This document shows, piece after piece, positions 1 to 64,000 of a stretch of 64,000 nucleotides of DNA (position 1 is its first letter; every line of letters begins with the position of its first letter). The stretch covers positions 3,906,001-3,970,000 of the forward strand of contig NZ_LT629690.1 of assembly GCF_900102185.1 (NCBI RefSeq). Direction: 5' to 3'. Under the pieces are notes generated by a model that did not search any database, was not told the origin of the DNA, and worked only from the letters and a program-made list of their open reading frames with translations. Position numbers and translations under genes: made by a program. The DNA is from Terriglobus roseus. Lineage in GTDB: Bacteria > Acidobacteriota > Terriglobia > Terriglobales > Acidobacteriaceae.

Positions 1-1
1 C

Positions 2-787
2 ATTGACGGGGCTGGAATACGCATCCAATTTCCCTCTGACAATGTGATTCCTATCTGTGTATTTGCAATCACTGCTCTGAGGAAACGCCTGAGGATTGGC
101 GCCTTAAGCTCGTTTCTGATTGTCGCCCTCTTTGTAACGTCATCACTGTTCACGTTCTCCCGCTTCATTTGGGTGAGCACGCTGTTTGCGTTCTTTCTAG
201 GCATGTTGCTAGCGGAAAAGGACCGGATGCGGTGGGTGTACTTGGGCGTCGCTGGAGCCGTTACGCTTTATTTCATATCCATGATCACGGACCTCATCGA
301 ACTCCGCTTTGCCTCATCTCTCGCTACTGCGTCGGATCAGGTACGAGCTTGGCAGATTGCCAAATTGAAGGAATTCTTCTGGCAGGCACCGCTGTTCGGC
401 CACGGGATGGGCAGCTACCCGATTCACTTCAAGCGAAGTGAGGAAGTCTTCTATGCCTACGAAGTTCAGGTGCTTGCGCTGTTCGGCGAATTTGGCCTCG
501 TCGGCATGGGTCTCTTTGTTCTATTGATGGTCAACTATTACAGGAAGGCATTCAGTTTCTCAGCGGGCACGTCAAAGTATCAGTTCGCCATCTTCTTGCT
601 GCTTCTCAACTACCTGGCAGCCGGATTCTTCAATCCTTGCCTGCTGGTATCGTTTTCTGCCGTGAGCTATGGCCTAATATTCGCCCTTGCTGGCATGCAT
701 AGGACAGAGGGAAGCTCATCCTCAAAAGCTACCTTCGCTGAACCGTTAGGGAGAGGGTTTCCGGATCAGACCGTGTATGCACGATGA
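2..787 (+). CDS. O-antigen ligase family protein, 5' end cut by window
   Basis: The reading frame is open from the left edge of the window to the stop at 787, so the true start lies outside and the GTG at 44 is probably internal. The visible part is the C-terminal half of a polytopic inner-membrane protein: several hydrophobic helices, then a periplasmic loop with GHGMGSYP (near nt 400-425), then EVQVLALFGEFGLVG and two more helices. This arrangement is typical of the Wzy_C/WaaL family, which joins or polymerises undecaprenol-linked glycans for lipopolysaccharide or exopolysaccharide. The last ~25 residues are polar and probably cytoplasmic. Whether it acts as ligase or polymerase cannot be decided from this fragment; upstream glycan genes would be expected outside the window. 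Confidence 0.75.
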   Translation: MDGAGIRIQFPSDNVIPICVFAITALRKRLRIGALSSFLIVALFVTSSLFTFSRFIWVSTLFAFFLGMLLAEKDRMRWVYLGVAGAVTLYFISMITDLIELRFASSLATASDQVRAWQIAKLKEFFWQAPLFGHGMGSYPIHFKRSEEVFYAYEVQVLALFGEFGLVGMGLFVLLMVNYYRKAFSFSAGTSKYQFAIFLLLLNYLAAGFFNPCLLVSFSAVSYGLIFALAGMHRTEGSSSSKATFAEPLGRGFPDQTVYAR

Positions 788-954
788 CGTATCGCGATCT
801 ATCATTTTCGGTTTTCAATCTTTCAAGCTGCAGGCGAGTTTTATGATCGCCGTTACAGGGCGGACCACACTGCAGAGAGAACAGAGCATACTTTGACACA
901 CAATGCGGTTCTCTAACCCAAAGCCTGCTCAACAGCAAAACAACAGTCAACAGG

Positions 955-988
955 AAAATGGCGCGGCTTCGGCTGCGCCGTTTTCTTT
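955..988 (+). terminator. Rho-independent terminator
   Basis: A 13-bp stem (two G-T wobbles) with a TTCG loop at 955-984 is flanked by AAAA and followed by TTTTCTTTT. It lies downstream of the O-antigen ligase gene. The 303-bp gap 788-1090 shows nothing else that I can support. Confidence 0.8.
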
Positions 989-1090
989 TGCCTATTGGGC
1001 AGCCAATTATTTGGTAACAAAACGAACTATTCTTCAATCTCCGGTGGTATATCTTGCAGTACCGCTGTTAAATCCGTCTTTGCGTGAGGG

Positions 1091-2509
1091 GTGAATCCCT
1101 TGTTGCAGCTTCCAGTCCGAGTGCGTCTGAAGCGAATCGCCGCCGTTGGCTGCGGTGCGGTGACTGTTGCCGTGATCTCTCTTGGCACGATGGGCCAATA
1201 CGGTGGCGCGCCGGCGTGGTGGGAAGCTGGCAGTAATGAACGTATGCCCTTCTCGTCGGTCTTTAAGGACAGCAGCGGCGACCTGCTCATCTACAACACC
1301 GCAGGCGACCTCACCTCCGGTCAGCATCCTTTCTTCCGTCCGCTGGGCACCAATGGTCGCGGATGCATCACGTGCCATCAGCTTTCGAACGGCATGAGCG
1401 TGACACCGGAGAAGCTGCAGGAGCGCTGGCTACAAACCACAGGACACGATGCGGTCTTCGCTGCTGTGGATGGATCAAACTGCCCTGACCTGCCGCAGAA
1501 TGATCGCGCATCACATTCGTTGCTGCTTGAGAAAGGTCTCTTCCGCATTCAGCAGCAGTGGCCCACCGAGGGCGTGACGCCTGAGTTCCGCATCGAAGTC
1601 ATGCGCGACCCCACGGGCTGCAACAGCGGCAAAACATATGGACTGCATGCTGTGAGTCCTTCCGTGTCGGTATATCGGCGCCCACGCATGGCGGCGAACC
1701 TGCGTTATCTGGAAGCTGCCGACGCGTTCACTGCAGACAGCCGCGCCACCACGCTGGAAGCGCAGGCGCAGGATGCCTTTCACAAACACATGCAGGGCAA
1801 CGGCAACATCTCTGCCGACGACATGCAGAGCATCGTTGCTTTTGAACGGCAGATCTTCGTTTCGCAAGGGCACGATGACACCGGCGGCGACATCTCCAGC
1901 TTTGGCGCACCCGCGCTGCTGGGCTCGTGGAATCTGGCACGCGCAGCCGCTTTGCCGAGTGGCAACGGCATGACGCTTGCCAATTGGGCGGGGACTTCGA
2001 ACGCGCCCGAAAATGAGTTCCGTCGTTCCGTGGAGCGCGGCAGTGTTGTCTTCTCGTCACGCACCTTTGCAATTACGCAGACTGCGAATCTGAAGACCGG
2101 TAAAACCACGCAAGGAACCTGCACTACCTGCCATAGTGAACGCCGCACAGGCGCAGCCACCACGCAGGCATGGATGGACATTGGCACCTCGTCGTTGCCA
2201 TGGGCTGGCGACCAGAAAGATCTGCCGCTATTCAAGATCACGTGCGACGCAAAGGCGACGCCGCATCCTTACCTTGGCCGCGTGATCTACACGAACGATC
2301 CCGGACGCGCGCTGATTACAGGCAAATGTGCTGATGTGGGTTCGCTGGTGATGCAGCAGCTTCGCGCATTGCCTGCACGTGCGCCGTACTTCACCGCGGG
2401 CTCTGCGAAAAACCTGCGCGCCGTTGTGGACTTCTACGATCGCCGGTATCAAGCGCGTTACACCGAACGTGAGAAGCAGGACCTGGTGAACTTCCTCAGC
2501 GTGCTTTAG
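1091..2509 (+). CDS. Secreted di-haem c-type cytochrome / cytochrome c peroxidase-like protein
   Basis: The 472-residue protein has an N-terminal basic stretch and hydrophobic segment (about residues 14-32) that fits a signal peptide or anchor. Two covalent haem motifs are visible: CITCH at residues 92-96 and CTTCH at 344-348. Two widely spaced CxxCH motifs in a protein of this size recall di-haem cytochrome c peroxidases and related di-haem oxidoreductases acting in the periplasm. The usual MauG/CcpA landmark residues were not checked by alignment, so the reaction is unknown. The start is a GTG with a GAGGGG stretch just before it, which is close for a ribosome site; a later start would lose the hydrophobic segment. 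The stop abuts the stop of the convergent aminotransferase gene, with no terminator between. Confidence 0.7.
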   Translation: MNPLLQLPVRVRLKRIAAVGCGAVTVAVISLGTMGQYGGAPAWWEAGSNERMPFSSVFKDSSGDLLIYNTAGDLTSGQHPFFRPLGTNGRGCITCHQLSNGMSVTPEKLQERWLQTTGHDAVFAAVDGSNCPDLPQNDRASHSLLLEKGLFRIQQQWPTEGVTPEFRIEVMRDPTGCNSGKTYGLHAVSPSVSVYRRPRMAANLRYLEAADAFTADSRATTLEAQAQDAFHKHMQGNGNISADDMQSIVAFERQIFVSQGHDDTGGDISSFGAPALLGSWNLARAAALPSGNGMTLANWAGTSNAPENEFRRSVERGSVVFSSRTFAITQTANLKTGKTTQGTCTTCHSERRTGAATTQAWMDIGTSSLPWAGDQKDLPLFKITCDAKATPHPYLGRVIYTNDPGRALITGKCADVGSLVMQQLRALPARAPYFTAGSAKNLRAVVDFYDRRYQARYTEREKQDLVNFLSVL

Positions 2510-3676
2510 CTATTTGCTTGATAGGCTCCGCAAACGCTCGCATGCCTCATCCAGATCGGCATCGCGTTTGCCAAAGCAGAAGCGTAATAGATTCTCGCCA
2601 CCACCTTTGCGAAAGAACGCGGAACCAGCCACGGCCGCAACACCCGTGCGCGCCAGCAGATCACGCGCTTTCTCCGCGGCTGTAGCGCCATGCAGCGGTG
2701 TTGCATCGGCAACGATGTAATACGCGCCATCCGGTATGTGCGGCGTAAGACCTGCATCCTGCAACGCAGCGACTGTCTGCGCGCGTTTGCGATCGTGCTC
2801 CGCCGCAAGTTCCGTGTAGAACGATGGTGGCAACAATTCAAGCCCTGCCGCGCAACCATGTTGAAATGGCGCAGGCGCGCAGATGTATACCGTGTCGGCG
2901 AAGAAGCCAATTGCAGGTATCCACTTTGCATCGGCAATCAGATAGCCCACACGCCATCCCGTGACGCTGTACGTCTTTGAAAAACCAGAGATGGTGACGG
3001 TGCGTTCCTTCATCCCCGGAAGCGTTGCGATGCTGATGTGCGTGTGGCCAGGATAGATGAAGTGCTCGTAGATCTCATCCGAGAGAATAAACAGATCCTG
3101 CTCAATGGCGATGGCTGCGACCGCCTGCAGTTCTTCTCGCGTGAAGACCTTACCGCAGGGATTCGATGGTGTGTTCAGAACAATCGCTCGCGTCTTCGGC
3201 GTGATCACTGCGCGCAATGCATCCACATCCAGCGCCCACGTGCCATACTCCAGCGGCGCAATCACCGGCTCAAGCCCAAGGCCACGCAGAGTGTAGATGT
3301 GATAGCCGTACATCGGCTCAAACAGGATGACTTCGTCACCGGGATCAAGCAGTCCGCGTGCCGCGCAATAGAACGCACCGGTAGCGCCGCTGGTGATGAG
3401 CACCTCATGTTCGGGATCGACAGGCACGCCGTTGCGCCGCGACCAGTCGGCCGCCACCGCATCACGCAGACGCGCAATACCATCTAGCCGCGTGTAGATG
3501 TTGAAGCCCGCATCCATTGCGGCCTTCGCGCCTTCCATCACAACCGCGGGAACATCCGTGTCACAGATGCCCTGCGACATGTTGATGCCGCCCACCTGTT
3601 CGCACAACACGCTCATGGCGCGGATTTCGCTCTGCACAGTGATGGGCGCCGTTGCGCTGGTTCGCAGCTTACTCAT
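2510..3676 (-). CDS. Class I/II PLP-dependent aminotransferase
   Basis: The 388-residue protein has the fold-type I landmarks in order: ITSGATGAFY (cofactor phosphate region, about residues 94-103), NTPSNPCGK (168-176), SDEIYE (199-204) and the PLP-binding lysine in SGFSKTYS (K234), followed by GWRVGY. This is typical of aspartate/aromatic/kynurenine-type transaminases with a broad range of amino-acid substrates; the substrate cannot be named. The ATG at 3676 was chosen because the frame upstream of it runs into the marR gene and carries an uncharacteristic tail. It lies 31 bp downstream of marR on the same strand and could be co-transcribed with it. Confidence 0.85.
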   Translation of the reverse strand: MSKLRTSATAPITVQSEIRAMSVLCEQVGGINMSQGICDTDVPAVVMEGAKAAMDAGFNIYTRLDGIARLRDAVAADWSRRNGVPVDPEHEVLITSGATGAFYCAARGLLDPGDEVILFEPMYGYHIYTLRGLGLEPVIAPLEYGTWALDVDALRAVITPKTRAIVLNTPSNPCGKVFTREELQAVAAIAIEQDLFILSDEIYEHFIYPGHTHISIATLPGMKERTVTISGFSKTYSVTGWRVGYLIADAKWIPAIGFFADTVYICAPAPFQHGCAAGLELLPPSFYTELAAEHDRKRAQTVAALQDAGLTPHIPDGAYYIVADATPLHGATAAEKARDLLARTGVAAVAGSAFFRKGGGENLLRFCFGKRDADLDEACERLRSLSSK

Positions 3677-3707
3677 GCAGCCAATCTTAGCGTTTCGGCG
3701 GACGTAG

Positions 3708-4112
3708 TTACAGTGCTGCGGCCATCCTCCGCAGCACTTTCTGCGCGGACGCCGCATGCCAGCCGAGTTGCCGGTTCGTTTCCTCGTGGAGAGCCTGCCA
3801 TAGAGGCTGGGCCTTCACCAACTTTTTGCGACCAGCCGCTGTCAGAGAGTAGTCCATCTGCCGCGTATCTTCGGCCGAGCCCTTGGACACAACAAGGCCG
3901 GCCTCGATCATGCCACGGAGATTGCGCGATAGGGTGGTCTTATCTACAGCGAGTTTCTGGGCCAACACTCGCCCACTGCAATGCTGCATGGCATGCAATA
4001 CGCTGAGCGTTTCAAACTGTGCCGACGTCAGTTCCGCCGACGCCAGTGCGGCGTCATACTTCGCAGTGAGCAGTCGAGAAACGCGGCGCGCTTCCGCGCA
4101 ATAACAAAACAC
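3708..4112 (-). CDS. MarR-family transcriptional regulator
   Basis: The 134-residue protein fits the MarR winged-helix family in length and layout: an N-terminal dimerisation helix, a helix-turn-helix region around LAQKLAVDKTTLSRNL (about residues 49-66), and a wing with EDTRQMDYSLTAAGRKKL (81-98). MarR proteins usually bind palindromes as dimers, often repress their own operon, and release DNA on binding small ligands. Start is GTG at 4112, four nucleotides after the stop of the upstream small exported protein, with AGGAG inside that gene's end, so the two are very likely translated from one transcript. A 36-bp perfect palindrome lies in front of that transcript and is the obvious candidate operator. 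Confidence 0.88.
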   Translation of the reverse strand: MFCYCAEARRVSRLLTAKYDAALASAELTSAQFETLSVLHAMQHCSGRVLAQKLAVDKTTLSRNLRGMIEAGLVVSKGSAEDTRQMDYSLTAAGRKKLVKAQPLWQALHEETNRQLGWHAASAQKVLRRMAAAL

Positions 4113-4116
4113 CGTT

Positions 4117-4518
4117 TCACTTCTCCTTAGGAAGAAGGTAATTCAACGGGCTCAGCGGACCCACCGGGATCAGATCAAATGTCATCATGCCGGCCACTCC
4201 CAGCGGTAGCTTCTCCAACAGCTCATGCGCTTCGTCGGGAGTGGACACGTTCATCAGGAACACCACGCCTGGCTTGTCCTTGCGCACGTACCACTGGTCA
4301 ATCTTGCCACCAAGGTACAGCCGCACCGTGGCAGAAACTTCCTGCGGCATGATGCTTACGCGGTTCGCACCAGTCCCGACAGCAGTCACACTGCCAATCG
4401 CAATGACTTTCGTCGTGGGCACGGTTGGAAGCGATGAGGGGCTGGCTGGCGCCTGCGCAGATGCAAGTCCACCCAGAACAAAAAGAAATCCGAAAACACT
4501 CTTGAGCAGCCGCATACA
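4117..4518 (-). CDS. Small exported protein, YCII/muconolactone-isomerase-like ferredoxin fold
   Basis: The 133-residue protein begins at an ATG with GGAGAGG six bases upstream. It has a clear signal peptide (MRLLKSVFGFLFVLGGLASA) with probable cleavage after SAQA. The mature part, with VRLYLGGKIDQWYVRKD and VSTPDEAHELLEKLPL followed by a hydrophobic strand and FDLIPVGPLSPL, resembles small dimeric alpha/beta-barrel proteins of the YCII or muconolactone-isomerase-like type. That assignment rests on pattern only and the function is unknown. It is the first gene of the MarR operon, directly behind the long palindrome, so it is probably the main regulated product. Confidence 0.6.
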   Translation of the reverse strand, partial: CMRLLKSVFGFLFVLGGLASAQAPASPSSLPTVPTTKVIAIGSVTAVGTGANRVSIMPQEVSATVRLYLGGKIDQWYVRKDKPGVVFLMNVSTPDEAHELLEKLPLGVAGMMTFDLIPVGPLSPLNYLLPKEK

Positions 4519-4534
4519 CACCTCTCCGTTGATT

Positions 4535-4570
4535 CGCTGAATATGGTTGTATATACAACCATATTCAGCG
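4535..4570. promoter_or_regulatory. 36-bp perfect palindrome, probable MarR operator
   Basis: The half-site CGCTGAATATGGTTGTAT is followed by its exact reverse complement with no spacer. The palindrome ends 17 bp upstream of the start codon of the exported-protein/marR operon and 28 bp after the end of the NTF2-like gene. MarR-family operators are commonly palindromes that overlap the promoter; the central AT-rich block could contain a -10 element. As RNA it would also form a long hairpin, so a terminator-like role for the upstream gene is possible, but there is no T-tract. Confidence 0.75.
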
Positions 4571-4597
4571 TCAAGAAATTTCAAACGACAAGATCAA

Positions 4598-4978
4598 CTA
4601 AGAGGAGATGACGGTTCCCTGATGAAAGACGACCTGCCAGCCCTGTTCGGAGCGTCGCCAGACCGTGGAACGCCATGTAACGCGTTCCAGCTGTTGAAGC
4701 TGATAGGTCAGCAGGAACGTGTCCGCGGCAAGACGCCGCACCTGATGATGTGAAGTAATCCAACCCGCGGCCTCTGCATCCACCGGAGGCGTTGATGCCA
4801 GATGCTTCAGGATGAAGGCGCGATCGTAACGCGCACCGGAGGCACCGATCTCCCAGTAGTCATCCACCATGCGGTGCGCAAAATCATCCATCGTCGTACC
4901 GAATGCTTGCGTATGAAAGATGGGTTCCAGTGCGCGCAGTTCTTCCAGAACAGAGGCAGTATCCAGATGATCTTCCAT
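4598..4978 (-). CDS. NTF2-like / DUF4440-type small protein
   Basis: The 126-residue protein starts at ATG 4978 (MEDHLDTASV). It has the layout of the SnoaL/DUF4440 NTF2-like fold: an N-terminal helix with LEELRALEPIFH, a catalytic-pocket-type segment (MVDDYWEIGASGARYDRAFIL), and C-terminal strands ending in TVWRRSEQGWQVVFHQGT, which is a very typical DUF4440 ending. No signal peptide is seen, so it is probably cytoplasmic. The family includes enzymes and binding proteins and the role here is unknown. It starts five bases after the zinc finger gene ends, so the two form one transcription unit. Confidence 0.7.
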   Translation of the reverse strand: MEDHLDTASVLEELRALEPIFHTQAFGTTMDDFAHRMVDDYWEIGASGARYDRAFILKHLASTPPVDAEAAGWITSHHQVRRLAADTFLLTYQLQQLERVTWRSTVWRRSEQGWQVVFHQGTVISS

Positions 4979-4983
4979 CGCTC

Positions 4984-5247
4984 CTACTCGAACTCGAGCA
5001 TCACCTGGTCGATGTAGCACCAGCCCCAATCTTCGCCGGGCTCAATGGACTGGATGATGGGATGGTTCGTTGCATGAAAATGCTTGGTGGCGTGCTTGTG
5101 CAATGACTGATCGCAGCAACCCACATGCCCGCATGTAAGGCAAAGGCGCAGATGCACCCAAGTGCTGCCAATCTTCAGGCATTCCTCACAACCGTTCGTG
5201 TTGGGCGAAACATCGTTGATCTGATCCGTGTGCGTGCAATGCGCCAT
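4984..5247 (-). CDS. UBP-type zinc finger domain protein
   Basis: The 87-residue protein is almost entirely one ZnF-UBP domain. Putative metal ligands are C4, H6, C20, C23, C36, C39, C44, H50, H56 and H62, in the spacing typical of that domain; GCEECLKIGSTWVHLRLC and CGHVGCCDQS are diagnostic. In eukaryotes this fold binds the free C-terminus of ubiquitin. Stand-alone bacterial versions are known, but bacteria lack canonical ubiquitin and their partner is not established. It is the first gene of a pair with the NTF2-like protein. The divergent DUF2235 gene starts 171 bp away. Confidence 0.88.
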   Translation of the reverse strand: MAHCTHTDQINDVSPNTNGCEECLKIGSTWVHLRLCLTCGHVGCCDQSLHKHATKHFHATNHPIIQSIEPGEDWGWCYIDQVMLEFE

Positions 5248-5417
5248 AGCAACTCCCCTGCGCCCACAGTATCACCGCAACGTGCCCGCTTCAGCGCAGC
5301 TGACACAGAGAACGACGAAGCGGGCGGAAATTCCGCGCAATCGATTCCCCTTGCATTCGCTTTCTTCGCAAACCCATAATGTGCGCGACCCGATTTCTCC
5401 CTATAACGAGGCGCGGA

Positions 5418-6512
5418 ATGAAGAAGATCATCCTTTGTGCAGACGGAACATGGAACAGCCCGCCGGGGGTAACGGATGACGGTGGCGGCACCAACGTTTG
5501 GAAAATTTACTGCGCCATGCCGGATACCGATACGCAGTTGAAGTTCTATGACAGTGGTGTGGGCACGAAGGGCAATCCGGTGGACCACCTGACTGGCGGC
5601 GCAATGGGGCAGGGACTGTTTGAAAAGGTGCAGGACTGCTACTCGTTCCTGTCGCATGTCTACGATCCGGGTGACAGCATCTATTTGTTCGGCTTTAGTC
5701 GCGGAGCCTATACAGCACGCAGCGTGGGCGGGATGATTGCTGCATTCGGAGTTCCGACAAAGAACCTGTCAAACGCAACCACTGCCGAGATCTTCGCCGC
5801 CTATCGTGAAAGCGATAAGGACAAACGCGCCGCCTTGAAGACTCAACTCAAGCAGTCCTACGATCTGCAGGATGTGCACATTGCCATGATCGGCGTATGG
5901 GATACCGTTGGCGCACTGGGGATTCCCGGTGGCATGTTCCATTTTCTAAATGACAAGGAATACGGCTTCCTGGACACCACACTGAGCGATTGTGTGGACC
6001 GCGCCTTCCATGCTGTCAGCATTGATGAACGGCGGGCAGCCTTCCAACCGACACTATGGACTGCGAAAGACGGAAGCTACCTTGAAAATGATGGCCGCGT
6101 AGAGCAGGTGTGGTTCGCTGGCGTTCACTGCGATGTAGGTGGCAGCTATGCCGATTCACACCTTGCGGACATCACGCTGGGATGGATGATGCACAAGGCG
6201 AAGGAGTGTGGTGTTGAATTTCTGCCAGATGCGGAAGCCAAGTACATGCAGGATCTTCAGCCAACCTCAGCAGAGGGTGCAGCCCATGACGAATGGAGTC
6301 TGCTGAAGTGGGGCATTGCCAAGCATCGTACTGTACCCGATCAGGCGCACCTGGCCAGCAGTGTCTTTGACCGATGCGCGGCAGCCGCGCTGACTCCGGG
6401 TTATCAGCCTGAAAATCTCACGTGGGATCCCCAGCAAAAGACGAAACCGCATCCGTATCCACGCACAGAGGTTCTGCCTTATTCACAGCCAGTGTGGCCA
6501 GCGAAGTCATAA
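5418..6512 (+). CDS. DUF2235 (Tle1-like) alpha/beta hydrolase
   Basis: The 364-residue protein starts at ATG 5418 (MKKIILCADGTWN), the family's usual beginning. The nucleophile elbow GFSRG is at residues 92-96 (S94), and an aspartate in VWDTVGALG and a histidine in GVHCDVGG complete a likely catalytic triad. DUF2235 proteins are related to the phospholipase catalytic domain of type VI secretion effectors (Tle1) but also occur alone as cytoplasmic hydrolases. No VgrG, Hcp or immunity gene is visible nearby and there is no signal peptide, so a housekeeping lipase/esterase role is at least as likely. It converges on mutS2 with a three-base gap. Confidence 0.85.
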   Translation: MKKIILCADGTWNSPPGVTDDGGGTNVWKIYCAMPDTDTQLKFYDSGVGTKGNPVDHLTGGAMGQGLFEKVQDCYSFLSHVYDPGDSIYLFGFSRGAYTARSVGGMIAAFGVPTKNLSNATTAEIFAAYRESDKDKRAALKTQLKQSYDLQDVHIAMIGVWDTVGALGIPGGMFHFLNDKEYGFLDTTLSDCVDRAFHAVSIDERRAAFQPTLWTAKDGSYLENDGRVEQVWFAGVHCDVGGSYADSHLADITLGWMMHKAKECGVEFLPDAEAKYMQDLQPTSAEGAAHDEWSLLKWGIAKHRTVPDQAHLASSVFDRCAAAALTPGYQPENLTWDPQQKTKPHPYPRTEVLPYSQPVWPAKS

Positions 6513-6515
6513 GCA

Positions 6516-8975
6516 CTATTGGCGCAACTGAACCAGCGTTGCGCCCTGGCCACCTTCGTTATACGGCGGCTCTTCAATGCTGACGACGTGCGGATGTTTG
6601 CGGAGATAATCACGCAGGCTGCGGCGGAGGATTCCCATGCCTGTGCCATGCACGACGCGCACCGTTGGACGGCCCGCGAGAAACGCCTGATCGAGGAAGC
6701 GTTCCACTTCGTCACGAGCTTCATCTGCAGTGCGACCGATAACGTTGATCTCACCAGGCACCATATCCGGTTCGCGTGCCACCACTTTGATGCCACGCTT
6801 TTGCGCATGCTGAAGGGGTGATTGTCGCGGCGCGGGAACCGTGACATGCGCAATGTCATCCTTCGGCACGCGCATCTTCATTGGGCCAACGGACACTTCA
6901 TACGTGCGATCGTCGATGATGCGTTCCACCTTCGCATCGCGCCGCATCGACTTCAGCCGCACCATGTCGCCTGCGCTCACGGCATTCACTACATGCGGCT
7001 GCGCTGCGGGGTCTTTCTTATCCGCACCCGAGACGTGCGCCACAACCGTTTGATTGAAGCTCTCCTGGAACTCACGCTTCAGGCGGGCAACACGTCGATC
7101 GGCCTCAGCGTTGGCCTTAACCTTCGCGCCCTTGTCCTCAATGGACTTCACGCTCTCGCGCATCTGGTACTCAAACTCTTTCATCAACGATGCGAGTTTG
7201 CTTTCCAGTTCGCGTGCGCGCTTGTGTTGCTCGTTCTTGCCTTCAGCTTCCAGGCGACGCTTTTCGCGCTCCACTTCCATCTCGCGCAGACGCAAGTCAT
7301 TGCGCTCTTTCGCAACAGCCGTGAGCTGCGTATGGAGTTCATCGAGAAAGCGTGCGATGTCCGCGGACTGTGTCGTCACCGAAGCGCGTGCAGCCTTGAT
7401 GATGGATGCTTCCAGCCCAAGACGTTCTGCAATATTGATGCCGCTCGACGCACCCGGCACACCCATGCGCAACTCGTAGGTCGGCGCCAGCGTGCGTTCA
7501 TCAAAGCCAACTGCAGCATTCACTACACCTGCGTGTTTGGCCGCATAAATTTTCAGCGACGTGAGGTGCGTTGTGATGATGCTCCACGCACCCAGCGTTA
7601 AGAAACGTTCGCTGATGGCAACAGCGAGCGCCGCGCCCTCTTCGGGGTCAGTTGCAGAACCGAGCTCATCCAGCAACACCAATGCCCGGTTGTCCGCTTC
7701 GCGTGCGATCTCGTTCACATGCGAGATGTGCGCGGAGAACGTAGACAGATTGCGCTCAATCGACTGCGCATCACCGATGTCCGCGTAAACACCGGAGAAA
7801 ATAGGCAGCCGCGCGGTGGAAGCAGGCACGGGCAATCCTGCTTGCGCCATCAACGCCAGCAGACCTACCGTCTTGAGCGCAACCGTCTTACCGCCTGTGT
7901 TTGGACCGCTGATGATGAGCTGCTTCGCCACACCTGGAAGGCTCAGCGTTAAGGGCACAATCTTCGCGCGTTCCTCGCGCATGCGTAGTTGCAACAGCGG
8001 ATGACGCCCCGACTCAAGGCTAAGCGCAGCGTCATCGCCATGCGGCCTACCGTCAGTAAATACTGGACGAACGCAATCCAACTCCTGCGCAAATTTCGCA
8101 TAGGCAAAGTGTGCTTCCATCTCTGCAAGCACTTCTGTACTACGCGCAATGGAACCCGCCTGCTCGCCCACGGCTTGCGTCATGGCAACGAGGATGCGAT
8201 GAATCTCCTGTTGCTCTTCATCCAGCAGGCGCACCAGTTCGTTGTTCTGCTCGATGGTTTCCATCGGCTCCACGAACACGGTCTGCCCAGACGAAGACGA
8301 GCCATGAATGACGCCGGGCACGCGACGGCGAAACTCCGTCTTTACCGGAATAACAAAACGCTCACCACGAATGGTGATCAGGTCTTCCTGCGCTCCGCCC
8401 TCTGCACTCACCGCGCGCAACTGCCGACGCAGGCTTTCTTCAATCGCCTTATGCTGCCGCTCCATCGCCTTGCGAATACGCGCGAGCTCTGGCGATGCTG
8501 AATCGGCAAGCGAACCATCGGACTCGATCTTGCCGCTGATCAATTGAAGCAACCGATAAAAGTTCGTCTGCACCACGGGCTGCGAGATTGCAGTCACAGT
8601 TGGCCAGCGATCACGAATCTCATCCGGCGGCTCGGTGATCAAACTACGCCAGTCAGCGATGTGCTCTGCCAGCTCTGCAATCCGACGTAGCTCAAGCGGC
8701 TCCAACGATGCGTTGGGAATGCGCGCTTTGTCCAGCAGCACGTTGGCATCGAAGAGACCGTGAAAGCTGAACTCGCCTCCCGCAATCAGAAAGAGACGTA
8801 TCTCTTGAGTTACGGTTTGTGCGCGTTCGATTGCCTGCAGTTCGCGTGTAGGCTCTAAAGCCAGCACACGTGCACGTCCCAAAGAAGACTGTGTTCGGGT
8901 TGCGAGATGCTCCCGAAGGCGCGGCCATTCCAGCGCGGCGGGGCTTGTCTGACGCATCAAAATAGGTTCTGCCAC
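6516..8975 (-). CDS. mutS2: MutS2 family ATPase/endonuclease
   Basis: The 819-residue protein has the MutS2 architecture: no N-terminal mismatch-recognition domain, a lever/clamp helical region, an ABC-type ATPase with Walker A GPNTGGKT (about residue 350) and Walker B LVLLDELGSATDPEEG, a long charged coiled coil (about 510-620), a KOW-like strand region (VNAVSAGDMVRLKSM), and a C-terminal Smr domain (about 735-819) with VRVVHGTGMGILR. MutS2 proteins are linked to suppression of recombination and, in some bacteria, to rescue of collided ribosomes. Length and motifs are complete, so the gene appears functional. Confidence 0.95.
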   Translation of the reverse strand: MAEPILMRQTSPAALEWPRLREHLATRTQSSLGRARVLALEPTRELQAIERAQTVTQEIRLFLIAGGEFSFHGLFDANVLLDKARIPNASLEPLELRRIAELAEHIADWRSLITEPPDEIRDRWPTVTAISQPVVQTNFYRLLQLISGKIESDGSLADSASPELARIRKAMERQHKAIEESLRRQLRAVSAEGGAQEDLITIRGERFVIPVKTEFRRRVPGVIHGSSSSGQTVFVEPMETIEQNNELVRLLDEEQQEIHRILVAMTQAVGEQAGSIARSTEVLAEMEAHFAYAKFAQELDCVRPVFTDGRPHGDDAALSLESGRHPLLQLRMREERAKIVPLTLSLPGVAKQLIISGPNTGGKTVALKTVGLLALMAQAGLPVPASTARLPIFSGVYADIGDAQSIERNLSTFSAHISHVNEIAREADNRALVLLDELGSATDPEEGAALAVAISERFLTLGAWSIITTHLTSLKIYAAKHAGVVNAAVGFDERTLAPTYELRMGVPGASSGINIAERLGLEASIIKAARASVTTQSADIARFLDELHTQLTAVAKERNDLRLREMEVEREKRRLEAEGKNEQHKRARELESKLASLMKEFEYQMRESVKSIEDKGAKVKANAEADRRVARLKREFQESFNQTVVAHVSGADKKDPAAQPHVVNAVSAGDMVRLKSMRRDAKVERIIDDRTYEVSVGPMKMRVPKDDIAHVTVPAPRQSPLQHAQKRGIKVVAREPDMVPGEINVIGRTADEARDEVERFLDQAFLAGRPTVRVVHGTGMGILRRSLRDYLRKHPHVVSIEEPPYNEGGQGATLVQLRQ

Positions 8976-9079
8976 ATGTCCATTGTATTTCGCCTACCGA
9001 AATATGGAGGCGTTGAAAGCCCGTGGATATGGGAGTTATGGGCTTCTCTCACAATCAGTAAAAATCTATGAAATTCAGG

Positions 9080-9097
9080 ATAGTTATCGATAACTAT
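9080..9097. promoter_or_regulatory. 18-bp CG-centred palindrome upstream of TonB-dependent receptor
   Basis: ATAGTTATC is followed directly by its reverse complement GATAACTAT. A palindrome with central CG and TTATCGATAA core is the usual shape of LacI-family operators. It lies 124 bp before the receptor start codon and just upstream of a candidate promoter. No LacI-family gene is present in the window, so the regulator would be encoded elsewhere. Confidence 0.5.
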
Positions 9098-9123
9098 TTT
9101 TCAGTTAAAAGCGTTTTGAGCGC

Positions 9124-9153
9124 TTGACTATTGATAATTCAGCCGCGTAGAAC
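9124..9153 (+). promoter_or_regulatory. Candidate sigma-70 promoter for TonB-dependent receptor
   Basis: TTGACT (9124-9129) and TAGAAC (9148-9153) are separated by 18 bp. An alternative -10 element, TGATAAT at 9132-9138, is also present but lacks a matching -35 box. This is position-pattern evidence only. Confidence 0.35.
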
Positions 9154-9220
9154 GCGTAGGGCTTAAGTTCGCCAGGGATATGTGTTGCGAACCAGCTCTT
9201 CTGTTTCATTTGGAGGCACT

Positions 9221-12200
9221 ATGTACCAAAGACACCACCTTGTGAGATCGCTCCTTGTGACCTCACTGGCGATTCCGCTCGCTATCAGCGCCGTTGCGCA
9301 GTCCGATAGCTCCGCGGTATCGGGAACCGTCACCGATCCAACCGGCGCCGTCCTGCCCAATGCGAAGGTCACCCTCCGCAACCAGGGTACGGGCACTGAA
9401 AACACCGTTACCAGCAACGAAAGTGGTCAGTACACCATTCCTAACGTCCGCCCCGGCACCTACACCGTAACGGTGGAAGCCAGCGGATTCCAGACATTCA
9501 AGACCAGCGGCGTACAGGTCGATCCGTCGATCGCCAAGCGCGTGGACGCCGCGATGAAGGTCGGCGACACCAGCAGCAGCGTTGTTGTAGAAGCCAACAC
9601 CAACACCGTGCAGACCGAATCGGCAGTTCTGGGACAGCTCGTTACCCAGGAGCAGGTGAAGAACATTCAGCTCAACGGCCGTAACCCGATGTACCTGGCA
9701 CAGATGGAGCCCGGCGTCGTGCGTAACTCGCCGATGGCAAACTTCAACTTCGGCTTGGACAACGGCATCAACATCGGCGGCGCACGTAGCCAGGAGAGCT
9801 TGTTGACCCTGGACGGCGCTCCGATGGTGCGTACCCGTTCCAACGGTACGTCAATCGGCGTGGCAGACGTGGATTCCACCAGCCAGGTGCAGGTGCTCAC
9901 GGGCAGCTACCAGGCAGAATACGGCCGTTCTGACGGTGGTCAGATCCGCATGGTTCCCAAGAGCGGAACCTCAGACTTCCACGGATCGGCATACGAGTAT
10001 TTGCGTAACAACTTCTTCAACGCCAATACCTGGTCCCGTAAGCTACCTTCCAACCCGGATGCAACGCGTCTCCATCCGCAGGCATTCCGCTACAACCAGT
10101 TTGGTTGGAACCTGAATGGTCCTGTTTATATTCCTGGACACTGGAACAAGGACAAGTCAAGGCTCTTCTTCCTCTTCGGCCAGGAGTGGGTGAAGTACAT
10201 GGTCGGCGCAACACAGACCAACACTGTGCCGTCAATCGCCATGAAGGGCGGCGACTTCAGTGAACTGCTGGGTGCCAATGCCAAACAGTACGGTTATAAC
10301 CCCGGAACGGTGATTAACCAGCCGGGTACCAACACGCCGTACGCGAACAACATGATTCCAGCAAACCAGCTCAGCGCAAACGGCGTTGGCCTGCTGACTG
10401 CATTCCCGTCGCCGAATACGGCAACGGCGAACTACAACTGGATTGCCACCGCGGCCGCTCCGCAAACCCAGCGCAAAGATACATTGGTCGTCGATTGGGT
10501 CCCGTCAGACGCACACCGTGTCCGTCTGACCATCCTCAATTACACGTTCCACATGACGTCCCCCTTTAACGGCAACTTCAATAAGCTGCCGCAGAAGTGG
10601 AGCCGTCCGAACCAGATTGCCGTTCTGCACTACTCCTGGAACATCAACCCGACCATGGTGAATGAAGCTATCGCTTCGGCCTCGGGCGAACACGTAACCA
10701 TCGGCGTGGATACCTCCAGCGGTCTGTATGACCGTACCAAGTACGGCATCAACTATCCCTTCCTCTTCTCGGCTTCCACGAAGGATCTGCCGCTGAAGTA
10801 CCCCACCATCCAGCTTCCGGGCGCAATCACTCTGCTGGACGGCACACCCTATCCGTCGAAGTCCGGCGGTGTCATCTGGACCTTTGCAGACAACCTGACC
10901 AAGGTGTGGGGTAACCACACGGCGAAGTTTGGTGTCTCTGCTGAGTACGCAGGTGAAAACAATAAGGATCAGATCACCGTATCCAACACACCCGGCTCCA
11001 CCAACAACCAGAACGGTAAGTTCGTATTTACGGACGCCCGCGCTGGTGGTAGCGGAAACGGTATTGCCAACGCTGCCCTGGGCTTGTTCGACACCTACGG
11101 TGAAATCGGCCAGCGCTCTTACACGCTGTACCGTGCATGGTCATATGATGCTTTCGCGCAGGATAGCTGGCACGTATCACCGAACCTGGTGATCGAAGCC
11201 GGTATGCGTTGGAGCTACTACAACCCGTACTTCGCGAAGTGGGGCAACCAGTCCGTATTCAGCCAGAAGGATTACAACTCCGGCAATGCGGCCGTTGTAA
11301 GCCCGACGAACGGTACGGTATCGGGTACGCAGCAGCAGTTGCTGAACGGTGTTGTAATTCCGGGCAGCGGCTTCCCCTCTAGCGCACAGGGCCACGTGAG
11401 CGCGGACATTCTGGCGAACGGATACTCCTTCCTGTTCCGCGGATATGACCGTCAGTACTCGCCCACCATCAAGACGAACTTCCAGCCGCGTGTCGGTATC
11501 ACTTACCAGGTAAAGCCTGGCACGGTGGTCCGTGCAGGTGGCGGACGTTATGTCCAGCGCCTCGGCATCACGGACAACGTCTTCACGGGTGGCAACACGC
11601 CGTTCCAGCCTTCTGCTTCGGTCTCGCAGGGCAGCGTGGACAATCCTGCGGGCCAGGGTGGCACGGCCAACTTCCCGCTGCTGTATTCCTCGCAGGCATA
11701 TAACTATCCCAGCCCTGAATCCTGGAACTGGAACGGAACGGTCGAACAGGAGATGAAGGGCCTGGGCGTCCTGACTGTTTCTTACGCAGGTCGCAGGGGT
11801 GTACATCTGGAAGAGCTGCTGAACATCAACCAGCTTCAGCCCGGAACGCTCTATCAGGCGCAGAACCGCGCTGTGAAGTACGCAGATACACTGCGTCCTT
11901 ACCAGGGCTTCTATGCCATCAATCAGGCAACGAACGGTGGTGGCTCCATCTACCACGCACTGCAGGTCAACCTCCGTCGCCGTATGACAAAGGGTCTGCT
12001 GTTCGGTGTTGCCTATACCTGGTCGAAGGCAGAGGACTATGGCTCCGCTAATAGCTTCAAACTGCCGAACACCTATGACATCAAACCGAACTGGGGCCTC
12101 AGCGATTACGATGCCCGTCACGTATTCCTCGCAAACTTCGTCTATAACATCGACCAGTTCAACCACTCGTCGCACTGGGCAAACCGCGCAGTCCTGGGTC

Positions 12201-12787
12201 ACTGGCAGTTCTCCGGAACTCTCCAGGCTCAGACTGGTCAGCCGCAGCGCGTAACTACCAGCTCGGACATCGCGGGCGTCGGACAGGGATCGGGAAGTCA
12301 GTACGTCCCCTTCACGAAGCCTATCCGGACGAGCAAGGCGTTCGCAGGCCAGACGGGCACCGCAACGTGGTTTGACACAACGGCATTCGCAACGAACTCA
12401 GGTTCGGCTGTGAGCTGCCCGGTAGCAAACCAGATCGCAGGATCCACCGGCGCCGTCACTGTGGCGACTGGACAATCGACGAACCTGTTGACCTGCACCC
12501 TGTTCCCATACGCAGGTCACATCCTGGGTCGTGGCGCACGTAGCGCGATCACAGGTACGGGCTTCCAGAGCTACAGCGCAGCTTTGAACAAGAGCTGGGT
12601 TCTGGTTCCGGGTCACGAGAACACGGCACTCACCTTCCGTGCTGAAGCGTTCAACCTGCTCAACCACCCAACCCCGGATAACCCGAACCTGACCTACGGA
12701 TCGGCCAACTTCGGACGCAGCACCACAAAGGGCGGTACCTACGGCGCTGATCGTCAGTTCCAGTTCAGCCTGCGTGCATCGTTCTAA
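9221..12787 (+). CDS. TonB-dependent receptor, Oar-like, with carboxypeptidase-regulatory N-terminus
   Basis: The 1188-residue protein starts at ATG 9221, ten bases after GGAGG; an earlier GTG at 9182 would add an implausible tail. A signal peptide ends near AVAQ. Then comes a carboxypeptidase-regulatory/CNA_B-like domain (SGTVTDPTGAVLPNAKVTL, about residues 33-110), a plug domain (QVKNIQLNGRNPMYL through the GGARSQESLLTLDGAP and SGSYQ-like segments, about 140-260), and a long barrel. The last residue is phenylalanine after an alternating pattern (RQFQFSLRASF), the normal beta-signal of outer-membrane proteins. Such Oar-like receptors are abundant in acidobacteria and are thought to import glycans or oligomers. 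Substrate is unknown. A strong terminator follows. Confidence 0.93.
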   Translation: MYQRHHLVRSLLVTSLAIPLAISAVAQSDSSAVSGTVTDPTGAVLPNAKVTLRNQGTGTENTVTSNESGQYTIPNVRPGTYTVTVEASGFQTFKTSGVQVDPSIAKRVDAAMKVGDTSSSVVVEANTNTVQTESAVLGQLVTQEQVKNIQLNGRNPMYLAQMEPGVVRNSPMANFNFGLDNGINIGGARSQESLLTLDGAPMVRTRSNGTSIGVADVDSTSQVQVLTGSYQAEYGRSDGGQIRMVPKSGTSDFHGSAYEYLRNNFFNANTWSRKLPSNPDATRLHPQAFRYNQFGWNLNGPVYIPGHWNKDKSRLFFLFGQEWVKYMVGATQTNTVPSIAMKGGDFSELLGANAKQYGYNPGTVINQPGTNTPYANNMIPANQLSANGVGLLTAFPSPNTATANYNWIATAAAPQTQRKDTLVVDWVPSDAHRVRLTILNYTFHMTSPFNGNFNKLPQKWSRPNQIAVLHYSWNINPTMVNEAIASASGEHVTIGVDTSSGLYDRTKYGINYPFLFSASTKDLPLKYPTIQLPGAITLLDGTPYPSKSGGVIWTFADNLTKVWGNHTAKFGVSAEYAGENNKDQITVSNTPGSTNNQNGKFVFTDARAGGSGNGIANAALGLFDTYGEIGQRSYTLYRAWSYDAFAQDSWHVSPNLVIEAGMRWSYYNPYFAKWGNQSVFSQKDYNSGNAAVVSPTNGTVSGTQQQLLNGVVIPGSGFPSSAQGHVSADILANGYSFLFRGYDRQYSPTIKTNFQPRVGITYQVKPGTVVRAGGGRYVQRLGITDNVFTGGNTPFQPSASVSQGSVDNPAGQGGTANFPLLYSSQAYNYPSPESWNWNGTVEQEMKGLGVLTVSYAGRRGVHLEELLNINQLQPGTLYQAQNRAVKYADTLRPYQGFYAINQATNGGGSIYHALQVNLRRRMTKGLLFGVAYTWSKAEDYGSANSFKLPNTYDIKPNWGLSDYDARHVFLANFVYNIDQFNHSSHWANRAVLGHWQFSGTLQAQTGQPQRVTTSSDIAGVGQGSGSQYVPFTKPIRTSKAFAGQTGTATWFDTTAFATNSGSAVSCPVANQIAGSTGAVTVATGQSTNLLTCTLFPYAGHILGRGARSAITGTGFQSYSAALNKSWVLVPGHENTALTFRAEAFNLLNHPTPDNPNLTYGSANFGRSTTKGGTYGADRQFQFSLRASF

Positions 12788-12809
12788 CTCAACCTAACAA
12801 GCAACACTC

Positions 12810-12842
12810 TCGGGCCCCGCTTCGGCGGGGCCCGATTTCTTT
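12810..12842 (+). terminator. Rho-independent terminator of TonB-dependent receptor gene
   Basis: A perfect 11-bp GC-rich stem (TCGGGCCCCGC with loop TTCG) at 12810-12835 is followed by TTTCTTT, 22 bp after the receptor stop. Confidence 0.93.
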
Positions 12843-12936
12843 GTCCATCTGTTCCTGCGGGTAATGTAGACAAACTGTGGACTGGCTGAAGTCCTTCGTT
12901 TTCTGTGGGGTTTCTACCAAAACGTACAATATTGCA

Positions 12937-13926
12937 ATGCAGTTTCCCGTAACCCGCATGCGCCGTCTGCGCCGTACTGAAGCGATGCGTTCGCTGACTC
13001 GCGAGACTTTCCTGCAGCCTTCCCAGTTCATCTATCCGCTGTTTATCTGCCCGGGCGAAGGGGTACGTAAGCCGATCAGCAGCATGCCGGGTGTCTTCAA
13101 TCTGTCCATCGACGAAGCGCTGAAGGAAGCCGCAGAATGTGCCAGCCTTGGCATTGGTGGTTTGCTCTTGTTTGGTCTTCCTGAGAGCAAAGATCCTGAA
13201 GGTAGCGGAGCTTATGCGGACGACGGCATTGCGCAACGCGCCTTGCGTGCTCTGAAGGCTGACTCGTCGTTGCGGTCGCTGGTGATGATCGCCGACACGT
13301 GTCTCTGTGAGTACACCAGCCATGGTCACTGCGGTCCTCTGACCGGCAACGGAAACGACTGTACCGTGGACAACGACGCCACGCTACCTCTGCTGGCAAA
13401 GACAGCCGTATCGCAGGCTCGAGCTGGCGCCGACATCATCGCTCCAAGCGACATGATGGACGGCCGCGTAGCCGCTATCCGAGAAGCGTTGGATGAAGCC
13501 GGATTCACGGAAACTCCCATCATGAGCTATGCAGCGAAATTCGCGTCGGCGTTTTACGGGCCGTTCCGTGAGGCTGCCGATTCCACTCCGCAGATGGGTG
13601 ATCGCCGTGGTTACCAAATGGCCGGTGGCAACGTGCGCGAAGCCATGCGCGAAATCGAACTCGATGTAGCGGAAGGCGCAGACATGTTGTTGGCGAAGCC
13701 GGCTGGCCCCTACCTGGACGTGATCCGGGCCACTCGCGAGCGCTTCGATCTGCCTTTGGGCGCATACCAGGTCAGCGGCGAATACAGCATGTTGCATGCG
13801 GCATTCGAACGCGGCTGGCTCGATAAGGATCGCGCGATGATGGAGAGCCTACTTGCAATTCGTAGAGCAGGAGCGGATTTCATAGTCACCTATTTTGCGA
13901 AAGAAGCATCTCAGCGTTTGCGCTGA
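12937..13926 (+). CDS. hemB: Delta-aminolevulinic acid dehydratase (porphobilinogen synthase)
   Basis: The 329-residue enzyme condenses two 5-aminolevulinate molecules to porphobilinogen in tetrapyrrole (haem) synthesis, in the cytoplasm. The two Schiff-base lysines are visible at K201 ([16 protein letters not shown]) and K254 ([11 protein letters not shown]). The zinc-site cysteines C122, C124 and C132 are present ([15 protein letters not shown]), so this is a zinc-type enzyme. ATG 12937 was preferred over the GTG at 12877 because [13 protein letters not shown] is the normal family start. It is monocistronic between a terminator and the GGDEF-EAL gene. Confidence 0.96.
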
Positions 13927-14080
13927 AAAGAAAATAAAACACCGCAATAGATACCCCCTATGGGGGATGGGAAGGCTTCAAATCAGGCACGTACGCTCAG
14001 ATGTGGACTCATTTCAGGTGTGTTACAGGACGCTCTCGCGCCACATCGTCGTCGAACACAGTACCAAAGATGAACAGGCT

Positions 14081-14098
14081 TCTCACGCAAACGTGAGA
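14081..14098 (+). other. Short hairpin immediately upstream of the GGDEF-EAL ribosome site
   Basis: A 7-bp perfect stem (TCTCACG, loop CAAA, CGTGAGA) ends just before the purine-rich AGAGGGG ribosome-binding stretch. It could influence translation start of the c-di-GMP gene. It does not match the GEMM c-di-GMP riboswitch pattern that I know. Confidence 0.35.
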
Positions 14099-14113
14099 GA
14101 GGGGATGTAGCAA

Positions 14114-16603
14114 GTGCGAGGCAATCTTTTTGATCTGCTGCTGCTGCCCGTCCTCGTCATCTTTTTTGGCGTACTTCAGGCCAGTCGACCGCAGAGACGT
14201 TTCCGTTTATGGCTTGCCGGCTGGATTGGCATCCTTGTCAGCTTCCTGCTTTGGTTGCCGCAAGGCCATGGGCTGCTTGTCAGCCCGTTTTTGGAATCGC
14301 TACGCCTTGTACTTCTGTTTCTTGGCGGTCTGCTGTTTGTTTTTTCTTTCGCCGCAGATGGTCTCTCGCCTCGCGCTCTTACTTCAAAACTTGCGATGGT
14401 CACGCTGCCTGCAGCCATCATTGCGGCGGGAACTACCTACGGTTTTCAGCAGCCCGGTTATATCTTTGTCTGCATCGTAGCTGGCGAAGCCATCGGAGTT
14501 TACATTGCCTGGAGCGTGCTGGGCAGGAAATCGCCTGCTCTCCCGTGGATTTTGTTGCTTTGCATTACCGGCATTGCTGTAAAGACCGTATTGCTGGCAG
14601 CAGGCAATATCAGCGCTATTCTGGCCGGAATTCTGGTCGAGATATTTCTGGCATGCGTTGTCCTTCTGCTCGCCAGCCCTCTGCGCAAACACATTGGTGC
14701 ATGGATCTGCGCGCTGGGATTTTTCGGATGGTCCACGATGTATGTGGTCTACGAGTTCATTGATATACACCCGGAGTGGGTACATTCTCTGAGCCAAATC
14801 TGGAACCTGCCAAAATACATTGCCGGCATCGGCATGATCCTGTTGGTGCTGGAGTTGGACACCTCCAAGATCAAGGTGCTCAGCGAAGAGTATCGCCTCT
14901 TGTACGAGAGCAATCCGCAGCCCATGTGGATTTACGATCTGGCAACCGGCAAATTCCTTTCCATAAACGACGCCGCAGTACAGGTGTACGGCTATCCGCG
15001 GGAAGAATTTCTCGGCATGACCCTGTACGACATCATGCCGGAGCAGGAACAGACTCGACTTCGCGACACGATAAACGCTCCCATTCCGGACGGGCGGCAA
15101 TACTGGCGTCACGTACGCAATGACGGAACCATCTTTGATGTGGACATCTCTGGACACGACGTCATGTTTCAGGGGCGCAAAGCGCGCTTCATCATGGCCA
15201 TGGACATCACCGAGCAGGAACGCACAAACCGTGAGCTGGTCTATCGTGCACAGCACGATCCGCTGACTGGTCTTGCGAACCGGATGTTGCTTGAAGATCG
15301 TGCACAACAGGCGATTGCCCGTTCCGCACGCGACGGCAACAAGGTGGCACTGCTCACGCTGGACATTGATCGCTTCAAACAGATCAATGACACCTATGGC
15401 CACATGGTGGGCGACGAGTGTCTCAAAGAAATTGCCAGCCGACTTCAGTCACGGGTGCGCGATGCGGATACCCTGGCTCGCACCGGTGGTGAAGAATTCA
15501 CCGTAATGATCGGCGGCCTGCCCTCAGCACGAGGTGCTACGGGCGCAGCAAATGCATTGCTGAGCTCGCTCACGCATCCACTGAAGCTCAGCAACAATGA
15601 GATCGCAGTCTCCATGAGCATTGGCATTGCACTGTACCCCGACGATGGCCTGGAACTGGACACCATCCGCAAGCGATCTGACAGTGCTCTCTACAAAGCG
15701 AAACGCATGGGCGGTGGTTGCGCCGTCATGGCCAACGAACAGAACGAAATGGAGACCCACTCGGCCACTGAGGTTGAAGTTGCTCTTCGCAACGCACTCT
15801 CAACCAGTCAGCTCGAGGTCTATTACCAGCCCATCTACAACAACATTGGGCACCTGTCGCGTGTGGAAGCGCTCATCCGCGGCGTAGACGAATTCCTTCG
15901 CAAGACTGGACCTGCTGTCTTCATTCCCGTTGCCGAAGAGAGCGGACTGATCCTCCCGTTGGGCCAATGGGTGCTGAACGAATCCTGCCGTCAGATGGCT
16001 GAATGGCGGGCAATGGGCATAGCTTCCTTCCAATTGGCCGTAAACGTATCGGCACGCCAGCTTGTGCAGCCAAGCTTTGCAGAGAAGGTGTTGCAGACGT
16101 TGCAGAGGCACCAGTTGCCACCTCAGATCCTGCACCTGGAGCTGACAGAAACCACGCTGATGAACGACTTCAGCAGCATGATTCACAGCATGAAGCGGCT
16201 GGCAGAGGCAGGCGTTCTGTTCTCCATCGACGACTTCGGCACAGGCTACTCGTCACTGGCTCGACTCAGCGAACTTCCCATCTCCGCTGTAAAAATCGAC
16301 CGCTCGTTCGTGCTGAAGCTGCACGATAACGCGCCTTCCGTCGGCATCGTTCGCGCGATCGTTCACATGTCGCGCCATCTGAATCTTGAGATTGTGGCAG
16401 AAGGCGTTGAGACCGCTGATCACGTTCGCATTTTGCGCGAACTGGGTTGCGACCTCTTTCAGGGGTTCTATCTCGGCAGGCCACTGTCACCAGAAGCGTT
16501 GGTGGAGAAAGCCCGCCGAGACGCGTTGGCAACGCCGTTCCAGGACTCGCCTGCAGCGCGCCTCTCAGGCGAGCGCCGCGCTGCAGAAGCAAACGCCGAA
16601 TAA
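14114..16603 (+). CDS. Membrane PAS-GGDEF-EAL cyclic-di-GMP enzyme
   Basis: The 829-residue protein starts at GTG 14114. About seven hydrophobic helices fill residues 1-250, followed by a PAS domain (YRLLYESNPQPMWIYDL onwards, about 258-380), a GGDEF domain (HDPLTGLANR near 380, GGEEF near 457) and an EAL domain (EALIRG near 584, NVSARQL, ELTETTLM, IDDFGTGYSSLARL, KIDRSFV, EIVAEGVET). Both active sites look intact, so the protein could make and break c-di-GMP, with the PAS/membrane part deciding the balance. It is monocistronic; the next gene is convergent 20 bp away. Confidence 0.95.
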   Translation: MRGNLFDLLLLPVLVIFFGVLQASRPQRRFRLWLAGWIGILVSFLLWLPQGHGLLVSPFLESLRLVLLFLGGLLFVFSFAADGLSPRALTSKLAMVTLPAAIIAAGTTYGFQQPGYIFVCIVAGEAIGVYIAWSVLGRKSPALPWILLLCITGIAVKTVLLAAGNISAILAGILVEIFLACVVLLLASPLRKHIGAWICALGFFGWSTMYVVYEFIDIHPEWVHSLSQIWNLPKYIAGIGMILLVLELDTSKIKVLSEEYRLLYESNPQPMWIYDLATGKFLSINDAAVQVYGYPREEFLGMTLYDIMPEQEQTRLRDTINAPIPDGRQYWRHVRNDGTIFDVDISGHDVMFQGRKARFIMAMDITEQERTNRELVYRAQHDPLTGLANRMLLEDRAQQAIARSARDGNKVALLTLDIDRFKQINDTYGHMVGDECLKEIASRLQSRVRDADTLARTGGEEFTVMIGGLPSARGATGAANALLSSLTHPLKLSNNEIAVSMSIGIALYPDDGLELDTIRKRSDSALYKAKRMGGGCAVMANEQNEMETHSATEVEVALRNALSTSQLEVYYQPIYNNIGHLSRVEALIRGVDEFLRKTGPAVFIPVAEESGLILPLGQWVLNESCRQMAEWRAMGIASFQLAVNVSARQLVQPSFAEKVLQTLQRHQLPPQILHLELTETTLMNDFSSMIHSMKRLAEAGVLFSIDDFGTGYSSLARLSELPISAVKIDRSFVLKLHDNAPSVGIVRAIVHMSRHLNLEIVAEGVETADHVRILRELGCDLFQGFYLGRPLSPEALVEKARRDALATPFQDSPAARLSGERRAAEANAE

Positions 16604-16622
16604 CCTATCTACGCAAAAGACA

Positions 16623-18305
16623 TTACGCCTGGAAGGGCGATGCACCGGCGTTTTCCAACCACGGATACGTCGTTGCAGCACCATTGTTCTTCCAATGGAA
16701 TGGGGTGCGCGAATCGGTCCAGTCCGTCGGCTCTGCTTGCGGTTTCTGCCCAGCCAGTGCAAAGGCCTCACGAATCGCAGACTTTGCGCGCGCGTCGATG
16801 CTACGGGGATCAGGTGACACCAACAAAATGGATCCGCTCGCTGCCACAGCATGCAGCCACGCTTCTGTCTGCTGCCATGGAATGTCCGGGGTGAACGGCA
16901 CACAATCAGCATCCGTTCGATAGAAGACACGGTCCTGCGGCAAGCGGAACGCAAGCGTGTTCACGCCCATGCGACGAGTGCGTTCCCAATCGCGTCCGCT
17001 TGTATCGTCCCCGGTACGCGATGCGTCAAAAATGCCAACCGAAAGATGGCCGATTGTGTTGCAACCAAGAATGATGCGTTCATCGTCTGCGGTCTCGCGA
17101 ATGTCCTGGTAGAGTTCGCGAATGATCTCCGCATTGGTGCGACTGCGATCATGGAAGCTCCAACCTTCGCGTGTTGGCGACGAACCAAAATCCTTGCCCC
17201 ATCCACCCAGCAACTCATACGTAGTGAAGTCGTGTTTCAGGAAGTCGAAGCCCCAATCGCGTGCCTGCTTCACCACATGCAACACCTGTTCACGCGCTTC
17301 AGGAACCGTTGGGTCATACGCAAGATCACGAGTTGACTGACGCCAGTGCTTCGCCGGCAACAGCCATTCCTCACGCGTGCCACTCTTCGCCTGCAAAGGG
17401 CGAATCCAGATGCCGGGAGCAACGCCGCGTTGATGAATATCCTCCGCCAACTGGTGCAGCGATGGAAAACGCGTCGCATCCTGATAGCCATCGTCAATGA
17501 TGCAGAAGGGCGTGGCCCCACGCGAAGGCGCGATCTCACGCATCAGGTCCGCATCGCGCAGAATTCCGTCTGCAGTGTTCTTGCCGTACGCGTAGTACCA
17601 GTCGTTAGAACCGTACAAAACATCCAGCGCATAATGGCCTCGCTGGGTTGGGATCTCAATGCCTGCGGCCAGCTTCCGGCATAGGCTCTTCGTCGCATTC
17701 CACGGACTCTGCTGCGTTGGTGCAAGGACTACAACAGACGCCAATGCAACTACGCGATCCGTCAGCACAACACCATTGCCGCCATTGCGAACATCCAGCC
17801 ACAGCGAGATACCTTCGCTATCCACTTGCCAAAAAGCCAATGCGGAACAACCGGTCTTCACTCCCACACCGGCGGTCACACCGCCGTGCGACGCCAGCAG
17901 ATACCACGGCAGAACTCGCTCCGGTTGCAGAGGTAGCCATGCCAGGTCGCCGTAAGAACGTTCCCACGCATCGCCAAGCACCTTCACTTCCTCTGAAATC
18001 TTTCCTTGCCAGCGAAGATGAATCCTTTGCACAGGCATCTGCGGTGCGTGAAGCGTGATATCCACCGCATCTGCGTGATCCGCGATTCCAAGCTCAAGCC
18101 CTGCTGTTGTCCAACGATTCCCGCTCTTTTCCAGACCGACAAACGTCTTCTCATCTTTTACTTGCACGCGGACCAGATCCGGTTGGCGCAACAGTTGTTG
18201 CAAAGGCGAAGCGACCTTCACGGCAGCAGCAGACAGAACACGCGTACTACCACCTGAAACAGCAACCAATGATCCAGCCTGCAGAAAACGACGTCGATTG
18301 AGCAT
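16623..18305 (-). CDS. Tat-exported alpha-galactosidase-like glycoside hydrolase (clan GH-D type)
   Basis: The 560-residue protein starts at ATG 18305; MLNRRRFLQAGSLVAV is a twin-arginine signal. The C-terminal two thirds look like a TIM barrel of the GH36/GH27-like clan: the probable nucleophile aspartate lies in FDFLKHDFTTYE, the acid/base aspartate in SRTGDDTSGRDW, and the strand motif ATPFCIIDDGYQ fits the substrate-binding region. An N-terminal beta-sandwich (about 30-240) fits GH36-like architecture. It probably removes terminal alpha-galactosyl or related sugars in the periplasm or at the surface. Exact family and specificity are not certain. Confidence 0.65.
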   Translation of the reverse strand: MLNRRRFLQAGSLVAVSGGSTRVLSAAAVKVASPLQQLLRQPDLVRVQVKDEKTFVGLEKSGNRWTTAGLELGIADHADAVDITLHAPQMPVQRIHLRWQGKISEEVKVLGDAWERSYGDLAWLPLQPERVLPWYLLASHGGVTAGVGVKTGCSALAFWQVDSEGISLWLDVRNGGNGVVLTDRVVALASVVVLAPTQQSPWNATKSLCRKLAAGIEIPTQRGHYALDVLYGSNDWYYAYGKNTADGILRDADLMREIAPSRGATPFCIIDDGYQDATRFPSLHQLAEDIHQRGVAPGIWIRPLQAKSGTREEWLLPAKHWRQSTRDLAYDPTVPEAREQVLHVVKQARDWGFDFLKHDFTTYELLGGWGKDFGSSPTREGWSFHDRSRTNAEIIRELYQDIRETADDERIILGCNTIGHLSVGIFDASRTGDDTSGRDWERTRRMGVNTLAFRLPQDRVFYRTDADCVPFTPDIPWQQTEAWLHAVAASGSILLVSPDPRSIDARAKSAIREAFALAGQKPQAEPTDWTDSRTPFHWKNNGAATTYPWLENAGASPFQA

Positions 18306-18404
18306 AGGGAAAATGCTACATGGCAACACATCTTTCCCCCACATGAAAGCTTTTCCGTATTTTCATTGCGGATTCGGCTGACTGACCGTACCGTGAAAGA
18401 ACGC

Positions 18405-18812
18405 ATGGGAATTCCGCAAAAGCAGGAAGAGATCGGCGTTACGACGGTTGAGCCCAACGACTACCGGCACCTGGTGCAGCCCTACAAAGATCGCCCCACA
18501 GTAGAGCTGAAGCAGGGCGAGGTGGCATGCCCGTTCTGCGGCAATCCGCAGTTTCGGCGTTCGCGACTGCGTTTTATGGATTTGTTTGAAGTGCTGATGC
18601 TGCGCTATCCGGTGCGATGCACCCGCTGCGCCAAGCGTCAGTTCACAGATATTTACATCGCTTTGTTGTCGTATCCCGCGAAGTTCCACGGCGGTAGCGT
18701 TGCCCAAGGCGATACATCGTGGAAGGAATGGACCGATCGTTCCACGCCCATTACCAAGGCTTCCAGTAGCTCCTCGGCAAGGGGCACCGCTTCTCACGAA
18801 GACGTCGCTTAA
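18405..18812 (+). CDS. Small zinc-ribbon-like protein of unknown function
   Basis: I do not recognise this 135-residue protein as a named family. It carries CPFCGNPQFRRSRLR and, about 25 residues later, CTRCAKRQF, which make a four-cysteine zinc ribbon, followed by a short hydrophobic stretch (FTDIYIALLSYP) and a serine-rich polar tail. The start is uncertain: ATG 18405 is preferred, GTG 18393 and TTG 18366 are in frame. It sits alone between two minus-strand genes and ends at a bidirectional terminator. Confidence 0.6.
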   Translation: MGIPQKQEEIGVTTVEPNDYRHLVQPYKDRPTVELKQGEVACPFCGNPQFRRSRLRFMDLFEVLMLRYPVRCTRCAKRQFTDIYIALLSYPAKFHGGSVAQGDTSWKEWTDRSTPITKASSSSSARGTASHEDVA

Positions 18813-18826
18813 GCATTCGCAAGTAC

Positions 18827-18857
18827 AAAGGGCACAGCCAAAGCTGTGCCCTTTTTC
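18827..18857. terminator. Bidirectional Rho-independent terminator
   Basis: A perfect 12-bp stem AAAGGGCACAGC (18827-18838) with loop CAAA and its complement runs into CTTTTT. A-tract before and T-tract after let it serve the zinc-ribbon gene and the convergent isomerase gene. Confidence 0.92.
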
Positions 18858-18869
18858 ATATGAAAAGAA

Positions 18870-19769
18870 CTACGCCTGCTTCATCGCTGCAATGGCTTCT
18901 TCTCGCGCCTTGCGCAGCGTGGGCACCCATTCATGTCCAGCGGATGGCGTGAACTCCATGCAGATGTAACGGTCATACTTCAAACGCGCCAGTTCCTTGT
19001 AGATGTTCGTGTAGAAGACTTCGCCAGTACCCGGCTCATGGCGTCCCGGAACATCGGCAATGTGAACCAGACCCACCTGATCCACATTCTTGGTCAGCTT
19101 CTCAATCAGGTTTCCGGCCTGCTTCTGCTCATGGTAGAAGTCGTACAACACCTTTACCTTGGGGTTGCCGACAAGACGCGTGATCTCAAACGCATCTGCC
19201 ACGCTGGGCACTGCCTCCTGCTTGTACTCAAGCCAGTCGATCGGCTCCAACACAATCTCGATATCGTCTTTCGCGCACAAATCAGCTGCATACTTCAACG
19301 TGTCCACAATCGCATCGCGGCGCTGTTCCGGAGTCTGCGATGGCACGCGCGTGTAGGCCGTATAGATGAACTGGTTGCAGCCCAGCTGCTTTGCGCCAGG
19401 AATGGCCTTCTTAATGTCCTCCGTCAACGCATCGCGCTTCGAGTGATCGGACAGCGCATTGCGCCCCGGCACAGCCGAGTCAATCGTGATGCCGTACTTG
19501 TCCTTGGCAGCAAGAGCCGTCTTCCACTCTGCGGGGGTCCACTTCTCGTATTCGTTACCCACTTCCGCGCCGGTATAACCAGCTTCCGCCACGCGCTGCA
19601 GCTTCTGTTCAAACGATAGAGTCCTGTCCATCGTCCACAGCATTACAGAGAATTTGTGGCCATCATTTGCGGCAACAGTGTTGGCTGGCTCCGCAAACAG
19701 GTTCGCAGAAGGCAACATGGTTGCGGCAGCTGCGCCAAAAGAAAGCTTATGAAAATCGCGGCGGTTCAT
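18870..19769 (-). CDS. Tat-exported hydroxypyruvate-isomerase-like TIM barrel protein
   Basis: The 299-residue protein starts with a twin-arginine signal (MNRRDFHKLSFGAAAATML). The mature part is an AP-endonuclease-2/xylose-isomerase-like barrel with the metal-ligand motifs VLEPIDW, LYDFYHEQ and LVHIADVPGRHEPGTGE, and CMEFTPS near the end; these are characteristic of hydroxypyruvate isomerase (Hyi/OtnI)-like enzymes. Export of such a barrel to the periplasm is common in acidobacteria and planctomycetes, but the substrate there is unknown. It lies 33 bp downstream of a paralogue on the same strand (19802-20638), probably in one operon. Confidence 0.82.
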   Translation of the reverse strand: MNRRDFHKLSFGAAAATMLPSANLFAEPANTVAANDGHKFSVMLWTMDRTLSFEQKLQRVAEAGYTGAEVGNEYEKWTPAEWKTALAAKDKYGITIDSAVPGRNALSDHSKRDALTEDIKKAIPGAKQLGCNQFIYTAYTRVPSQTPEQRRDAIVDTLKYAADLCAKDDIEIVLEPIDWLEYKQEAVPSVADAFEITRLVGNPKVKVLYDFYHEQKQAGNLIEKLTKNVDQVGLVHIADVPGRHEPGTGEVFYTNIYKELARLKYDRYICMEFTPSAGHEWVPTLRKAREEAIAAMKQA

Positions 19770-19801
19770 CGTGTCTCCGTCATTCGGTGCGTGTGTGTTG
19801 C

Positions 19802-20638
19802 TTATGCGGTTCGTGCCGCCGCGAGCGCTTCCTCTCGTGCAGCCTTCAGTTCAGCCGTGGTATCGCTCAGCGGATAGAACTCCATGCAGATGTAACCGCT
19901 GTAATTCAAACGCGCAAGTTCACGGTAGATATTGGCGTAGTTCATCTCACCTGTCCCTGGACGATGTCGTCCCGGAACATCAGCAATATGCACCGTTGCT
20001 GTGAGGTCGATGTTCTTCCGCAGCGTCTCAATCACGTTCCCTGTGCCGCGTTGCTCATGGTACAGGTCGTACAACACTTTGATCCGCGGATCATTCAACG
20101 CACGAACCAGCGCAAACCCGTCGAACGCCGAGTTGATCGCCAGCTTTGCGTTTTCCAACACATCGATCGGTTCCAGCAGAATCGCAATCTTGGCATCGCC
20201 CAGTGCATCCGCGGCAATCTTCAATCCATCGGAGATTGCAGCCCACTCCTGTTCACGAGTTGCCCCTGGGATATGTGGTCCAGAGTTGAACGAGAACTGT
20301 TTCGTGCCCAGTTCCTGCGCCACCGGAATGGCTTCCTTCACCTGCGCACGCAACAGGTCACGCTTGTCTGTGTCCGTGAGGCTCACCTTCGCCGGAAAAA
20401 TCAGATCAAAGTCGATGCCCAGCGCATGGCGCTTGGCCACGATGCTGCGCATCTCCTGTGGTGTCCAGCTACGCCACTCATCTACCAGTTCCGCGCCCGT
20501 GTAACCAGCGGCGGCAAGCATCTCTAACCGTTGCTCCATGGGAACCTTGCGGTTCAGATTCCAGAGCATGGAAGAAAAACGCCACGATGGCGCACCGGGC
20601 GCGAAATTACCGGCCCTCATTGGTTCGCGACGATTCAT
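19802..20638 (-). CDS. Hydroxypyruvate-isomerase-like TIM barrel protein (paralogue)
   Basis: The 278-residue protein shares with the downstream gene the motifs LLEPIDVLE, LYDLYHEQ, VHIADVPGRHRPGTGE and CMEFYPL, and similar flanks (NIYRELARLNYSGYICMEF). ATG 20638 gives MNRREPMRAGNFAPGAP, which has a twin arginine but no hydrophobic segment, so this copy looks cytoplasmic, unlike its exported neighbour. The frame is open 44 codons further upstream but that part overlaps the promoter area of the divergent cytochrome gene. Substrate unknown; a role in isomerising a short sugar or keto acid is inferred from family. Confidence 0.8.
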   Translation of the reverse strand: MNRREPMRAGNFAPGAPSWRFSSMLWNLNRKVPMEQRLEMLAAAGYTGAELVDEWRSWTPQEMRSIVAKRHALGIDFDLIFPAKVSLTDTDKRDLLRAQVKEAIPVAQELGTKQFSFNSGPHIPGATREQEWAAISDGLKIAADALGDAKIAILLEPIDVLENAKLAINSAFDGFALVRALNDPRIKVLYDLYHEQRGTGNVIETLRKNIDLTATVHIADVPGRHRPGTGEMNYANIYRELARLNYSGYICMEFYPLSDTTAELKAAREEALAAARTA

Positions 20639-20732
20639 CCTTGGCCTCCCCGCACGGGGAGCAAGTATAAAGGAGAGCACAGGAAATATCGGCTTCTTGC
20701 TGCTGCCTGCGAAATGGAGTGTCCTACCCGGC

Positions 20733-21524
20733 GTGAAAAACGCATATAGAAAAGCTTTGCAATGGAGCATGGGATTGCTTCCGCTCGGCGTGATGTTGAC
20801 CGCCGCAGCTCAGTTCCCACGATCGATCACGGAACCCACCGCCGTAGATCGCGGCTCGAAGATTTGGGCCAAAGATTGCGCTCGTTGCCACGGTGCAGAT
20901 GCCAAAGGCACCAATGCAGCGCCAGATATGATCCGCAGCACGGTGATCCTGCATGATCGCCGTGAAAACCTCCGCGGCAAAGAGCTCGCGCCGTTCCTGA
21001 AAACCTCTGCACCGCATAATTTCAACTACAGCGACAAGGAAGCCAGCGACATTTCGCAGTTCTTGTCCGCGCAGATCAACAAGATTCTGCGCAGCGGCTA
21101 CAACGACAAGCCGCAGGGCCTGACCTCAGGCGATCTGGAAGCAGGCAAGGCTTACTTCAACGGCCAGGGTGAATGCGCCAAGTGCCACTCCGTCACCGGC
21201 GATCTTGCTGGTGTGGGCAAGCGCTATAGCCCTGCGACGCTGCAACAGAAGATCGTCTTCCCGCAGGGCGGCCTGGGCAAGAAGGCTCCTGTGGAAGTGA
21301 CCGTGAAGATGCCCACGGGCGAGACGGTCTCCGGCACGCTTGTCAGCATGGATGACTTCACCGCAACCGTGAAGCACCAGGACGGTAGCGTGGAATCCGT
21401 CAACATCGTCGCCGGCAGCAAAGTCAGCGTAAAGAATCCTTATGCGGAGCACGAAGCCCTCGTTCACCGCCTGACCGACGCGGACATGCACAACCTGACC
21501 ACCTATCTGGACACACTGCAATGA
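20733..21524 (+). CDS. Periplasmic di-haem c-type cytochrome, partner of PQQ dehydrogenase
   Basis: Starting at GTG 20733 gives a 263-residue protein with a good signal peptide (MKNAYRKALQWSMGLLPLGV, cleavage near TAAA-Q). Two haem motifs follow, CARCH at 49-53 and CAKCH at 148-152, and between and after them a small beta domain (VEVTVKMPTGETVSGTLVSM). An ATG at 20769 is the alternative start. The stop overlaps the start of the PQQ dehydrogenase gene by four bases (ATGA), so the two are translationally coupled. The cytochrome most likely accepts electrons from that dehydrogenase in the periplasm and passes them to the respiratory chain. Confidence 0.85.
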   Translation: MKNAYRKALQWSMGLLPLGVMLTAAAQFPRSITEPTAVDRGSKIWAKDCARCHGADAKGTNAAPDMIRSTVILHDRRENLRGKELAPFLKTSAPHNFNYSDKEASDISQFLSAQINKILRSGYNDKPQGLTSGDLEAGKAYFNGQGECAKCHSVTGDLAGVGKRYSPATLQQKIVFPQGGLGKKAPVEVTVKMPTGETVSGTLVSMDDFTATVKHQDGSVESVNIVAGSKVSVKNPYAEHEALVHRLTDADMHNLTTYLDTLQ

Positions 21525-23134
21525 AGCGTCTCTGCCTTACCAGCCTGCTCCTTGCCTCCGCGTCGCTGCTGCACGCGCAGGCGCCCGCCACCACCAAGCC
21601 CATGCACGCTGCCGTTAAGACAGCCGTACCCTCTGGCACCGTTGGCACACTCGACGGCGGCGAATGGACCACCTACAACGGCGACTACTCCGGCCGCCGC
21701 TACAGCCCGTTGACCAAGCTCACGCCGCTGAACGTGAAGAACCTGCAGCTAGCGTGGACCATGCGCATCACCACCACCACCGGTGGGGGAAAACGCATCA
21801 GCGCCACACCGCTCTCCATCAACGGCGTGCTGTACTTCACCGTACCCAGCCACGCATGGGCCGTGGACGCCCGCACCGGCAAGACGCTATGGCAATTTGA
21901 CTGGCCCAGCAAGGGCGGCGAAACCATTGGCAATCGCGGTGGTGCCGTAAAGGGTGACACGTTCTACTTCGAGACGGAAGACTGCAATCTCGTCGCGCTC
22001 GACATCAAGACCGGCAAGGAGAAGTGGCACTCCCCGATTGGCGATCCGGATAAGTTCAACTTCGGTTCCGTCGCGCCAGTTATCGTGGGCAACCACGTGA
22101 TGGTGGGCATCAGTGGCGACGACTTTGACGTTCCCGGCTACATCGAAGCGCACGACGCCACTACCGGCGAGCGGCAGTGGCGCTTCTATACCCATCCCGA
22201 GCCCGGCACGCCCGAAGCCAAAACCTGGCCCAATGACGAAGCCATGACGCACGGCGGTGGCATGACGTGGGTTGCCGGAACCTACGACCCGGAACTGAAC
22301 CTTTACTACTTCGGAACCGGCAATGCGCAGCCCGTCATTGCAGGCAGCAAGCGCCCCGGCGACAACCTGTACACCGGCACCATCTGCGCGCTGAACCCGG
22401 ACACCGGCAAGCTCGTATGGTATTTCCAGCCCAACCCGCACGACACCCACGACTGGGACGCGGTGCAGACGCCCATCCTGATCGACGGGGTCGTCGACGG
22501 CAAGCCGCGCAAGCTTTTGGCACAGGCAAGCCGTAACGGCTGGTACTTCCTCATCGACCGCACCAACGGCAAAGTGCTGAAGTCCACGCCTTGGTCCTGG
22601 CAGAACTGGACCTCCGGGGTGAAGGAAAACGGCCAGCCCATCGTCAATCCGGAGAAGGTGGCCCAGCCAAACGGCGTGATCGTGATGCCCGCACAGGGTG
22701 GCGCGGCCAACTGGTTCCCACCCAGCTACAGCCCGAAGACCGGCCTCTTCTACGTACTGGCGTCGGACTCCGCCAGCATCTACTACCTTTTCGACACCAG
22801 CGATAAACCCGAAGGCTGGGCTGGTAACGACCGCTTCGGCATGCAGAAGAACTACCTTCGCGCGCTGGACTACCGCACAGGCAAAACCAGATGGGAACAT
22901 CTCTTTCCCTCCTCCGGTGCGCGTTCCGGCATCCTTACCACCGCCAGCAACCTGCTCTTCGCAGGCGACACCACATCGAACCTTGTCGCCTTCAATGCCA
23001 CAAACGGAACCATCCTGTGGCATGCAGGTCTCGGCGGCCCAGCCACCAACGGCCCCATCACCTTCGAGCTGGATGGACTGCAATACGTCGTAATCGCTGC
23101 AGGCGACACCATGTACAGCTTCGTCCTGCGCTAA
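21521..23134 (+). CDS. PQQ-dependent dehydrogenase (acido-type quinoprotein)
   Basis: The 537-residue protein has a signal peptide (MKRLCLTSLLLASASLLHAQ) and an eight-bladed quinoprotein propeller. Visible landmarks are YSGRRYSPLTKLTPLNVKNL near the start, W-motif repeats such as VDARTGKTLWQF and LDIKTGKEKWHS, GGGMTWVAGTYDP, and the repeated DTGKLVWYFQ type blade ends. There is no fused cytochrome domain, consistent with the separate cytochrome gene just upstream. The family oxidises alcohols or sugars in the periplasm with PQQ and calcium; the substrate here is unknown. PQQ synthesis genes are not in the window. Confidence 0.9.
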   Translation: MKRLCLTSLLLASASLLHAQAPATTKPMHAAVKTAVPSGTVGTLDGGEWTTYNGDYSGRRYSPLTKLTPLNVKNLQLAWTMRITTTTGGGKRISATPLSINGVLYFTVPSHAWAVDARTGKTLWQFDWPSKGGETIGNRGGAVKGDTFYFETEDCNLVALDIKTGKEKWHSPIGDPDKFNFGSVAPVIVGNHVMVGISGDDFDVPGYIEAHDATTGERQWRFYTHPEPGTPEAKTWPNDEAMTHGGGMTWVAGTYDPELNLYYFGTGNAQPVIAGSKRPGDNLYTGTICALNPDTGKLVWYFQPNPHDTHDWDAVQTPILIDGVVDGKPRKLLAQASRNGWYFLIDRTNGKVLKSTPWSWQNWTSGVKENGQPIVNPEKVAQPNGVIVMPAQGGAANWFPPSYSPKTGLFYVLASDSASIYYLFDTSDKPEGWAGNDRFGMQKNYLRALDYRTGKTRWEHLFPSSGARSGILTTASNLLFAGDTTSNLVAFNATNGTILWHAGLGGPATNGPITFELDGLQYVVIAAGDTMYSFVLR

Positions 23135-23153
23135 ACCACGCACTCTAAAACAA

Positions 23154-23192
23154 GGCCCGCGTCTCCAACCGGAGATGCGGGCCTTTCTCTTT
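23154..23192 (+). terminator. Rho-independent terminator of cytochrome/PQQ-dehydrogenase operon
   Basis: A 13-bp stem (GGCCCGCGTCTCC, loop AAC, GGAGATGCGGGCC, one G-T pair) is followed by TTTCTCTTTT, 20 bp after the stop. Confidence 0.9.
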
Positions 23193-23297
23193 TCTCTGAA
23201 CAATCACTTGATTTAGTTCGCATCGCGAATGATATGCTTCGCACGCCGACAACGAACCACCCGCCGTCGCAGCGAAACTTCCGCGGAGCCGCAATCC

Positions 23298-24605
23298 ATG
23301 CCTGTCCTCTTAAACCGTCGCAACTTCCTGTCCGCCGCTGCGGCTATTTCTTCTTCACCGTGGAGCAATGCTGCCGCAGCTATGCAGCCGGACCGCCCCA
23401 CGGGCATCGCTCCGCTGAAGATTGAAGCTGTTGACCTGCTGGAACTCCACGGCCAATACCAGCAGCAGGCAGGCATCAACAAGCAGGCGCAGGTCAATCC
23501 TGAGGACATCTACGAAAGCCTGCGGCCGCCTGTCTACAGCGACCGCCCCGGCGAAGAACGCACCGTCAAGTATGAGGCGATCTACCTCCGCATTCGCGCC
23601 ACTGGCGGACTCGAGGGCCTCTACGGCCCCATCGAGAAAGAACCGGCAATGGTGGTGCAGGAACGCCTTCGCCCCTTCCTCATCGGCAAGGACGCGCTGG
23701 CGGGCGAAGTCATGTGGGACCAGCTTTACCGTAGCGACCGCCACAGCCGCGACGGTTATTACATGATGGCCATCTCTGCCGTGGACAACACGCTGTGGGA
23801 CCTGCGCGGCAAGGTTTACGGCGTGCCCGTCTATCGTCTTCTCGGCGGCCCATCGCGCGACAAGCTGGAAATGTACGTCAGCGCCCTCGGTAGCTCGCTG
23901 GAACTCGACAAAGTCCGCACACGCGCTCTGGAGCTGCAGAAACAGGGCTTCCGCTATCAGAAGTGGTTCATCGCCTACGGCCCCGGTTCAGGGCCGGAAG
24001 GCATGCGCAAAAACGTGGAGTTGGTGAAGACGCTCCGCGAAACACTCGGCGAAGACACCGAACTCATGTTCGACACCTACAGCGGATGGGACCAAACCTA
24101 TGCGCTGGAATGGGCGCACCGCGTGGAGCCCTACCGCGTGCGTTGGATGGAGGAGGTCACGCACCCGGAAAAGATTGGCAGCTTCGCAGAGATGCACCGC
24201 AGCACCACCATCCCCATTGCCGCGGGCGAACACTTCTACGGCCGCTGGGAGGTGCAGCGCTACCTCAAAGAGAACGCGCTCTCCGTCGTACAGGCCGACC
24301 CTGAATGGTGCGGCGGCATCACCGAGCTCATCAAGATCGGCACCGTCTGCTCGCTTTACGATGTGCCCTGCATCCCGCACGGCCACAGCCTGCGCGCCGC
24401 AGCGCACACCATCTTCAGCCAGAGCCCCATGACCTTCCCGCTGGGCGAATACCTCGCCATCAAGATGCAGCACTATTACCACTTCGAGAAGAACCCAATG
24501 ACAGTTGAGAACGCACACATCGCGCTGCCAACTGGCCCCGGGTTCAACGTGCAGCTCGATCCTGCAAAGATCCTCACGCAACGCACACTGGCAGAGCCTG
24601 CGTGA
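23298..24605 (+). CDS. Tat-exported enolase-superfamily dehydratase (mandelate racemase / rhamnonate dehydratase-like)
   Basis: The 435-residue protein starts at ATG 23298 with a twin-arginine-like signal (LNRRNFLSAAAAI). The C-terminal barrel has the three carboxylate metal ligands in DTYSGWDQ, WMEEVTHP and AAGEHFYG, a lysine in YQKWFIAYGPG and a histidine in CIPHGHS. This set fits the mandelate racemase/muconate lactonising subgroup; the PHGHS motif and YGPG-type loop recall L-rhamnonate dehydratases, which remove water from acid sugars. That substrate is an inference. It lies 163 bp after the PQQ operon behind a terminator and may act on acid sugars that the oxidase makes. Confidence 0.8.
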   Translation: MPVLLNRRNFLSAAAAISSSPWSNAAAAMQPDRPTGIAPLKIEAVDLLELHGQYQQQAGINKQAQVNPEDIYESLRPPVYSDRPGEERTVKYEAIYLRIRATGGLEGLYGPIEKEPAMVVQERLRPFLIGKDALAGEVMWDQLYRSDRHSRDGYYMMAISAVDNTLWDLRGKVYGVPVYRLLGGPSRDKLEMYVSALGSSLELDKVRTRALELQKQGFRYQKWFIAYGPGSGPEGMRKNVELVKTLRETLGEDTELMFDTYSGWDQTYALEWAHRVEPYRVRWMEEVTHPEKIGSFAEMHRSTTIPIAAGEHFYGRWEVQRYLKENALSVVQADPEWCGGITELIKIGTVCSLYDVPCIPHGHSLRAAAHTIFSQSPMTFPLGEYLAIKMQHYYHFEKNPMTVENAHIALPTGPGFNVQLDPAKILTQRTLAEPA

Positions 24606-24651
24606 CGGCAGCGGTGCTATCGTCATAGCACCCACACATCAGAGGTCCGTC

Positions 24652-26880
24652 GTGAAGCGTCTCGTCCTTGCCGCCTTTGCCCTCACCGCATCGCTCGCCG
24701 TTGCGCAAAAGGGAGCCGTCGACTACCGCCTCCCGGAGCAACAACGCTGGGCCGCGCACGCACACGCCATCACGATCACGCGCGACACGTGGGGCATTGC
24801 ACACGTCAAAGGCAAGACCGATGCCGATGCTGTCTTCGGCATGATCTACACGCAGTGCGAAGACGACTTCAACCGCGTGGAGACGAACTATCTCGTATCG
24901 CTTGGCCGAGTGAGCGAAGCCGACGGCGAATCGAAGCTGTGGCAGGACCTACGTCAGCAACTCTTCATTGATCCTGTCGTTCTTAAGCGTGACTTCAACG
25001 ACAGCCCTGACTGGCTGAAAGCGCTGATGGAAGCGTGGGCTGACGGTGCAAACTTCTACCTGGCAAAACACCCCGATGTAAAACCACGCGCACTGACACA
25101 CTTCGAACCATGGATGGCGCTCAGCTTCACGGAAGGCTCCATTGGCGGCGACATTGAACGTGTGAACCTGAAGTCGCTGGAAGACTTCTATGGTGCTTCC
25201 TCCGCGACGAAGCAAGGCCGCATCGACACGCACAACGCCGTCGTTGCCCAGCTTGCACAGGTCAATCGCGATGTAGAACCGGGTGGTTCAAACGGCGCAG
25301 CCATTGCACCCGCGAATACTGCGAACCATCACGCATTGCTGCTCATCAATCCCCACACATCGTTCTTCTTCCGCAGCGAATTGCAGATGCAAAGTGAAGA
25401 GGGCCTGAACGCGTACGGTGCGGTTACATGGGGACAGATCTTCATCTATCAGGGCTTCAACGACCGCGTGGGTTGGATGCATACCTCATCCAACGTTGAT
25501 GCCGTAGACGAATTCAAGAACACCATCGTGAAGATTGGCGATAACGTCATCGGCTACAAGTATGGCGCGGAGATAAAGCCCTTCACACGCCGCACCATCA
25601 CATTGAAGTACAAAGCCGCGGACGGCTCCATGAAGTCACGCAGCTTTGAAGGCATCGCTGATCATCGCGGCCCCATCGTGCGCAAAGACGGCGAACAGTG
25701 GGTCTCAGTACAGCTGATGAACATTCCTATTAAGGCTCTGGAGCAGAGCTTCCTTCGCACGAAGGCGCGTAGCTACGGCGAATACAAAAAGACGATGGAG
25801 TTGATGGCGAATTCGTCCAACAACACCATCTTCGCCAGCGCCGACGGCGACATCGCTTATTGGCACGGCAACTACATTCCAGAGCGCGACACGCGCTTTG
25901 ACTACACCAAGCCCGTTGACGGCACTAATCCCGCTACTGACTGGCAGGGCCTCACCTCGTTGGAACAGATTCCGCAGCTTCGCAATCCCCACAGTGGCTG
26001 GATTGAGAACGTAAACAATGCACCGTGGAGCGGTTCAGGCGAAAGCTCGCTGAAGAAAAAGGACTACCCGCCTTACGTGGAGCAAGGTACGGAAACCGCG
26101 CGCGGCGTTCACATGGTTAAGGTTCTTAACGATCGAAAAGACTTCACGCTGGACTCGCTGCTGACCAGCGCGTTCGATCCGTATCTTCCCTACTTCGCAA
26201 CGACCATTCCTGAATTGCTGAAGGCATACGACGCACTGCCGCAGGACGCTCCACAACGCGCAAAGCTCGCACCGCAGATCGAAATCCTGCGTAAGTGGGA
26301 TGACAAGTGGGCCGCCGACTCAGTCGCCACCACACTCGCTGTCTATTGGGGTGAGGCCAGCGGCACACCTGCTGCAGCAGCAGCGCGGCGCTCCGGCATG
26401 CTGTGGGAGGAATACGTAGTAGCTAATGTGCCACCCGCTGACCTGCTCGCGGGACTGCAGAAAGCCACCGACAGACTGACCGAAGACTTCGGCACATGGC
26501 AGAAGCCGTGGGGTGAAGTGAATCGGTATCAACGTTTGGATGACAGCATCGTGCCACACTTTGACGACGCACAGCCCAGCATCGCGATTCCCTTCACTGC
26601 ATCCACATGGGGATCGCTCGCGGCGTTCGCAGCGCGCAGCTATCCCAACACGAAGAAGCGTTACGGCACCAGCGGAAACAGCTTCGTTGCCGTAGTTGAG
26701 TTCGGTCCGGATCGCGTCCGCGCACGCGCTGTCACGTGCGGCGGCGAAAGTGGCCACCCCGATTCGAAGCACTTTAATGACGAGCAGGATCGTTACGCCA
26801 GCGGCGACTTCCGCGAGGTGATGTACTATCCCGACCAGCTACGCGGTCATGTGGAACGCACGTACCATCCTGGTGAATAA
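24652..26880 (+). CDS. Penicillin acylase family (Ntn-hydrolase) secreted acylase
   Basis: GTG 24652, preceded by AGAGG, gives a 742-residue preproprotein with a signal peptide (MKRLVLAAFALTASLAVAQ). The family's autocleavage site is visible as GGSNGAAIAPA with the probable N-terminal nucleophile S213; the chain before it is the alpha subunit plus linker and the chain after it is the beta subunit, starting with ALLLINPH. Other landmarks are WMHTSSNVDAVD and NSSNNTIFASADGDIAYWHGN. Members cleave amides such as penicillin, acyl-homoserine lactones or lipopeptide acyl chains in the periplasm. The substrate cannot be told. The stop lies six bases from the convergent response-regulator gene. Confidence 0.9.
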   Translation: MKRLVLAAFALTASLAVAQKGAVDYRLPEQQRWAAHAHAITITRDTWGIAHVKGKTDADAVFGMIYTQCEDDFNRVETNYLVSLGRVSEADGESKLWQDLRQQLFIDPVVLKRDFNDSPDWLKALMEAWADGANFYLAKHPDVKPRALTHFEPWMALSFTEGSIGGDIERVNLKSLEDFYGASSATKQGRIDTHNAVVAQLAQVNRDVEPGGSNGAAIAPANTANHHALLLINPHTSFFFRSELQMQSEEGLNAYGAVTWGQIFIYQGFNDRVGWMHTSSNVDAVDEFKNTIVKIGDNVIGYKYGAEIKPFTRRTITLKYKAADGSMKSRSFEGIADHRGPIVRKDGEQWVSVQLMNIPIKALEQSFLRTKARSYGEYKKTMELMANSSNNTIFASADGDIAYWHGNYIPERDTRFDYTKPVDGTNPATDWQGLTSLEQIPQLRNPHSGWIENVNNAPWSGSGESSLKKKDYPPYVEQGTETARGVHMVKVLNDRKDFTLDSLLTSAFDPYLPYFATTIPELLKAYDALPQDAPQRAKLAPQIEILRKWDDKWAADSVATTLAVYWGEASGTPAAAAARRSGMLWEEYVVANVPPADLLAGLQKATDRLTEDFGTWQKPWGEVNRYQRLDDSIVPHFDDAQPSIAIPFTASTWGSLAAFAARSYPNTKKRYGTSGNSFVAVVEFGPDRVRARAVTCGGESGHPDSKHFNDEQDRYASGDFREVMYYPDQLRGHVERTYHPGE

Positions 26881-26886
26881 CGTGGC

Positions 26887-27726
26887 TTAAAGGTTGAAGA
26901 GTTCGCGCAGCCGCTTCACCTGCGCGCGCGCCACTGGAATCTCAGTGTGTTTGCGGTCGTCCATGCGCAATAAGTAGCTGGATTTGAACCACGGCACCAC
27001 TTCGCGGATGTGCTGAATGTTCACCACAAAGCTGCGATGCGCACGCCAGAACGTCTCTGGATCGAGCTGATCCAAGAGTTCTTCCAGCGTGCGGACGTTA
27101 CTCATGCCTTCCAGCGTTGGTGTCACAACAGAGATGGCGCCTTCTTCAATGGAGGCGAAGCAGATCTCTCGCTGGTCCACCAACAACAAACGTTGTGCAG
27201 AACGGACTACGACCTTGCCGGATCGTTGTTTGGGAGCGGTTACAGCTTGCTGCGCCTGAACCTCCAGCAGCTTTAGAAGACTTTCCAGACGCTCCTCAGC
27301 GCTTGCCTGCGCAACAGGTTCAAGTTGCGTCTCGGCTGCGGCAAGCGTTTGGCCCGCACGACGCATGCGCGCCTTCTCAACCGCAAGGGCAACGCGCTTT
27401 TCTTCGAATGGCTTCAGCAGGTAATCAATGGCGTTTACTTCAAACGCGCGGACCGCGTACTGGTCAAATGCCGTGGCAAAAATGACCTCAGGCATGCGCA
27501 GCGAACGGTCTTCCATGAGCCGCTTCAACACGCCGAAGCCGTCCAGCCCGGGCATCTGTACATCCATGAACAGGACGTCCGGCGCGTGATCCAGCACGGT
27601 GGAAACTGCTTCCAATCCGTTGGAGGCTTCGGCCACCACATCGACCTCGCCAGCGCGTTCCAGCAGGTAACGGAGTTCGCGCCGCGCCAGCGCTTCATCG
27701 TCCACAATGACGGCATTCAAAGGCAT
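26887..27726 (-). CDS. LytTR-family response regulator
   Basis: The 279-residue protein begins with a receiver domain: acidic pair in VDDEAL, phosphoacceptor D55 in LFMDVQMPG, conserved T/K positions in FATAFDQYAV and LLKPFEEKR. A linker of about 60 residues leads to a C-terminal LytTR DNA-binding domain (KVVVRSAQRLLLVDQREI, FWRAHRSFVVNIQHI, about 175-279). LytTR regulators usually pair with a membrane histidine kinase of the 5TM/His_kinase family, but none is adjacent, so the partner is elsewhere. No operator can be assigned. Confidence 0.93.
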   Translation of the reverse strand: MPLNAVIVDDEALARRELRYLLERAGEVDVVAEASNGLEAVSTVLDHAPDVLFMDVQMPGLDGFGVLKRLMEDRSLRMPEVIFATAFDQYAVRAFEVNAIDYLLKPFEEKRVALAVEKARMRRAGQTLAAAETQLEPVAQASAEERLESLLKLLEVQAQQAVTAPKQRSGKVVVRSAQRLLLVDQREICFASIEEGAISVVTPTLEGMSNVRTLEELLDQLDPETFWRAHRSFVVNIQHIREVVPWFKSSYLLRMDDRKHTEIPVARAQVKRLRELFNL

Positions 27727-27770
27727 TGGATATAGGGTACGCCTTTATGAATGTGCGGGGAGTACCAACG

Positions 27771-27807
27771 AAAATGCCGGATGCAGTGTGATTTTCTGCA
27801 TCCGGCA
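27771..27807 (-). terminator. Rho-independent terminator
   Basis: A perfect 12-bp stem TGCCGGATGCAG (27775-27786) with a 9-base loop is followed, on the minus strand, by a short T-run. It ends transcription of the 315-residue gene before the LytTR gene. Confidence 0.82.
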
Positions 27808-27831
27808 CGATTTTGTTCAGGTGCTGTGGCC

Positions 27832-28779
27832 TTACATGTTGGTGTGGCCGGCACGCATCTCTTCGTTGAAGGTGGGGCGCGTGAAGTCTAGCGCGTCCTG
27901 CAGGTGGTGCTCGTATTCCGCGTGGTGTGCCATCAACGGCTCTGTGCTGGAGGCGTATTCAAACTTCGGATCGAGCTTGAGGATTCCCTCGCCAGCGAGC
28001 GACTCAGCGGTCTTCTTCAACTCTTCCACCGTGGTGTTCAGGTACTGAGCATCGCGAGGGTCGGCAATCCAGACCGGTGCGCCGCCACCAAGCACGCCGC
28101 TCAGCCAGTAGATCTTGCTCAGCAGGTAATCCGCACGCTGCTGCGCGGTGGTGTCGTTAAAGATGAACTTGCCCTGCTTGGCGGAGTAGTAACGCGTGGT
28201 TACGGGAACCACCTGGCGGTTGCCGCCGCTCTTGGTAAGTTCCATCTGGCCCTGGTCCAGAATCTTGCGGACGGCGTTGTAAATAAAGCCTTCTGCAAAG
28301 GGCTGCTCCGGCGCTGCGACAACTTCAGCAAACGTCACGGTCATGCTGGCGCTGACCTTGGCCTTCAGATACTGGTCGGCAGCCGTCTTGCCGTCTTCCA
28401 GCGTTGCGCCGCCGTGCACCACGTAGGTGTCTGCACCGCTGACGGAGAGATGGAAAGGCCACTGCCAGTTCGTGAACGAAACAGGCAGGCCGCCCAGAGT
28501 TACGAAGACGTCCGGGCGCGGATTGGTGAGGCGCTTTGCCGACTCCAGCAGGTAGGCACGCACAGCAGGCGCAATGTTCGCCGCGGTGATGTCAAAGCCT
28601 GCGCTCAGTTCCAGCGTGAAGGTGTGGCCCTCGGGCGCGGAGACCAGCGCCAACGTGTACTTCTCCGTAGGAATGCCGTTGAACCCGGCCGATTCCTGCC
28701 CGTTCACCACTGCCAGACCGGCTTCTGCCGCGGCCTTCTGTACACCCTCTGCCAACTTCGTGTTCAAAGCGATTGCCAT
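27832..28779 (-). CDS. Unrecognised cytoplasmic 315-residue protein
   Basis: I do not recognise a family. The protein has no signal peptide or membrane segment. It is soluble-looking, begins with a helix (IALNTKLAEGVQKAAAEAG), then beta-rich stretches (KYTLALVSAPEGHTFTLEL, FHLSVSGADTYVVHGGAT), then a mostly helical C-terminal half (QRADYLLSKIYWLSG, TVEELKKTAESLAGEG) ending in a histidine-rich segment (MAHHAEYEHHLQDAL). Coding character and an own terminator support a real gene. The start (ATG 28779) has GGAA six bases upstream. It is divergent from the beta-propeller gene, with a 260-bp shared intergenic region. Confidence 0.7.
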   Translation of the reverse strand: MAIALNTKLAEGVQKAAAEAGLAVVNGQESAGFNGIPTEKYTLALVSAPEGHTFTLELSAGFDITAANIAPAVRAYLLESAKRLTNPRPDVFVTLGGLPVSFTNWQWPFHLSVSGADTYVVHGGATLEDGKTAADQYLKAKVSASMTVTFAEVVAAPEQPFAEGFIYNAVRKILDQGQMELTKSGGNRQVVPVTTRYYSAKQGKFIFNDTTAQQRADYLLSKIYWLSGVLGGGAPVWIADPRDAQYLNTTVEELKKTAESLAGEGILKLDPKFEYASSTEPLMAHHAEYEHHLQDALDFTRPTFNEEMRAGHTNM

Positions 28780-29039
28780 TTCCGTTCCTGTGTTTTTCTG
28801 TGCGCGCGGACCGTCCGGTTCGCCGCGAATTTCCTGCTTTTGCCTGACACTTTATGGTAACGCGAATGGGCCGAAAGGATGGCTCGCCAATCTGTCCCGC
28901 CTGCATTTGCGCCTCCGCCTCGCCCACGATGGATATATTGGCGATTAAAGTGAAATCGCGCTGGTTGCCCGTGGAAGATGACACGACTCTGGCGGAACCG
29001 GGTAAACCACTTAACAGTAAGGATTTTCGGGAGATAGCT

Positions 29040-30140
29040 TTGGTTTCTCGGCGTGAATTTGTTCAGGGAGCGGCTGGATTGGTGGCGGCCTCCGCTACGA
29101 CACAGTTGCTGGGGCAGGCGGAGATGGATGCGAAGCCGGTGACTTCCTATCCGGATGGGCGCCCAGTAGCGCTGTTGCGGTTGAACGCCACGGATGCCGG
29201 GCCAATTCTGAAGCACGGGATGGGGCCTAACCAGTGCGATTACCTCGGAGCGCGCGAGGCGATCTGTTTTCGTTACGGCGATACGTATTACCTGCACTAT
29301 GACGGCGCTGGGCCAAAGGGTTGGCTGGCGTGCCTGGCAACGAGCCGGGATTTGAAGAAGTGGAAGCTTCATGGGCCGGTGCTGGACCTTGGCGCTCCGG
29401 GAACGGATGACAGCGGAACGGCGACATCGCCATGGACGGTCTTCGATGGGCAATGGTGGCACATGTATTACGTGGGCTGCCGAACGACGACTCCGCCGCC
29501 GAACAGAATTCCTTCAGTGCCGTACTTCACGCTGACGGCGCGCAGCATGCATCCATACGGGCCATGGGAGAAGCAGACGGAGGTTGTTCCCTTTCACACG
29601 CAGCCTGGCACCTATTACGCGGATACAGCTAGTCCTGGGCAGGTTGTGAAGCAAGGGGACGAATACCTGATGTTCTTCAGCGCTGCGGCATTTCATGAGG
29701 AGGCTTCGCAGAAGAAGGTGCTGAGGCGGACGCTGTCGATTGCGCGAACGAAGGATCTGGATGGTACGTGGACGGTAGATGCAAAACCGATTCTGCCGCC
29801 GGAGCAGCAGCTTGAGAATTCCGCGCTGTATTACGAACCTACGATCGAAACATGGTTCTTGTTTGCAAACCACATTGGACTGGATGCAAGTGGCGAGTAT
29901 ACGGACAGCATCTGGGTGTACTGGTCGAAAGACCTGACGAAGTGGGATGCGGAGAACCGCGCGACTGTGTTGGATCGCACGAACTGCCGGTGGGCGGTGA
30001 AGTGCATCGGGATGCCATCGGTGGTGCAGGTGGGTAAGAGGCTTGCCATCTTTTACGATGCTCCGGCGCAGACTCCAGGGCACATGAAGCGCGACGTTGG
30101 ATTGGCGTGGCTGGACCTGCCGTTGCGTATTCCGTCGTAG
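29040..30140 (+). CDS. Tat-exported five-bladed beta-propeller glycoside hydrolase-like protein (GH43/GH32 type)
   Basis: TTG 29040, with GGGAG six bases upstream, gives a 366-residue protein with the twin-arginine signal VSRREFVQGAAGLVAA. An in-frame start at 28854 would add about 62 residues without character. The repeats YYLHYDGAG...LATSRDLKKW, WHMYYVGC, YLMFFSAAA...ARTKDLDGTW and YTDSIWVYWSKDLTKW are the blade pattern of GH43/62/32/68/130-type propellers. It probably acts on arabino-, xylo- or fructo-linked sugars in the periplasm. Catalytic acids were not assigned with certainty and a lectin-like inactive member is possible. Confidence 0.7.
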   Translation: MVSRREFVQGAAGLVAASATTQLLGQAEMDAKPVTSYPDGRPVALLRLNATDAGPILKHGMGPNQCDYLGAREAICFRYGDTYYLHYDGAGPKGWLACLATSRDLKKWKLHGPVLDLGAPGTDDSGTATSPWTVFDGQWWHMYYVGCRTTTPPPNRIPSVPYFTLTARSMHPYGPWEKQTEVVPFHTQPGTYYADTASPGQVVKQGDEYLMFFSAAAFHEEASQKKVLRRTLSIARTKDLDGTWTVDAKPILPPEQQLENSALYYEPTIETWFLFANHIGLDASGEYTDSIWVYWSKDLTKWDAENRATVLDRTNCRWAVKCIGMPSVVQVGKRLAIFYDAPAQTPGHMKRDVGLAWLDLPLRIPS

Positions 30141-30247
30141 CGATTACGCCCTGGTATCGACATATAGACTTTTTTCAAGTTTGGCGGCCTTAAAGCACCT
30201 GCTCTGCAAACCCGAAAACCCCGAAGAAGCGGCTACCATAGCAGGTA

Positions 30248-31072
30248 ATGGCGAAGCGTTCGAAAGCAGCGGAACAGGTGCAACCAGCGGAACCGGCAGA
30301 GTCGCTGGAAGACCGACTGCGCTACCAGTTTCGCAATCCTGACCTGCTGCGACTGGCGCTGACGCATAGTTCGCTGGCCTTTGAAAAAGGCGACGGCACG
30401 CCGAACCGCACCACGGAAGACAATGAGCAGCTTGAGTTTCTGGGCGATGCCGTTGTCGGCCTCATCGTTACCGAGTTGCTGATTCAGCACTTTCCCGACC
30501 GCCGTGAGGGTGACCTGACCCGCATGCGTGCCATGCTGGTAAGCGGTAAGAGCATGAGCGAGGCGGCTGTACGTCTCGGCATTGGGCGCGACCTGTTCCT
30601 GGGACGTGGCGAAGAATCCACCGGCGGGCGGACGCGTTCCAGCGTTCTGGCAGACGCCGTGGAAGCCATTGTTGCAGCAATCTTTCGCGATGCCGGTAAC
30701 GCCGGTTCTGCCCCCGGCGGCGGGTTGCGCGCAGCGAAGGCGTTTGTGGAGCGCGAAATCTTCAAGCCACGTCTGACTGATCTGAAAATGGCTGCGTCGC
30801 AGGGTGCGCGTTTCGGCGGAATTGTGGGCGATTGGAAGTCCGCCTTGCAGGAGTTGCTGCAGGCGCGCGGCGAGGGGCAGCCGACGTATCGCACGCTGGA
30901 AGAGACAGGCGATGCGCACAACAAGCGCTTCCGCGTGGAAGTGCTGTTGGGCGACCGCGTAATGGGCGAGGGCGAGGGCGGTAGCAAGAAAGCCGCGCAG
31001 CAAGCTGCTGCGCATATCGCCTATGACCTGTTGAATCCTGAGATTGCGGACGGGGTAATCGCCACCGCATGA
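30248..31072 (+). CDS. rnc: Ribonuclease III
   Basis: The 274-residue protein has the RNase III signature NEQLEFLGDAVVG (residues 59-71) and a second acidic cluster SVLADAVEAIVAAIF, then a double-stranded RNA-binding domain (GDWKSALQELLQARG to GGSKKAAQQAAAHIAYDLL, about 197-265). It cuts double-stranded RNA in rRNA and mRNA processing. It is longer than the typical ~230 residues because of a glycine/alanine-rich insert (DAGNAGSAPGGGLRAA) and extra residues between the domains. The stop overlaps lepB by four bases. Confidence 0.96.
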   Translation: MAKRSKAAEQVQPAEPAESLEDRLRYQFRNPDLLRLALTHSSLAFEKGDGTPNRTTEDNEQLEFLGDAVVGLIVTELLIQHFPDRREGDLTRMRAMLVSGKSMSEAAVRLGIGRDLFLGRGEESTGGRTRSSVLADAVEAIVAAIFRDAGNAGSAPGGGLRAAKAFVEREIFKPRLTDLKMAASQGARFGGIVGDWKSALQELLQARGEGQPTYRTLEETGDAHNKRFRVEVLLGDRVMGEGEGGSKKAAQQAAAHIAYDLLNPEIADGVIATA

Positions 31073-31761
31073 TGCGACGCGCGGCCAGCTTCGTTGCCGA
31101 TGCAATGGGCCAGATGGCCTCGTCGTTGGCGCGGCTTACGGTCGTGGCGCTGTTCGTCATCACATTTGTGGTTCAGCCATCGCAAATCCCAACGGGGTCA
31201 ATGATTCCGACTCTGCTCGTCGGCGATTTTGTGCTCGTCAACAAGCAGGTTTACGCCGATCCCGGTCACTTTCGCTGGCTCATGCCATACCGTGATCCGC
31301 GGCGCGACGACATCATCGTCTTTCATTACCCCATCGACCCAGCCCAGCTACTGGTGAAGCGCGTGATCGCCGTTCCCGGAGATCGGGTGCATCTTCATGA
31401 GGGGCAAGTAGTGCTGAATGGCCAACCATTGAAAGAGCCGTTCGCTCTGTACACGCCCACAGGCCGTTCGCCGTATCGCGATGAGTTTCCGAATCTGCAG
31501 CGTGCTGATCCCGCCGCAGAAGCGACATGGTGGATTGAACTGCGACAACGCATCCGAGCAGGAGATCTGCCCATACCGGCGGGCCGCTATTTTGCCATGG
31601 GCGACAACCGCAACAACAGCCAGGACAGCCGCTTCTGGGGGCTTGTTCCGAGGAACTCGCTCGTTGGCGATCCGTTCCTTATCTACCTGAGCACCGCGCC
31701 CACGCCAGAGCATCCACGCGGACATCTGCGCTTCGATCGCATCGGCAGAATTGTCCGCTGA
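31069..31761 (+). CDS. lepB: Signal peptidase I
   Basis: The 230-residue protein has one N-terminal membrane helix (about 22-38), the catalytic serine S44 in PTGSMIPTL and the general-base lysine K97 in VKRVIAVPGD, then MGDNRNNSQDSRFWG. It cleaves signal peptides of exported proteins at the outer face of the inner membrane. It overlaps rnc by ATGA; lepB and rnc are also neighbours in E. coli, but in the opposite order. A second lepB is at 59215-60009. Confidence 0.95.
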   Translation: MMRRAASFVADAMGQMASSLARLTVVALFVITFVVQPSQIPTGSMIPTLLVGDFVLVNKQVYADPGHFRWLMPYRDPRRDDIIVFHYPIDPAQLLVKRVIAVPGDRVHLHEGQVVLNGQPLKEPFALYTPTGRSPYRDEFPNLQRADPAAEATWWIELRQRIRAGDLPIPAGRYFAMGDNRNNSQDSRFWGLVPRNSLVGDPFLIYLSTAPTPEHPRGHLRFDRIGRIVR

Positions 31762-31829
31762 AAAATCTTTCTTGACGTTGCTGCGCTGCGTAACAGGAAA
31801 TAGCTAACAAGGTTTTGGGAGGCTTTTCT

Positions 31830-32651
31830 GTGGCGACAACACCGGGCATTGATCAGATCAAACAAGGCATGCGCAACACGTGGATGGCGGGCGACTTTGG
31901 CGTCATTGCGAAAACTATCTCTGTGGGAGCCGAAGAGTTTGCGCACAGCCTAGGTCTACCTGCGGGCGCAAAAGTATTGGATGTAGCAACGGGAACAGGC
32001 AACGTGGCGATTCCGCTGGCACGCACAGGATGCGTTGTGACCGGCGTGGACATTGCGCCTAACCTGCTGGTGCAGGCACGCGAACGCGCCGCGGCGGAAG
32101 GCTTGGCCGTGACCTTCGACGAAGGTGATGCGGAAGCACTGCCTTATGCCGACGGAAGCTTTGACGCTGTAGTGACTATGTTCGGTGCCATGTTCGCCCC
32201 TCGGCCAGAACTGGTGGCGAAGGAGTTTGCGCGCGTTCTCAGGCCCGGTGGTCTGCTGGCGATGGCGAACTGGAATCCTGAGAGCTTTACCGGCAAGATG
32301 CTCCGCGCAGGATCGAAGCACGTTCCTCCGCCGTCGGGAATTGCGCCGCCGGTTCAGTGGGGCGATGAGGCAATCGTGCAGCAGCGCCTAGCCGACGGCT
32401 TCACGGACATCCATACGGAACTGGCCCCGATTGACTTCGATTTACCCGGCGGACCAGCGGCTGCAGTTCAACTGTTTCGCACCTATTACGGGCCCACGCA
32501 TGTGGCGTTCGGACGGTTGGACGAAGCAGGACAAGCAGCCTTGGCCGCAGATCTCGTCGCTCTCTGGTCAGAGCATAACGTTGCGGACAATCCGACATCG
32601 CACACCCTGGTGCGCAACGAGTATCGCAAGGTAACGGCCCGTCGCGCTTAA
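31830..32651 (+). CDS. Class I SAM-dependent methyltransferase
   Basis: GTG 31830, with GGGAGG eight bases upstream, gives 273 residues. The Rossmann motifs are VLDVATGTGNVAIPLA (motif I), GVDIAPNLL (motif II), EGDAEALPYADGSFDAVVTMFG (motif III/IV) and RVLRPGGLLAMANW (motif VI). This matches the UbiE/Methyltransf_11 type of small-molecule methyltransferase. Substrate unknown. Its stop codon overlaps the stop of the convergent DUF4097-like gene in a shared TTAA. Confidence 0.9.
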   Translation: MATTPGIDQIKQGMRNTWMAGDFGVIAKTISVGAEEFAHSLGLPAGAKVLDVATGTGNVAIPLARTGCVVTGVDIAPNLLVQARERAAAEGLAVTFDEGDAEALPYADGSFDAVVTMFGAMFAPRPELVAKEFARVLRPGGLLAMANWNPESFTGKMLRAGSKHVPPPSGIAPPVQWGDEAIVQQRLADGFTDIHTELAPIDFDLPGGPAAAVQLFRTYYGPTHVAFGRLDEAGQAALAADLVALWSEHNVADNPTSHTLVRNEYRKVTARRA

Positions 32652-33502
32652 GAACCGGACAGCGAGATGTTGCCATCGCCGGAATGGATCCGCAAAGAGG
32701 GACCTCCACCATTCATAGTGCCGCGCACGTGCGAGTGCCCACGATCACCGTTCGTATTGGTGAAGAACGGAAGTGACGAATTGATGCGGCCGTCGCCGGT
32801 GGTGACATCGACTTCAGCGCGCAGATCACGCGGCAGGTTGATATTGATGCTGCCGTCGCCAGTGGTCACGGACGATGAAGATGCCAGCGTAGAACCCTGC
32901 ATAAGGCGCATCGTAATCGCGCCGTCGCCACTGCGCGCTTCAAACTGGTTCAATCGACCCTCCAGATTCATGCTGCCATCGCCGGTGGTGGCATAGAGCG
33001 AACCCTCAGCGCGGCGCAATGTAATGCTGCCATCGCCGGTGGTCAGTCGCAACGTCCCCACAAGCTCTTCGGCGGAGATGGCGCCGTCGCCCGTGTGCGC
33101 CGCAACACTGCCATGAAGGCCGGCGAGGGTGAGCGCACCATCACCACTCCGCAGATCCAGATCTGTTTCCGCGGGCGTCATGATGGTCACTTCCGGGGAG
33201 TTGCCGTGCCAGCCGCCGAAAAAGCTGCGCGACATCTCCTTATGCTTCAGCGCGAAGTGAATACCGTTGCCACCTTGCAGCTCCGCGACGGACCACATGG
33301 AAGGATCGCCGTTGCGATAGTCCACGCGAACGCTGACCGTGCGGCAGCCTCCACAGGAGCGCACGCGCACAGCTGCGTCGTCCACCTGCACCTGCAGCAT
33401 GGGTTTTCCGTTCACGTTGTAACTCTTGTCCCATGTGGATTGGGCAGAGGCCGTGACCAAAAACGATCCCGATAAAAGCAGCGCCAGAGTGATCGATCGC
33501 AT
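32648..33502 (-). CDS. Secreted DUF4097-like beta-repeat protein (GDG-repeat version)
   Basis: ATG 33502 gives 284 residues with a signal peptide (MRSITLALLLSGSFLVTASA). After a conserved head (TWDKSYNVNGKPMLQVQVDD...RSCGGCRTVSVRVDY), the chain is built of ~17-20-residue strands each marked by SGDGAL/TGDGAI/TGDGSI, eight or so in all, ending NGGGPSLRIHSGDGNISLSGS. This is the layout of DUF4097/DUF4098 adhesin-like beta-solenoids. A close paralogue with GSGG instead of GDG in the same positions is at 43881-44681. Both keep a CGxCR pair, probably a disulfide. Function unknown; cell-surface or periplasmic. Confidence 0.78.
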   Translation of the reverse strand: MRSITLALLLSGSFLVTASAQSTWDKSYNVNGKPMLQVQVDDAAVRVRSCGGCRTVSVRVDYRNGDPSMWSVAELQGGNGIHFALKHKEMSRSFFGGWHGNSPEVTIMTPAETDLDLRSGDGALTLAGLHGSVAAHTGDGAISAEELVGTLRLTTGDGSITLRRAEGSLYATTGDGSMNLEGRLNQFEARSGDGAITMRLMQGSTLASSSSVTTGDGSININLPRDLRAEVDVTTGDGRINSSLPFFTNTNGDRGHSHVRGTMNGGGPSLRIHSGDGNISLSGS

Positions 33503-33595
33503 AAAACTCTCCTTACACACGCTGATACGTTTCAAACCAGCATTCCGTTCACAGATTCTGCACCATTCGCGGGGATTTTCGATAGTTCTGCACCA

Positions 33596-33627
33596 ATAAA
33601 AAACGGCCATCCATAAGGATGGCCGTT
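33596..33627 (-). terminator. Rho-independent terminator of second TonB-dependent receptor gene
   Basis: A perfect 11-bp stem AACGGCCATCC (33602-33612) with loop ATAA is followed on the minus strand by TTTTTATT. It lies 27 bp after the receptor stop. Confidence 0.92.
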
Positions 33628-33653
33628 GAGGCGATTTGTTTTGTGCGACTTCG

Positions 33654-36600
33654 CTAGAACTTGAAGATCGCTGCCAGTTGGAGTGAGCGTCCGCCACCCG
33701 TACCGTTTACACCGGAGCCGGAACCGGTGGTGCCGGTTACGCGACCGAAGGTGGCGCTGGTGATGGAGTTAGACGGGTTGGAGAACTGCGGTGTGTTGGT
33801 GAGCTGGAAGACGTCCATACGAACGTCCAGCGTGGTTCCTTCCATGGGCAGACCGAACGTCTTGAAGATTGACGCGTTGTTCTGGAAGAGGCCAGGACCA
33901 GTGAAGGCATTGCGTCCCGTGTTGCCAACTGTTACGCCGTTGATGATGGGGCACGTGACAGTGGTGGGTGTTGCTGTGGCATAGCCCGTGCAGCCGTTTG
34001 GCTGTGCGAACGACGTGGGGTCAAACCAGTACGCATTGTTTCCAATGCCCTTCAGCTTCTTGAACGGAGCAACAATGTTGGCGTTCTGCTGCCAGCCACT
34101 GGTGTTGATTGTGCCTCCGTTCGCCGTAACGTTGAACGGTGTGCCGCTGTAGAGCAGGACGATGCCCGAAAGCTTCCAACCGCCGATAGCCTGAGAAAGG
34201 AAGCCGGTGTTGACCCACTTCTTACCCTTACCCAACGGCAGCTCGTAGGTTACAGACTGCGAGAAGCTGTTGGTACGGTCGAAGTCGTTACGAGCGTAGT
34301 TGCGACGCAAGTCCTGGAAGAAGGTGATGGCACCATCGTCACCCTGCTGATAGCCAAGTCCCTTGCCCCAGGTGTATGACGAGTTCGAAGACAAGCCGTT
34401 GGTGAAGCGGCGGCTCAACGTGGTCTGCAGCGAGCTGTAGTTGCTGGAGAATCCGATGAACTGCTGCGTTACGCCCGCTGAGTGCTGGAACTTGATCTGC
34501 AGTGGCTGGCAAGCAGTACCGCAGTTCAGACGATCCGGCAGGTTGATGTTATTTGCTGCTCCGATACGTACGCCGTGGTTGCCAACATACGCGATGGAAA
34601 GCGAGAAGTTGGCCGGCAGGGCCTGCTGCACGGCGAAGTTGTACGAGTAGACGTAAGGATTGTGGTAGTCCTGCGGGATGTAGATATATGTCTGGTTGTT
34701 GAGCAGGCTGTTGGATGGGTCAATTTGGTAAATACCAGATGTGGGAACGACCACCGGTACAGGAGCCGGGAAGCCGCTCTGGAACGTTACCGGCTGCGAA
34801 TTGGTGTTGCCAGAGCAGGTGTACTGCGCTGCGAGATAACTGCTACCGGAACCGCAGGACGTATACGCGTTGTTGGCGCGGACAGGATAGTTGTAAAGCC
34901 AGGTGTTATCGGCATACGGCATGTATGCCATGCCAATTCCACCACGCACGACTGTGTTGTCACTTACGCGATAAGCAAAGCCCGTACGAGGTGCCCAGTA
35001 GTTGAGCTGCTTCTTGTAGCCCAGGTCCATCGGATTGGCGCCCACGCCAGCGATGCGAAGCTGGTTGGTGCCCGGGTCATATTGTGAGAAGCCACCAGTT
35101 TTCGCTGGTGTGGCTGGCTGGTAGTACTCCCAACGAACGCCAAGATCAAGGGTCAGCTTGTTATTAACCTGCCACTTGTCGCCGGCAAAGCCGAAATACC
35201 ACCACTGACGGAAGTCCGGGAAGTAGGTAAACAGATCGCGTCCTACGCCGCTGGGAACATCCAGCAGCATGGATGCGATGTCGTTTGCAGCACCCGTTTT
35301 GCCACCAGGAATGCTGGTCTGGTTTTGTCCGAACGTTGTTACACCACGAGGACTGTAGGTCTGACCCTGCAGTAGTCCATCGCGAACGCGGCGGATATCC
35401 ACGCCCCAACGGAAGGTGTGGTTGCCCACGATTTTCGTCCAGTTATTGACGAAGTCGATGTTGGCTTCTGCACGAATCCAGGGCATCGACGGCGAGTAGC
35501 CAATGAACGGACCTGATGAGAAGGTGCCGATGTTGATGCCGAGCTGACCACTGGTCAACTGATCGACGTTGACACCGGGCGCGCCCGCTGTCGTGGCGTC
35601 GTTGGAGCCGTAATCAGCCGGCTGCGATGTGTTGCGATAGTGCGCGACGCCGAGTCGAACTTCGGTAAGCAAGGTCGACGAGAAGGCGTGATCGTAGTTC
35701 AGGCCGGTTGAGAAAGCGTTCTGATGGCCCGTACCCGCAAAACCACCACCGTTACCGGGACCACCAAGGAAGCTGGAGAAAGATGGCGCCTGGAACAACG
35801 AATAGATCTGCTGGCTGAAGCGTCCGCTGAGGTGATCCTTCGGCGTGATCTGGTAATCGATCTTCGCGTCGTAGGTATGGGCGTCCTTATAGAAGGGCGA
35901 GTTAACGAAGTAATTGTTGCTGGGCGCCGCAAGCGTGTTCAGGTTCTGATTCGGCTTTGGCAGTTTCTGCAAGAGTCCTAATGAAACGGCATTTACGCGG
36001 CCAATAGGAATCTTGTTGCCAGCGAACGGTGTACGTCCGGCACCGGTGACCGGATCACCCGTTGCGGGATCGTACACCTGTGTGGGTAGGTCGCTCAGAT
36101 CAATAAAGCCGCTGCCGTTGTCTGTGTAGTACTTGGGAAACGGAATGGTAAGCGTGTTCGATGTGCGCTCGTGATCGGCGGTGCGGAAATAATCACCGTA
36201 GAAGAACAGCTTGTCCTTGATGATGGGACCGCTGATGTTGCCACCGAAGTAGTTGTAGGTGACCTTACCCGCGGAGGCAGCGAAGTACGAACGAGCGTTG
36301 AAGAAGCTGTTCTGCAGATACTCTGACGCGGAACCGTGGAACCTGTTGGAACCTGACTTCAGAGTGACGTTAGTGACGGCACCGATGGCACGACCGAGTT
36401 CCACCTGAAAGTTGTTGGTCGATGCTTCAACGGAGCCAATTGCGTCAGCAGGCGGGATCAGGATCTGCAGCAGGCCCGTGCGCATGTCATCGTCGATGCC
36501 CTCAATGTTGTAGGCATTGCCCATACGCGGGAGACCGTTGACTTCAGTCTGCAGAGTGGAACCGGCATTAAAGAATTGCGAGTGCTGGAAGGTTGCAGGT

Positions 36601-37142
36601 GTGGTGCCGGGAACCAGGTTCAGCAGCGACTGGAAGTTGCGGTTCACGCCCATAGGCAGTGATTCCACACTCTGCTGCTCAATCTTTGTGGAGACGTCGG
36701 CACGATCGGACTGCATCATCGGTGCCGTGTCGGTGACTTCGATCGTCTCGGTCACATTGCCGGGATTCAGATCAAAGTCAGAACGGGTGGTGTTGTTTAC
36801 CAGGACGTCGACGCTGGGATGCGTCTCGCTCTGGAAACCCTGCATCTGCACGTTAACTGAGTATGCGCCCTGCGAAAGGTTCTGGAAGCTGTAGTTGCCG
36901 TTGGCGTTGGTTGTGGCTTCGTGGGTGATGTTGGTGGCTTTTTCCGTGATAGTGACCTTGGCGTTTGGAACAGCGGCGCCGGTCTTGTCCTGCACGGTGC
37001 CCAGCAGCGATCCGTTCACTGCCTGCGCCATCATCATGCCTGGGAGCATTACGGGAGCGGTGGCGCCTGCGAGCAGCATCAGGCGCACAGCATTATGCGC
37101 AAGACCTTTTCGCATGCGCGAAGAGATTTGATTGGATATCAC
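33654..37142 (-). CDS. TonB-dependent receptor, Oar-like, with carboxypeptidase-regulatory N-terminus
   Basis: The 1162-residue protein starts at GTG 37142 with GGAGGA six bases upstream. A long signal segment (about residues 12-42) is followed by a carboxypeptidase-regulatory domain (LGTVQDKTGAAVPNAKVTI, about 47-130), a plug (VESLPMGVNRNFQSLLNLVPG, with NGLPRMGNAYNIEGIDDD) and a barrel that ends in phenylalanine (LQLAAIFKF). It shares architecture with 9221-12787 but is clearly diverged. It should be an outer-membrane importer or binding protein of unknown substrate. Its promoter region carries two operator-like palindromes. Confidence 0.93.
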   Translation of the reverse strand: MISNQISSRMRKGLAHNAVRLMLLAGATAPVMLPGMMMAQAVNGSLLGTVQDKTGAAVPNAKVTITEKATNITHEATTNANGNYSFQNLSQGAYSVNVQMQGFQSETHPSVDVLVNNTTRSDFDLNPGNVTETIEVTDTAPMMQSDRADVSTKIEQQSVESLPMGVNRNFQSLLNLVPGTTPATFQHSQFFNAGSTLQTEVNGLPRMGNAYNIEGIDDDMRTGLLQILIPPADAIGSVEASTNNFQVELGRAIGAVTNVTLKSGSNRFHGSASEYLQNSFFNARSYFAASAGKVTYNYFGGNISGPIIKDKLFFYGDYFRTADHERTSNTLTIPFPKYYTDNGSGFIDLSDLPTQVYDPATGDPVTGAGRTPFAGNKIPIGRVNAVSLGLLQKLPKPNQNLNTLAAPSNNYFVNSPFYKDAHTYDAKIDYQITPKDHLSGRFSQQIYSLFQAPSFSSFLGGPGNGGGFAGTGHQNAFSTGLNYDHAFSSTLLTEVRLGVAHYRNTSQPADYGSNDATTAGAPGVNVDQLTSGQLGINIGTFSSGPFIGYSPSMPWIRAEANIDFVNNWTKIVGNHTFRWGVDIRRVRDGLLQGQTYSPRGVTTFGQNQTSIPGGKTGAANDIASMLLDVPSGVGRDLFTYFPDFRQWWYFGFAGDKWQVNNKLTLDLGVRWEYYQPATPAKTGGFSQYDPGTNQLRIAGVGANPMDLGYKKQLNYWAPRTGFAYRVSDNTVVRGGIGMAYMPYADNTWLYNYPVRANNAYTSCGSGSSYLAAQYTCSGNTNSQPVTFQSGFPAPVPVVVPTSGIYQIDPSNSLLNNQTYIYIPQDYHNPYVYSYNFAVQQALPANFSLSIAYVGNHGVRIGAANNINLPDRLNCGTACQPLQIKFQHSAGVTQQFIGFSSNYSSLQTTLSRRFTNGLSSNSSYTWGKGLGYQQGDDGAITFFQDLRRNYARNDFDRTNSFSQSVTYELPLGKGKKWVNTGFLSQAIGGWKLSGIVLLYSGTPFNVTANGGTINTSGWQQNANIVAPFKKLKGIGNNAYWFDPTSFAQPNGCTGYATATPTTVTCPIINGVTVGNTGRNAFTGPGLFQNNASIFKTFGLPMEGTTLDVRMDVFQLTNTPQFSNPSNSITSATFGRVTGTTGSGSGVNGTGGGRSLQLAAIFKF

Positions 37143-37230
37143 GATACTTCCTCCGAAAGGGCTAACATCTGTGCGCTACATGTGGTCTCTGATTTCACCG
37201 CGAGGTAGGACCACTTTTTTGAAGCGGCCA

Positions 37231-37260
37231 ATTCTAGGCATTGGTCAGACCATTGGGCAA
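37231..37260 (-). promoter_or_regulatory. Candidate promoter of second TonB-dependent receptor
   Basis: Reading the minus strand, TTGCCC (37260-37255) and TAGAAT (37236-37231) are separated by 18 bp, about 90 bp before the GTG start. The spacer contains an 11-bp operator-like palindrome. The 349-bp gap 37143-37491 holds this promoter, two palindromes and the terminator of the next gene, and no ORF that I can support. Confidence 0.5.
37242..37252. promoter_or_regulatory. TGGTC-A-GACCA palindrome inside promoter spacer
   Basis: The 11-bp inverted repeat has the TGGTnnnACCA shape of FadR-subfamily GntR operators (such as FadR and PdhR sites). It lies wholly between the candidate -35 and -10 boxes, a position where a bound repressor would block RNA polymerase. 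No GntR gene is present in the window. Confidence 0.45.
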
Positions 37261-37317
37261 GCACGAAATATCGACAGAAGCTGTGATTTTTTAGTCAAGA
37301 ATCCAACGAGATGCGTC

Positions 37318-37327
37318 GAAACGTTTC
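37318..37327. promoter_or_regulatory. GAAACGTTTC palindrome
   Basis: A 10-bp CG-centred palindrome of LacI-operator-like shape, 176 bp upstream of the receptor start. A 10-bp palindrome can occur by chance, so support is weak. Confidence 0.25.
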
Positions 37328-37434
37328 ATTCTCCGTTTTGTTGGAACTAGACGTCCGATGTCTATGAGATATGGAAGAAAGACACCGCAAGAAGTCCCCT
37401 CCTTCTCTGCCGGAATACAAATGTTCAACACGCA

Positions 37435-37470
37435 AAAAAGCGCAGGGCCTAGTGTGGCCCTGCGCTTTTT
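37435..37470. terminator. Rho-independent terminator, both orientations possible
   Basis: A perfect 15-bp stem (AAAAAGCGCAGGGCC, loop TAGTGT, GGCCCTGCGCTTTTT) lies 22 bp after the stop of the minus-strand isomerase gene and gives a T-tract on either strand. Confidence 0.93.
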
Positions 37471-37491
37471 ATAGGTTCAGACGGTCGCTGG

Positions 37492-38361
37492 CTACACGGT
37501 GAGCTTCTTCAGGAAGGGAACACTGGGCGGCATGAGTGCGGGATCCTCTTCGAGCTCGACGAAGTAATTCTGCACACCGCCGACCTTCGCCGCAGCGAAG
37601 ACAGACTTCCAATCCACGACACCCTGACCGATGGGAACCTGACGGAAGCCGCTCTTGGTGGAAGCGTCCTTCACCCAGTCCTGGCAGTGCATGGAGAGAT
37701 AGCGACCGCGATACTTGTGGAAGTACTCCACCGCGTCGAAGCCTTCCTGCTGGGTGGAGACCTGGAACTGCAGCTTGACATTCGTGGGATCGAGTTCGGC
37801 GATCATCACGTCGTACACACGCTTGCCGTCGATCGTCTTGGAGACGAAGCCTTCGTTGTGGAGCAGCGCGGTGATGCCTGCGGCATGTGCCTTCTCGGCG
37901 AAGGCGTTGAAGGGCTCGACGTAGCGCTTCACGTCATCGAGCGTCTCGGTGCCCTTGCTGTTGAAAGGACCAAGTGCCGCGATGGCCATCTGCGTCATGC
38001 CGAATTCCTTCGCATAGGCGATGCTTTCGTCGGTCTTCTTGAACAGTTCGTTCGCGCCCCAGTGTGCGGAAATGCAGGTAAGGCCCCAGCTCTTCAACAG
38101 ATCGCTCAGTTCCTTCGGCTTGTACTTCTGCAGGCTGGAGAAGTCGGAGTAGCCGTAGGGCGAGCAGAGTTCAATGTTGGTGAAGCCCGCGGCACGCAGG
38201 CCCTTCATGGTGCCTTCGAAATCGGTGTTGATGGTCTTACGTACGGGATAGGTCTGGCAGCCGATGGGCAGGCCCAGTGGATTGGCAAAGCTTGCGGGTG
38301 AGGCGGCCACAGCGGTGGCAGCAGCGGCAAGCTGGAGGAAGGTGCGTCGTGTCATAGCCAT
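37492..38361 (-). CDS. Tat-exported sugar phosphate isomerase/epimerase-like TIM barrel protein
   Basis: The 289-residue protein begins MAMTRRTFLQLAAAATAVAA, a classic twin-arginine signal (ATG 38355 is an alternative start). The mature domain is an AP-endonuclease-2-like barrel: GCQTYPVR, AGFTNIELCSPYG, LLHNEGF, KLQFQVSTQ and YLSMHCQDW carry the usual metal-ligand strands. It belongs to the same broad superfamily as the pair at 18870-20638 but to another branch. Such exported barrels are common in acidobacteria; the substrate is unknown. It is the third member of this superfamily in the window. Confidence 0.82.
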   Translation of the reverse strand: MAMTRRTFLQLAAAATAVAASPASFANPLGLPIGCQTYPVRKTINTDFEGTMKGLRAAGFTNIELCSPYGYSDFSSLQKYKPKELSDLLKSWGLTCISAHWGANELFKKTDESIAYAKEFGMTQMAIAALGPFNSKGTETLDDVKRYVEPFNAFAEKAHAAGITALLHNEGFVSKTIDGKRVYDVMIAELDPTNVKLQFQVSTQQEGFDAVEYFHKYRGRYLSMHCQDWVKDASTKSGFRQVPIGQGVVDWKSVFAAAKVGGVQNYFVELEEDPALMPPSVPFLKKLTV

Positions 38362-38432
38362 GGGCTTACATCTCCACTGAAGAAGTTACAGACAACATAT
38401 CGAACTCAACCATGTTGAGCGCTGGAACGGTC

Positions 38433-39317
38433 TTAACGCAAATTGGCGAGGCTTTCCACGGAAGGCACGAAGTAATACGACCCCGTGACGGGTGACGTAT
38501 ATCGCGTGAGAGCATCGCGTGTGCCGTTGACCAAGCCAGCCATGCTTTCGAGCATCTTCTGCAGGCGTTGCTGTTCGGCACTGAAGCCAACGAACATGGT
38601 GCCGTGCTGCTGCACGCCGCCATACGGCATGTTGCGGCGGAAGATATTGCCGAACGTGTCCTGATCGGTACGCGCCACGTGCGAGTACTCCGGCTTGTCT
38701 TCCAGTTCGGTGCTGTCTGCCTTGGTGCGTCCCATGGTCAGTTCCTGCTGGTGCACAGGCAGTGCCTCCCATGCGCTGGTGTTGTGTTGCCACTTCTGTA
38801 GTAGCAGCACAGAACCTGCAGCGCCGGGCTGGCCTTCTGAAATCAATGCGTCACCGGGTGCTTCCAGCAGAGAGGGATTCTCTGAACCGTCAATGAATCC
38901 AGTAAGGTCGCGGTCGTGGCGGTAGGGCCAGCTTGCGGTTTCCTCGGAGAGTTTTGCGACGTCGGCAAAGTCGTTGACCACGGTGCGCGCCATATCGAAC
39001 AGCACGTCATACGCACTGCCTGAGAGCCACACCAGTACATCGTGCTGCGTTGCAGGCATGGTGAAGTTCTCCACGCCGCGCAGGTCTTCGTTAAAGCCGT
39101 GAACGTCAGTAGGCATGTCTCCGGGCATGAGTGTTCGCCAGAGGTCCGGGCGGATGCCGATGACGAAGTTCACGCCGCCGGTGGTGGTGCGCGGTTCGCG
39201 AATGGCCGCGATCTTCGATGCGAGTTCAGCGTGGTGCTGCGCATCGAGCAGGTCAAATTCCAGATACGCGTGCGAAGAGGTGCCAAGGGCGAAGATGCCA
39301 GCCTGTGGTGTGTACAT
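38433..39317 (-). CDS. Dyp-type haem peroxidase
   Basis: ATG 39317 gives 294 residues; the frame continues upstream but the added part is cysteine-rich and atypical. The distal aspartate D143 sits in GFIDGSENP, the proximal haem ligand H213 in YSHVARTDQ, and the distal arginine follows in NIFRRNMPYG. These are the defining features of dye-decolourising peroxidases. There is no signal peptide, as in cytoplasmic B-type enzymes, which are often encapsulin cargo; no encapsulin gene is in the window. It forms a minus-strand run with the 2OG oxygenase gene 26 bp upstream. Confidence 0.93.
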   Translation of the reverse strand: MYTPQAGIFALGTSSHAYLEFDLLDAQHHAELASKIAAIREPRTTTGGVNFVIGIRPDLWRTLMPGDMPTDVHGFNEDLRGVENFTMPATQHDVLVWLSGSAYDVLFDMARTVVNDFADVAKLSEETASWPYRHDRDLTGFIDGSENPSLLEAPGDALISEGQPGAAGSVLLLQKWQHNTSAWEALPVHQQELTMGRTKADSTELEDKPEYSHVARTDQDTFGNIFRRNMPYGGVQQHGTMFVGFSAEQQRLQKMLESMAGLVNGTRDALTRYTSPVTGSYYFVPSVESLANLR

Positions 39318-39343
39318 GCGGGGATTATAGGTTGTGGACGCGT

Positions 39344-39934
39344 CTACGCTGTTGCAGCCCGCGTACGCACATGCAGCCAGCAGTTGATGGCAAAGCGCGA
39401 ATCGGCAAACTCCTGCGACGGGCATGCGATCGGCATCACCTGATGGGGTACAAACGACGGAAAGATGGCCAGTGTGTTTTGCGTGGGCTCGATGTCTGTG
39501 TAGGTTTCGTCATCCGCAGAGAACAGCCGCAGTTGGCCGCCGGTAAAACTCTTCGGTTCGCGGTGGAAGTAGTACACAGCACTCAACGCGCGATGTGACC
39601 CCTGACCCATCACCGTCTGCGTGTCGGTGTGGCGCGTGAAGTGCGCACCGTCGTTGTGCGCGGCAAGCTCCAACTCAATACCGGAGACATCGAACGGCGG
39701 CAGACCCATCTGCGTGAGCCAGCCACGGTATTGGCTGCTTGCGGCCTTGGCCAGAGGCATCTTGAAGGGGCCAACGTCCTGCATCACCAATGCGCGCCGC
39801 AGCTTGTCATCCACGCCCGTATGCACGCGTGCGGGCACAAACGTGTTCTGGTTCTCCAGCGTCCAGCGCAGCAGGTTGCTGTGGTCTTCCGCGGAGAGGA
39901 AGTTCGGCACAATGAGGTGAGGCGCTTGCGGCAT
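39344..39934 (-). CDS. 2OG-Fe(II) oxygenase (prolyl 4-hydroxylase-like)
   Basis: ATG 39934 gives 196 residues. The iron-binding triad is H102 and D104 in RHTDTQ and H164 in FVPHQVMPI; an arginine in SRFAINCWLHV is placed to bind 2-oxoglutarate. Segments ALSAVYYFHREPKSFTGGQLRLF and NTLAIFPSF are typical of the P4Hc/PKHD-type fold. It may hydroxylate a protein or small molecule in the cytoplasm. It is 26 bp upstream of the peroxidase gene on the same strand and 61 bp from the divergent sulfatase gene. Confidence 0.88.
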   Translation of the reverse strand: MPQAPHLIVPNFLSAEDHSNLLRWTLENQNTFVPARVHTGVDDKLRRALVMQDVGPFKMPLAKAASSQYRGWLTQMGLPPFDVSGIELELAAHNDGAHFTRHTDTQTVMGQGSHRALSAVYYFHREPKSFTGGQLRLFSADDETYTDIEPTQNTLAIFPSFVPHQVMPIACPSQEFADSRFAINCWLHVRTRAATA

Positions 39935-39995
39935 GGCGACATTATCGCGCACCTGAAGAAGGGCGTGCAGGTTCGGAATTACACTCGGAACACTT

Positions 39996-41720
39996 ATGCT
40001 GAACCGCCGCGAGTTCCTGCGAACATCCACATTGGCCGCATGCGCCGCCACAGCTTCTGCGAAGACCGCCGCGGGACTGCCCGCGCCGCGCAAGCCGAAC
40101 ATCATCATCTTCCTCGCGGACGACATGGGCTATTCCGACATCGGTTGCTATGGCGGCGAGATTGATACGCCGCATCTCGATCGGTTGGCGAAGAACGGTG
40201 TGCAGTTCAGTTCGTTTTACAACTCGCCGCGGTGTTGCCCTTCACGTGCGTCGCTGCTTACGGGAATGTACTCGCACCAGGCACACATGGGCATGATGGT
40301 GGACGATCATGGCCGCTATCCGTTTCCTGCATACGATGGCGACCTGAACGAGAACTGCGTAACCATCGCGGAGGCGCTGAAGCCAGCGGGATACGCCACG
40401 TTGCATTCCGGCAAGTGGCATCTGTCATCGTCACAGAAGACGGACGGAAATCCTGACAGGCATAACTGGCCGCTACAGCGCGGCTTTGATCACGGCTACA
40501 GCATGATTACCGGAGCGGGCAGTTACTACACGCCGAACTGTCTCACGCGTGACAACGAACCCATCAATCACTTCGATAAGGATTTCTACTTCACGGACGC
40601 GATTGGCGATGAGGCCGTGAAGATGATGGGCAATGTATCGCAGGATCAGCCTTTCTTTCTCTACTGTGCGTTCAATGCTCCACACTGGCCGCTGCATGCA
40701 CCGGAAGAAGTGACCGCGAAGTATCGCGAGCGCTATTTGGCAGGTTGGGACACGATGCGCGAGCGTCGTCATACGAAGCAGCTTGCTTCCGGTTTGCTGA
40801 AGGCAGAGTGGCAGATGACGCCACGCGATCCGCGTGTGCCCGCATGGGAGCGCGCGTCGTACAAGAAGTGGGAAGCCGAACGGATGGCCGTGTACGCCGC
40901 ACAGGTGGAGATACTGGATCGCAATGTGGGCAAGGTCATTGCACATCTCGAAGCGACGCACCAGCTAGAAAACACGCTGATATTCTTCATGGCTGACAAC
41001 GGTGGCAACTATGAAGAGTTCAATATTCAGAAGATGCCTGCAGGATCGAAGCGCGCGATATGGGTTCCGGATGCGGCGCCGGATGGTGGAGAGTTGCAGT
41101 TTGGAAACGATCCGAATGTGATGCCCGGGCCTGCGAACACCATCCAGAGTTATGGCGGCCCTTGGGGCAATGTGTCGAACACGCCGTTTCGTTTGTACAA
41201 ACACTTCGCGCATGAAGGCGGCATCTCTACGCCGTTTCTTGCGCATTGGCCTGACGGCTTCAAAGCACAGGGACACATCACGCATCAGGTGGGGCATGAG
41301 ATTGACGTGATGCCTACATGCCTTGCTGCCGCAGGTGTAACGATGCCTGCGAAGAGTAAGGCTGGCACTGCACCCGCGCCGCTGGAAGGCAAGAACCTGA
41401 TGCCGGTGTTGCGCGGTGGATCGATTGCGGAGCGCGGCATGTTGTTCTGGGAGCACGAAGGCAACTGCGCGGTGCGCGACGGCAAATGGAAGCTGGTCGC
41501 GGCGTTTCCAGATACATGGGAGTTGTACGACATGGATGCAGACCGCACAGAGCTGCACAATCTTGCGGAGACGAATCCTGCACAAGTGCATCGGATGGCG
41601 GATGCGTATCGCGCATTGGCAAAACGTGTGGGAGCGCAACCGTGGCCTATGCCGCAAACGCCCGGCGGCGACCGCAGTGGACTGCCACTCCCGAAGTACC
41701 TGGAAGACGACCGGCAGTAG
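39996..41720 (+). CDS. Tat-exported arylsulfatase (formylglycine type)
   Basis: The 574-residue protein begins with MLNRREFLRTSTLAACAATA, a twin-arginine signal. The sulfatase signature CCPSRASLLTG places the formylglycine precursor cysteine at C81 (C-x-P-S-R... pattern), and the metal ligands DD in LADDMGYSDIG (D42, D43) and DN in FMADNGGN are present. Length and motifs match arylsulfatase A-like enzymes that remove sulfate from aryl or carbohydrate esters in the periplasm. Activity needs a formylglycine-generating or anaerobic maturase enzyme, which is not in the window. Confidence 0.93.
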   Translation: MLNRREFLRTSTLAACAATASAKTAAGLPAPRKPNIIIFLADDMGYSDIGCYGGEIDTPHLDRLAKNGVQFSSFYNSPRCCPSRASLLTGMYSHQAHMGMMVDDHGRYPFPAYDGDLNENCVTIAEALKPAGYATLHSGKWHLSSSQKTDGNPDRHNWPLQRGFDHGYSMITGAGSYYTPNCLTRDNEPINHFDKDFYFTDAIGDEAVKMMGNVSQDQPFFLYCAFNAPHWPLHAPEEVTAKYRERYLAGWDTMRERRHTKQLASGLLKAEWQMTPRDPRVPAWERASYKKWEAERMAVYAAQVEILDRNVGKVIAHLEATHQLENTLIFFMADNGGNYEEFNIQKMPAGSKRAIWVPDAAPDGGELQFGNDPNVMPGPANTIQSYGGPWGNVSNTPFRLYKHFAHEGGISTPFLAHWPDGFKAQGHITHQVGHEIDVMPTCLAAAGVTMPAKSKAGTAPAPLEGKNLMPVLRGGSIAERGMLFWEHEGNCAVRDGKWKLVAAFPDTWELYDMDADRTELHNLAETNPAQVHRMADAYRALAKRVGAQPWPMPQTPGGDRSGLPLPKYLEDDRQ

Positions 41721-41743
41721 TGAATCGGTAGAATTAGTAAGTC

Positions 41744-42835
41744 TTGAACCAATCCACACAGATGCAGGAAGGGCCGTCGCCGGAGCTGATCCGTGCGATC
41801 AATGATCTGCTGCCTGCGTATGTTGCGTATGTGGATCATGACCTGCGGTATGTTGCGGCAAACCAGATGTACGTTGAACGGTTTGGCCGGCCAGAGCAGC
41901 AGATAGTCGGACAATTGGTTGCGGATGTGACCGGGCCTGCATTTGAGAATGTCGCGAAGCATCTCCGTGCGGCGCTTGCGGGTGTGACACAGCACCTTGA
42001 GCCAAGCATGATCTCAGTGGATGGCTATCGCACGCTTTCTGTGACGCACCTGCCGCATCGCGGTGAGGATGGCCGCGTGCTTGGTGTGATTGTTTACGGC
42101 TATGACATTACGGAACAAAGGCGAGCGGAAGCCGCGCTCATTCAGAGTGAGAAGCTGGCCGCGGTAGGTCGCCTCGCGTCGAGCATTGCGCACGAGATCA
42201 ATAATCCGCTGGAGTCTGTGACGAACCTGCTGTACCTGATTGAGCAGACGGCAGACGAAGAAGGTGCGCGCACGCGGGAATATGCGCAGATGGCGCAGGC
42301 AGAACTAGCGCGTGTTGGGCAGATTACGACGCAGACGCTGCGCTTTTTCCGGCAATCGACATCGCGCCAGACCGTGGACATTGCAGCTTTGATGGACTCC
42401 GTCTTATCGCTGTATCACGGGCGGCTGGTGAACTCGGGTATCGCTGTGACGCGCGAGTATGGTGCGGATGTATTGGCCATATGCTTTGATGGCGAGCTGC
42501 GGCAGATTCTGAATAACCTTGTGGGCAATGCACTGGATGCCATGCGGGACGGTGGGCTTCTTCGTGTGCGTGTGCGCGTGGGCACGGATGCGGCGACAGA
42601 ACGCGATGGTGTTCGCCTGACGATTGCGGACAATGGCATCGGCATGAGTGCCGCTACGCAGCTGCGCGCCTTTGAGCCGTTTTTCACGACCAAGGGCATT
42701 ATGGGCACGGGGCTTGGGCTTTGGATTACGAAAGACCTGGTGGAGAAGCAGGAAGGCACGCTACGTATGCGTAGTCGTGAAGCGCTGGGGAGCGTGTTCT
42801 CATTGTTTCTTCCTGCGTTGGATAGCGCGTCGTAA
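41744..42835 (+). CDS. PAS-domain sensor histidine kinase
   Basis: The 363-residue protein has an N-terminal PAS domain of PAS_4 type (LPAYVAYVDHDLRYVAANQMY, about residues 20-125), an HisKA domain with H150 in SSIAHEINNPLESV, and an ATPase domain with NNLVGNALDAM, IADNGIGM and GTGLGLWITKDLVE. There is no membrane segment, so it senses a cytoplasmic signal. Start is uncertain between TTG 41744 and ATG 41762; neither has a strong ribosome site. No response regulator is adjacent. It abuts the convergent amidohydrolase stop with no gap. Confidence 0.92.
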   Translation: MNQSTQMQEGPSPELIRAINDLLPAYVAYVDHDLRYVAANQMYVERFGRPEQQIVGQLVADVTGPAFENVAKHLRAALAGVTQHLEPSMISVDGYRTLSVTHLPHRGEDGRVLGVIVYGYDITEQRRAEAALIQSEKLAAVGRLASSIAHEINNPLESVTNLLYLIEQTADEEGARTREYAQMAQAELARVGQITTQTLRFFRQSTSRQTVDIAALMDSVLSLYHGRLVNSGIAVTREYGADVLAICFDGELRQILNNLVGNALDAMRDGGLLRVRVRVGTDAATERDGVRLTIADNGIGMSAATQLRAFEPFFTTKGIMGTGLGLWITKDLVEKQEGTLRMRSREALGSVFSLFLPALDSAS

Positions 42836-43819
42836 CTATCTGCTGACGTCGCCGGTTAAGCGATACCAGTTGGCGTGAGCGATTTTCTCTTTGTCTTCTG
42901 CACTGATGGGGAGCTGTTCCAGGAACTGTCTCGGCGCTCCGCCGGGACGGTACTGATAGGGATAGTCCGCCGAGAACAGCACGCGGTCGATGCCAACAAC
43001 GGCGACTGCGTGACGGAAGTACAGCTCGTTCCACATGCCACTGGGTGTGACGTAGAGGTTCTCGCGCATTACGTCCAGTAAAGGGCGCTGCAACGTCTGT
43101 ATGCGGCTCAGGTTCTTCAGGCGTTCGGTGTAGAAGAGAACAACTTCGCCCCAGTGGCCCAGGATCATCTGCAACTGCGGGTGTTTATCGAAAACACCTG
43201 CCAGGATCATGCGTACAAACTGAATACCCGCTTCGTAATGCCAGCCGAGACCAAAAGTGGCAAAGGCGGTGTCGGTCATGTCGTTGAAGCCGCCGTAGAG
43301 GGTTTCGCGCACAACCTGCTGCGGGATTTGCGGATGAATGTACATCGGCACGCTCAGCTTTTCCGCCATGGCGAACATGGGCAGAAAGTCTGGATGGTCG
43401 AGATTCTTGTCGCGCGTGCGCCCGCACAGCATCGCTCCGTGAAAGCCTAGCTCTTTGACTGCTCGCTCCAACTCAAGTGCGGCTTCTTCCGGTGCAGCGG
43501 TGGGGAGTGTTGCGAATCCTTGAAAGCGGTCAGGATGTTTTGCGATTGCCGCGGCAAGAAGATAATTGGTGCGACGCGCGAGTGGCACGCTGACTTCCGC
43601 ATCAAGATTGTGCAGCGCAGGCGTGGTGACGGAGAGCACCTGCACGTCCACTCCGCTTTCATCCATCAACGCAATGCGATCTTCGTCGAGATCGTCGAGG
43701 CGCGATTCGATCTCACCACGATCAAAGGCTGATGTGCCTTCCGTACCAATTGCAGAGGCGGCCCAGGCGGCGCGAATGTCTTCTGTGAGGAAATGTTCCT
43801 CAATCGCGATGATCTTCAT
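42836..43819 (-). CDS. Amidohydrolase-2 family protein (ACMSD / gamma-resorcylate decarboxylase-like)
   Basis: The 327-residue protein begins MKIIAIEEHFLT, where the usual HxH of amidohydrolases is replaced by E-x-H or EEH as in the ACMSD/LigY branch. Further metal-site residues are H in VPMYIHPQIP, H in MILGHWGE and D in LFSADYPYQ. This branch contains non-oxidative decarboxylases and hydrolases of aromatic acids. The substrate is not known. No signal peptide is seen. Confidence 0.85.
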   Translation of the reverse strand: MKIIAIEEHFLTEDIRAAWAASAIGTEGTSAFDRGEIESRLDDLDEDRIALMDESGVDVQVLSVTTPALHNLDAEVSVPLARRTNYLLAAAIAKHPDRFQGFATLPTAAPEEAALELERAVKELGFHGAMLCGRTRDKNLDHPDFLPMFAMAEKLSVPMYIHPQIPQQVVRETLYGGFNDMTDTAFATFGLGWHYEAGIQFVRMILAGVFDKHPQLQMILGHWGEVVLFYTERLKNLSRIQTLQRPLLDVMRENLYVTPSGMWNELYFRHAVAVVGIDRVLFSADYPYQYRPGGAPRQFLEQLPISAEDKEKIAHANWYRLTGDVSR

Positions 43820-43831
43820 GGAGTATCAGAT

Positions 43832-43862
43832 GCGCGTCCCACCCTTGCGGAATGGGACGCGC
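43832..43862. other. GC-rich hairpin between DUF4097-like and amidohydrolase genes
   Basis: A perfect 10-bp stem GCGCGTCCCA with an 11-base loop and its complement. No T-tract follows on either strand, so it may be a processing or weak termination signal after the DUF4097-like gene. Confidence 0.5.
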
Positions 43863-43880
43863 GACATGATGTTCGTACAG

Positions 43881-44681
43881 CTACAGCGCTTCGATGCGGG
43901 TGCTGCCGCTGCCCGCGCGAATGCGAACTTCGGGACCACCGCCATTCAATGTGCCGTGTACCGAATGCCGGTTGCCCATGTCACCCGTGGTCATCATGGG
44001 GAGTTCGCTATGGAAGCCGCCGCTACCTGACGTAGCGTCCACGTTTGCATGCAGGTCCCGTGGGAACGCGAGGTGGATGCCGCCGCTGCCGACCTCAACG
44101 GTCGAATCACCGTCCATCTGCTGGCCAGCACGCAGGCGAACCGTGATGCCGCCGCTGCCCGAATGAATATGGAACTGGCTAAAGCCACCGTCGGCGTTGA
44201 AACCACCGCTACCCACGCTGCCACGCAGATGGCCTGCGCTATCCATTACGTGCACGCCACCGCTCCCAGCGCTGATGTTGATGTTGCCATTCACCCCCGT
44301 AAGCTCCGTTCCTCCGCTGCCGGACTTCAGCGTAACGTCGCTGGCAGTGGGTGTCTGAATCGTTACCTCAGGCGAGCGACCGTGGCTGCCGTGCCACCCA
44401 TATTCATCACGGCGCTTCAGCGAAAAGGTGACCACATTGCCACCGCCGCTCTCTTCCAGCTTGTAATCGCTCAGGTTCTGGTCATGAGCTTCCACGTGGA
44501 TGGTGACCGAACGGCAAGTGCCGCAGGAAGTGGTGTGAATGCTTGCCTCGCCTGTGCTTACGTCCAGCGTGACGCGACCGCTCACGGGGTACGACTTATC
44601 CCACGTTTTGCCGGACTGGGCATGGGTGGCAACGGAAGTGACGAGGGCGACGGTAAGAACCGCGAATGAAGAAATGCGCAT
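43881..44681 (-). CDS. Secreted DUF4097-like beta-repeat protein (GSGG-repeat version)
   Basis: ATG 44681 gives 266 residues with a signal peptide (MRISSFAVLTVALVTSVATHA). It is a paralogue of 32648-33502: the head TWDKSYPVSGRVTLDV, the CGTCRSVTIHVE segment, the SPEVTIQTPTASDVTL segment, LAFPRDLHANVDATSG and the end NGGGPEVRIRAGSGSTRIEAL all align. In every repeat the marker is KSGSGG, SAGSGG, SVGSGG, HSGSGG or EVGSGG instead of GDG. It probably folds as a beta-solenoid outside the cytoplasm. Function unknown. Confidence 0.78.
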   Translation of the reverse strand: MRISSFAVLTVALVTSVATHAQSGKTWDKSYPVSGRVTLDVSTGEASIHTTSCGTCRSVTIHVEAHDQNLSDYKLEESGGGNVVTFSLKRRDEYGWHGSHGRSPEVTIQTPTASDVTLKSGSGGTELTGVNGNINISAGSGGVHVMDSAGHLRGSVGSGGFNADGGFSQFHIHSGSGGITVRLRAGQQMDGDSTVEVGSGGIHLAFPRDLHANVDATSGSGGFHSELPMMTTGDMGNRHSVHGTLNGGGPEVRIRAGSGSTRIEAL

Positions 44682-44882
44682 GGCCGGGAAATCCTCTGCC
44701 AAACAATACGCAGGAAACTGGTTGGCGGTTCGGCTTTTTTTAACGCGATTTGGATTTGGCAGTCGCCCGACATTTTTCTCGGTGGCAAAGCGATCTTCTT
44801 CGCAATCTATGAGATCTGTTGGTTTTCCCCGCTATAGTGTGTGGAAAGGTTAAGTTCCAGTTCCTACCGGCGTTTGCCCGGC

Positions 44883-44916
44883 CTCCGCCTTTGATCTTCA
44901 GGTGCGGAGCAAAGGC
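44883..44916 (+). other. Possible H-type pseudoknot in leader of unknown operon
   Basis: CTCCGC (44883-44888) pairs with GCGGAG (44904-44909), and GCCTTTG (44887-44893) pairs with CAAAGGC (44910-44916). The order A-B-A'-B' allows an H-type pseudoknot or two competing hairpins, about 50 bases before the start codon at 44964. Speculative. Confidence 0.3.
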
Positions 44917-44963
44917 GTTACTGAACTCGCCGCATAGTGACCATCAATGAGAGGGAGCCGAGG

Positions 44964-45995
44964 ATGGACTTTTCGGGTTTGGTGAAAGGTGTTCAGGATT
45001 TTTGGGACTTCATCTGGCCACCAATCTTTTGCATTGTGGCGCTGACAGGCATCCTCGTTTATGTTGCACCGCAGACATTCAAGGTCGCCTTAGCAAAGCT
45101 GACGAACCTGAAGCCCGACGACCAACGCCAGGTTCAATTCTTTAAGGTTGCCAAACGCTTCGGTTTCGACAAGCTGCTCCCAATTATTTGCGCGTTCTTT
45201 CTGATTTTCTTTCTGGATGTTGTGCGCAACATCGTTGTCATGGGTGGGCAGGCGATACCCCCGGTGATCAGTTACACACCTTCGGCCATGCTCCTTGAAC
45301 ACAGCAACGACTCGATGATCGAGTGTTTGTGGATGACACGCAGCCAGGCGATTCATCTGCAACAAGAGGCGGCGCTAAAAGCAGCTCCTCCAACTCCGCA
45401 TGAAACCGAGGGCGCGTCACAAAAGGACCCTGCCCCTTTTCACCTGGACACGCGATATGGTTTTGTAACCTTTGAAGAAATCTCCCAGCTCATTGATGCA
45501 GCGGCTGTGGAGGCTTCAGCACAGCACAAAGACGCTGGCCCCGTGAAGAGCCTGCACTATGCAGAAGAAGATATCAACGCGCCGCACATGGCATTCAGTG
45601 CGCTCAAGTTTTTGTTCCTCTACACGCTGGTCGTGAGTTTCATCGAACTGCGACGCTCGACTACGCGGTCGCGCGTGGTCTTCAGAACAATCTTTCTACT
45701 TGCTGTGATCGTTGTCGGAATGTTCGGGTACTTCCTGCGCTATCTAAGAGCCACAGAGAAAGTGCAGGAGATGAAGCGGTACGTCGCTCGGGCTTATCCC
45801 CTAAGCGGCACCATGAATTGCGAAGCACTCGACGATCAGACCAGCCTGGAACTGCACAACTTGTATGAGGGAAGAGCAGAGCGGGAATCAGAATGGCGTA
45901 GACGCTGGTGGTCACTGCGGTTTCCAGACACCACCATCGTCAAATGGAGTTGGGAACAGGTCACCGGACAGCGGCTGCCGAATTCCGGCCGGTAA
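44964..45995 (+). CDS. Unrecognised four-helix membrane protein
   Basis: I do not recognise a family. ATG 44964 (GAGGGA seven bases upstream) gives 343 residues; the in-frame GTG at 44937 lacks a ribosome site. Four hydrophobic segments are visible, around residues 14-36 (PPIFCIVALTGILVYVA), 68-90 (LLPIICAFFLIFFLDVV), about 215-235 (LKFLFLYTLVVSFIEL) and about 245-265 (IFLLAVIVVGMFGYFL). Between the second and third is a ~120-residue polar domain; the C-terminus (about 80 residues) is basic and tryptophan-rich. The next gene begins on the base after the stop, so the two are coupled. Confidence 0.65.
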   Translation: MDFSGLVKGVQDFWDFIWPPIFCIVALTGILVYVAPQTFKVALAKLTNLKPDDQRQVQFFKVAKRFGFDKLLPIICAFFLIFFLDVVRNIVVMGGQAIPPVISYTPSAMLLEHSNDSMIECLWMTRSQAIHLQQEAALKAAPPTPHETEGASQKDPAPFHLDTRYGFVTFEEISQLIDAAAVEASAQHKDAGPVKSLHYAEEDINAPHMAFSALKFLFLYTLVVSFIELRRSTTRSRVVFRTIFLLAVIVVGMFGYFLRYLRATEKVQEMKRYVARAYPLSGTMNCEALDDQTSLELHNLYEGRAERESEWRRRWWSLRFPDTTIVKWSWEQVTGQRLPNSGR

Positions 45996-46514
45996 ATGGC
46001 TCTGTGTCCCATTGCGCTGATGAGAAAAGAGGCATCTCCGTTGGATTTCGACAAGATTATCTGTATCGGTTGGTATGACGGAGTTACATCTGGACTTCTT
46101 ATCAGCTCAGATCCAGTGAGGGCTTTCCGGTTTGATTTGATCGCGTGGGATGCATCACAGGACCGTCGAATCTTCGCGTTGTCCCCACTGGATGAGGACA
46201 AGTTTTACGAAGCTACGGATTTGCTTAAGGAATGCAGCCCAATGACATGGCCCCGATGGCACCCGGCATTGCCTCAAAGAGAAGACAATCGAGCGATGCA
46301 CGAGCAGTTAGATGACATTTTGAAGAGCGCCGCAAGACCGGAGTATGTCTTTGGTGCCGATGCTTTGCTCGAAACGATCTATGTCATCAAGGAACTAGCG
46401 CTACCAGAATCACATCTGTTGCCTATCGTCCCGCCTGACTTCTTCTCTGGTGAGTTAGAGCTAATGGATTTCAACTACTGGGCCAGCTATCTAGGCATGC
46501 AGTCGGATTCCTGA
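45996..46514 (+). CDS. Unrecognised soluble protein, second gene of a coupled pair
   Basis: I do not recognise this 172-residue protein. It starts directly after the TAA of the membrane-protein gene; an internal ATG at 46020 (MRKEASPLDFDK) is an alternative start. The sequence is acidic, without signal or membrane segment: DFDKIICIGWYDGVTSGLLI is followed by FRFDLIAWDASQDRRIFAL and a helical C-terminal half ending LMDFNYWASYLGMQ. The zero-gap arrangement suggests a cytoplasmic partner of the membrane protein. Confidence 0.6.
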   Translation: MALCPIALMRKEASPLDFDKIICIGWYDGVTSGLLISSDPVRAFRFDLIAWDASQDRRIFALSPLDEDKFYEATDLLKECSPMTWPRWHPALPQREDNRAMHEQLDDILKSAARPEYVFGADALLETIYVIKELALPESHLLPIVPPDFFSGELELMDFNYWASYLGMQSDS

Positions 46515-46648
46515 GGGAGCAAAGCACCCCCCCGCCGTTCCAATGGATCGATTCAACCACTTCATCGCTTTACCTGCATCCAACCTTCTATCCGGCCTCG
46601 TCTTGTATTGTTTAAGTCCAGCCGGTCAAGATCGGGTACGGAGATCGT

Positions 46649-48292
46649 ATGGCACAGATCAAGCGTGGTTGGATGGTTCTCGCAGCCGTTATTGTCGTTG
46701 TACTGGTTGGGGTCTTCGCGATCAGTCATCTGCTGGATGCAGACACCTACCGCAATCGCATCGAAAAGGCGCTCTCCGACGCGTTGGGACGCAACGTGCA
46801 GTTGGGACATCTTGATTTTTCACTCTTCTCCGGCAGCCTGGTCGCGGAGTCTCCTACCATTGCCGACGATGCCGCCTTCAGCACTCAGCCTTTCCTCTCC
46901 GCAAAGGACGTCCGCATCGGTGTCGAGGTCATGCCGTTGCTGCTGCATCGTCAGGTCCATATCCAGGGCTTCACCATTGACGAGCCAAAGATCACACTCA
47001 TCCGTGCGGAAAACGGCACATGGAACTACTCCAGCATCGGCGGCGAAGGGAAGGCCAGGACTTCGCGGGACACCAGCGACCTAATCCCAAACCTGACCGT
47101 CAACAAATTCGACATCGTCAACGGAACCGTCACCGTTGGTACCTTGCCGCAGCAGCGAGAGCCGCGCGTCTACACCGATCTCAGCATTCATGCGCAGGAT
47201 TTCTCCTTTAGCAAGTCTTTCCCCTTCACGCTCAGCGGCAAGCTGCCTGCCGGAGGAAGTCTCGATGTGAGCGGCAACGCCGGCCCACTCAACCAGCATG
47301 ACGCTTCGCTTACACCGCTCACCGCGCAGGTCGCCCTGAAGCATGCTGATCTTGTCTCCGCTGGCTTCGTCGAAGCTAGCCAGGGAATCGCCGGCATTGC
47401 CGACCTTGACAGCAAGATCGTTTCCAACGGTCAGACCGCGCAGGTGGATGGCACCCTTCACATGACGCAACTTAAGCTGGCTGCCAACGGCACACCTTCT
47501 TCTCAACCGGTCGATCTGAAGTTTTCCCTCCTGCAGAACCTTCAATCGCTCTCCGGCACCATTACCAGCGCGAACCTGCAGATCGGCAACGCGGCACTTG
47601 CGCTCACAGGGACTTACCAGACGAGTGGCAACGTCATCTCGACGGAATCCCACGTCGATGGCAGGAACATGCCGATCGACCAGCTTGTCGCGTTTCTTCC
47701 TTCGCTCGGCATCCAGTTGCCCTCAGGCTCGAGACTGCAAGGTGGCACGTTGACCACCGCGCTCAATATCAGCGGACCGATGAAGGCGCTTGTCATCACC
47801 GGCCCCGTGCAGGTGGCCAACACGCAGCTCGCCGGCTTTGACCTTGGCCAGAAGCTTGCCAGCATTCAGTCCTTCACCGGAGCGAAGACCGGCTCAAACA
47901 CCACCATCCAGACACTGAGCACCAACCTGCGCTACGCCGCCGACGGTATCCAGACCAACAATCTCGTCGCCGTTGTATCCGGCCTGGGATCGGCAACCGG
48001 CAGCGGGAGCATCAGTCCCAGCAATGCGCTGAACTATCGTCTGTTGGTCAAGCTCTCGTCCAGCGGCGTCGGAGGAATCGCGACCCAGGCCATGAGCATG
48101 TTACCTGGGGTCTTTGGCTCTGCCGTAAGCCAGACCACCAGCAACGGCATTCCCGTAACCATCAGTGGAACCACAGCGAACCCCACCTTTACCCCTGATA
48201 TGAATAAGCTCATTGGCGGTGCCGTAACGCAACAAAAGAACACGCAAACCAACAACCTGGGCAAAGCCCTCAGCGGCTTCTTCGGCCGATAA
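46649..48292 (+). CDS. AsmA family protein
   Basis: The 547-residue protein starts at ATG 46649 with GGAG five bases upstream. It has one N-terminal membrane helix (WMVLAAVIVVVLVGVFAI, about residues 8-25), then the AsmA head (DADTYRNRIEKALSDALGRNVQLGHLDFSLFSGSLVAESPTI) and a long beta-rich repeat region, ending with AsmA_2-like VSGLGSATGSGSISPSNALNYRL. AsmA-like proteins span the periplasm and are linked to phospholipid transport and outer-membrane homeostasis. A second, more distant AsmA-like protein is encoded at 60013-61752. Confidence 0.88.
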   Translation: MAQIKRGWMVLAAVIVVVLVGVFAISHLLDADTYRNRIEKALSDALGRNVQLGHLDFSLFSGSLVAESPTIADDAAFSTQPFLSAKDVRIGVEVMPLLLHRQVHIQGFTIDEPKITLIRAENGTWNYSSIGGEGKARTSRDTSDLIPNLTVNKFDIVNGTVTVGTLPQQREPRVYTDLSIHAQDFSFSKSFPFTLSGKLPAGGSLDVSGNAGPLNQHDASLTPLTAQVALKHADLVSAGFVEASQGIAGIADLDSKIVSNGQTAQVDGTLHMTQLKLAANGTPSSQPVDLKFSLLQNLQSLSGTITSANLQIGNAALALTGTYQTSGNVISTESHVDGRNMPIDQLVAFLPSLGIQLPSGSRLQGGTLTTALNISGPMKALVITGPVQVANTQLAGFDLGQKLASIQSFTGAKTGSNTTIQTLSTNLRYAADGIQTNNLVAVVSGLGSATGSGSISPSNALNYRLLVKLSSSGVGGIATQAMSMLPGVFGSAVSQTTSNGIPVTISGTTANPTFTPDMNKLIGGAVTQQKNTQTNNLGKALSGFFGR

Positions 48293-48324
48293 CCGTCGCG
48301 CAACTCTACGCTGACTCTCAAAGC

Positions 48325-48346
48325 AAAAAACCCCGCTTTCGCGGGG
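48325..48346. terminator. Terminator hairpin, copy A of the rpoD-end duplication
   Basis: CCCCGC-TTTC-GCGGGG (48331-48346) with an A-run before it gives a T-run on the minus strand. It serves the small membrane-protein gene and possibly asmA from the other side. It is part of the duplicated segment described under the repeat entries. Confidence 0.8.
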
Positions 48347-48408
48347 CCTTTGGTTGGTATTGTGTTGGCTTAGTATTCCTTTACGCTGTCCACGAATGCC
48401 TTGAGCTT
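48331..48408. repeat. Direct repeat copy A: rpoD 3' end plus terminator
   Basis: These 78 bp match 48827-48904 at 72 positions by my hand alignment, offset exactly 496 bp. The copy includes the terminator stem, the spacer TTGGTATTGTGTTGGCTTAG and the last codons of rpoD. Five of the six differences fall in the coding part, mostly at codon third positions. Confidence 0.9.
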
Positions 48409-48411
48409 TCT
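48370..48411 (-). pseudogene. Displaced 3' fragment of an rpoD gene
   Basis: In the rpoD frame the minus strand reads [13 protein letters not shown] and a stop, against [13 protein letters not shown] at the end of the intact gene. Upstream of this the match fades through a 4-base length difference, so only the tail is present. The fragment overlaps the C-terminus of the 92-residue ORF in another frame. Confidence 0.85.
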
Positions 48412-48659
48412 GTGCTTGGGGCTTTCTCTTTAAGCCTTATCTGAGATAAGCACACCCATATCATTACGCCTTGTGATCCCAAGAATCCAAACATGGTCAC
48501 CACTGTATTCCAACGCGCAAACATGTTTGGCGAAGCGATGAAGAACAGGCAGAGCAGAGATGCAATCGTCACTATCCCAATGATCATTGACGCGAAGATG
48601 CCTTTGACTGCGACCCTAAAGCTCTGATCGTTCACTTCTCCTCCGAGGATCTTGCCCAT
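48381..48659 (-). CDS. Small two-helix membrane protein between rpoD-end repeats
   Basis: I do not recognise this 92-residue protein. It has two hydrophobic segments, about residues 20-42 (GIFASMIIGIVTIASLLCLFF) and 52-72 (VVTMFGFLGSQGVMIWVCL), and a polar tail. Its last residues (ESSRHSWTA) come from reading the displaced rpoD tail in another frame, so the present stop was acquired by the duplication. The ribosome site before ATG 48659 is weak. It is the only candidate gene in the ~500-bp insert. Confidence 0.45.
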   Translation of the reverse strand: MGKILGGEVNDQSFRVAVKGIFASMIIGIVTIASLLCLFFIASPNMFARWNTVVTMFGFLGSQGVMIWVCLSQIRLKEKAPSTESSRHSWTA

Positions 48660-48821
48660 TAAGGTCTGAGCTTGCGTGAATCAGGATACGCCTTGCTTAT
48701 TCTGCGAATGTAGAGAAACGTCAACATTTTTCACCACTTTGACATCTTCGGTTGCTGCCCGCACCAATCCTATTGAAGTCGTTTTCATTGCCTGCGTTTT
48801 ATGCAACGCGCTAACAGGACA

Positions 48822-48847
48822 AAAGGCCCCGCTTTCGCGGGGCCTTT
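48822..48847 (-). terminator. Terminator of rpoD, copy B
   Basis: A perfect 11-bp stem AAAGGCCCCGC with loop TTTC lies 19 bp after the rpoD stop; the minus strand reads through the stem into CCTTTTG. Confidence 0.85.
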
Positions 48848-48865
48848 GCTTGGTATTGTGTTGGC

Positions 48866-50560
<1,695 letters not shown>

Positions 50561-50855
50561 GGTGTTTTCCGTCCAGTCCCGAAAATTGTGCACAGAAGCC
50601 GACGCGCCAGGTTGCAGGCGCAGACACGACTCCCTTTATGGATGCGATGTGCATGAGCGGGGAAGCATAGGGCGCGGTATCAAAGACCGCAGGCGCAAGG
50701 TTGACAGCCGTGTGAGGACTGGACCACAAAGGCGCACTTCTCCAGCGAAGCACAGAGTAGCACATTCTTTTAGACGTTACCTAGAGAAAAAAGACGCAGA
50801 AGTATACGCCCTGCGGATTTCCCCTGCCTTTATCGCTGTACGGTTCGGCTAAGGA

Positions 50856-51635
50856 TCAATCAAGCCTTACGAGATACGGCAAGGCGTCAGGCTCTGCCGT
50901 GCGAAGAGTGTCAGCAATGGCCACCGCCTGTCGCTTGTCGTACCCGACCGGGTTAATGCGGACCCAGTGTCCTGTAGGCCCTTGAAATTCCAGCACTTTA
51001 GCGGTGCTGTAGCGCCGTTGCAGATCATTTTGCAAACGGAGGGCGTTGCGGGCGTCCTGGAAGGCACCGATCTGAACGCACCACTTTCCAGTAGGCGAGA
51101 CTCCGGCGCGCTGCTGCAAAACCTCAATCCGCACCTGCGTTACGCCGGCTCGGTAGACGCCTGTGGCTTTGGCTGCGGCCAGCGATAGATCAAGCACCCG
51201 TCCGTGTACGAAGGGGCCGCGGTCCGTGATGATCACCACTACTGATTGGTTGGTAGCTGTATTTGTTACGCGGACGGTGGTTCCCATGGGCAATGTCCGG
51301 TGAGCTGCGGTCATTGCGTTCTGGTCATAAGGTTGGCCATTGGCAGCCTGACGGTTGTGATACGGCGGGCCATACCAACTCGCAAGACCTACCTCCACGC
51401 TTGAATCGCGGGGTGCCAAAGCATTGTCGTTCCAGTTGGGCGGAGGAGTGGCATACGAAGGCAACGGACGGCTGGATGCCGTCGATGGAGGATAGTTGTG
51501 GGATGGTGGGGGTGGCGGGTAGTTGCGCGACACCTTGGTCTTGTGGTGGCAGCCAGTCGTGAGCAGCACAAGCAATAGGCTGGCAAACACCAGTCCTGCA
51601 CGCTGCCATTTGCTTGGGTTAACGCTTGCGGTCAT
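50856..51635 (-). CDS. rlpA: RlpA-like lipoprotein with DPBB and SPOR domains
   Basis: ATG 51635, seven bases after GGAG, gives 259 residues. A lipoprotein signal ends in LLTTGC; a proline-rich linker follows, then a double-psi beta-barrel domain (GLASWYGPPYHNRQAANGQPYD, MGTTVRVTNTATNQSVVVIITDRGPF) and a C-terminal SPOR domain (WCVQIGAFQDARNALRLQNDL). RlpA proteins are septal lytic transglycosylases or peptidoglycan-binding lipoproteins of the outer membrane; SPOR binds denuded septal glycan. The start overlaps the small upstream gene by 17 bp. Confidence 0.92.
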   Translation of the reverse strand: MTASVNPSKWQRAGLVFASLLLVLLTTGCHHKTKVSRNYPPPPPSHNYPPSTASSRPLPSYATPPPNWNDNALAPRDSSVEVGLASWYGPPYHNRQAANGQPYDQNAMTAAHRTLPMGTTVRVTNTATNQSVVVIITDRGPFVHGRVLDLSLAAAKATGVYRAGVTQVRIEVLQQRAGVSPTGKWCVQIGAFQDARNALRLQNDLQRRYSTAKVLEFQGPTGHWVRINPVGYDKRQAVAIADTLRTAEPDALPYLVRLD

Positions 51636-51804
51636 CCACCTTCTCCGCAAGTTTATGTAGTCCCTCCGCGGCTTTTCGCAGCGCGGACGAGCCCTGCTGC
51701 CGCACCTCTGGCACCACCTCGTCGTTCAGGTAACGGATCAGGCGTTGCAGCTCCGCCTCGGCACGGTCGGTTGCATCCTGTACTTCACGATTCCAGTCGG
51801 CCAT
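51619..51804 (-). CDS. Small helical protein upstream of rlpA
   Basis: This 61-residue protein (MADWNREVQDATDRAEAE...) is one amphipathic, charged helix, possibly two (LQRLIRYLNDEVVPEV and LRKAAEGLHKLAEKV). No named family is recognised. Its 3' end overlaps the start of rlpA by 17 bp and contains the rlpA ribosome site, so translation is coupled. The frame stays open upstream, but ATG 51804 follows purine-rich GGGAATCGGAAG. Confidence 0.6.
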   Translation of the reverse strand: MADWNREVQDATDRAEAELQRLIRYLNDEVVPEVRQQGSSALRKAAEGLHKLAEKVDDRKR

Positions 51805-52013
51805 CTTCCGATTCCCTTCCCGCGCCAATGGGCGCACGCATCCACTTGCAATTAGACCCGTATCCACAGGAAGGTTCTGCGGGGAATTCTCAGGAGTTGC
51901 CGCTTGAGTTAACCCCGCGCATCTGTGCAACTCAAGCGAAACAACAGGCTTCCAATCTGCGATGGACCGGAGCACTCTGTAATGAGTCCCCCGGAAAAAA
52001 GGAAACCGCCACG

Positions 52014-52799
52014 TTGAAGCGATATCTCATTGCGTCTGCCGCCTCTCTTTTGCTCTCGCCGCTGCTGTTCGCTCAGAAAGCGAATCTGCAGCCCGTGGCA
52101 GAGTCGCGCCTGGAGCAGACCGTACTGCTGCCGGATGCACCCTCAACTGTGCGCGATTCGCTAGAGGATCAGGCCGATCAGAAGAATGCAAACTCTCCCA
52201 TCCGTGCGAATGTTGGGAACTACGGACGCCCCGTAGCGAAGAAATACGCGAGCCTGATCTATCCCGGTCAGCAGGCGCTGCCCCTGAGCGCCACGGACAA
52301 AATGGTCTATGCGGTTCCTGACGCATTTGGCCTGATGAACCTAACCAGCATCATGGCTTCGGCAGGATGGTCGCATCTGGTGAATTCTTCGCCACACTAC
52401 GGCACCAACGGCGAAGCCTTTGGCAAACGTGTGGGAGCGGCCGCATTGCGCAACGTGACGCAAAGCCTGAGCACTGATGCTGTTTTTGCGCCGATTTTCC
52501 ACGACGATCCGCGCTACTACCAGATGGGGCAGGGCAACGGATTCTTTAAGCGCGGCTTCTACGCTGCTTCCCGCGTGGTGGTGACGCGATCCGATAGCGG
52601 ACACCAAACTCTGAATGCCCCTCTGTTGCTTGGCTACGGCACCGCAGCCGGCATCAGCAATTTCATCTACCCCGATCAGGACACGGGAGCCGGGGCGACG
52701 CTGGCCAACTACGGAACATCGCTGGGTGGCGCAGCCATTGGCATGCTGGCGAATGAGTTTCTGGATGACGCTCTGCGCATCGTTCACTTGCGGAAATAG
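52014..52799 (+). CDS. Exported protein of unknown function, acidobacterial type
   Basis: TTG 52014 gives 261 residues with a signal peptide (LKRYLIASAASLLLSPLLFA, cleavage after FAQ). The mature part has no cysteine, a short N-terminal linker with VLLPDAPSTV, and several hydrophobic, glycine-rich stretches (FGLMNLTSIMASAGWSHLV, LLLGYGTAAGISNFIY, YGTSLGGAAIGMLANEFLDD) that recall outer-membrane or membrane-associated proteins. Similar proteins, as I remember them, are frequent in acidobacterial genomes without assigned function. The frame is open 81 codons upstream, but that part overlaps the divergent small gene and lacks a signal. Confidence 0.65.
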   Translation: MKRYLIASAASLLLSPLLFAQKANLQPVAESRLEQTVLLPDAPSTVRDSLEDQADQKNANSPIRANVGNYGRPVAKKYASLIYPGQQALPLSATDKMVYAVPDAFGLMNLTSIMASAGWSHLVNSSPHYGTNGEAFGKRVGAAALRNVTQSLSTDAVFAPIFHDDPRYYQMGQGNGFFKRGFYAASRVVVTRSDSGHQTLNAPLLLGYGTAAGISNFIYPDQDTGAGATLANYGTSLGGAAIGMLANEFLDDALRIVHLRK

Positions 52800-52835
52800 T
52801 GTGTTTCCCGTGAAACGCCATTTCGCGTCATGAAA

Positions 52836-52865
52836 GAAAGCCGACTAAATAAGTCGGCTTTTTAT
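52836..52865 (+). terminator. Rho-independent terminator
   Basis: A perfect 10-bp stem AAAGCCGACT with loop AAATA is followed by TTTTTAT. The rest of the 321-bp gap 52800-53120 presumably holds the promoter of the radical SAM gene; I see no convincing boxes or ORF in it. Confidence 0.9.
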
Positions 52866-53120
52866 CGGGGAAAAGTAGCCCTTCCGTTCACTGCAAGAGA
52901 TCGCCGTTCGCTGCTCGATGTTGCTGTTCCATAAATCGCGGATGTGCCCCCCTATTCCTTCCGATACCCTTTTTGAGGCGCAAGTCCCTGTGTCTTTGCG
53001 GGTTCGTGCCGAAAGTTTGGAGCTTGGGATGGATCTCAAACATCTTTAAGCTCGTCGCATAGATTCATTCAGCCCGTCCACGTGATCCACACGGGGTGAG
53101 GCATTCGTTCAGGAGAAGGT

Positions 53121-55250
53121 ATGGCCAAGGCATCGAAGCTCGCAGAAAAAGCCCTTACGCTCGCAGCGCAAGGCGCATGGGTAGTGTTTGACAAGCTGAA
53201 CAACATCAGCCCGAACCCGTCGTTCACGCCGAAGTGGAGCGACAAGCCTCTGCTCAAGAGCTACCAGAAGGAAAAGCCGCCCCTTGGCTGGCCCCGTACC
53301 ACCGATTCGCTCTGCCCCCGCTGCGTGCCGGAAATCCGTCAGCAGATCGTTGATGGCAAGCTGCCCCACGAAATCCTGCTGAACGAGAAGGTCGGCGAAA
53401 TCAAGGCTCAGATCATTGAGCGCGATGGCCAGATCCTGATGGTGAAGGATTGTCCGATTCACGGCCACTTCGAGGACGTTATGTCCATCGATCCGCCGAT
53501 GATGAAGCACCTGGAAGACGTCTTCCCGGGCCGCGACATCCGCGCGCACAACGATGAGAAGCTGCACAACCACGGCACCAGCACCGTGACCCACGGTCGT
53601 GGTTCGGTTCTGACCATCGATCTGACCAACCGTTGCAACATGATGTGCGATCCCTGCTTCATGGACGCAAACCAAGTGGGCTTCGTTCACGAACTGACGT
53701 GGGACGAGATCAAGACCATGCTGGACAACGCGATCCAGATCAAGCCGAAGCGCCAGATGTCGGTACAGTTCTCAGGCGGCGAGCCGACCCTGAGCCCGTA
53801 CTTCCTGGACGCTGTAGCTTATGCCCGTAAGGTTGGTTACAACTCGGTTCAGGCTGCTACCAACGGTATTGAGTTTGCGAAGTCGAAGGAATTTGCGAAG
53901 GCCGCGGCAGAAGCCGGTCTGCGCTACGCATACCTCCAGTTCGACGGCATCGGCAACGCTGCCAACAGCCACCGTAAGGTTGGCAACAGCTTTGACGTTA
54001 AGCTGCAGGCGATCCACAACCTGCATGAGGCCGGTGTGGACATCGTTCCCGTCACCTGCATCATCAACGGCATCAACAACGAGCAGGTTGGCCGTATCAT
54101 CCAGTTCGCTCTGGACAACCCGAAGAAGATCAACTTCCTCTCGTTCCAGCCGGTTTCGTTCACGGGCCGCGACGAAGCAGTTTCCGACGAGCGCCGCCAC
54201 GCACAGCGTTACACGCTGAGCCACCTGGCACACGACATCCGCAACCAGACGGGCCTCGGCGAGTCCACCCGCGACTGGTTCCCCATCTCGTTCATGTCCA
54301 CCTTCTCTGACTGGGCCGATCTGGTTCACGGGCCGGAGCATGAGTGGGGCCAGCTCTCCTGCGGTTGCCACCCGAACTGCGGTATCGGCATGGCGCTGAT
54401 GATCGATAAGGAAACGAAGGAAGCCGTTCCGGTGACCGCGTTCCTGAATGCAGTTCAGCTGGCGAAGGACGTTGCTCGTGTAAACGATGCAGCTCGTGGC
54501 AAGTTCCTCTCCATCGTGGGTGTGTCGCTTGCCCTGCTGCGCAACTACGACCCGACGAAGTCGCCCACGCACTTCCGCATCATGGATCTGCTGCAGAAGT
54601 TCGATAAGTGCTTCGGCGCTACCGGCCGCAACTACGGCAAGGTGACCGGCGACCGTACCATGGCCGACATTGAGAAGCGCCGCGCTGACCGCTGGAACTT
54701 CCTCTTCATCGCCGGCATGTGGTTCCAGGATCTGTTCAACTACGACTTCCGCCGCACCGAGCAGTGCATCATCCCGTACGCAACGCAGGAAGGCGAAATC
54801 AGCTTCTGCGCATACAACACGGGTATCGGCTGGCGCAACATCATCGAGAAGATGCACATGACGTCGACCCTCACCAAGTGGTACGAGGAGCACGGCCGTC
54901 ACGAAATCTTCGCCGGTGGTAAGAAGGTTGCGATCGAGAAGCAGGAGAAGTATGACCTGGTTCTGAACGAGGCTCACGTGAACTCCGCTGCGAACGATAC
55001 CTTCGATAAGAGCGGTATCGCTAAGAACGCTCGCGAAGAGAAGATTCGTGCACGTGATGCGAAGCTGAAGCAGGATGCAGAGAACGCCCGTATGGCGAAG
55101 CTCTACCGCAAGGAAATCCTGAAGGAACAGGAACAGCCTGGCTTCGTCGCTCTCGGCGAAATCGGTGGTCTGGGTGGCATCAAGCCCGCAGCTCCGGCAG
55201 CAGAAGTTGTTGCTGAGATCAAGAACGACGAGCTTGTCGCAGGCGACTAA
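53121..55250 (+). CDS. Radical SAM protein of the tetraether / membrane-spanning-lipid synthase (Tes, MJ0619) type
   Basis: The 709-residue protein starts at ATG 53121 after AGGAG. Residues 60-135 hold a CPxC module (SLCPRC, C65 and C68; DCPIHG, C111 and H114) like the N-terminal metal site of MJ0619/Tes proteins. The radical SAM cluster motif CNMMCDPC (C172, C176, C179) and SGGEPT (218-223) follow. Further cysteines at 414, 416 and 420 (SCGCHPNC), 549 and 563 could bind auxiliary iron-sulfur clusters, as in Tes. A charged helical tail (about 580-709) ends the chain. Tes joins lipid chain ends by carbon-carbon bonds; acidobacteria make iso-diabolic-acid membrane-spanning lipids, so a similar reaction is a reasonable inference, not proof. 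The gene is monocistronic between two terminators. Confidence 0.75.
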   Translation: MAKASKLAEKALTLAAQGAWVVFDKLNNISPNPSFTPKWSDKPLLKSYQKEKPPLGWPRTTDSLCPRCVPEIRQQIVDGKLPHEILLNEKVGEIKAQIIERDGQILMVKDCPIHGHFEDVMSIDPPMMKHLEDVFPGRDIRAHNDEKLHNHGTSTVTHGRGSVLTIDLTNRCNMMCDPCFMDANQVGFVHELTWDEIKTMLDNAIQIKPKRQMSVQFSGGEPTLSPYFLDAVAYARKVGYNSVQAATNGIEFAKSKEFAKAAAEAGLRYAYLQFDGIGNAANSHRKVGNSFDVKLQAIHNLHEAGVDIVPVTCIINGINNEQVGRIIQFALDNPKKINFLSFQPVSFTGRDEAVSDERRHAQRYTLSHLAHDIRNQTGLGESTRDWFPISFMSTFSDWADLVHGPEHEWGQLSCGCHPNCGIGMALMIDKETKEAVPVTAFLNAVQLAKDVARVNDAARGKFLSIVGVSLALLRNYDPTKSPTHFRIMDLLQKFDKCFGATGRNYGKVTGDRTMADIEKRRADRWNFLFIAGMWFQDLFNYDFRRTEQCIIPYATQEGEISFCAYNTGIGWRNIIEKMHMTSTLTKWYEEHGRHEIFAGGKKVAIEKQEKYDLVLNEAHVNSAANDTFDKSGIAKNAREEKIRARDAKLKQDAENARMAKLYRKEILKEQEQPGFVALGEIGGLGGIKPAAPAAEVVAEIKNDELVAGD

Positions 55251-55273
55251 TCTCCTAACCAGAACTAACTAAG

Positions 55274-55302
55274 AAGGCCGCCCGAAAGGGCGGCCTTTCT
55301 GT
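55274..55302 (+). terminator. Rho-independent terminator of radical SAM gene
   Basis: A perfect 10-bp stem AAGGCCGCCC with loop GAAA is followed by TTTCTGTT, 23 bp after the stop. Confidence 0.92.
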
Positions 55303-55317
55303 TGTCCGTTACTCACT

Positions 55318-56583
55318 TCATTCCAGTGCATTCAGGAGCGTGTGAATGTCTGCTTCGTTGTTATAGACGGAGGGGGCTATACGCATGCGGCCGGGATAGA
55401 GCGAGATATCAACCTTGCTGGCTTTCAGCTTTCTGTTGGTCGCCTCGTCATCCTTCACATGGAAGGCAATGATGGAGGCCCCCGCGTCTTCCGGCGTGAT
55501 ACAGGCGTAGCCCAGCTTTGGCAGTTCTGCGCGCAGGATGCCATTTAATGTGTGGGCGTGGTGCTGGATGTTAGGCACGCCGAGTTGCAGTATCCATGGC
55601 AGGGATGCGCTGAGTGCGGCGATGACGGGATTGGCGTAGGTTCCGGTTTCGAAGTAGCCTGCTGCATTCTGCAGTTGGTCGAACGTGGCGGGATAGGGGC
55701 CAGGTTTGTCGCCGGGGAGTGCGTGGTATTCCATGTCGCCGAACTGGCGGAAGCTCATCAGCGGACGTTGCAGTGTGGGCAGTACGTCGGCCCGGGCGTA
55801 GAGGAAGCCAATCCCGAAGTCGCCCATGAGCCACTTGTAGCTGGCTGAGGCAAGGAAGTCGACGCCGCTTGCCTTCACATCAATGGGCATGCAGCCTGCG
55901 CCTTGTACTGCGTCCAGAAACAGCTTGGCACCATGTGCGTGTGCGAGATCGGCGAGCCACTTGGGATTGTGCGTGAAGCCGTTAATCCATGAGACAAGTG
56001 ATACCGCGATGAGTCGCGTGTTCTTGTCGACTGCTTTTTCGAATTCAATGCTGTCTACGATCCATGCACCGGCATCATTGGTTGTGGCCTTCACGATGCG
56101 TACGTCCACGCCTCGCTTTTGCAGCTCTGTGTAGAGGTATAAGGAACCTTCAAAATGGAGAGCGTCTGTGACAATGTTTGGCTTTGGACCACTCGCAGCG
56201 GGGTGCATGAGTCCCAGCGCGCTGACAACGAGGTTTTCGCCCGTGCTGGTGCTATTCACGTAAGCGATTTCATCCGGTGTGGCGTTGATGAGCTTGGCGA
56301 AGCTTTCCTTTGCAACCAACGAAATAGGGCTGGTGGTGCTGGTCTGCTTCACAGCCATGGTGCCCTTGCTATCGAGATAGGCGTCGACCGCGACACGGGT
56401 GCTGATGCTCATGGGGTGGATGCGTGCGTTGTTGATGTACACACCGTATTGCGGCGTGACGAAGGCATCGCGTGCTGGCAGAAGAGTAGAGGGCGTCATG
56501 GAGATGGTCGCACTGGCGGACGTTGCGCGGGCTGTCAGCAATGCCGCGCCTGCATTCTTCATCAAGGATCGTCTGGAGAACAC
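55318..56583 (-). CDS. Tat-exported class V PLP-dependent aminotransferase-fold enzyme
   Basis: The 421-residue protein has a twin-arginine signal (FSRRSLMKNAGAALLTA). It has the class V fold of cysteine desulfurase/isopenicillin-N-epimerase-like enzymes: NSTSTGENLV (phosphate binding, about 110-119), D224 and Q227 in FLDAVQGAG, and the PLP lysine K250 in SASYKWLMG. The catalytic cysteine loop of true desulfurases was not found, so an epimerase, lyase or kynureninase-like role is more likely. GTG 56583 is preceded by GAGGTG. It is 28 bp downstream of the RidA-like gene and probably in its operon. Confidence 0.85.
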   Translation of the reverse strand: MFSRRSLMKNAGAALLTARATSASATISMTPSTLLPARDAFVTPQYGVYINNARIHPMSISTRVAVDAYLDSKGTMAVKQTSTTSPISLVAKESFAKLINATPDEIAYVNSTSTGENLVVSALGLMHPAASGPKPNIVTDALHFEGSLYLYTELQKRGVDVRIVKATTNDAGAWIVDSIEFEKAVDKNTRLIAVSLVSWINGFTHNPKWLADLAHAHGAKLFLDAVQGAGCMPIDVKASGVDFLASASYKWLMGDFGIGFLYARADVLPTLQRPLMSFRQFGDMEYHALPGDKPGPYPATFDQLQNAAGYFETGTYANPVIAALSASLPWILQLGVPNIQHHAHTLNGILRAELPKLGYACITPEDAGASIIAFHVKDDEATNRKLKASKVDISLYPGRMRIAPSVYNNEADIHTLLNALE

Positions 56584-56611
56584 ACGTCACCTCGGAGAGA
56601 GGATGGTTAGC

Positions 56612-56986
56612 CTAGTTATCTTTTACAGCAATGCCGATCAATTCAAAACGGGCGTTGAAAAGTAGTGTTCCAGAACCGAGAAATGCGCGCGGCGGAAGTG
56701 GTCCTGTGAAGTAAGTCCGATACACCGCGTTGAATGTTTCCCATAGACTGACATCGCTACAGAACACCTGCAACTGAACAAGATGCTCCATCTTCATGCC
56801 AGCGAGGGCGAGCACCTTTTGTATGTCGTCCAGGACGAGGCGCGCTTCTTCTTCGGCAGTGGAGGGAGTCTGCGTGGTACCAGGCAGAAGCCCGATACGT
56901 CCCGAAAGATACAGCGCGTGGCCGTCCACCAGAACGGCATCGGCAAACGGATATTGAGGATTCTGTGTGAAGTATTCGCGGCCCAT
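56612..56986 (-). CDS. RidA/YjgF family protein
   Basis: The 124-residue protein has the normal length and pattern of the Rid family: PFADAVLVDGHALYLSGRIGL, EEEARLVLDDIQKVLALAGM and VQLQVFCSDVSLWETFNAVY. RidA proper hydrolyses reactive enamine/imine intermediates released by PLP enzymes; the key arginine of RidA (usually near residue 105 in R-xx-V) is not clearly present (PPRAFLGSGTLLFNARFE has R at the expected place), so subfamily is open. Its neighbour is a PLP enzyme, a fitting partner. Confidence 0.88.
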   Translation of the reverse strand: MGREYFTQNPQYPFADAVLVDGHALYLSGRIGLLPGTTQTPSTAEEEARLVLDDIQKVLALAGMKMEHLVQLQVFCSDVSLWETFNAVYRTYFTGPLPPRAFLGSGTLLFNARFELIGIAVKDN

Positions 56987-57096
56987 GAGGTTCCCTTCAG
57001 GAATCTTTGCCTCAAGTGTAGAGCGTGCATTCCATCACGTCTTTGTTCTAAGGCGAAGCCGTACTCATTGGTGTGCGGATGCTCGTCACATAGAGC

Positions 57097-57546
57097 ATGA
57101 ACAGGCACTCTTTTCACCATCGGATTTTTCGTGGCGCGGTTGAGGCCGTGCCCTCGTTTGGTGTGTTTCTGCTAACGGTGTTGTTAGTCGTGCAGAGCGG
57201 CATTACGCAGCAGCGGCCTGAACCGCCGTCGGCTGCGATGGAAGTCGATCACATTGCGCGTGCCATGTCGCGAGCGCAGGTGGCACTTACTACCGATCAG
57301 CAGAAACAGATCTTCAGTGTTTATGTGGACGCGCAAACTGCCGCGCAATCGTCTTCCAGTAGCAGCACAGATGAGTTCACGCGCCGCCAGCAGATGGAGG
57401 CGCTGCAAACCAGTGTGCGCAAGGAAGTGCGTACGTTGCTGACAGAGGCGCAGCAGAAAGTGTTCGATGCAATGGCAACGCAGCATAGTCGCCGTGGCGA
57501 TGGCGGTCCCATGCAGGGACCACCGCCATCGGATATGCCGAACTAA
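57097..57546 (+). CDS. Small exported or anchored helical protein
   Basis: This 149-residue protein has a hydrophobic N-terminal segment ([16 protein letters not shown], about 21-36) followed by a helical, glutamine-rich domain ([26 protein letters not shown] ... [20 protein letters not shown]). The LTxxQ-like motif ([20 protein letters not shown]) recalls Spy/CpxP periplasmic chaperones, a weak resemblance. It ends in a glycine/proline-rich tail. Its stop overlaps the convergent DUF853 gene stop by four bases. Confidence 0.6.
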
Positions 57547-59135
57547 TAGCTGTTTCTACCGCGTGACTTTGTCGAGCCGCCCATCATGCTTCCCATGATG
57601 GAGCCGAGTACGCCGCGCACAATCTGTCTTCCTGCCTGGCTGGCCATGGCACGCGCTGCGGATTTTGCAGCGGTCTCAATGATTGAATCTGCGCCTCGTC
57701 CACCGCGAGGGCCAGTTGGTCCGCGCTGCGTGAGGACTTCTGTGACGCTGCTGAGCCATCCACCGCTTTCCTGTTGCGGCACGTCCTGAGGAACGGGGAT
57801 GCCCTGCGGCATGGGTGAAGGTGTTCCCGCAGGCGCAGCGTTGTTTGCTGCGGAGGATGTATTCGCGCGCTGGTTCAATCGTTCGTAGGCACTCTCGCGA
57901 TCGACCACCTTGTCATAGACACCGGCCACCACGGAAGTCTGCATCAGCGCTTTGCGTTCGGTAGGCGTAACAGGCCCAATGCGTGCGTGCGGAGGTATCA
58001 CCCATGCGCGTTCCACGATGGTGGGTGTTCCCTGTTCGTCAAGAAAACTAACTAATGCTTCGCCCACGCCAAGCTGGCTGATGGCTTCTTCCGTATTCAG
58101 TGCAGGATTCACGCGGAAGGTCTGCGCCGCTACCTTCACTGCCTTCTGCTCCTGTGGCGTGAACGCACGCAACGCATGCTGTACGCGATTGCCAAGCTGC
58201 GAGAGTACTACCGGTGGAATGTCCGCGGGGTTTTGCGTGACGAAGTAAATGCCTACGCCTTTGCTGCGAATCAGTCGCACCACTTGCTCAATCTTTTGCG
58301 AAAGCTGCGCAGGCAAATCGTTAAACAGCAGGTGCGCTTCATCGAAGAAGAAGACGAGCTTCGGCTTGTCCATGTCGCCCACTTCGGGCAGGTGTTCATA
58401 CAACTCGCTCAGCAGCCACAGCAGAAATGTGGCGTAGAGCTGCGGCGACTGCATCAGCTTGTCTGCAGCAAGAATGTTCACCACACCTTTACCATCGACG
58501 GTCTGCAACAAGTCATCGATGTTGAGCGCAGGTTCTCCGAGGAACTTGTCGCCTCCCTGCTGCTCCAACGAGACAAGACCGCGTTGAATGGCGCCGATGG
58601 AAGCTGCGGAAATGTTGCCGTATTCCGTCTGGTAGCTCTTTGCGTTCTCACCGACAGCGTTCAGCATAGCCTTCAGATCTTTCAGGTCCAGCAAGAGCAG
58701 GCCTTGGTCGTCGGCAATTTTGAAGACCAGCGTGAGGACAGCGGTCTGCGTGTCGTTCAGGTTGAGGATGCGTGCAAAGAGCAGCGGTCCGATCTCACTG
58801 ACGGTGGTTCGCAGCGGGTGGCCTTCTTCACCAAAGACATCCCAGAAAGTCACCGGGCACCCGGCGAATGTCCATGTCCCCAATCCCAGCTTCTGGACGC
58901 GCGCGTCGAACTTTGGCGAAGACGCTCCAGGCTCCGCGATACCGCTAAGGTCACCCTTCACGTCAGCGGCGAAAACAGGCACACCGATGCTGCTGAAGGC
59001 CTGCGCCATAACTTCCAGCGTCACGGTCTTCCCGGTTCCCGTGGCTCCAGCCACCAGGCCGTGGCGATTGGCCATTCCGGGTAGCAGCGTCAATTCTTTG
59101 GCATCGTTTTTGGCAATCAGCAGAGGTTCGGGCAA
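57543..59135 (-). CDS. HerA-like / DUF853 (YjgR-type) ATPase
   Basis: TTG 59135 was chosen: it has GGAGG seven bases upstream and gives [20 protein letters not shown], matching the known start of E. coli YjgR. The longer frame from ATG 59216 overlaps the start codon of the divergent lepB. The 530-residue protein has Walker [21 protein letters not shown], Walker [13 protein letters not shown] and [11 protein letters not shown], i.e. a HerA-FtsK-type P-loop ATPase. The C-terminal 100 residues are low-complexity, then [20 protein letters not shown]. The physiological role of the family is not established. Confidence 0.92.
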
Positions 59136-59214
59136 GATAGCGCCTCCTTCGGCAACGCGTTGATTGTAAAAGGAGCGGAACCGGACGCGGCCTTCCGGTA
59201 GACTAGACGCTGCC

Positions 59215-60009
59215 ATGGAAGAGACTGTAGTCGCCCAAGAAGAAAAGCAAGAGACCCTGCCTGAATCGCTTGCCGGACTGGCCTACGTGCTGGTTATCGG
59301 TCTCTTCATCATGACGTTTCTCTTCCAGAACTTCGCGATTCCCTCGGGATCCATGGAAAAGACGCTGCTGATTGGCGATCATGTCCTAGTGGACCGCGTG
59401 ACGCTGGCACCCGGCACCAAGTGGATGCCGCTGGAGTGGCACCGACAGGTGCAGCGTGGCGACATTATTGTTTTCGTCAAACCCCACGCGGAGACTCCTG
59501 ACCTCATCCTCGTGAAGCGCGCCATCGGTTTGCCCGGCGACCGCATTCATCTGGAGCACGGCATTGTGTACCGCAATGGTCAGCGCCTGGATGAGCCGCA
59601 GATTTCTGTCCCTGATAACTCCGGCATCCCCAGCCACAACTACGACACGGCGCGCGACGACTTCCCCCGCGATATCAACGGTATCGCCTCTGCCGCTGCG
59701 ATGAATAACGCCGAGCACTGGGCGGTGGATATCCGGAACCATGTGCAGAACGGTGAACTCGTTGTGCCCGAAGGCACGGTCTTCGCGATGGGCGACAACC
59801 GCCTGGAGAGTCTCGACAGCCGCTACTGGGGCTTTGTGCCGCAGGAAAACCTGATTGGCCGTCCCATGTTCGTCTACTGGTCGTTCATTACGCCGGACGA
59901 CATGCAGATAAAGGCCCAGTACCCCAGCACTGCTGGATGGTTCTTGCACGTGATTACGCATTTCTTCAGCGACACTCGCTGGAGCCGTACCTTCCACCGG
60001 ATTCAGTAG
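59215..60009 (+). CDS. lepB: Signal peptidase I (second copy)
   Basis: The 264-residue protein has one membrane helix (about 22-40), catalytic serine S46 in [10 protein letters not shown] and lysine K101 in [11 protein letters not shown], and [15 protein letters not shown]. It is longer than the copy at 31069-31761 because of an insert between the conserved boxes and an extended C-terminus ([20 protein letters not shown]). No strong ribosome site precedes ATG 59215. The asmA-like gene follows after three bases, so the two are co-transcribed. Confidence 0.94.
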
Positions 60010-60012
60010 GCG

Positions 60013-61752
60013 ATGGAGAACGAAGAAACTCTGCACGACGACCATCACCCACTGTGGACACCCACCATCCGCCGCCGCCTCACTTTCGTTCTGATTGGGG
60101 CTCTGGTGGTGGTGCTGTTGGTCGTTCTGCCGCCGTACATCAGCATTAGCCGGTATCAGCGGCGCGTGGCCTCGGCCATGTCTGAGGCGCTGGGACGGCC
60201 CGTTCGCATCGACAACATTCAGCTTCATCTGTTGCCGTTACCGGGACTGACACTTTCAAACTTTGTGGTCAGCGAGACACCGGAGTTTGGCTCCGAGCCG
60301 ATCCTTCGCGCGAACACCGTGGAAGCGCGGCTGCGTCTAGCATCGCTGTGGCGCCGACGCATTGAAGTGTCGCGCATCTCGCTGGATTCGCCTTCGATCA
60401 ATCTGGTGCGTAATCCGGAGACCGGCCGATGGAACCTGCAGCGCATCGTCACGCAGGCTTCGCAGATCACGTCTGCTCCGACTACGCAGGCAAAGGCCAG
60501 CGAAGCTCCACGCTTTCCTTATATTGAAGCGACCGATGCCCGCTTGAACATTAAAAACGGCGATGTAAAGCTGCCATTTTCGCTAAAGGAAACAGAGTTT
60601 GCGCTGTGGCTGCCGGAGCCGGATCAATGGCAACTTCGTCTTTCGGGACGTCCTTCGCGCACCGACACCGACGCATCGGACGTAGGTCTGGTAAAGGTGG
60701 AAGCCACCCTGGGCCGCGGTGCGGACCTCTCCTCGGCCAACATTGATCTCAGCGCCGCATGGAAGCCCACTCCCATGGGCGAGGCCACGAAACTGTTTGC
60801 CGGCGGCGATCAGGGATGGCGGGGCGAAGCCTCTGCTTCGGCCACGTTGAAGGGCACGCTGAACACGGCACGCCTGAATGCGGATTTGCATCTGCTCTCG
60901 CTGCATCGCGCGGACTTCGCACCGGAACAGACCGCACAGATCAACGCACACTGCGAAGCCGCCACCACGGGCCTGCTGCGCAGCCTGCACGACCTCCGTT
61001 GCGCTGTGCCCACCAAGGAAGACACGTCGTTCCTTGCAGCGATTGATTTCCTTCGCAGCGAGCCCGCACCGCTCAGCGCGCATGACAAGCCGGATGCCGC
61101 AGCCAAACCCGGCGTCTTCCTGTTGCGCGGCGAGATTCCGGACACCTTCTCGTTCAGCACAGCCTCCATGCAAGCGTCGCTGAAGGATGCTTCTCCCAAC
61201 TACGCTTTGGCCTGGATACGCCTATTCTCACGTCGCATTCCGAGCAATCTCAGCATTGCCGGATCACTCGATCTGACGGCGTGGAAGGAAGATACCGGTC
61301 CGGAAAGCAGCCGTTGGGGAACAACCGTGGTCTGCGCCTGCACCGTGCCCGCTCAAAAAGAAGACGCTGCCACCACTAACCACACATGGAATGTGGTACT
61401 TACAAACGTGGGAACGGGAAATAACAGCACACTGCCGGATACGGTGCTGACACTAACCGCGTATCAAACAGAACATGCCGCACAGGCCACACCGGAAGCC
61501 GCTGTGCCGCATGTGGCTGAAGGACATAGCGTTACCGGCACGCTGGACCGCAATCGCTACAAGCTGACATTTGCATCGGCAGATGTGGCGCATCTGGCAG
61601 CCCGTTACTTCCCGCCACTAGGCGATGCCATGCCTACGGACACTCCCGAGGGTAGCCAGCTTTTGACGGAGCGTAACTGGACGGGAACGCCTGTCTGGAC
61701 AGCGACCGCCCCTGTGCCTGCAGCCAAATCGAAGCCTCGGCATCGCCGTTAG
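60013..61752 (+). CDS. AsmA-like protein
   Basis: The 579-residue protein has a cytoplasmic N-terminus, one membrane helix (LTFVLIGALVVVLLVVLPPY, about residues 22-40) and the AsmA-type head (YQRRVASAMSEALGRPVRIDNIQLHLLPLPGLTLSNFVVSE, then ILRANTVEARLRL). The rest is beta-rich with a proline- and alanine-rich C-terminal end. It is likely periplasm-spanning and concerned with envelope lipids. Coupled to lepB. Confidence 0.85.
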   Translation: MENEETLHDDHHPLWTPTIRRRLTFVLIGALVVVLLVVLPPYISISRYQRRVASAMSEALGRPVRIDNIQLHLLPLPGLTLSNFVVSETPEFGSEPILRANTVEARLRLASLWRRRIEVSRISLDSPSINLVRNPETGRWNLQRIVTQASQITSAPTTQAKASEAPRFPYIEATDARLNIKNGDVKLPFSLKETEFALWLPEPDQWQLRLSGRPSRTDTDASDVGLVKVEATLGRGADLSSANIDLSAAWKPTPMGEATKLFAGGDQGWRGEASASATLKGTLNTARLNADLHLLSLHRADFAPEQTAQINAHCEAATTGLLRSLHDLRCAVPTKEDTSFLAAIDFLRSEPAPLSAHDKPDAAAKPGVFLLRGEIPDTFSFSTASMQASLKDASPNYALAWIRLFSRRIPSNLSIAGSLDLTAWKEDTGPESSRWGTTVVCACTVPAQKEDAATTNHTWNVVLTNVGTGNNSTLPDTVLTLTAYQTEHAAQATPEAAVPHVAEGHSVTGTLDRNRYKLTFASADVAHLAARYFPPLGDAMPTDTPEGSQLLTERNWTGTPVWTATAPVPAAKSKPRHRR

Positions 61753-61857
61753 ACCGCTTCGACAGCGGTTTCGAGCCGATTCTCCACCCCATCAGCGCCC
61801 ATTTGCGATATCCTAAGAAACGGTCAGCGTGACCTGAGAGCGGGGTGTTTTTACTAC

Positions 61858-62055
61858 ATGGCAGAAGTACGTCTCCAAGAGGGCGAACCCCTTGAGAATG
61901 CACTGCGCCGCTTCAAGCGGAAGGTTCAGCAGGAAGACATCATCAAGGAAGTCAAGCGCCACTCCTTCTACCTGAAGCCCGGCGAAAAGAAGCGCGTCAA
62001 GGAAGCATTGGCACGCAAGCGGAATCGCAAGAAGGTTCGTAAGGAACAGGACTAG
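61858..62055 (+). CDS. rpsU: 30S ribosomal protein S21
   Basis: The 65-residue protein (MAEVRLQEGEPLENALRRFK...) matches bS21 in length and in its basic C-terminus (KRVKEALARKRNRKKVRKE). It helps 30S subunits initiate translation. A terminator follows. Confidence 0.96.
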   Translation: MAEVRLQEGEPLENALRRFKRKVQQEDIIKEVKRHSFYLKPGEKKRVKEALARKRNRKKVRKEQD

Positions 62056-62117
62056 TGCTTCGCACCGTTCTGGACAGGCTTCGCCTGTGATCGGTGCCGA
62101 CACTAGCCACATTGAAT

Positions 62118-62146
62118 AAGCCCGGCCTCGCGCTGGGCTTTTCATT
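62118..62146 (+). terminator. Rho-independent terminator of rpsU
   Basis: A 9-bp stem (AAGCCCGGC / GCTGGGCTT, one G-T pair) is followed by TTCATTT, 62 bp after the stop. Confidence 0.82.
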
Positions 62147-62199
62147 TGCTGTTGCATTCACGCGCAACACGCGTTGACCACCGTACGGAGCGAAGGCCC

Positions 62200-63306
62200 C
62201 TACTTCAACGGTAGAGGCGCACCCGCTGCGGGTTCTGCCGTCTTCCAGTCTTCGCCCAGAAAACGTGCCAGCGTAGCCGCCACCTGCGACTGCGTCACCA
62301 ACGCCACATTCTTCTGCACGCCGTTGCCGTTCATCCCCGGCGCGCTTACCGCGATGAAGATGTCTTTCGATTCCGGCGTCTTCTCGCCATGCGTCTGCCA
62401 GGCTTTGCCCACGGTTCCGCGGCCGTGATCGGTGGTGAAGATCAGAGCAGTGGAATCCCGATACTCCGGCATCGACTGCAGCAGGTCCCAAAGCTGCTTC
62501 AGGTACTGGTCGGCGCGGTTCGCAGAGAGCAGATACTCGCCATAGTTTCCTGCATGTGCCCACTCATCGGTTTCCCCCAGCGAGATGTACAGCACATGCG
62601 GCTTCTTCGCCTTCACATATTCCGCTGCTGTGTAGAACGTGGGTGCATCGAACGTCTCGTCATCCCATTCGCGCGGCGAATCGCGTTTCACCGCATTCAG
62701 CACTGCCAACGCCGGCGGCATGGGCGAAATCACCAACGGATCGTACGCGGCATTGTCCACGCAGCCACACTTCTCCGCGTTCACCGCATTCGCAATCGTG
62801 TGCCACGCGCCAAAGGCGGCAACACTACCCTTGAACTTTGGCGTGTGATTCAGCCATGCGAGCACGGTCAGGTTCGGGTTCGGCTTGTCGTCGTTGGAAT
62901 CAATGCGCGGGTCTGGATGCCCCGTCAGCGTCTCCGAATATCCGGGATAGGAGAAGTTCTTGCCATTCGTCACAGACGCCGTGGAGCCCGCATCCTGATC
63001 GCCAAAGATGAAGCCGGTGGAACCAAAGTGCTCCCAGAAGAACGGCATCAACTTGCGGCGACGCTCCTCAGCCGTGGCTGCCAGGAACTGCTGCTTCAGC
63101 GGCGCCACATCGCGTTTGTTGTAGTAGTTTTCCGGCGTCAGCAGCGTCTCATCCGCACCGCGGAAGATCTCCTGCCAGCGCATGCCATCCGTCATGACCA
63201 GTACCACGTTGCGTACGGGCGTCTGTTGCTGCGCGGGCAAACGCAGTCCACAAAGAAGAGAAAGAACAAGCAGGTTTCGAAGCGACAGAAACGACACGGT
63301 TTTCAT
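62200..63306 (-). CDS. Exported alkaline-phosphatase-superfamily protein
   Basis: ATG 63306 gives 368 residues with a signal peptide (MKTVSFLSLRNLLVLSLLCG). The metal/nucleophile region VVLVMTDGMRWQEIF, ASVTNGKNFSYPGYSETLTG (probable nucleophile Ser or Thr here) and the C-terminal ligand motifs LGETDEWAHAG, FTTDHGRG and W-TH-GE are those of type I phosphodiesterase/phosphopentomutase-like members of the alkaline phosphatase superfamily. It should hydrolyse a phospho- or sulfo-ester in the periplasm. An in-frame ATG at 63339 would precede the signal peptide with ten more residues. Confidence 0.85.
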   Translation of the reverse strand: MKTVSFLSLRNLLVLSLLCGLRLPAQQQTPVRNVVLVMTDGMRWQEIFRGADETLLTPENYYNKRDVAPLKQQFLAATAEERRRKLMPFFWEHFGSTGFIFGDQDAGSTASVTNGKNFSYPGYSETLTGHPDPRIDSNDDKPNPNLTVLAWLNHTPKFKGSVAAFGAWHTIANAVNAEKCGCVDNAAYDPLVISPMPPALAVLNAVKRDSPREWDDETFDAPTFYTAAEYVKAKKPHVLYISLGETDEWAHAGNYGEYLLSANRADQYLKQLWDLLQSMPEYRDSTALIFTTDHGRGTVGKAWQTHGEKTPESKDIFIAVSAPGMNGNGVQKNVALVTQSQVAATLARFLGEDWKTAEPAAGAPLPLK

Positions 63307-63453
63307 CGGTGCCGATGATACCCGCAACACCAAAAGCATGGCAGCCAGTGAGGTGACGATTCCTGTAATCGCACCGCCGGCTTGATATAAGACTTAAATT
63401 GTCCGATATTAGAAAGCACAAGCTTTCACTGCATCCGGCGCTCTGAGGGGAGT

Positions 63454-63503
63454 CCGTTGGAGTGAGTTCGATGGGCCCACACGGCAGCCTCGAATTCCCA
63501 CGG
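63454..63503 (+). other. Possible structured leader of third TonB-dependent receptor gene
   Basis: CCG-TGG-GAGTTCGA (63454-63471, with a bulge and a 3-base internal loop) can pair with TCGAATTC-CCA-CGG (63490-63503), enclosing the sub-palindrome TGGGCCCA. The hairpin ends about 43 bases before the start codon. It does not match a riboswitch that I know. Confidence 0.35.
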
Positions 63504-63546
63504 AGTTCTTTTCTGCTTTCACGGGCTACATCCCTGAAAGGTACTC

Positions 63547-64000
63547 ATGCGCCACTTTTTGCCAGTTTCGTTTGCCCTCGCGCTCTCCTCCGTCGCCGTA
63601 ATGCGCACGGTTGCCGAAGCCCCTCGCCCCGCCACAAAACCCACAGCGAACGTCGCCGTAGAGCCCGCGCCTGCAGGCTGCGATGGCCATCGCGGCACGC
63701 CTCGCCGTCTCTCCGGTGTCGTCACCGATCCCACAGGCGCCAGCGTCCCACACGCACAGATCACCCTCACCTGCGGCACGCTGCGCACACAGATCACCGC
63801 AGACGCAGCAGGAGCCTACGCCGTCAGCGTCCCCTACGGCGAATACCAGATCGACGTGGAAGCGCCCAACTTCGGCGCGGCGTCGCAGAAGGTCAACATT
63901 GCTGACTCCATCTCTGGGACCGTTCTGAATCCTGTACTGCAGATCGGCAACGTCCGCAGCGCCGTCACCGTCACCGCAACGGAGGGCAATGAGTTTGCAA
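63547..64000 (+). CDS. N-terminal part of a TonB-dependent receptor (carboxypeptidase-regulatory domain), cut by window end
   Basis: From ATG 63547 (AAAGG six bases upstream) frame 1 is open to the last base, 151 codons with no stop. The protein begins with a hydrophobic segment (FLPVSFALALSSVAVM) that fits a signal peptide, a variable linker, then a carboxypeptidase-regulatory domain (LSGVVTDPTGASVPHAQITL ... AAGAYAVSVPYGEYQIDVEA) and IGNVRSAVTVTAT, the usual lead into the plug of Oar-like receptors. Two cysteines (in PAGCDGH and LTCGTLR) are unlike the two complete receptors here. The plug and barrel lie outside the window. Confidence 0.8.
   Translation, partial: MRHFLPVSFALALSSVAVMRTVAEAPRPATKPTANVAVEPAPAGCDGHRGTPRRLSGVVTDPTGASVPHAQITLTCGTLRTQITADAAGAYAVSVPYGEYQIDVEAPNFGAASQKVNIADSISGTVLNPVLQIGNVRSAVTVTATEGNEFA

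Follow-up and report, generated by a model that had tools for sequence, protein, structure and literature searches.

A Tes-like radical-SAM protein lacking the ligands of one iron-sulfur cluster is a candidate maker of iso-diabolic acid in Terriglobus roseus and other Acidobacteriota

Iso-diabolic acid, a membrane-spanning lipid of soil bacteria, forms together with brGDGTs the basis of temperature and pH proxies in wide use. An Mss-type coupling enzyme was reportedly presented by Sahonero-Canavesi in 2022. Which enzyme makes the lipid in Acidobacteriota is the question raised by one gene of Terriglobus roseus, located in a window (the whole stretch of DNA analysed) of 64,000 nucleotides; an earlier note had read its product as a Tes/MJ0619-like radical-SAM protein that might join iso-fatty acyl tails.

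Bacterial Tes homologs have been proposed as makers of brGDGTs by Zeng 2022 (PMC8941075), who named a single homolog of Edaphobacter aggregans with 32% identity to archaeal Tes, and the two homologs of Solibacter were proposed likewise by Halamka et al. 2022 (PMC10087280); these and the other papers are cited here from excerpts of their text. The activity of bacterial Tes homologs is described as unconfirmed (PMC11868695), and Mss as the confirmed bacterial coupling enzyme (PMC13274423; PMC11604127). The E. aggregans ortholog of the window protein (L007, 92% identity), taken here as the one homolog of Zeng 2022, differs from it in nothing essential, and the missing cluster described below is not discussed in the available text of PMC8941075. 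The main lipid idea is not new, as it is already in print for this ortholog. As far as the accessible literature shows, what is new here is the loss of the N-terminal cluster, the partner gene and the agreement with lipid data of named strains.

The 709-residue open reading frame claimed for this locus is real, and its coordinates are given with those of the other features in Table 1. A promoter space and a terminator of its own had also been attributed to the gene. A 321-base gap does lie on its 5' side and a terminator-like hairpin follows it, for which none of 200 shuffles was equally good in the folding-energy test and which was not among the listings of a simple terminator scan; no sigma-70-like promoter, however, was found in the gap by a simple scan, the two sites of which (0.8 expected) fall within the gene. 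Because strong hairpins occur on both sides and the gap separates it from the upstream gene, the gene probably stands alone as a transcription unit.

Table 1. Positions of the Tes-like gene, its predicted metal sites, the adjoining hairpins and the candidate partner gene (window coordinates unless a contig is named)
Feature	Position	Strand	Remarks
Tes-like radical-SAM gene, clade A	53121..55250	+	ORF, ATG start, 709 aa plus stop
Rubredoxin-type iron site C65, C68, C111, H114	53313..53462	+	aligns with MJ0619 C9, C12, C33, H36
Residues 140-165, place of the N-terminal [Fe4S4] ligands in MJ0619 and true Tes; all absent	53538..53615	+	
Radical-SAM motif CNMMCDPC, C172, C176, C179	53634..53657	+	aligns with MJ0619 C98, C102, C105
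C-terminal [Fe4S4] ligands C420, C549, C563, M533 (predicted); also C414, C416	54360..54809	+	
Charged C-terminal extension past the Tes core, residues 590-709	54888..55247	+	predicted helix 633-665
Intrinsic-terminator-like hairpin of the Tes-like gene	55273..55298	+	-24.8 kcal/mol, z -6.4
Hairpin 3' of the upstream gene, between it and the Tes-like gene	52835..52863	+	-16.6 kcal/mol, z -5.6
L139, radical-SAM protein, 357 aa	G000:C1:3238156-3239226	-	outside the window

An operon reading is not supported for the window, where few neighbours recur beside relatives. Among 87 related loci searched at 1e-8 (L005-L084 and L128-L134), the RlpA-like upstream gene recurs in at least 22, the gene at 51771-52796, whose function was not recognised, in at least 20, and the RidA-like gene in at least two; the class-V aminotransferase neighbour recurs in none. 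All these counts are lower bounds, as several loci are short-flanked and the gene caller listed the Tes-like gene itself in 71 of the 87. No lipid role was found among the neighbouring genes scanned. Two AsmA/DUF748-family proteins flank the gene, one on each side (46649-48289 and 60013-61749). A plasmid search gave three weak records, each of which fell short of 80% query coverage.

At an E-value of 0.001, Pfam gave two domains for the window protein, Zn_ribbon_HMPTM (residues 58-122) and Radical_SAM (168-330), and no SPASM match. The best NCBIfam model was the tetraether lipid synthase Tes (NF045702, GDGT-MAS; E 1.7e-93), whose match stops at residue 580 and whose curated cut-off of 450 bits lies above the 313.9 bits obtained; the E. 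aggregans ortholog scored 315.0 bits, and three proteins of the acidobacterial true Tes type (clade D below) scored 572-594 bits. The charged C-terminal tail pointed out in the earlier note is present, with 19 K/R and 20 D/E among the 114 residues 596-709. MJ0619 of Methanocaldococcus jannaschii (GDGT-MAS / Tes; PDB 7TOL, 7TOM) was the top PDB sequence match (1.1e-57), with 30.4% identity over 487 aligned positions. An AlphaFold2 model built on 69 sequences had a mean pLDDT of 69.4 and a pTM of 0.76 and was weak at the metal loops (pLDDT below 50 at residues 168-187 and 541-573). With this model, the two MJ0619 structures ranked first in Foldseek (3.7e-21 and 5.8e-20), the next match being MoaA at 2.8e-5; the fold match to 7tom, limited by the weak model, had a TM-score of 0.47 on the query and 0.65 on the target with an rmsd of 9.7. 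In Tes, this fold comprises two hydrophobic lipid pockets. The kinship with MJ0619 that had been suggested is borne out by sequence and fold, but full Tes membership was rejected on the score below the cut-off and the missing N-terminal cluster; as judged from sequence, the protein is Tes-like and not Tes by the family's own criteria. It is the sole Tes-like protein of its complete genome, save short matches of at most 53.6 bits.

The scores also bear on a place in a non-lipid radical-SAM branch, as a TrsS-like protein, a heme or peptide maturase or a pterin methylase. The TrsS radical-SAM (seleno)protein model matched at 4.9e-61 and the N-terminal Pfam model is named HMPTM, both of which would suit such a place; we regard it, however, as highly improbable, with a TrsS score of 206.6 bits against a cut-off of 490, no SPASM match, and heme and peptide models at 82.6 bits or less among the NCBIfam matches listed (25 of 42 families). 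The name HMPTM is taken by us as a relic of the old pterin-methylase annotation of MJ0619. That annotation is rejected in PMC9433317.

According to Lloyd et al. 2022 (PMC9433317), MJ0619 has four metal sites. C9, C12, C33 and H36 form a rubredoxin-type site, and C73, C77, C80 and one His hold an N-terminal [Fe4S4] cluster; the third site is the radical-SAM cluster, and the fourth a C-terminal [Fe4S4] cluster whose Met439 is labile. A substrate carbon is reported as bonded to a sulfur of one of its clusters (PMC9433317), which was taken here as the C-terminal one. In a 34-sequence alignment including MJ0619, whose numbering reproduced the residues given in that paper, 11 of the 15 metal ligands of MJ0619 are kept, some of the ligand assignments being inferred. 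M533 aligns with M439, and C420, C549 and C563, placed via neighbouring columns opposite C338, C455 and C470, would be the cysteine ligands of the C-terminal cluster. Residues Q343, S346 and R350 correspond to Q268, S271 and R275 of the SAM loop, whose roles in MJ0619 come from PMC9433317. The full Tes set of metal sites implied by the earlier note was not found, as the N-terminal CxxxCxxC...H is absent: C73, C77, C80 and H83 (presumably the His ligand) align with a gap, H151, S154 and T157. In common with MJ0619, the window protein has the ligands of the rubredoxin-type and radical-SAM sites and of the C-terminal cluster, labile Met included, as well as the SAM-loop residues; it differs from MJ0619 in lacking the N-terminal [Fe4S4] ligands, in about 55 more N-terminal residues and the charged tail, and in its bacterial host, with lipids presumably fatty-acyl rather than isoprenoid.

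Conservation was assessed in 119 window-type rows (the window protein, 80 related loci, 31 genome-search loci and 7 fetched stretches), 112 of them distinct, and all 11 kept ligands are invariant in the 119. The cysteine motifs singled out earlier are thereby upheld: the cysteines of CNMMCDPC (C172-N-M-M-C176-D-P-C179), the cysteines and H114 of the N-terminal module CPxC...CPIHG (C65-x2-C68 and C111-P-I-H114) and the five downstream cysteines C414, C416, C420, C549 and C563 are kept in 119/119 rows. In total, 11 cysteines and H114 are invariant, and C313 and C497 are not; a Cys anywhere in residues 130-170 occurs in one row of 119. Loss of the auxiliary cysteines in close homologues had been named as a refuting finding: no row has lost the C-terminal ones, but those of the N-terminal cluster are absent throughout the clade.

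Five groups of Acidobacteriota proteins (A-E) were set by metal sites, model scores and alignment. Clade A, the window type, is without the N-terminal cluster; clade B (L115, L116) has the same metal sites at about 50% identity, and clade C (L117, aligned; L165, by sequence reading) has lost both auxiliary clusters. The clade C paralogues L117, L165 (Acidicapsa dinghuensis) and L166 (E. aggregans, only a 389-residue frame) keep the rubredoxin-type and radical-SAM ligands. Clade D (L118-L125 and others), the acidobacterial true Tes type, is of the same family, with about 35% identity and the three kept sites in common; all four sites are present in the rows inspected and all N-terminal ligands in nine clade D alignment rows. 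We infer that it corresponds to the Koribacter/Solibacter type of Zeng 2022. Group E (L126, L127) is TrsS-like, below the TrsS cut-off, and keeps the N-terminal cluster but not the C-terminal one, which is the opposite of the window protein.

A maximum-likelihood tree of 34 Tes-like proteins was built from the Tes-like groups, two TrsS-like rows and MJ0619, with no methyltransferase, peptide maturase or other radical-SAM family. Clades A, B and C were joined with support of 100/100, and clade A alone with 94/94; together they fall with bacterial Tes, clade D being unresolved around them. The TrsS-like rows of group E lie outside A-D and group with MJ0619 on the other side (94/98), which again argues against the non-lipid branch. 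Fine placement is unsure, since long branches lead to L117, MJ0619 and two D rows. On the simplest reading, the N-terminal cluster would have been lost once, before the split of A, B and C. A phylogeny pointing to a non-lipid clade had been named as the check on the lipid reading: within this tree, A-C stand with bacterial Tes, but methyltransferases and peptide maturases are disfavoured by family, PDB and fold scores. The TrsS, SPASM and peptide-maturase readings are disfavoured by model scores and by the metal-site pattern.

The loss of one cluster, and the existence of clade C relatives (L117, L165) without the C-terminal cluster cysteines too, might also mark a paralogue that has degenerated, with altered catalysis, and is retained as a regulator or structural component. 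This appears most unlikely in view of the 11 remaining ligands, invariant in every window-type row, and of the genus, in which all 19 genomes searched, that of the window included, keep clade A at 90% identity or more.

To assess the distribution of the family, 395 Acidobacteriota genomes, evenly drawn and at least 90% complete, were surveyed, and 200 gave a match at 1e-40 or better. With clade labels assigned by E-value, clade A (1e-278 or better) was present in 154 genomes, intermediate B-like matches (1e-193 to 1e-241) in 26, and weaker matches only in 20, of which 18 have a D match; the B-like genomes were classed by score, and the aligned B rows L115 and L116 come from other genomes. The Tes type (D) was counted in 32 genomes as a score class, six of them just 42-47% identical to the query, its metal ligands being seen in aligned rows only. 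Clade A and the Tes type occurred together in 7 of the 32 Tes-type genomes against 12.5 expected (Fisher p 0.04, kinship ignored). Strict mutual exclusion holds in family f2 (ten genomes: four with A only, five with the Tes type only, none with both, one with neither) and fails in the phylum, and it was rejected. The two types are not simply interchangeable, because they coexist in those seven genomes. In G290, G164, G123 and G437 the two genes lie 0.5-11 kb apart, which stays a hint of a joint gene cluster, as the families common to these loci gave no evident lipid operon and most genes there are unannotated. Two contigs titled Rhodanobacteraceae (L035, L037) carry clade A genes 85-86% identical to that of the window and are probably misbinned acidobacterial contigs.

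Lipid data for named strains were compared with their genomes. The shares of iso-diabolic acid measured by Huber et al. 2024 (PMC11354219) are 30.4% for E. modestus DSM 18101, 26.4% for E. aggregans DSM 19364 and 11.8% for E. lichenicola; iso-diabolic ethers were not detected under the conditions of that study, E. aggregans included. Clade A is present in all ten named genomes searched (L006, L007, L009, L012, L013, L018, L019, L020, L030, L044), and the Tes cut-off is exceeded in none of them. In E. modestus (L009) the Tes model matches once at 1e-30 or better, the match being of clade A; the genome of E. aggregans has clade A and a second, shorter match of 202 bits, clade C-like by sequence reading.

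Its homology, ligand conservation, fold match and distribution are observed, and from these the substrate, product and mechanism of the window protein are proposed. It is likely a three-site enzyme of the Tes kind that links two iso-C15 acyl chains of membrane phospholipids through their terminal carbons, giving iso-diabolic acid lipids. The coupling of iso-fatty acyl tails suggested in the earlier note remains the best-supported function through Tes kinship, the kept C-terminal cluster and the lipid fit. What counts against it are the Solibacter lipid data given below, the weakness of the structure model at the metal loops, the coexistence of clade A with the Tes type and the neighbouring genes, none of which showed a lipid role among those scanned; the lipid-coupling idea is probably right, and clade A is a strong candidate for the maker of iso-diabolic acid. 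In the predicted mechanism, SAM on the C172/C176/C179 cluster would give a 5'-deoxyadenosyl radical, which would abstract H from one chain end; a sulfur atom of the C-terminal cluster (ligands C420/C549/C563) would then bind the chain-end carbon as M533 departs, and a second H abstraction on the other chain would allow the two carbons to couple. The rubredoxin-type site is kept, and the N-terminal cluster would be dispensable or have its job taken over by something else.

Iso-diabolic acid could instead come from an Mss-type enzyme encoded elsewhere, with the window protein modifying lipids or hydrocarbons in another way, for instance by C-H functionalisation or by forming a different C-C link; jointly, these two propositions seem rather unlikely. 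Mss (Thermotoga, Bacillota) carries out the same tail-to-tail fatty acyl coupling as proposed here; its coupling of acyl tails has been confirmed, models of it reportedly share the catalytic architecture of Tes (PMC13274423), and it was reported in 11 of 97 MAGs of Acidobacteria from the Black Sea (PMC11868695). In Solibacter usitatus, moreover, which encodes two Tes homologs, iso-diabolic acid is not detectable (PMC10087280). Radical_SAM matches 19 loci of the complete window genome; of the 18 besides the window gene, 13 pass the curated NCBIfam cut-off for another family (MoaA, MiaB, HpnJ, RimO, MqnC, HemW, HpnH, GrrM/OscB, LipA, quinohemoprotein maturase, MqnE, RlmN and UDG-linked protein), and five (L139, L144, L147, L151, L152) fall below every cut-off, leaving room for such an enzyme. 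Against this explanation, the window protein keeps every ligand of the presumed substrate-carbon cluster, the one Tes-like gene found in E. modestus (30% iso-diabolic acid) is of clade A, and the 154 genomes with clade A out of 395 fit a phylum where the lipid is common. Gms, the GMGT synthase, likewise couples lipid chains by radical-SAM sp3-sp3 chemistry (PMC11186832); its SPASM domain carries two auxiliary clusters, whereas the window protein has no SPASM match. In a control, the Thermotoga maritima genome gave no Tes-model match at 1e-30.

A DUF2229 protein was found in one of the ten named genomes, that of E. aggregans (1222 aa, BadF plus DUF2229, which we take to be the domains of PlsA). 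The DUF2229 model also matches T. maritima, the source of the proposed ether enzyme, as well as Lactococcus, Thermus and Deinobacterium in a control, so the domain is not specific. The window genome gave no DUF2229 match. Because a DUF2229 protein of PlsA/Ger type is lacking there, its product is predicted to be ester-bound iso-diabolic acid, not the ether-bound form (brGDGT). Some brGDGT is reported for two strains out of 17 cultures (PMC13274423), one of them E. aggregans Wbg-1, which is the strain of DSM 19364 (tables of PMC11354219); that DUF2229 tracks brGDGT among the named genomes, with one positive in ten, is at most suggestive. Four Tes-type genomes were checked, and DUF2229 was present in G037, G220 and G335 and not in G437. 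In G220, which belongs to another acidobacterial family, a BadF plus DUF2229 protein of PlsA/Ger type (L162:5184-8279, minus strand) is encoded right beside the Tes-type gene and in the same direction; the two may form an ether-lipid operon. In G058, a 519-aa SPASM radical-SAM protein (L124:7815-9371, plus strand) lies directly downstream of the Tes-type gene and is a possible lipid-modifying partner.

Among the five radical-SAM loci of the window genome below every cut-off, L139 is a candidate partner enzyme of clade A, to judge from co-occurrence and gene order. Its family was found in 130 of 395 genomes at 1e-70; 123 have both families, 31 clade A alone, seven the L139 family alone and 234 neither. 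Upstream of clade A and in the same orientation, with 108-470 bases between match ends, it is found in at least ten genomes of the 395 (G068, G174, G235, G291, G297, G335, G341, G347, G353, G410), which span five family labels (f19, f67, f73, f83, f87), and for five of these ten pairs the fetched stretch held no listed gene between; at L080, an L139-family gene is directly downstream of clade A. A tight link is opposed by the 31 of 154 clade A genomes without the L139 family and by the distance of about 720 kb between the two genes in the window genome. All ten named genomes carry the family, by coordinates not beside clade A. The pair was not found in the literature excerpts, in searches not aimed at a partner. 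A two-enzyme system in much of Acidobacteriota, with a Tes variant that has shed one cluster, an L139-type protein and a DUF2229 reductase setting ester or ether, is conceivable, if doubtful; the L139-type protein would then replace the lost function or perform a paired step, for instance chain activation or a further modification.

A single-gene prediction in cultivable strains, together with the DUF2229 gene, which may decide between ester and ether, and the partner gene, makes the proposal directly testable. If it is true, clade A would be a natural enzyme without the N-terminal cluster, and this cluster would not be needed for coupling.
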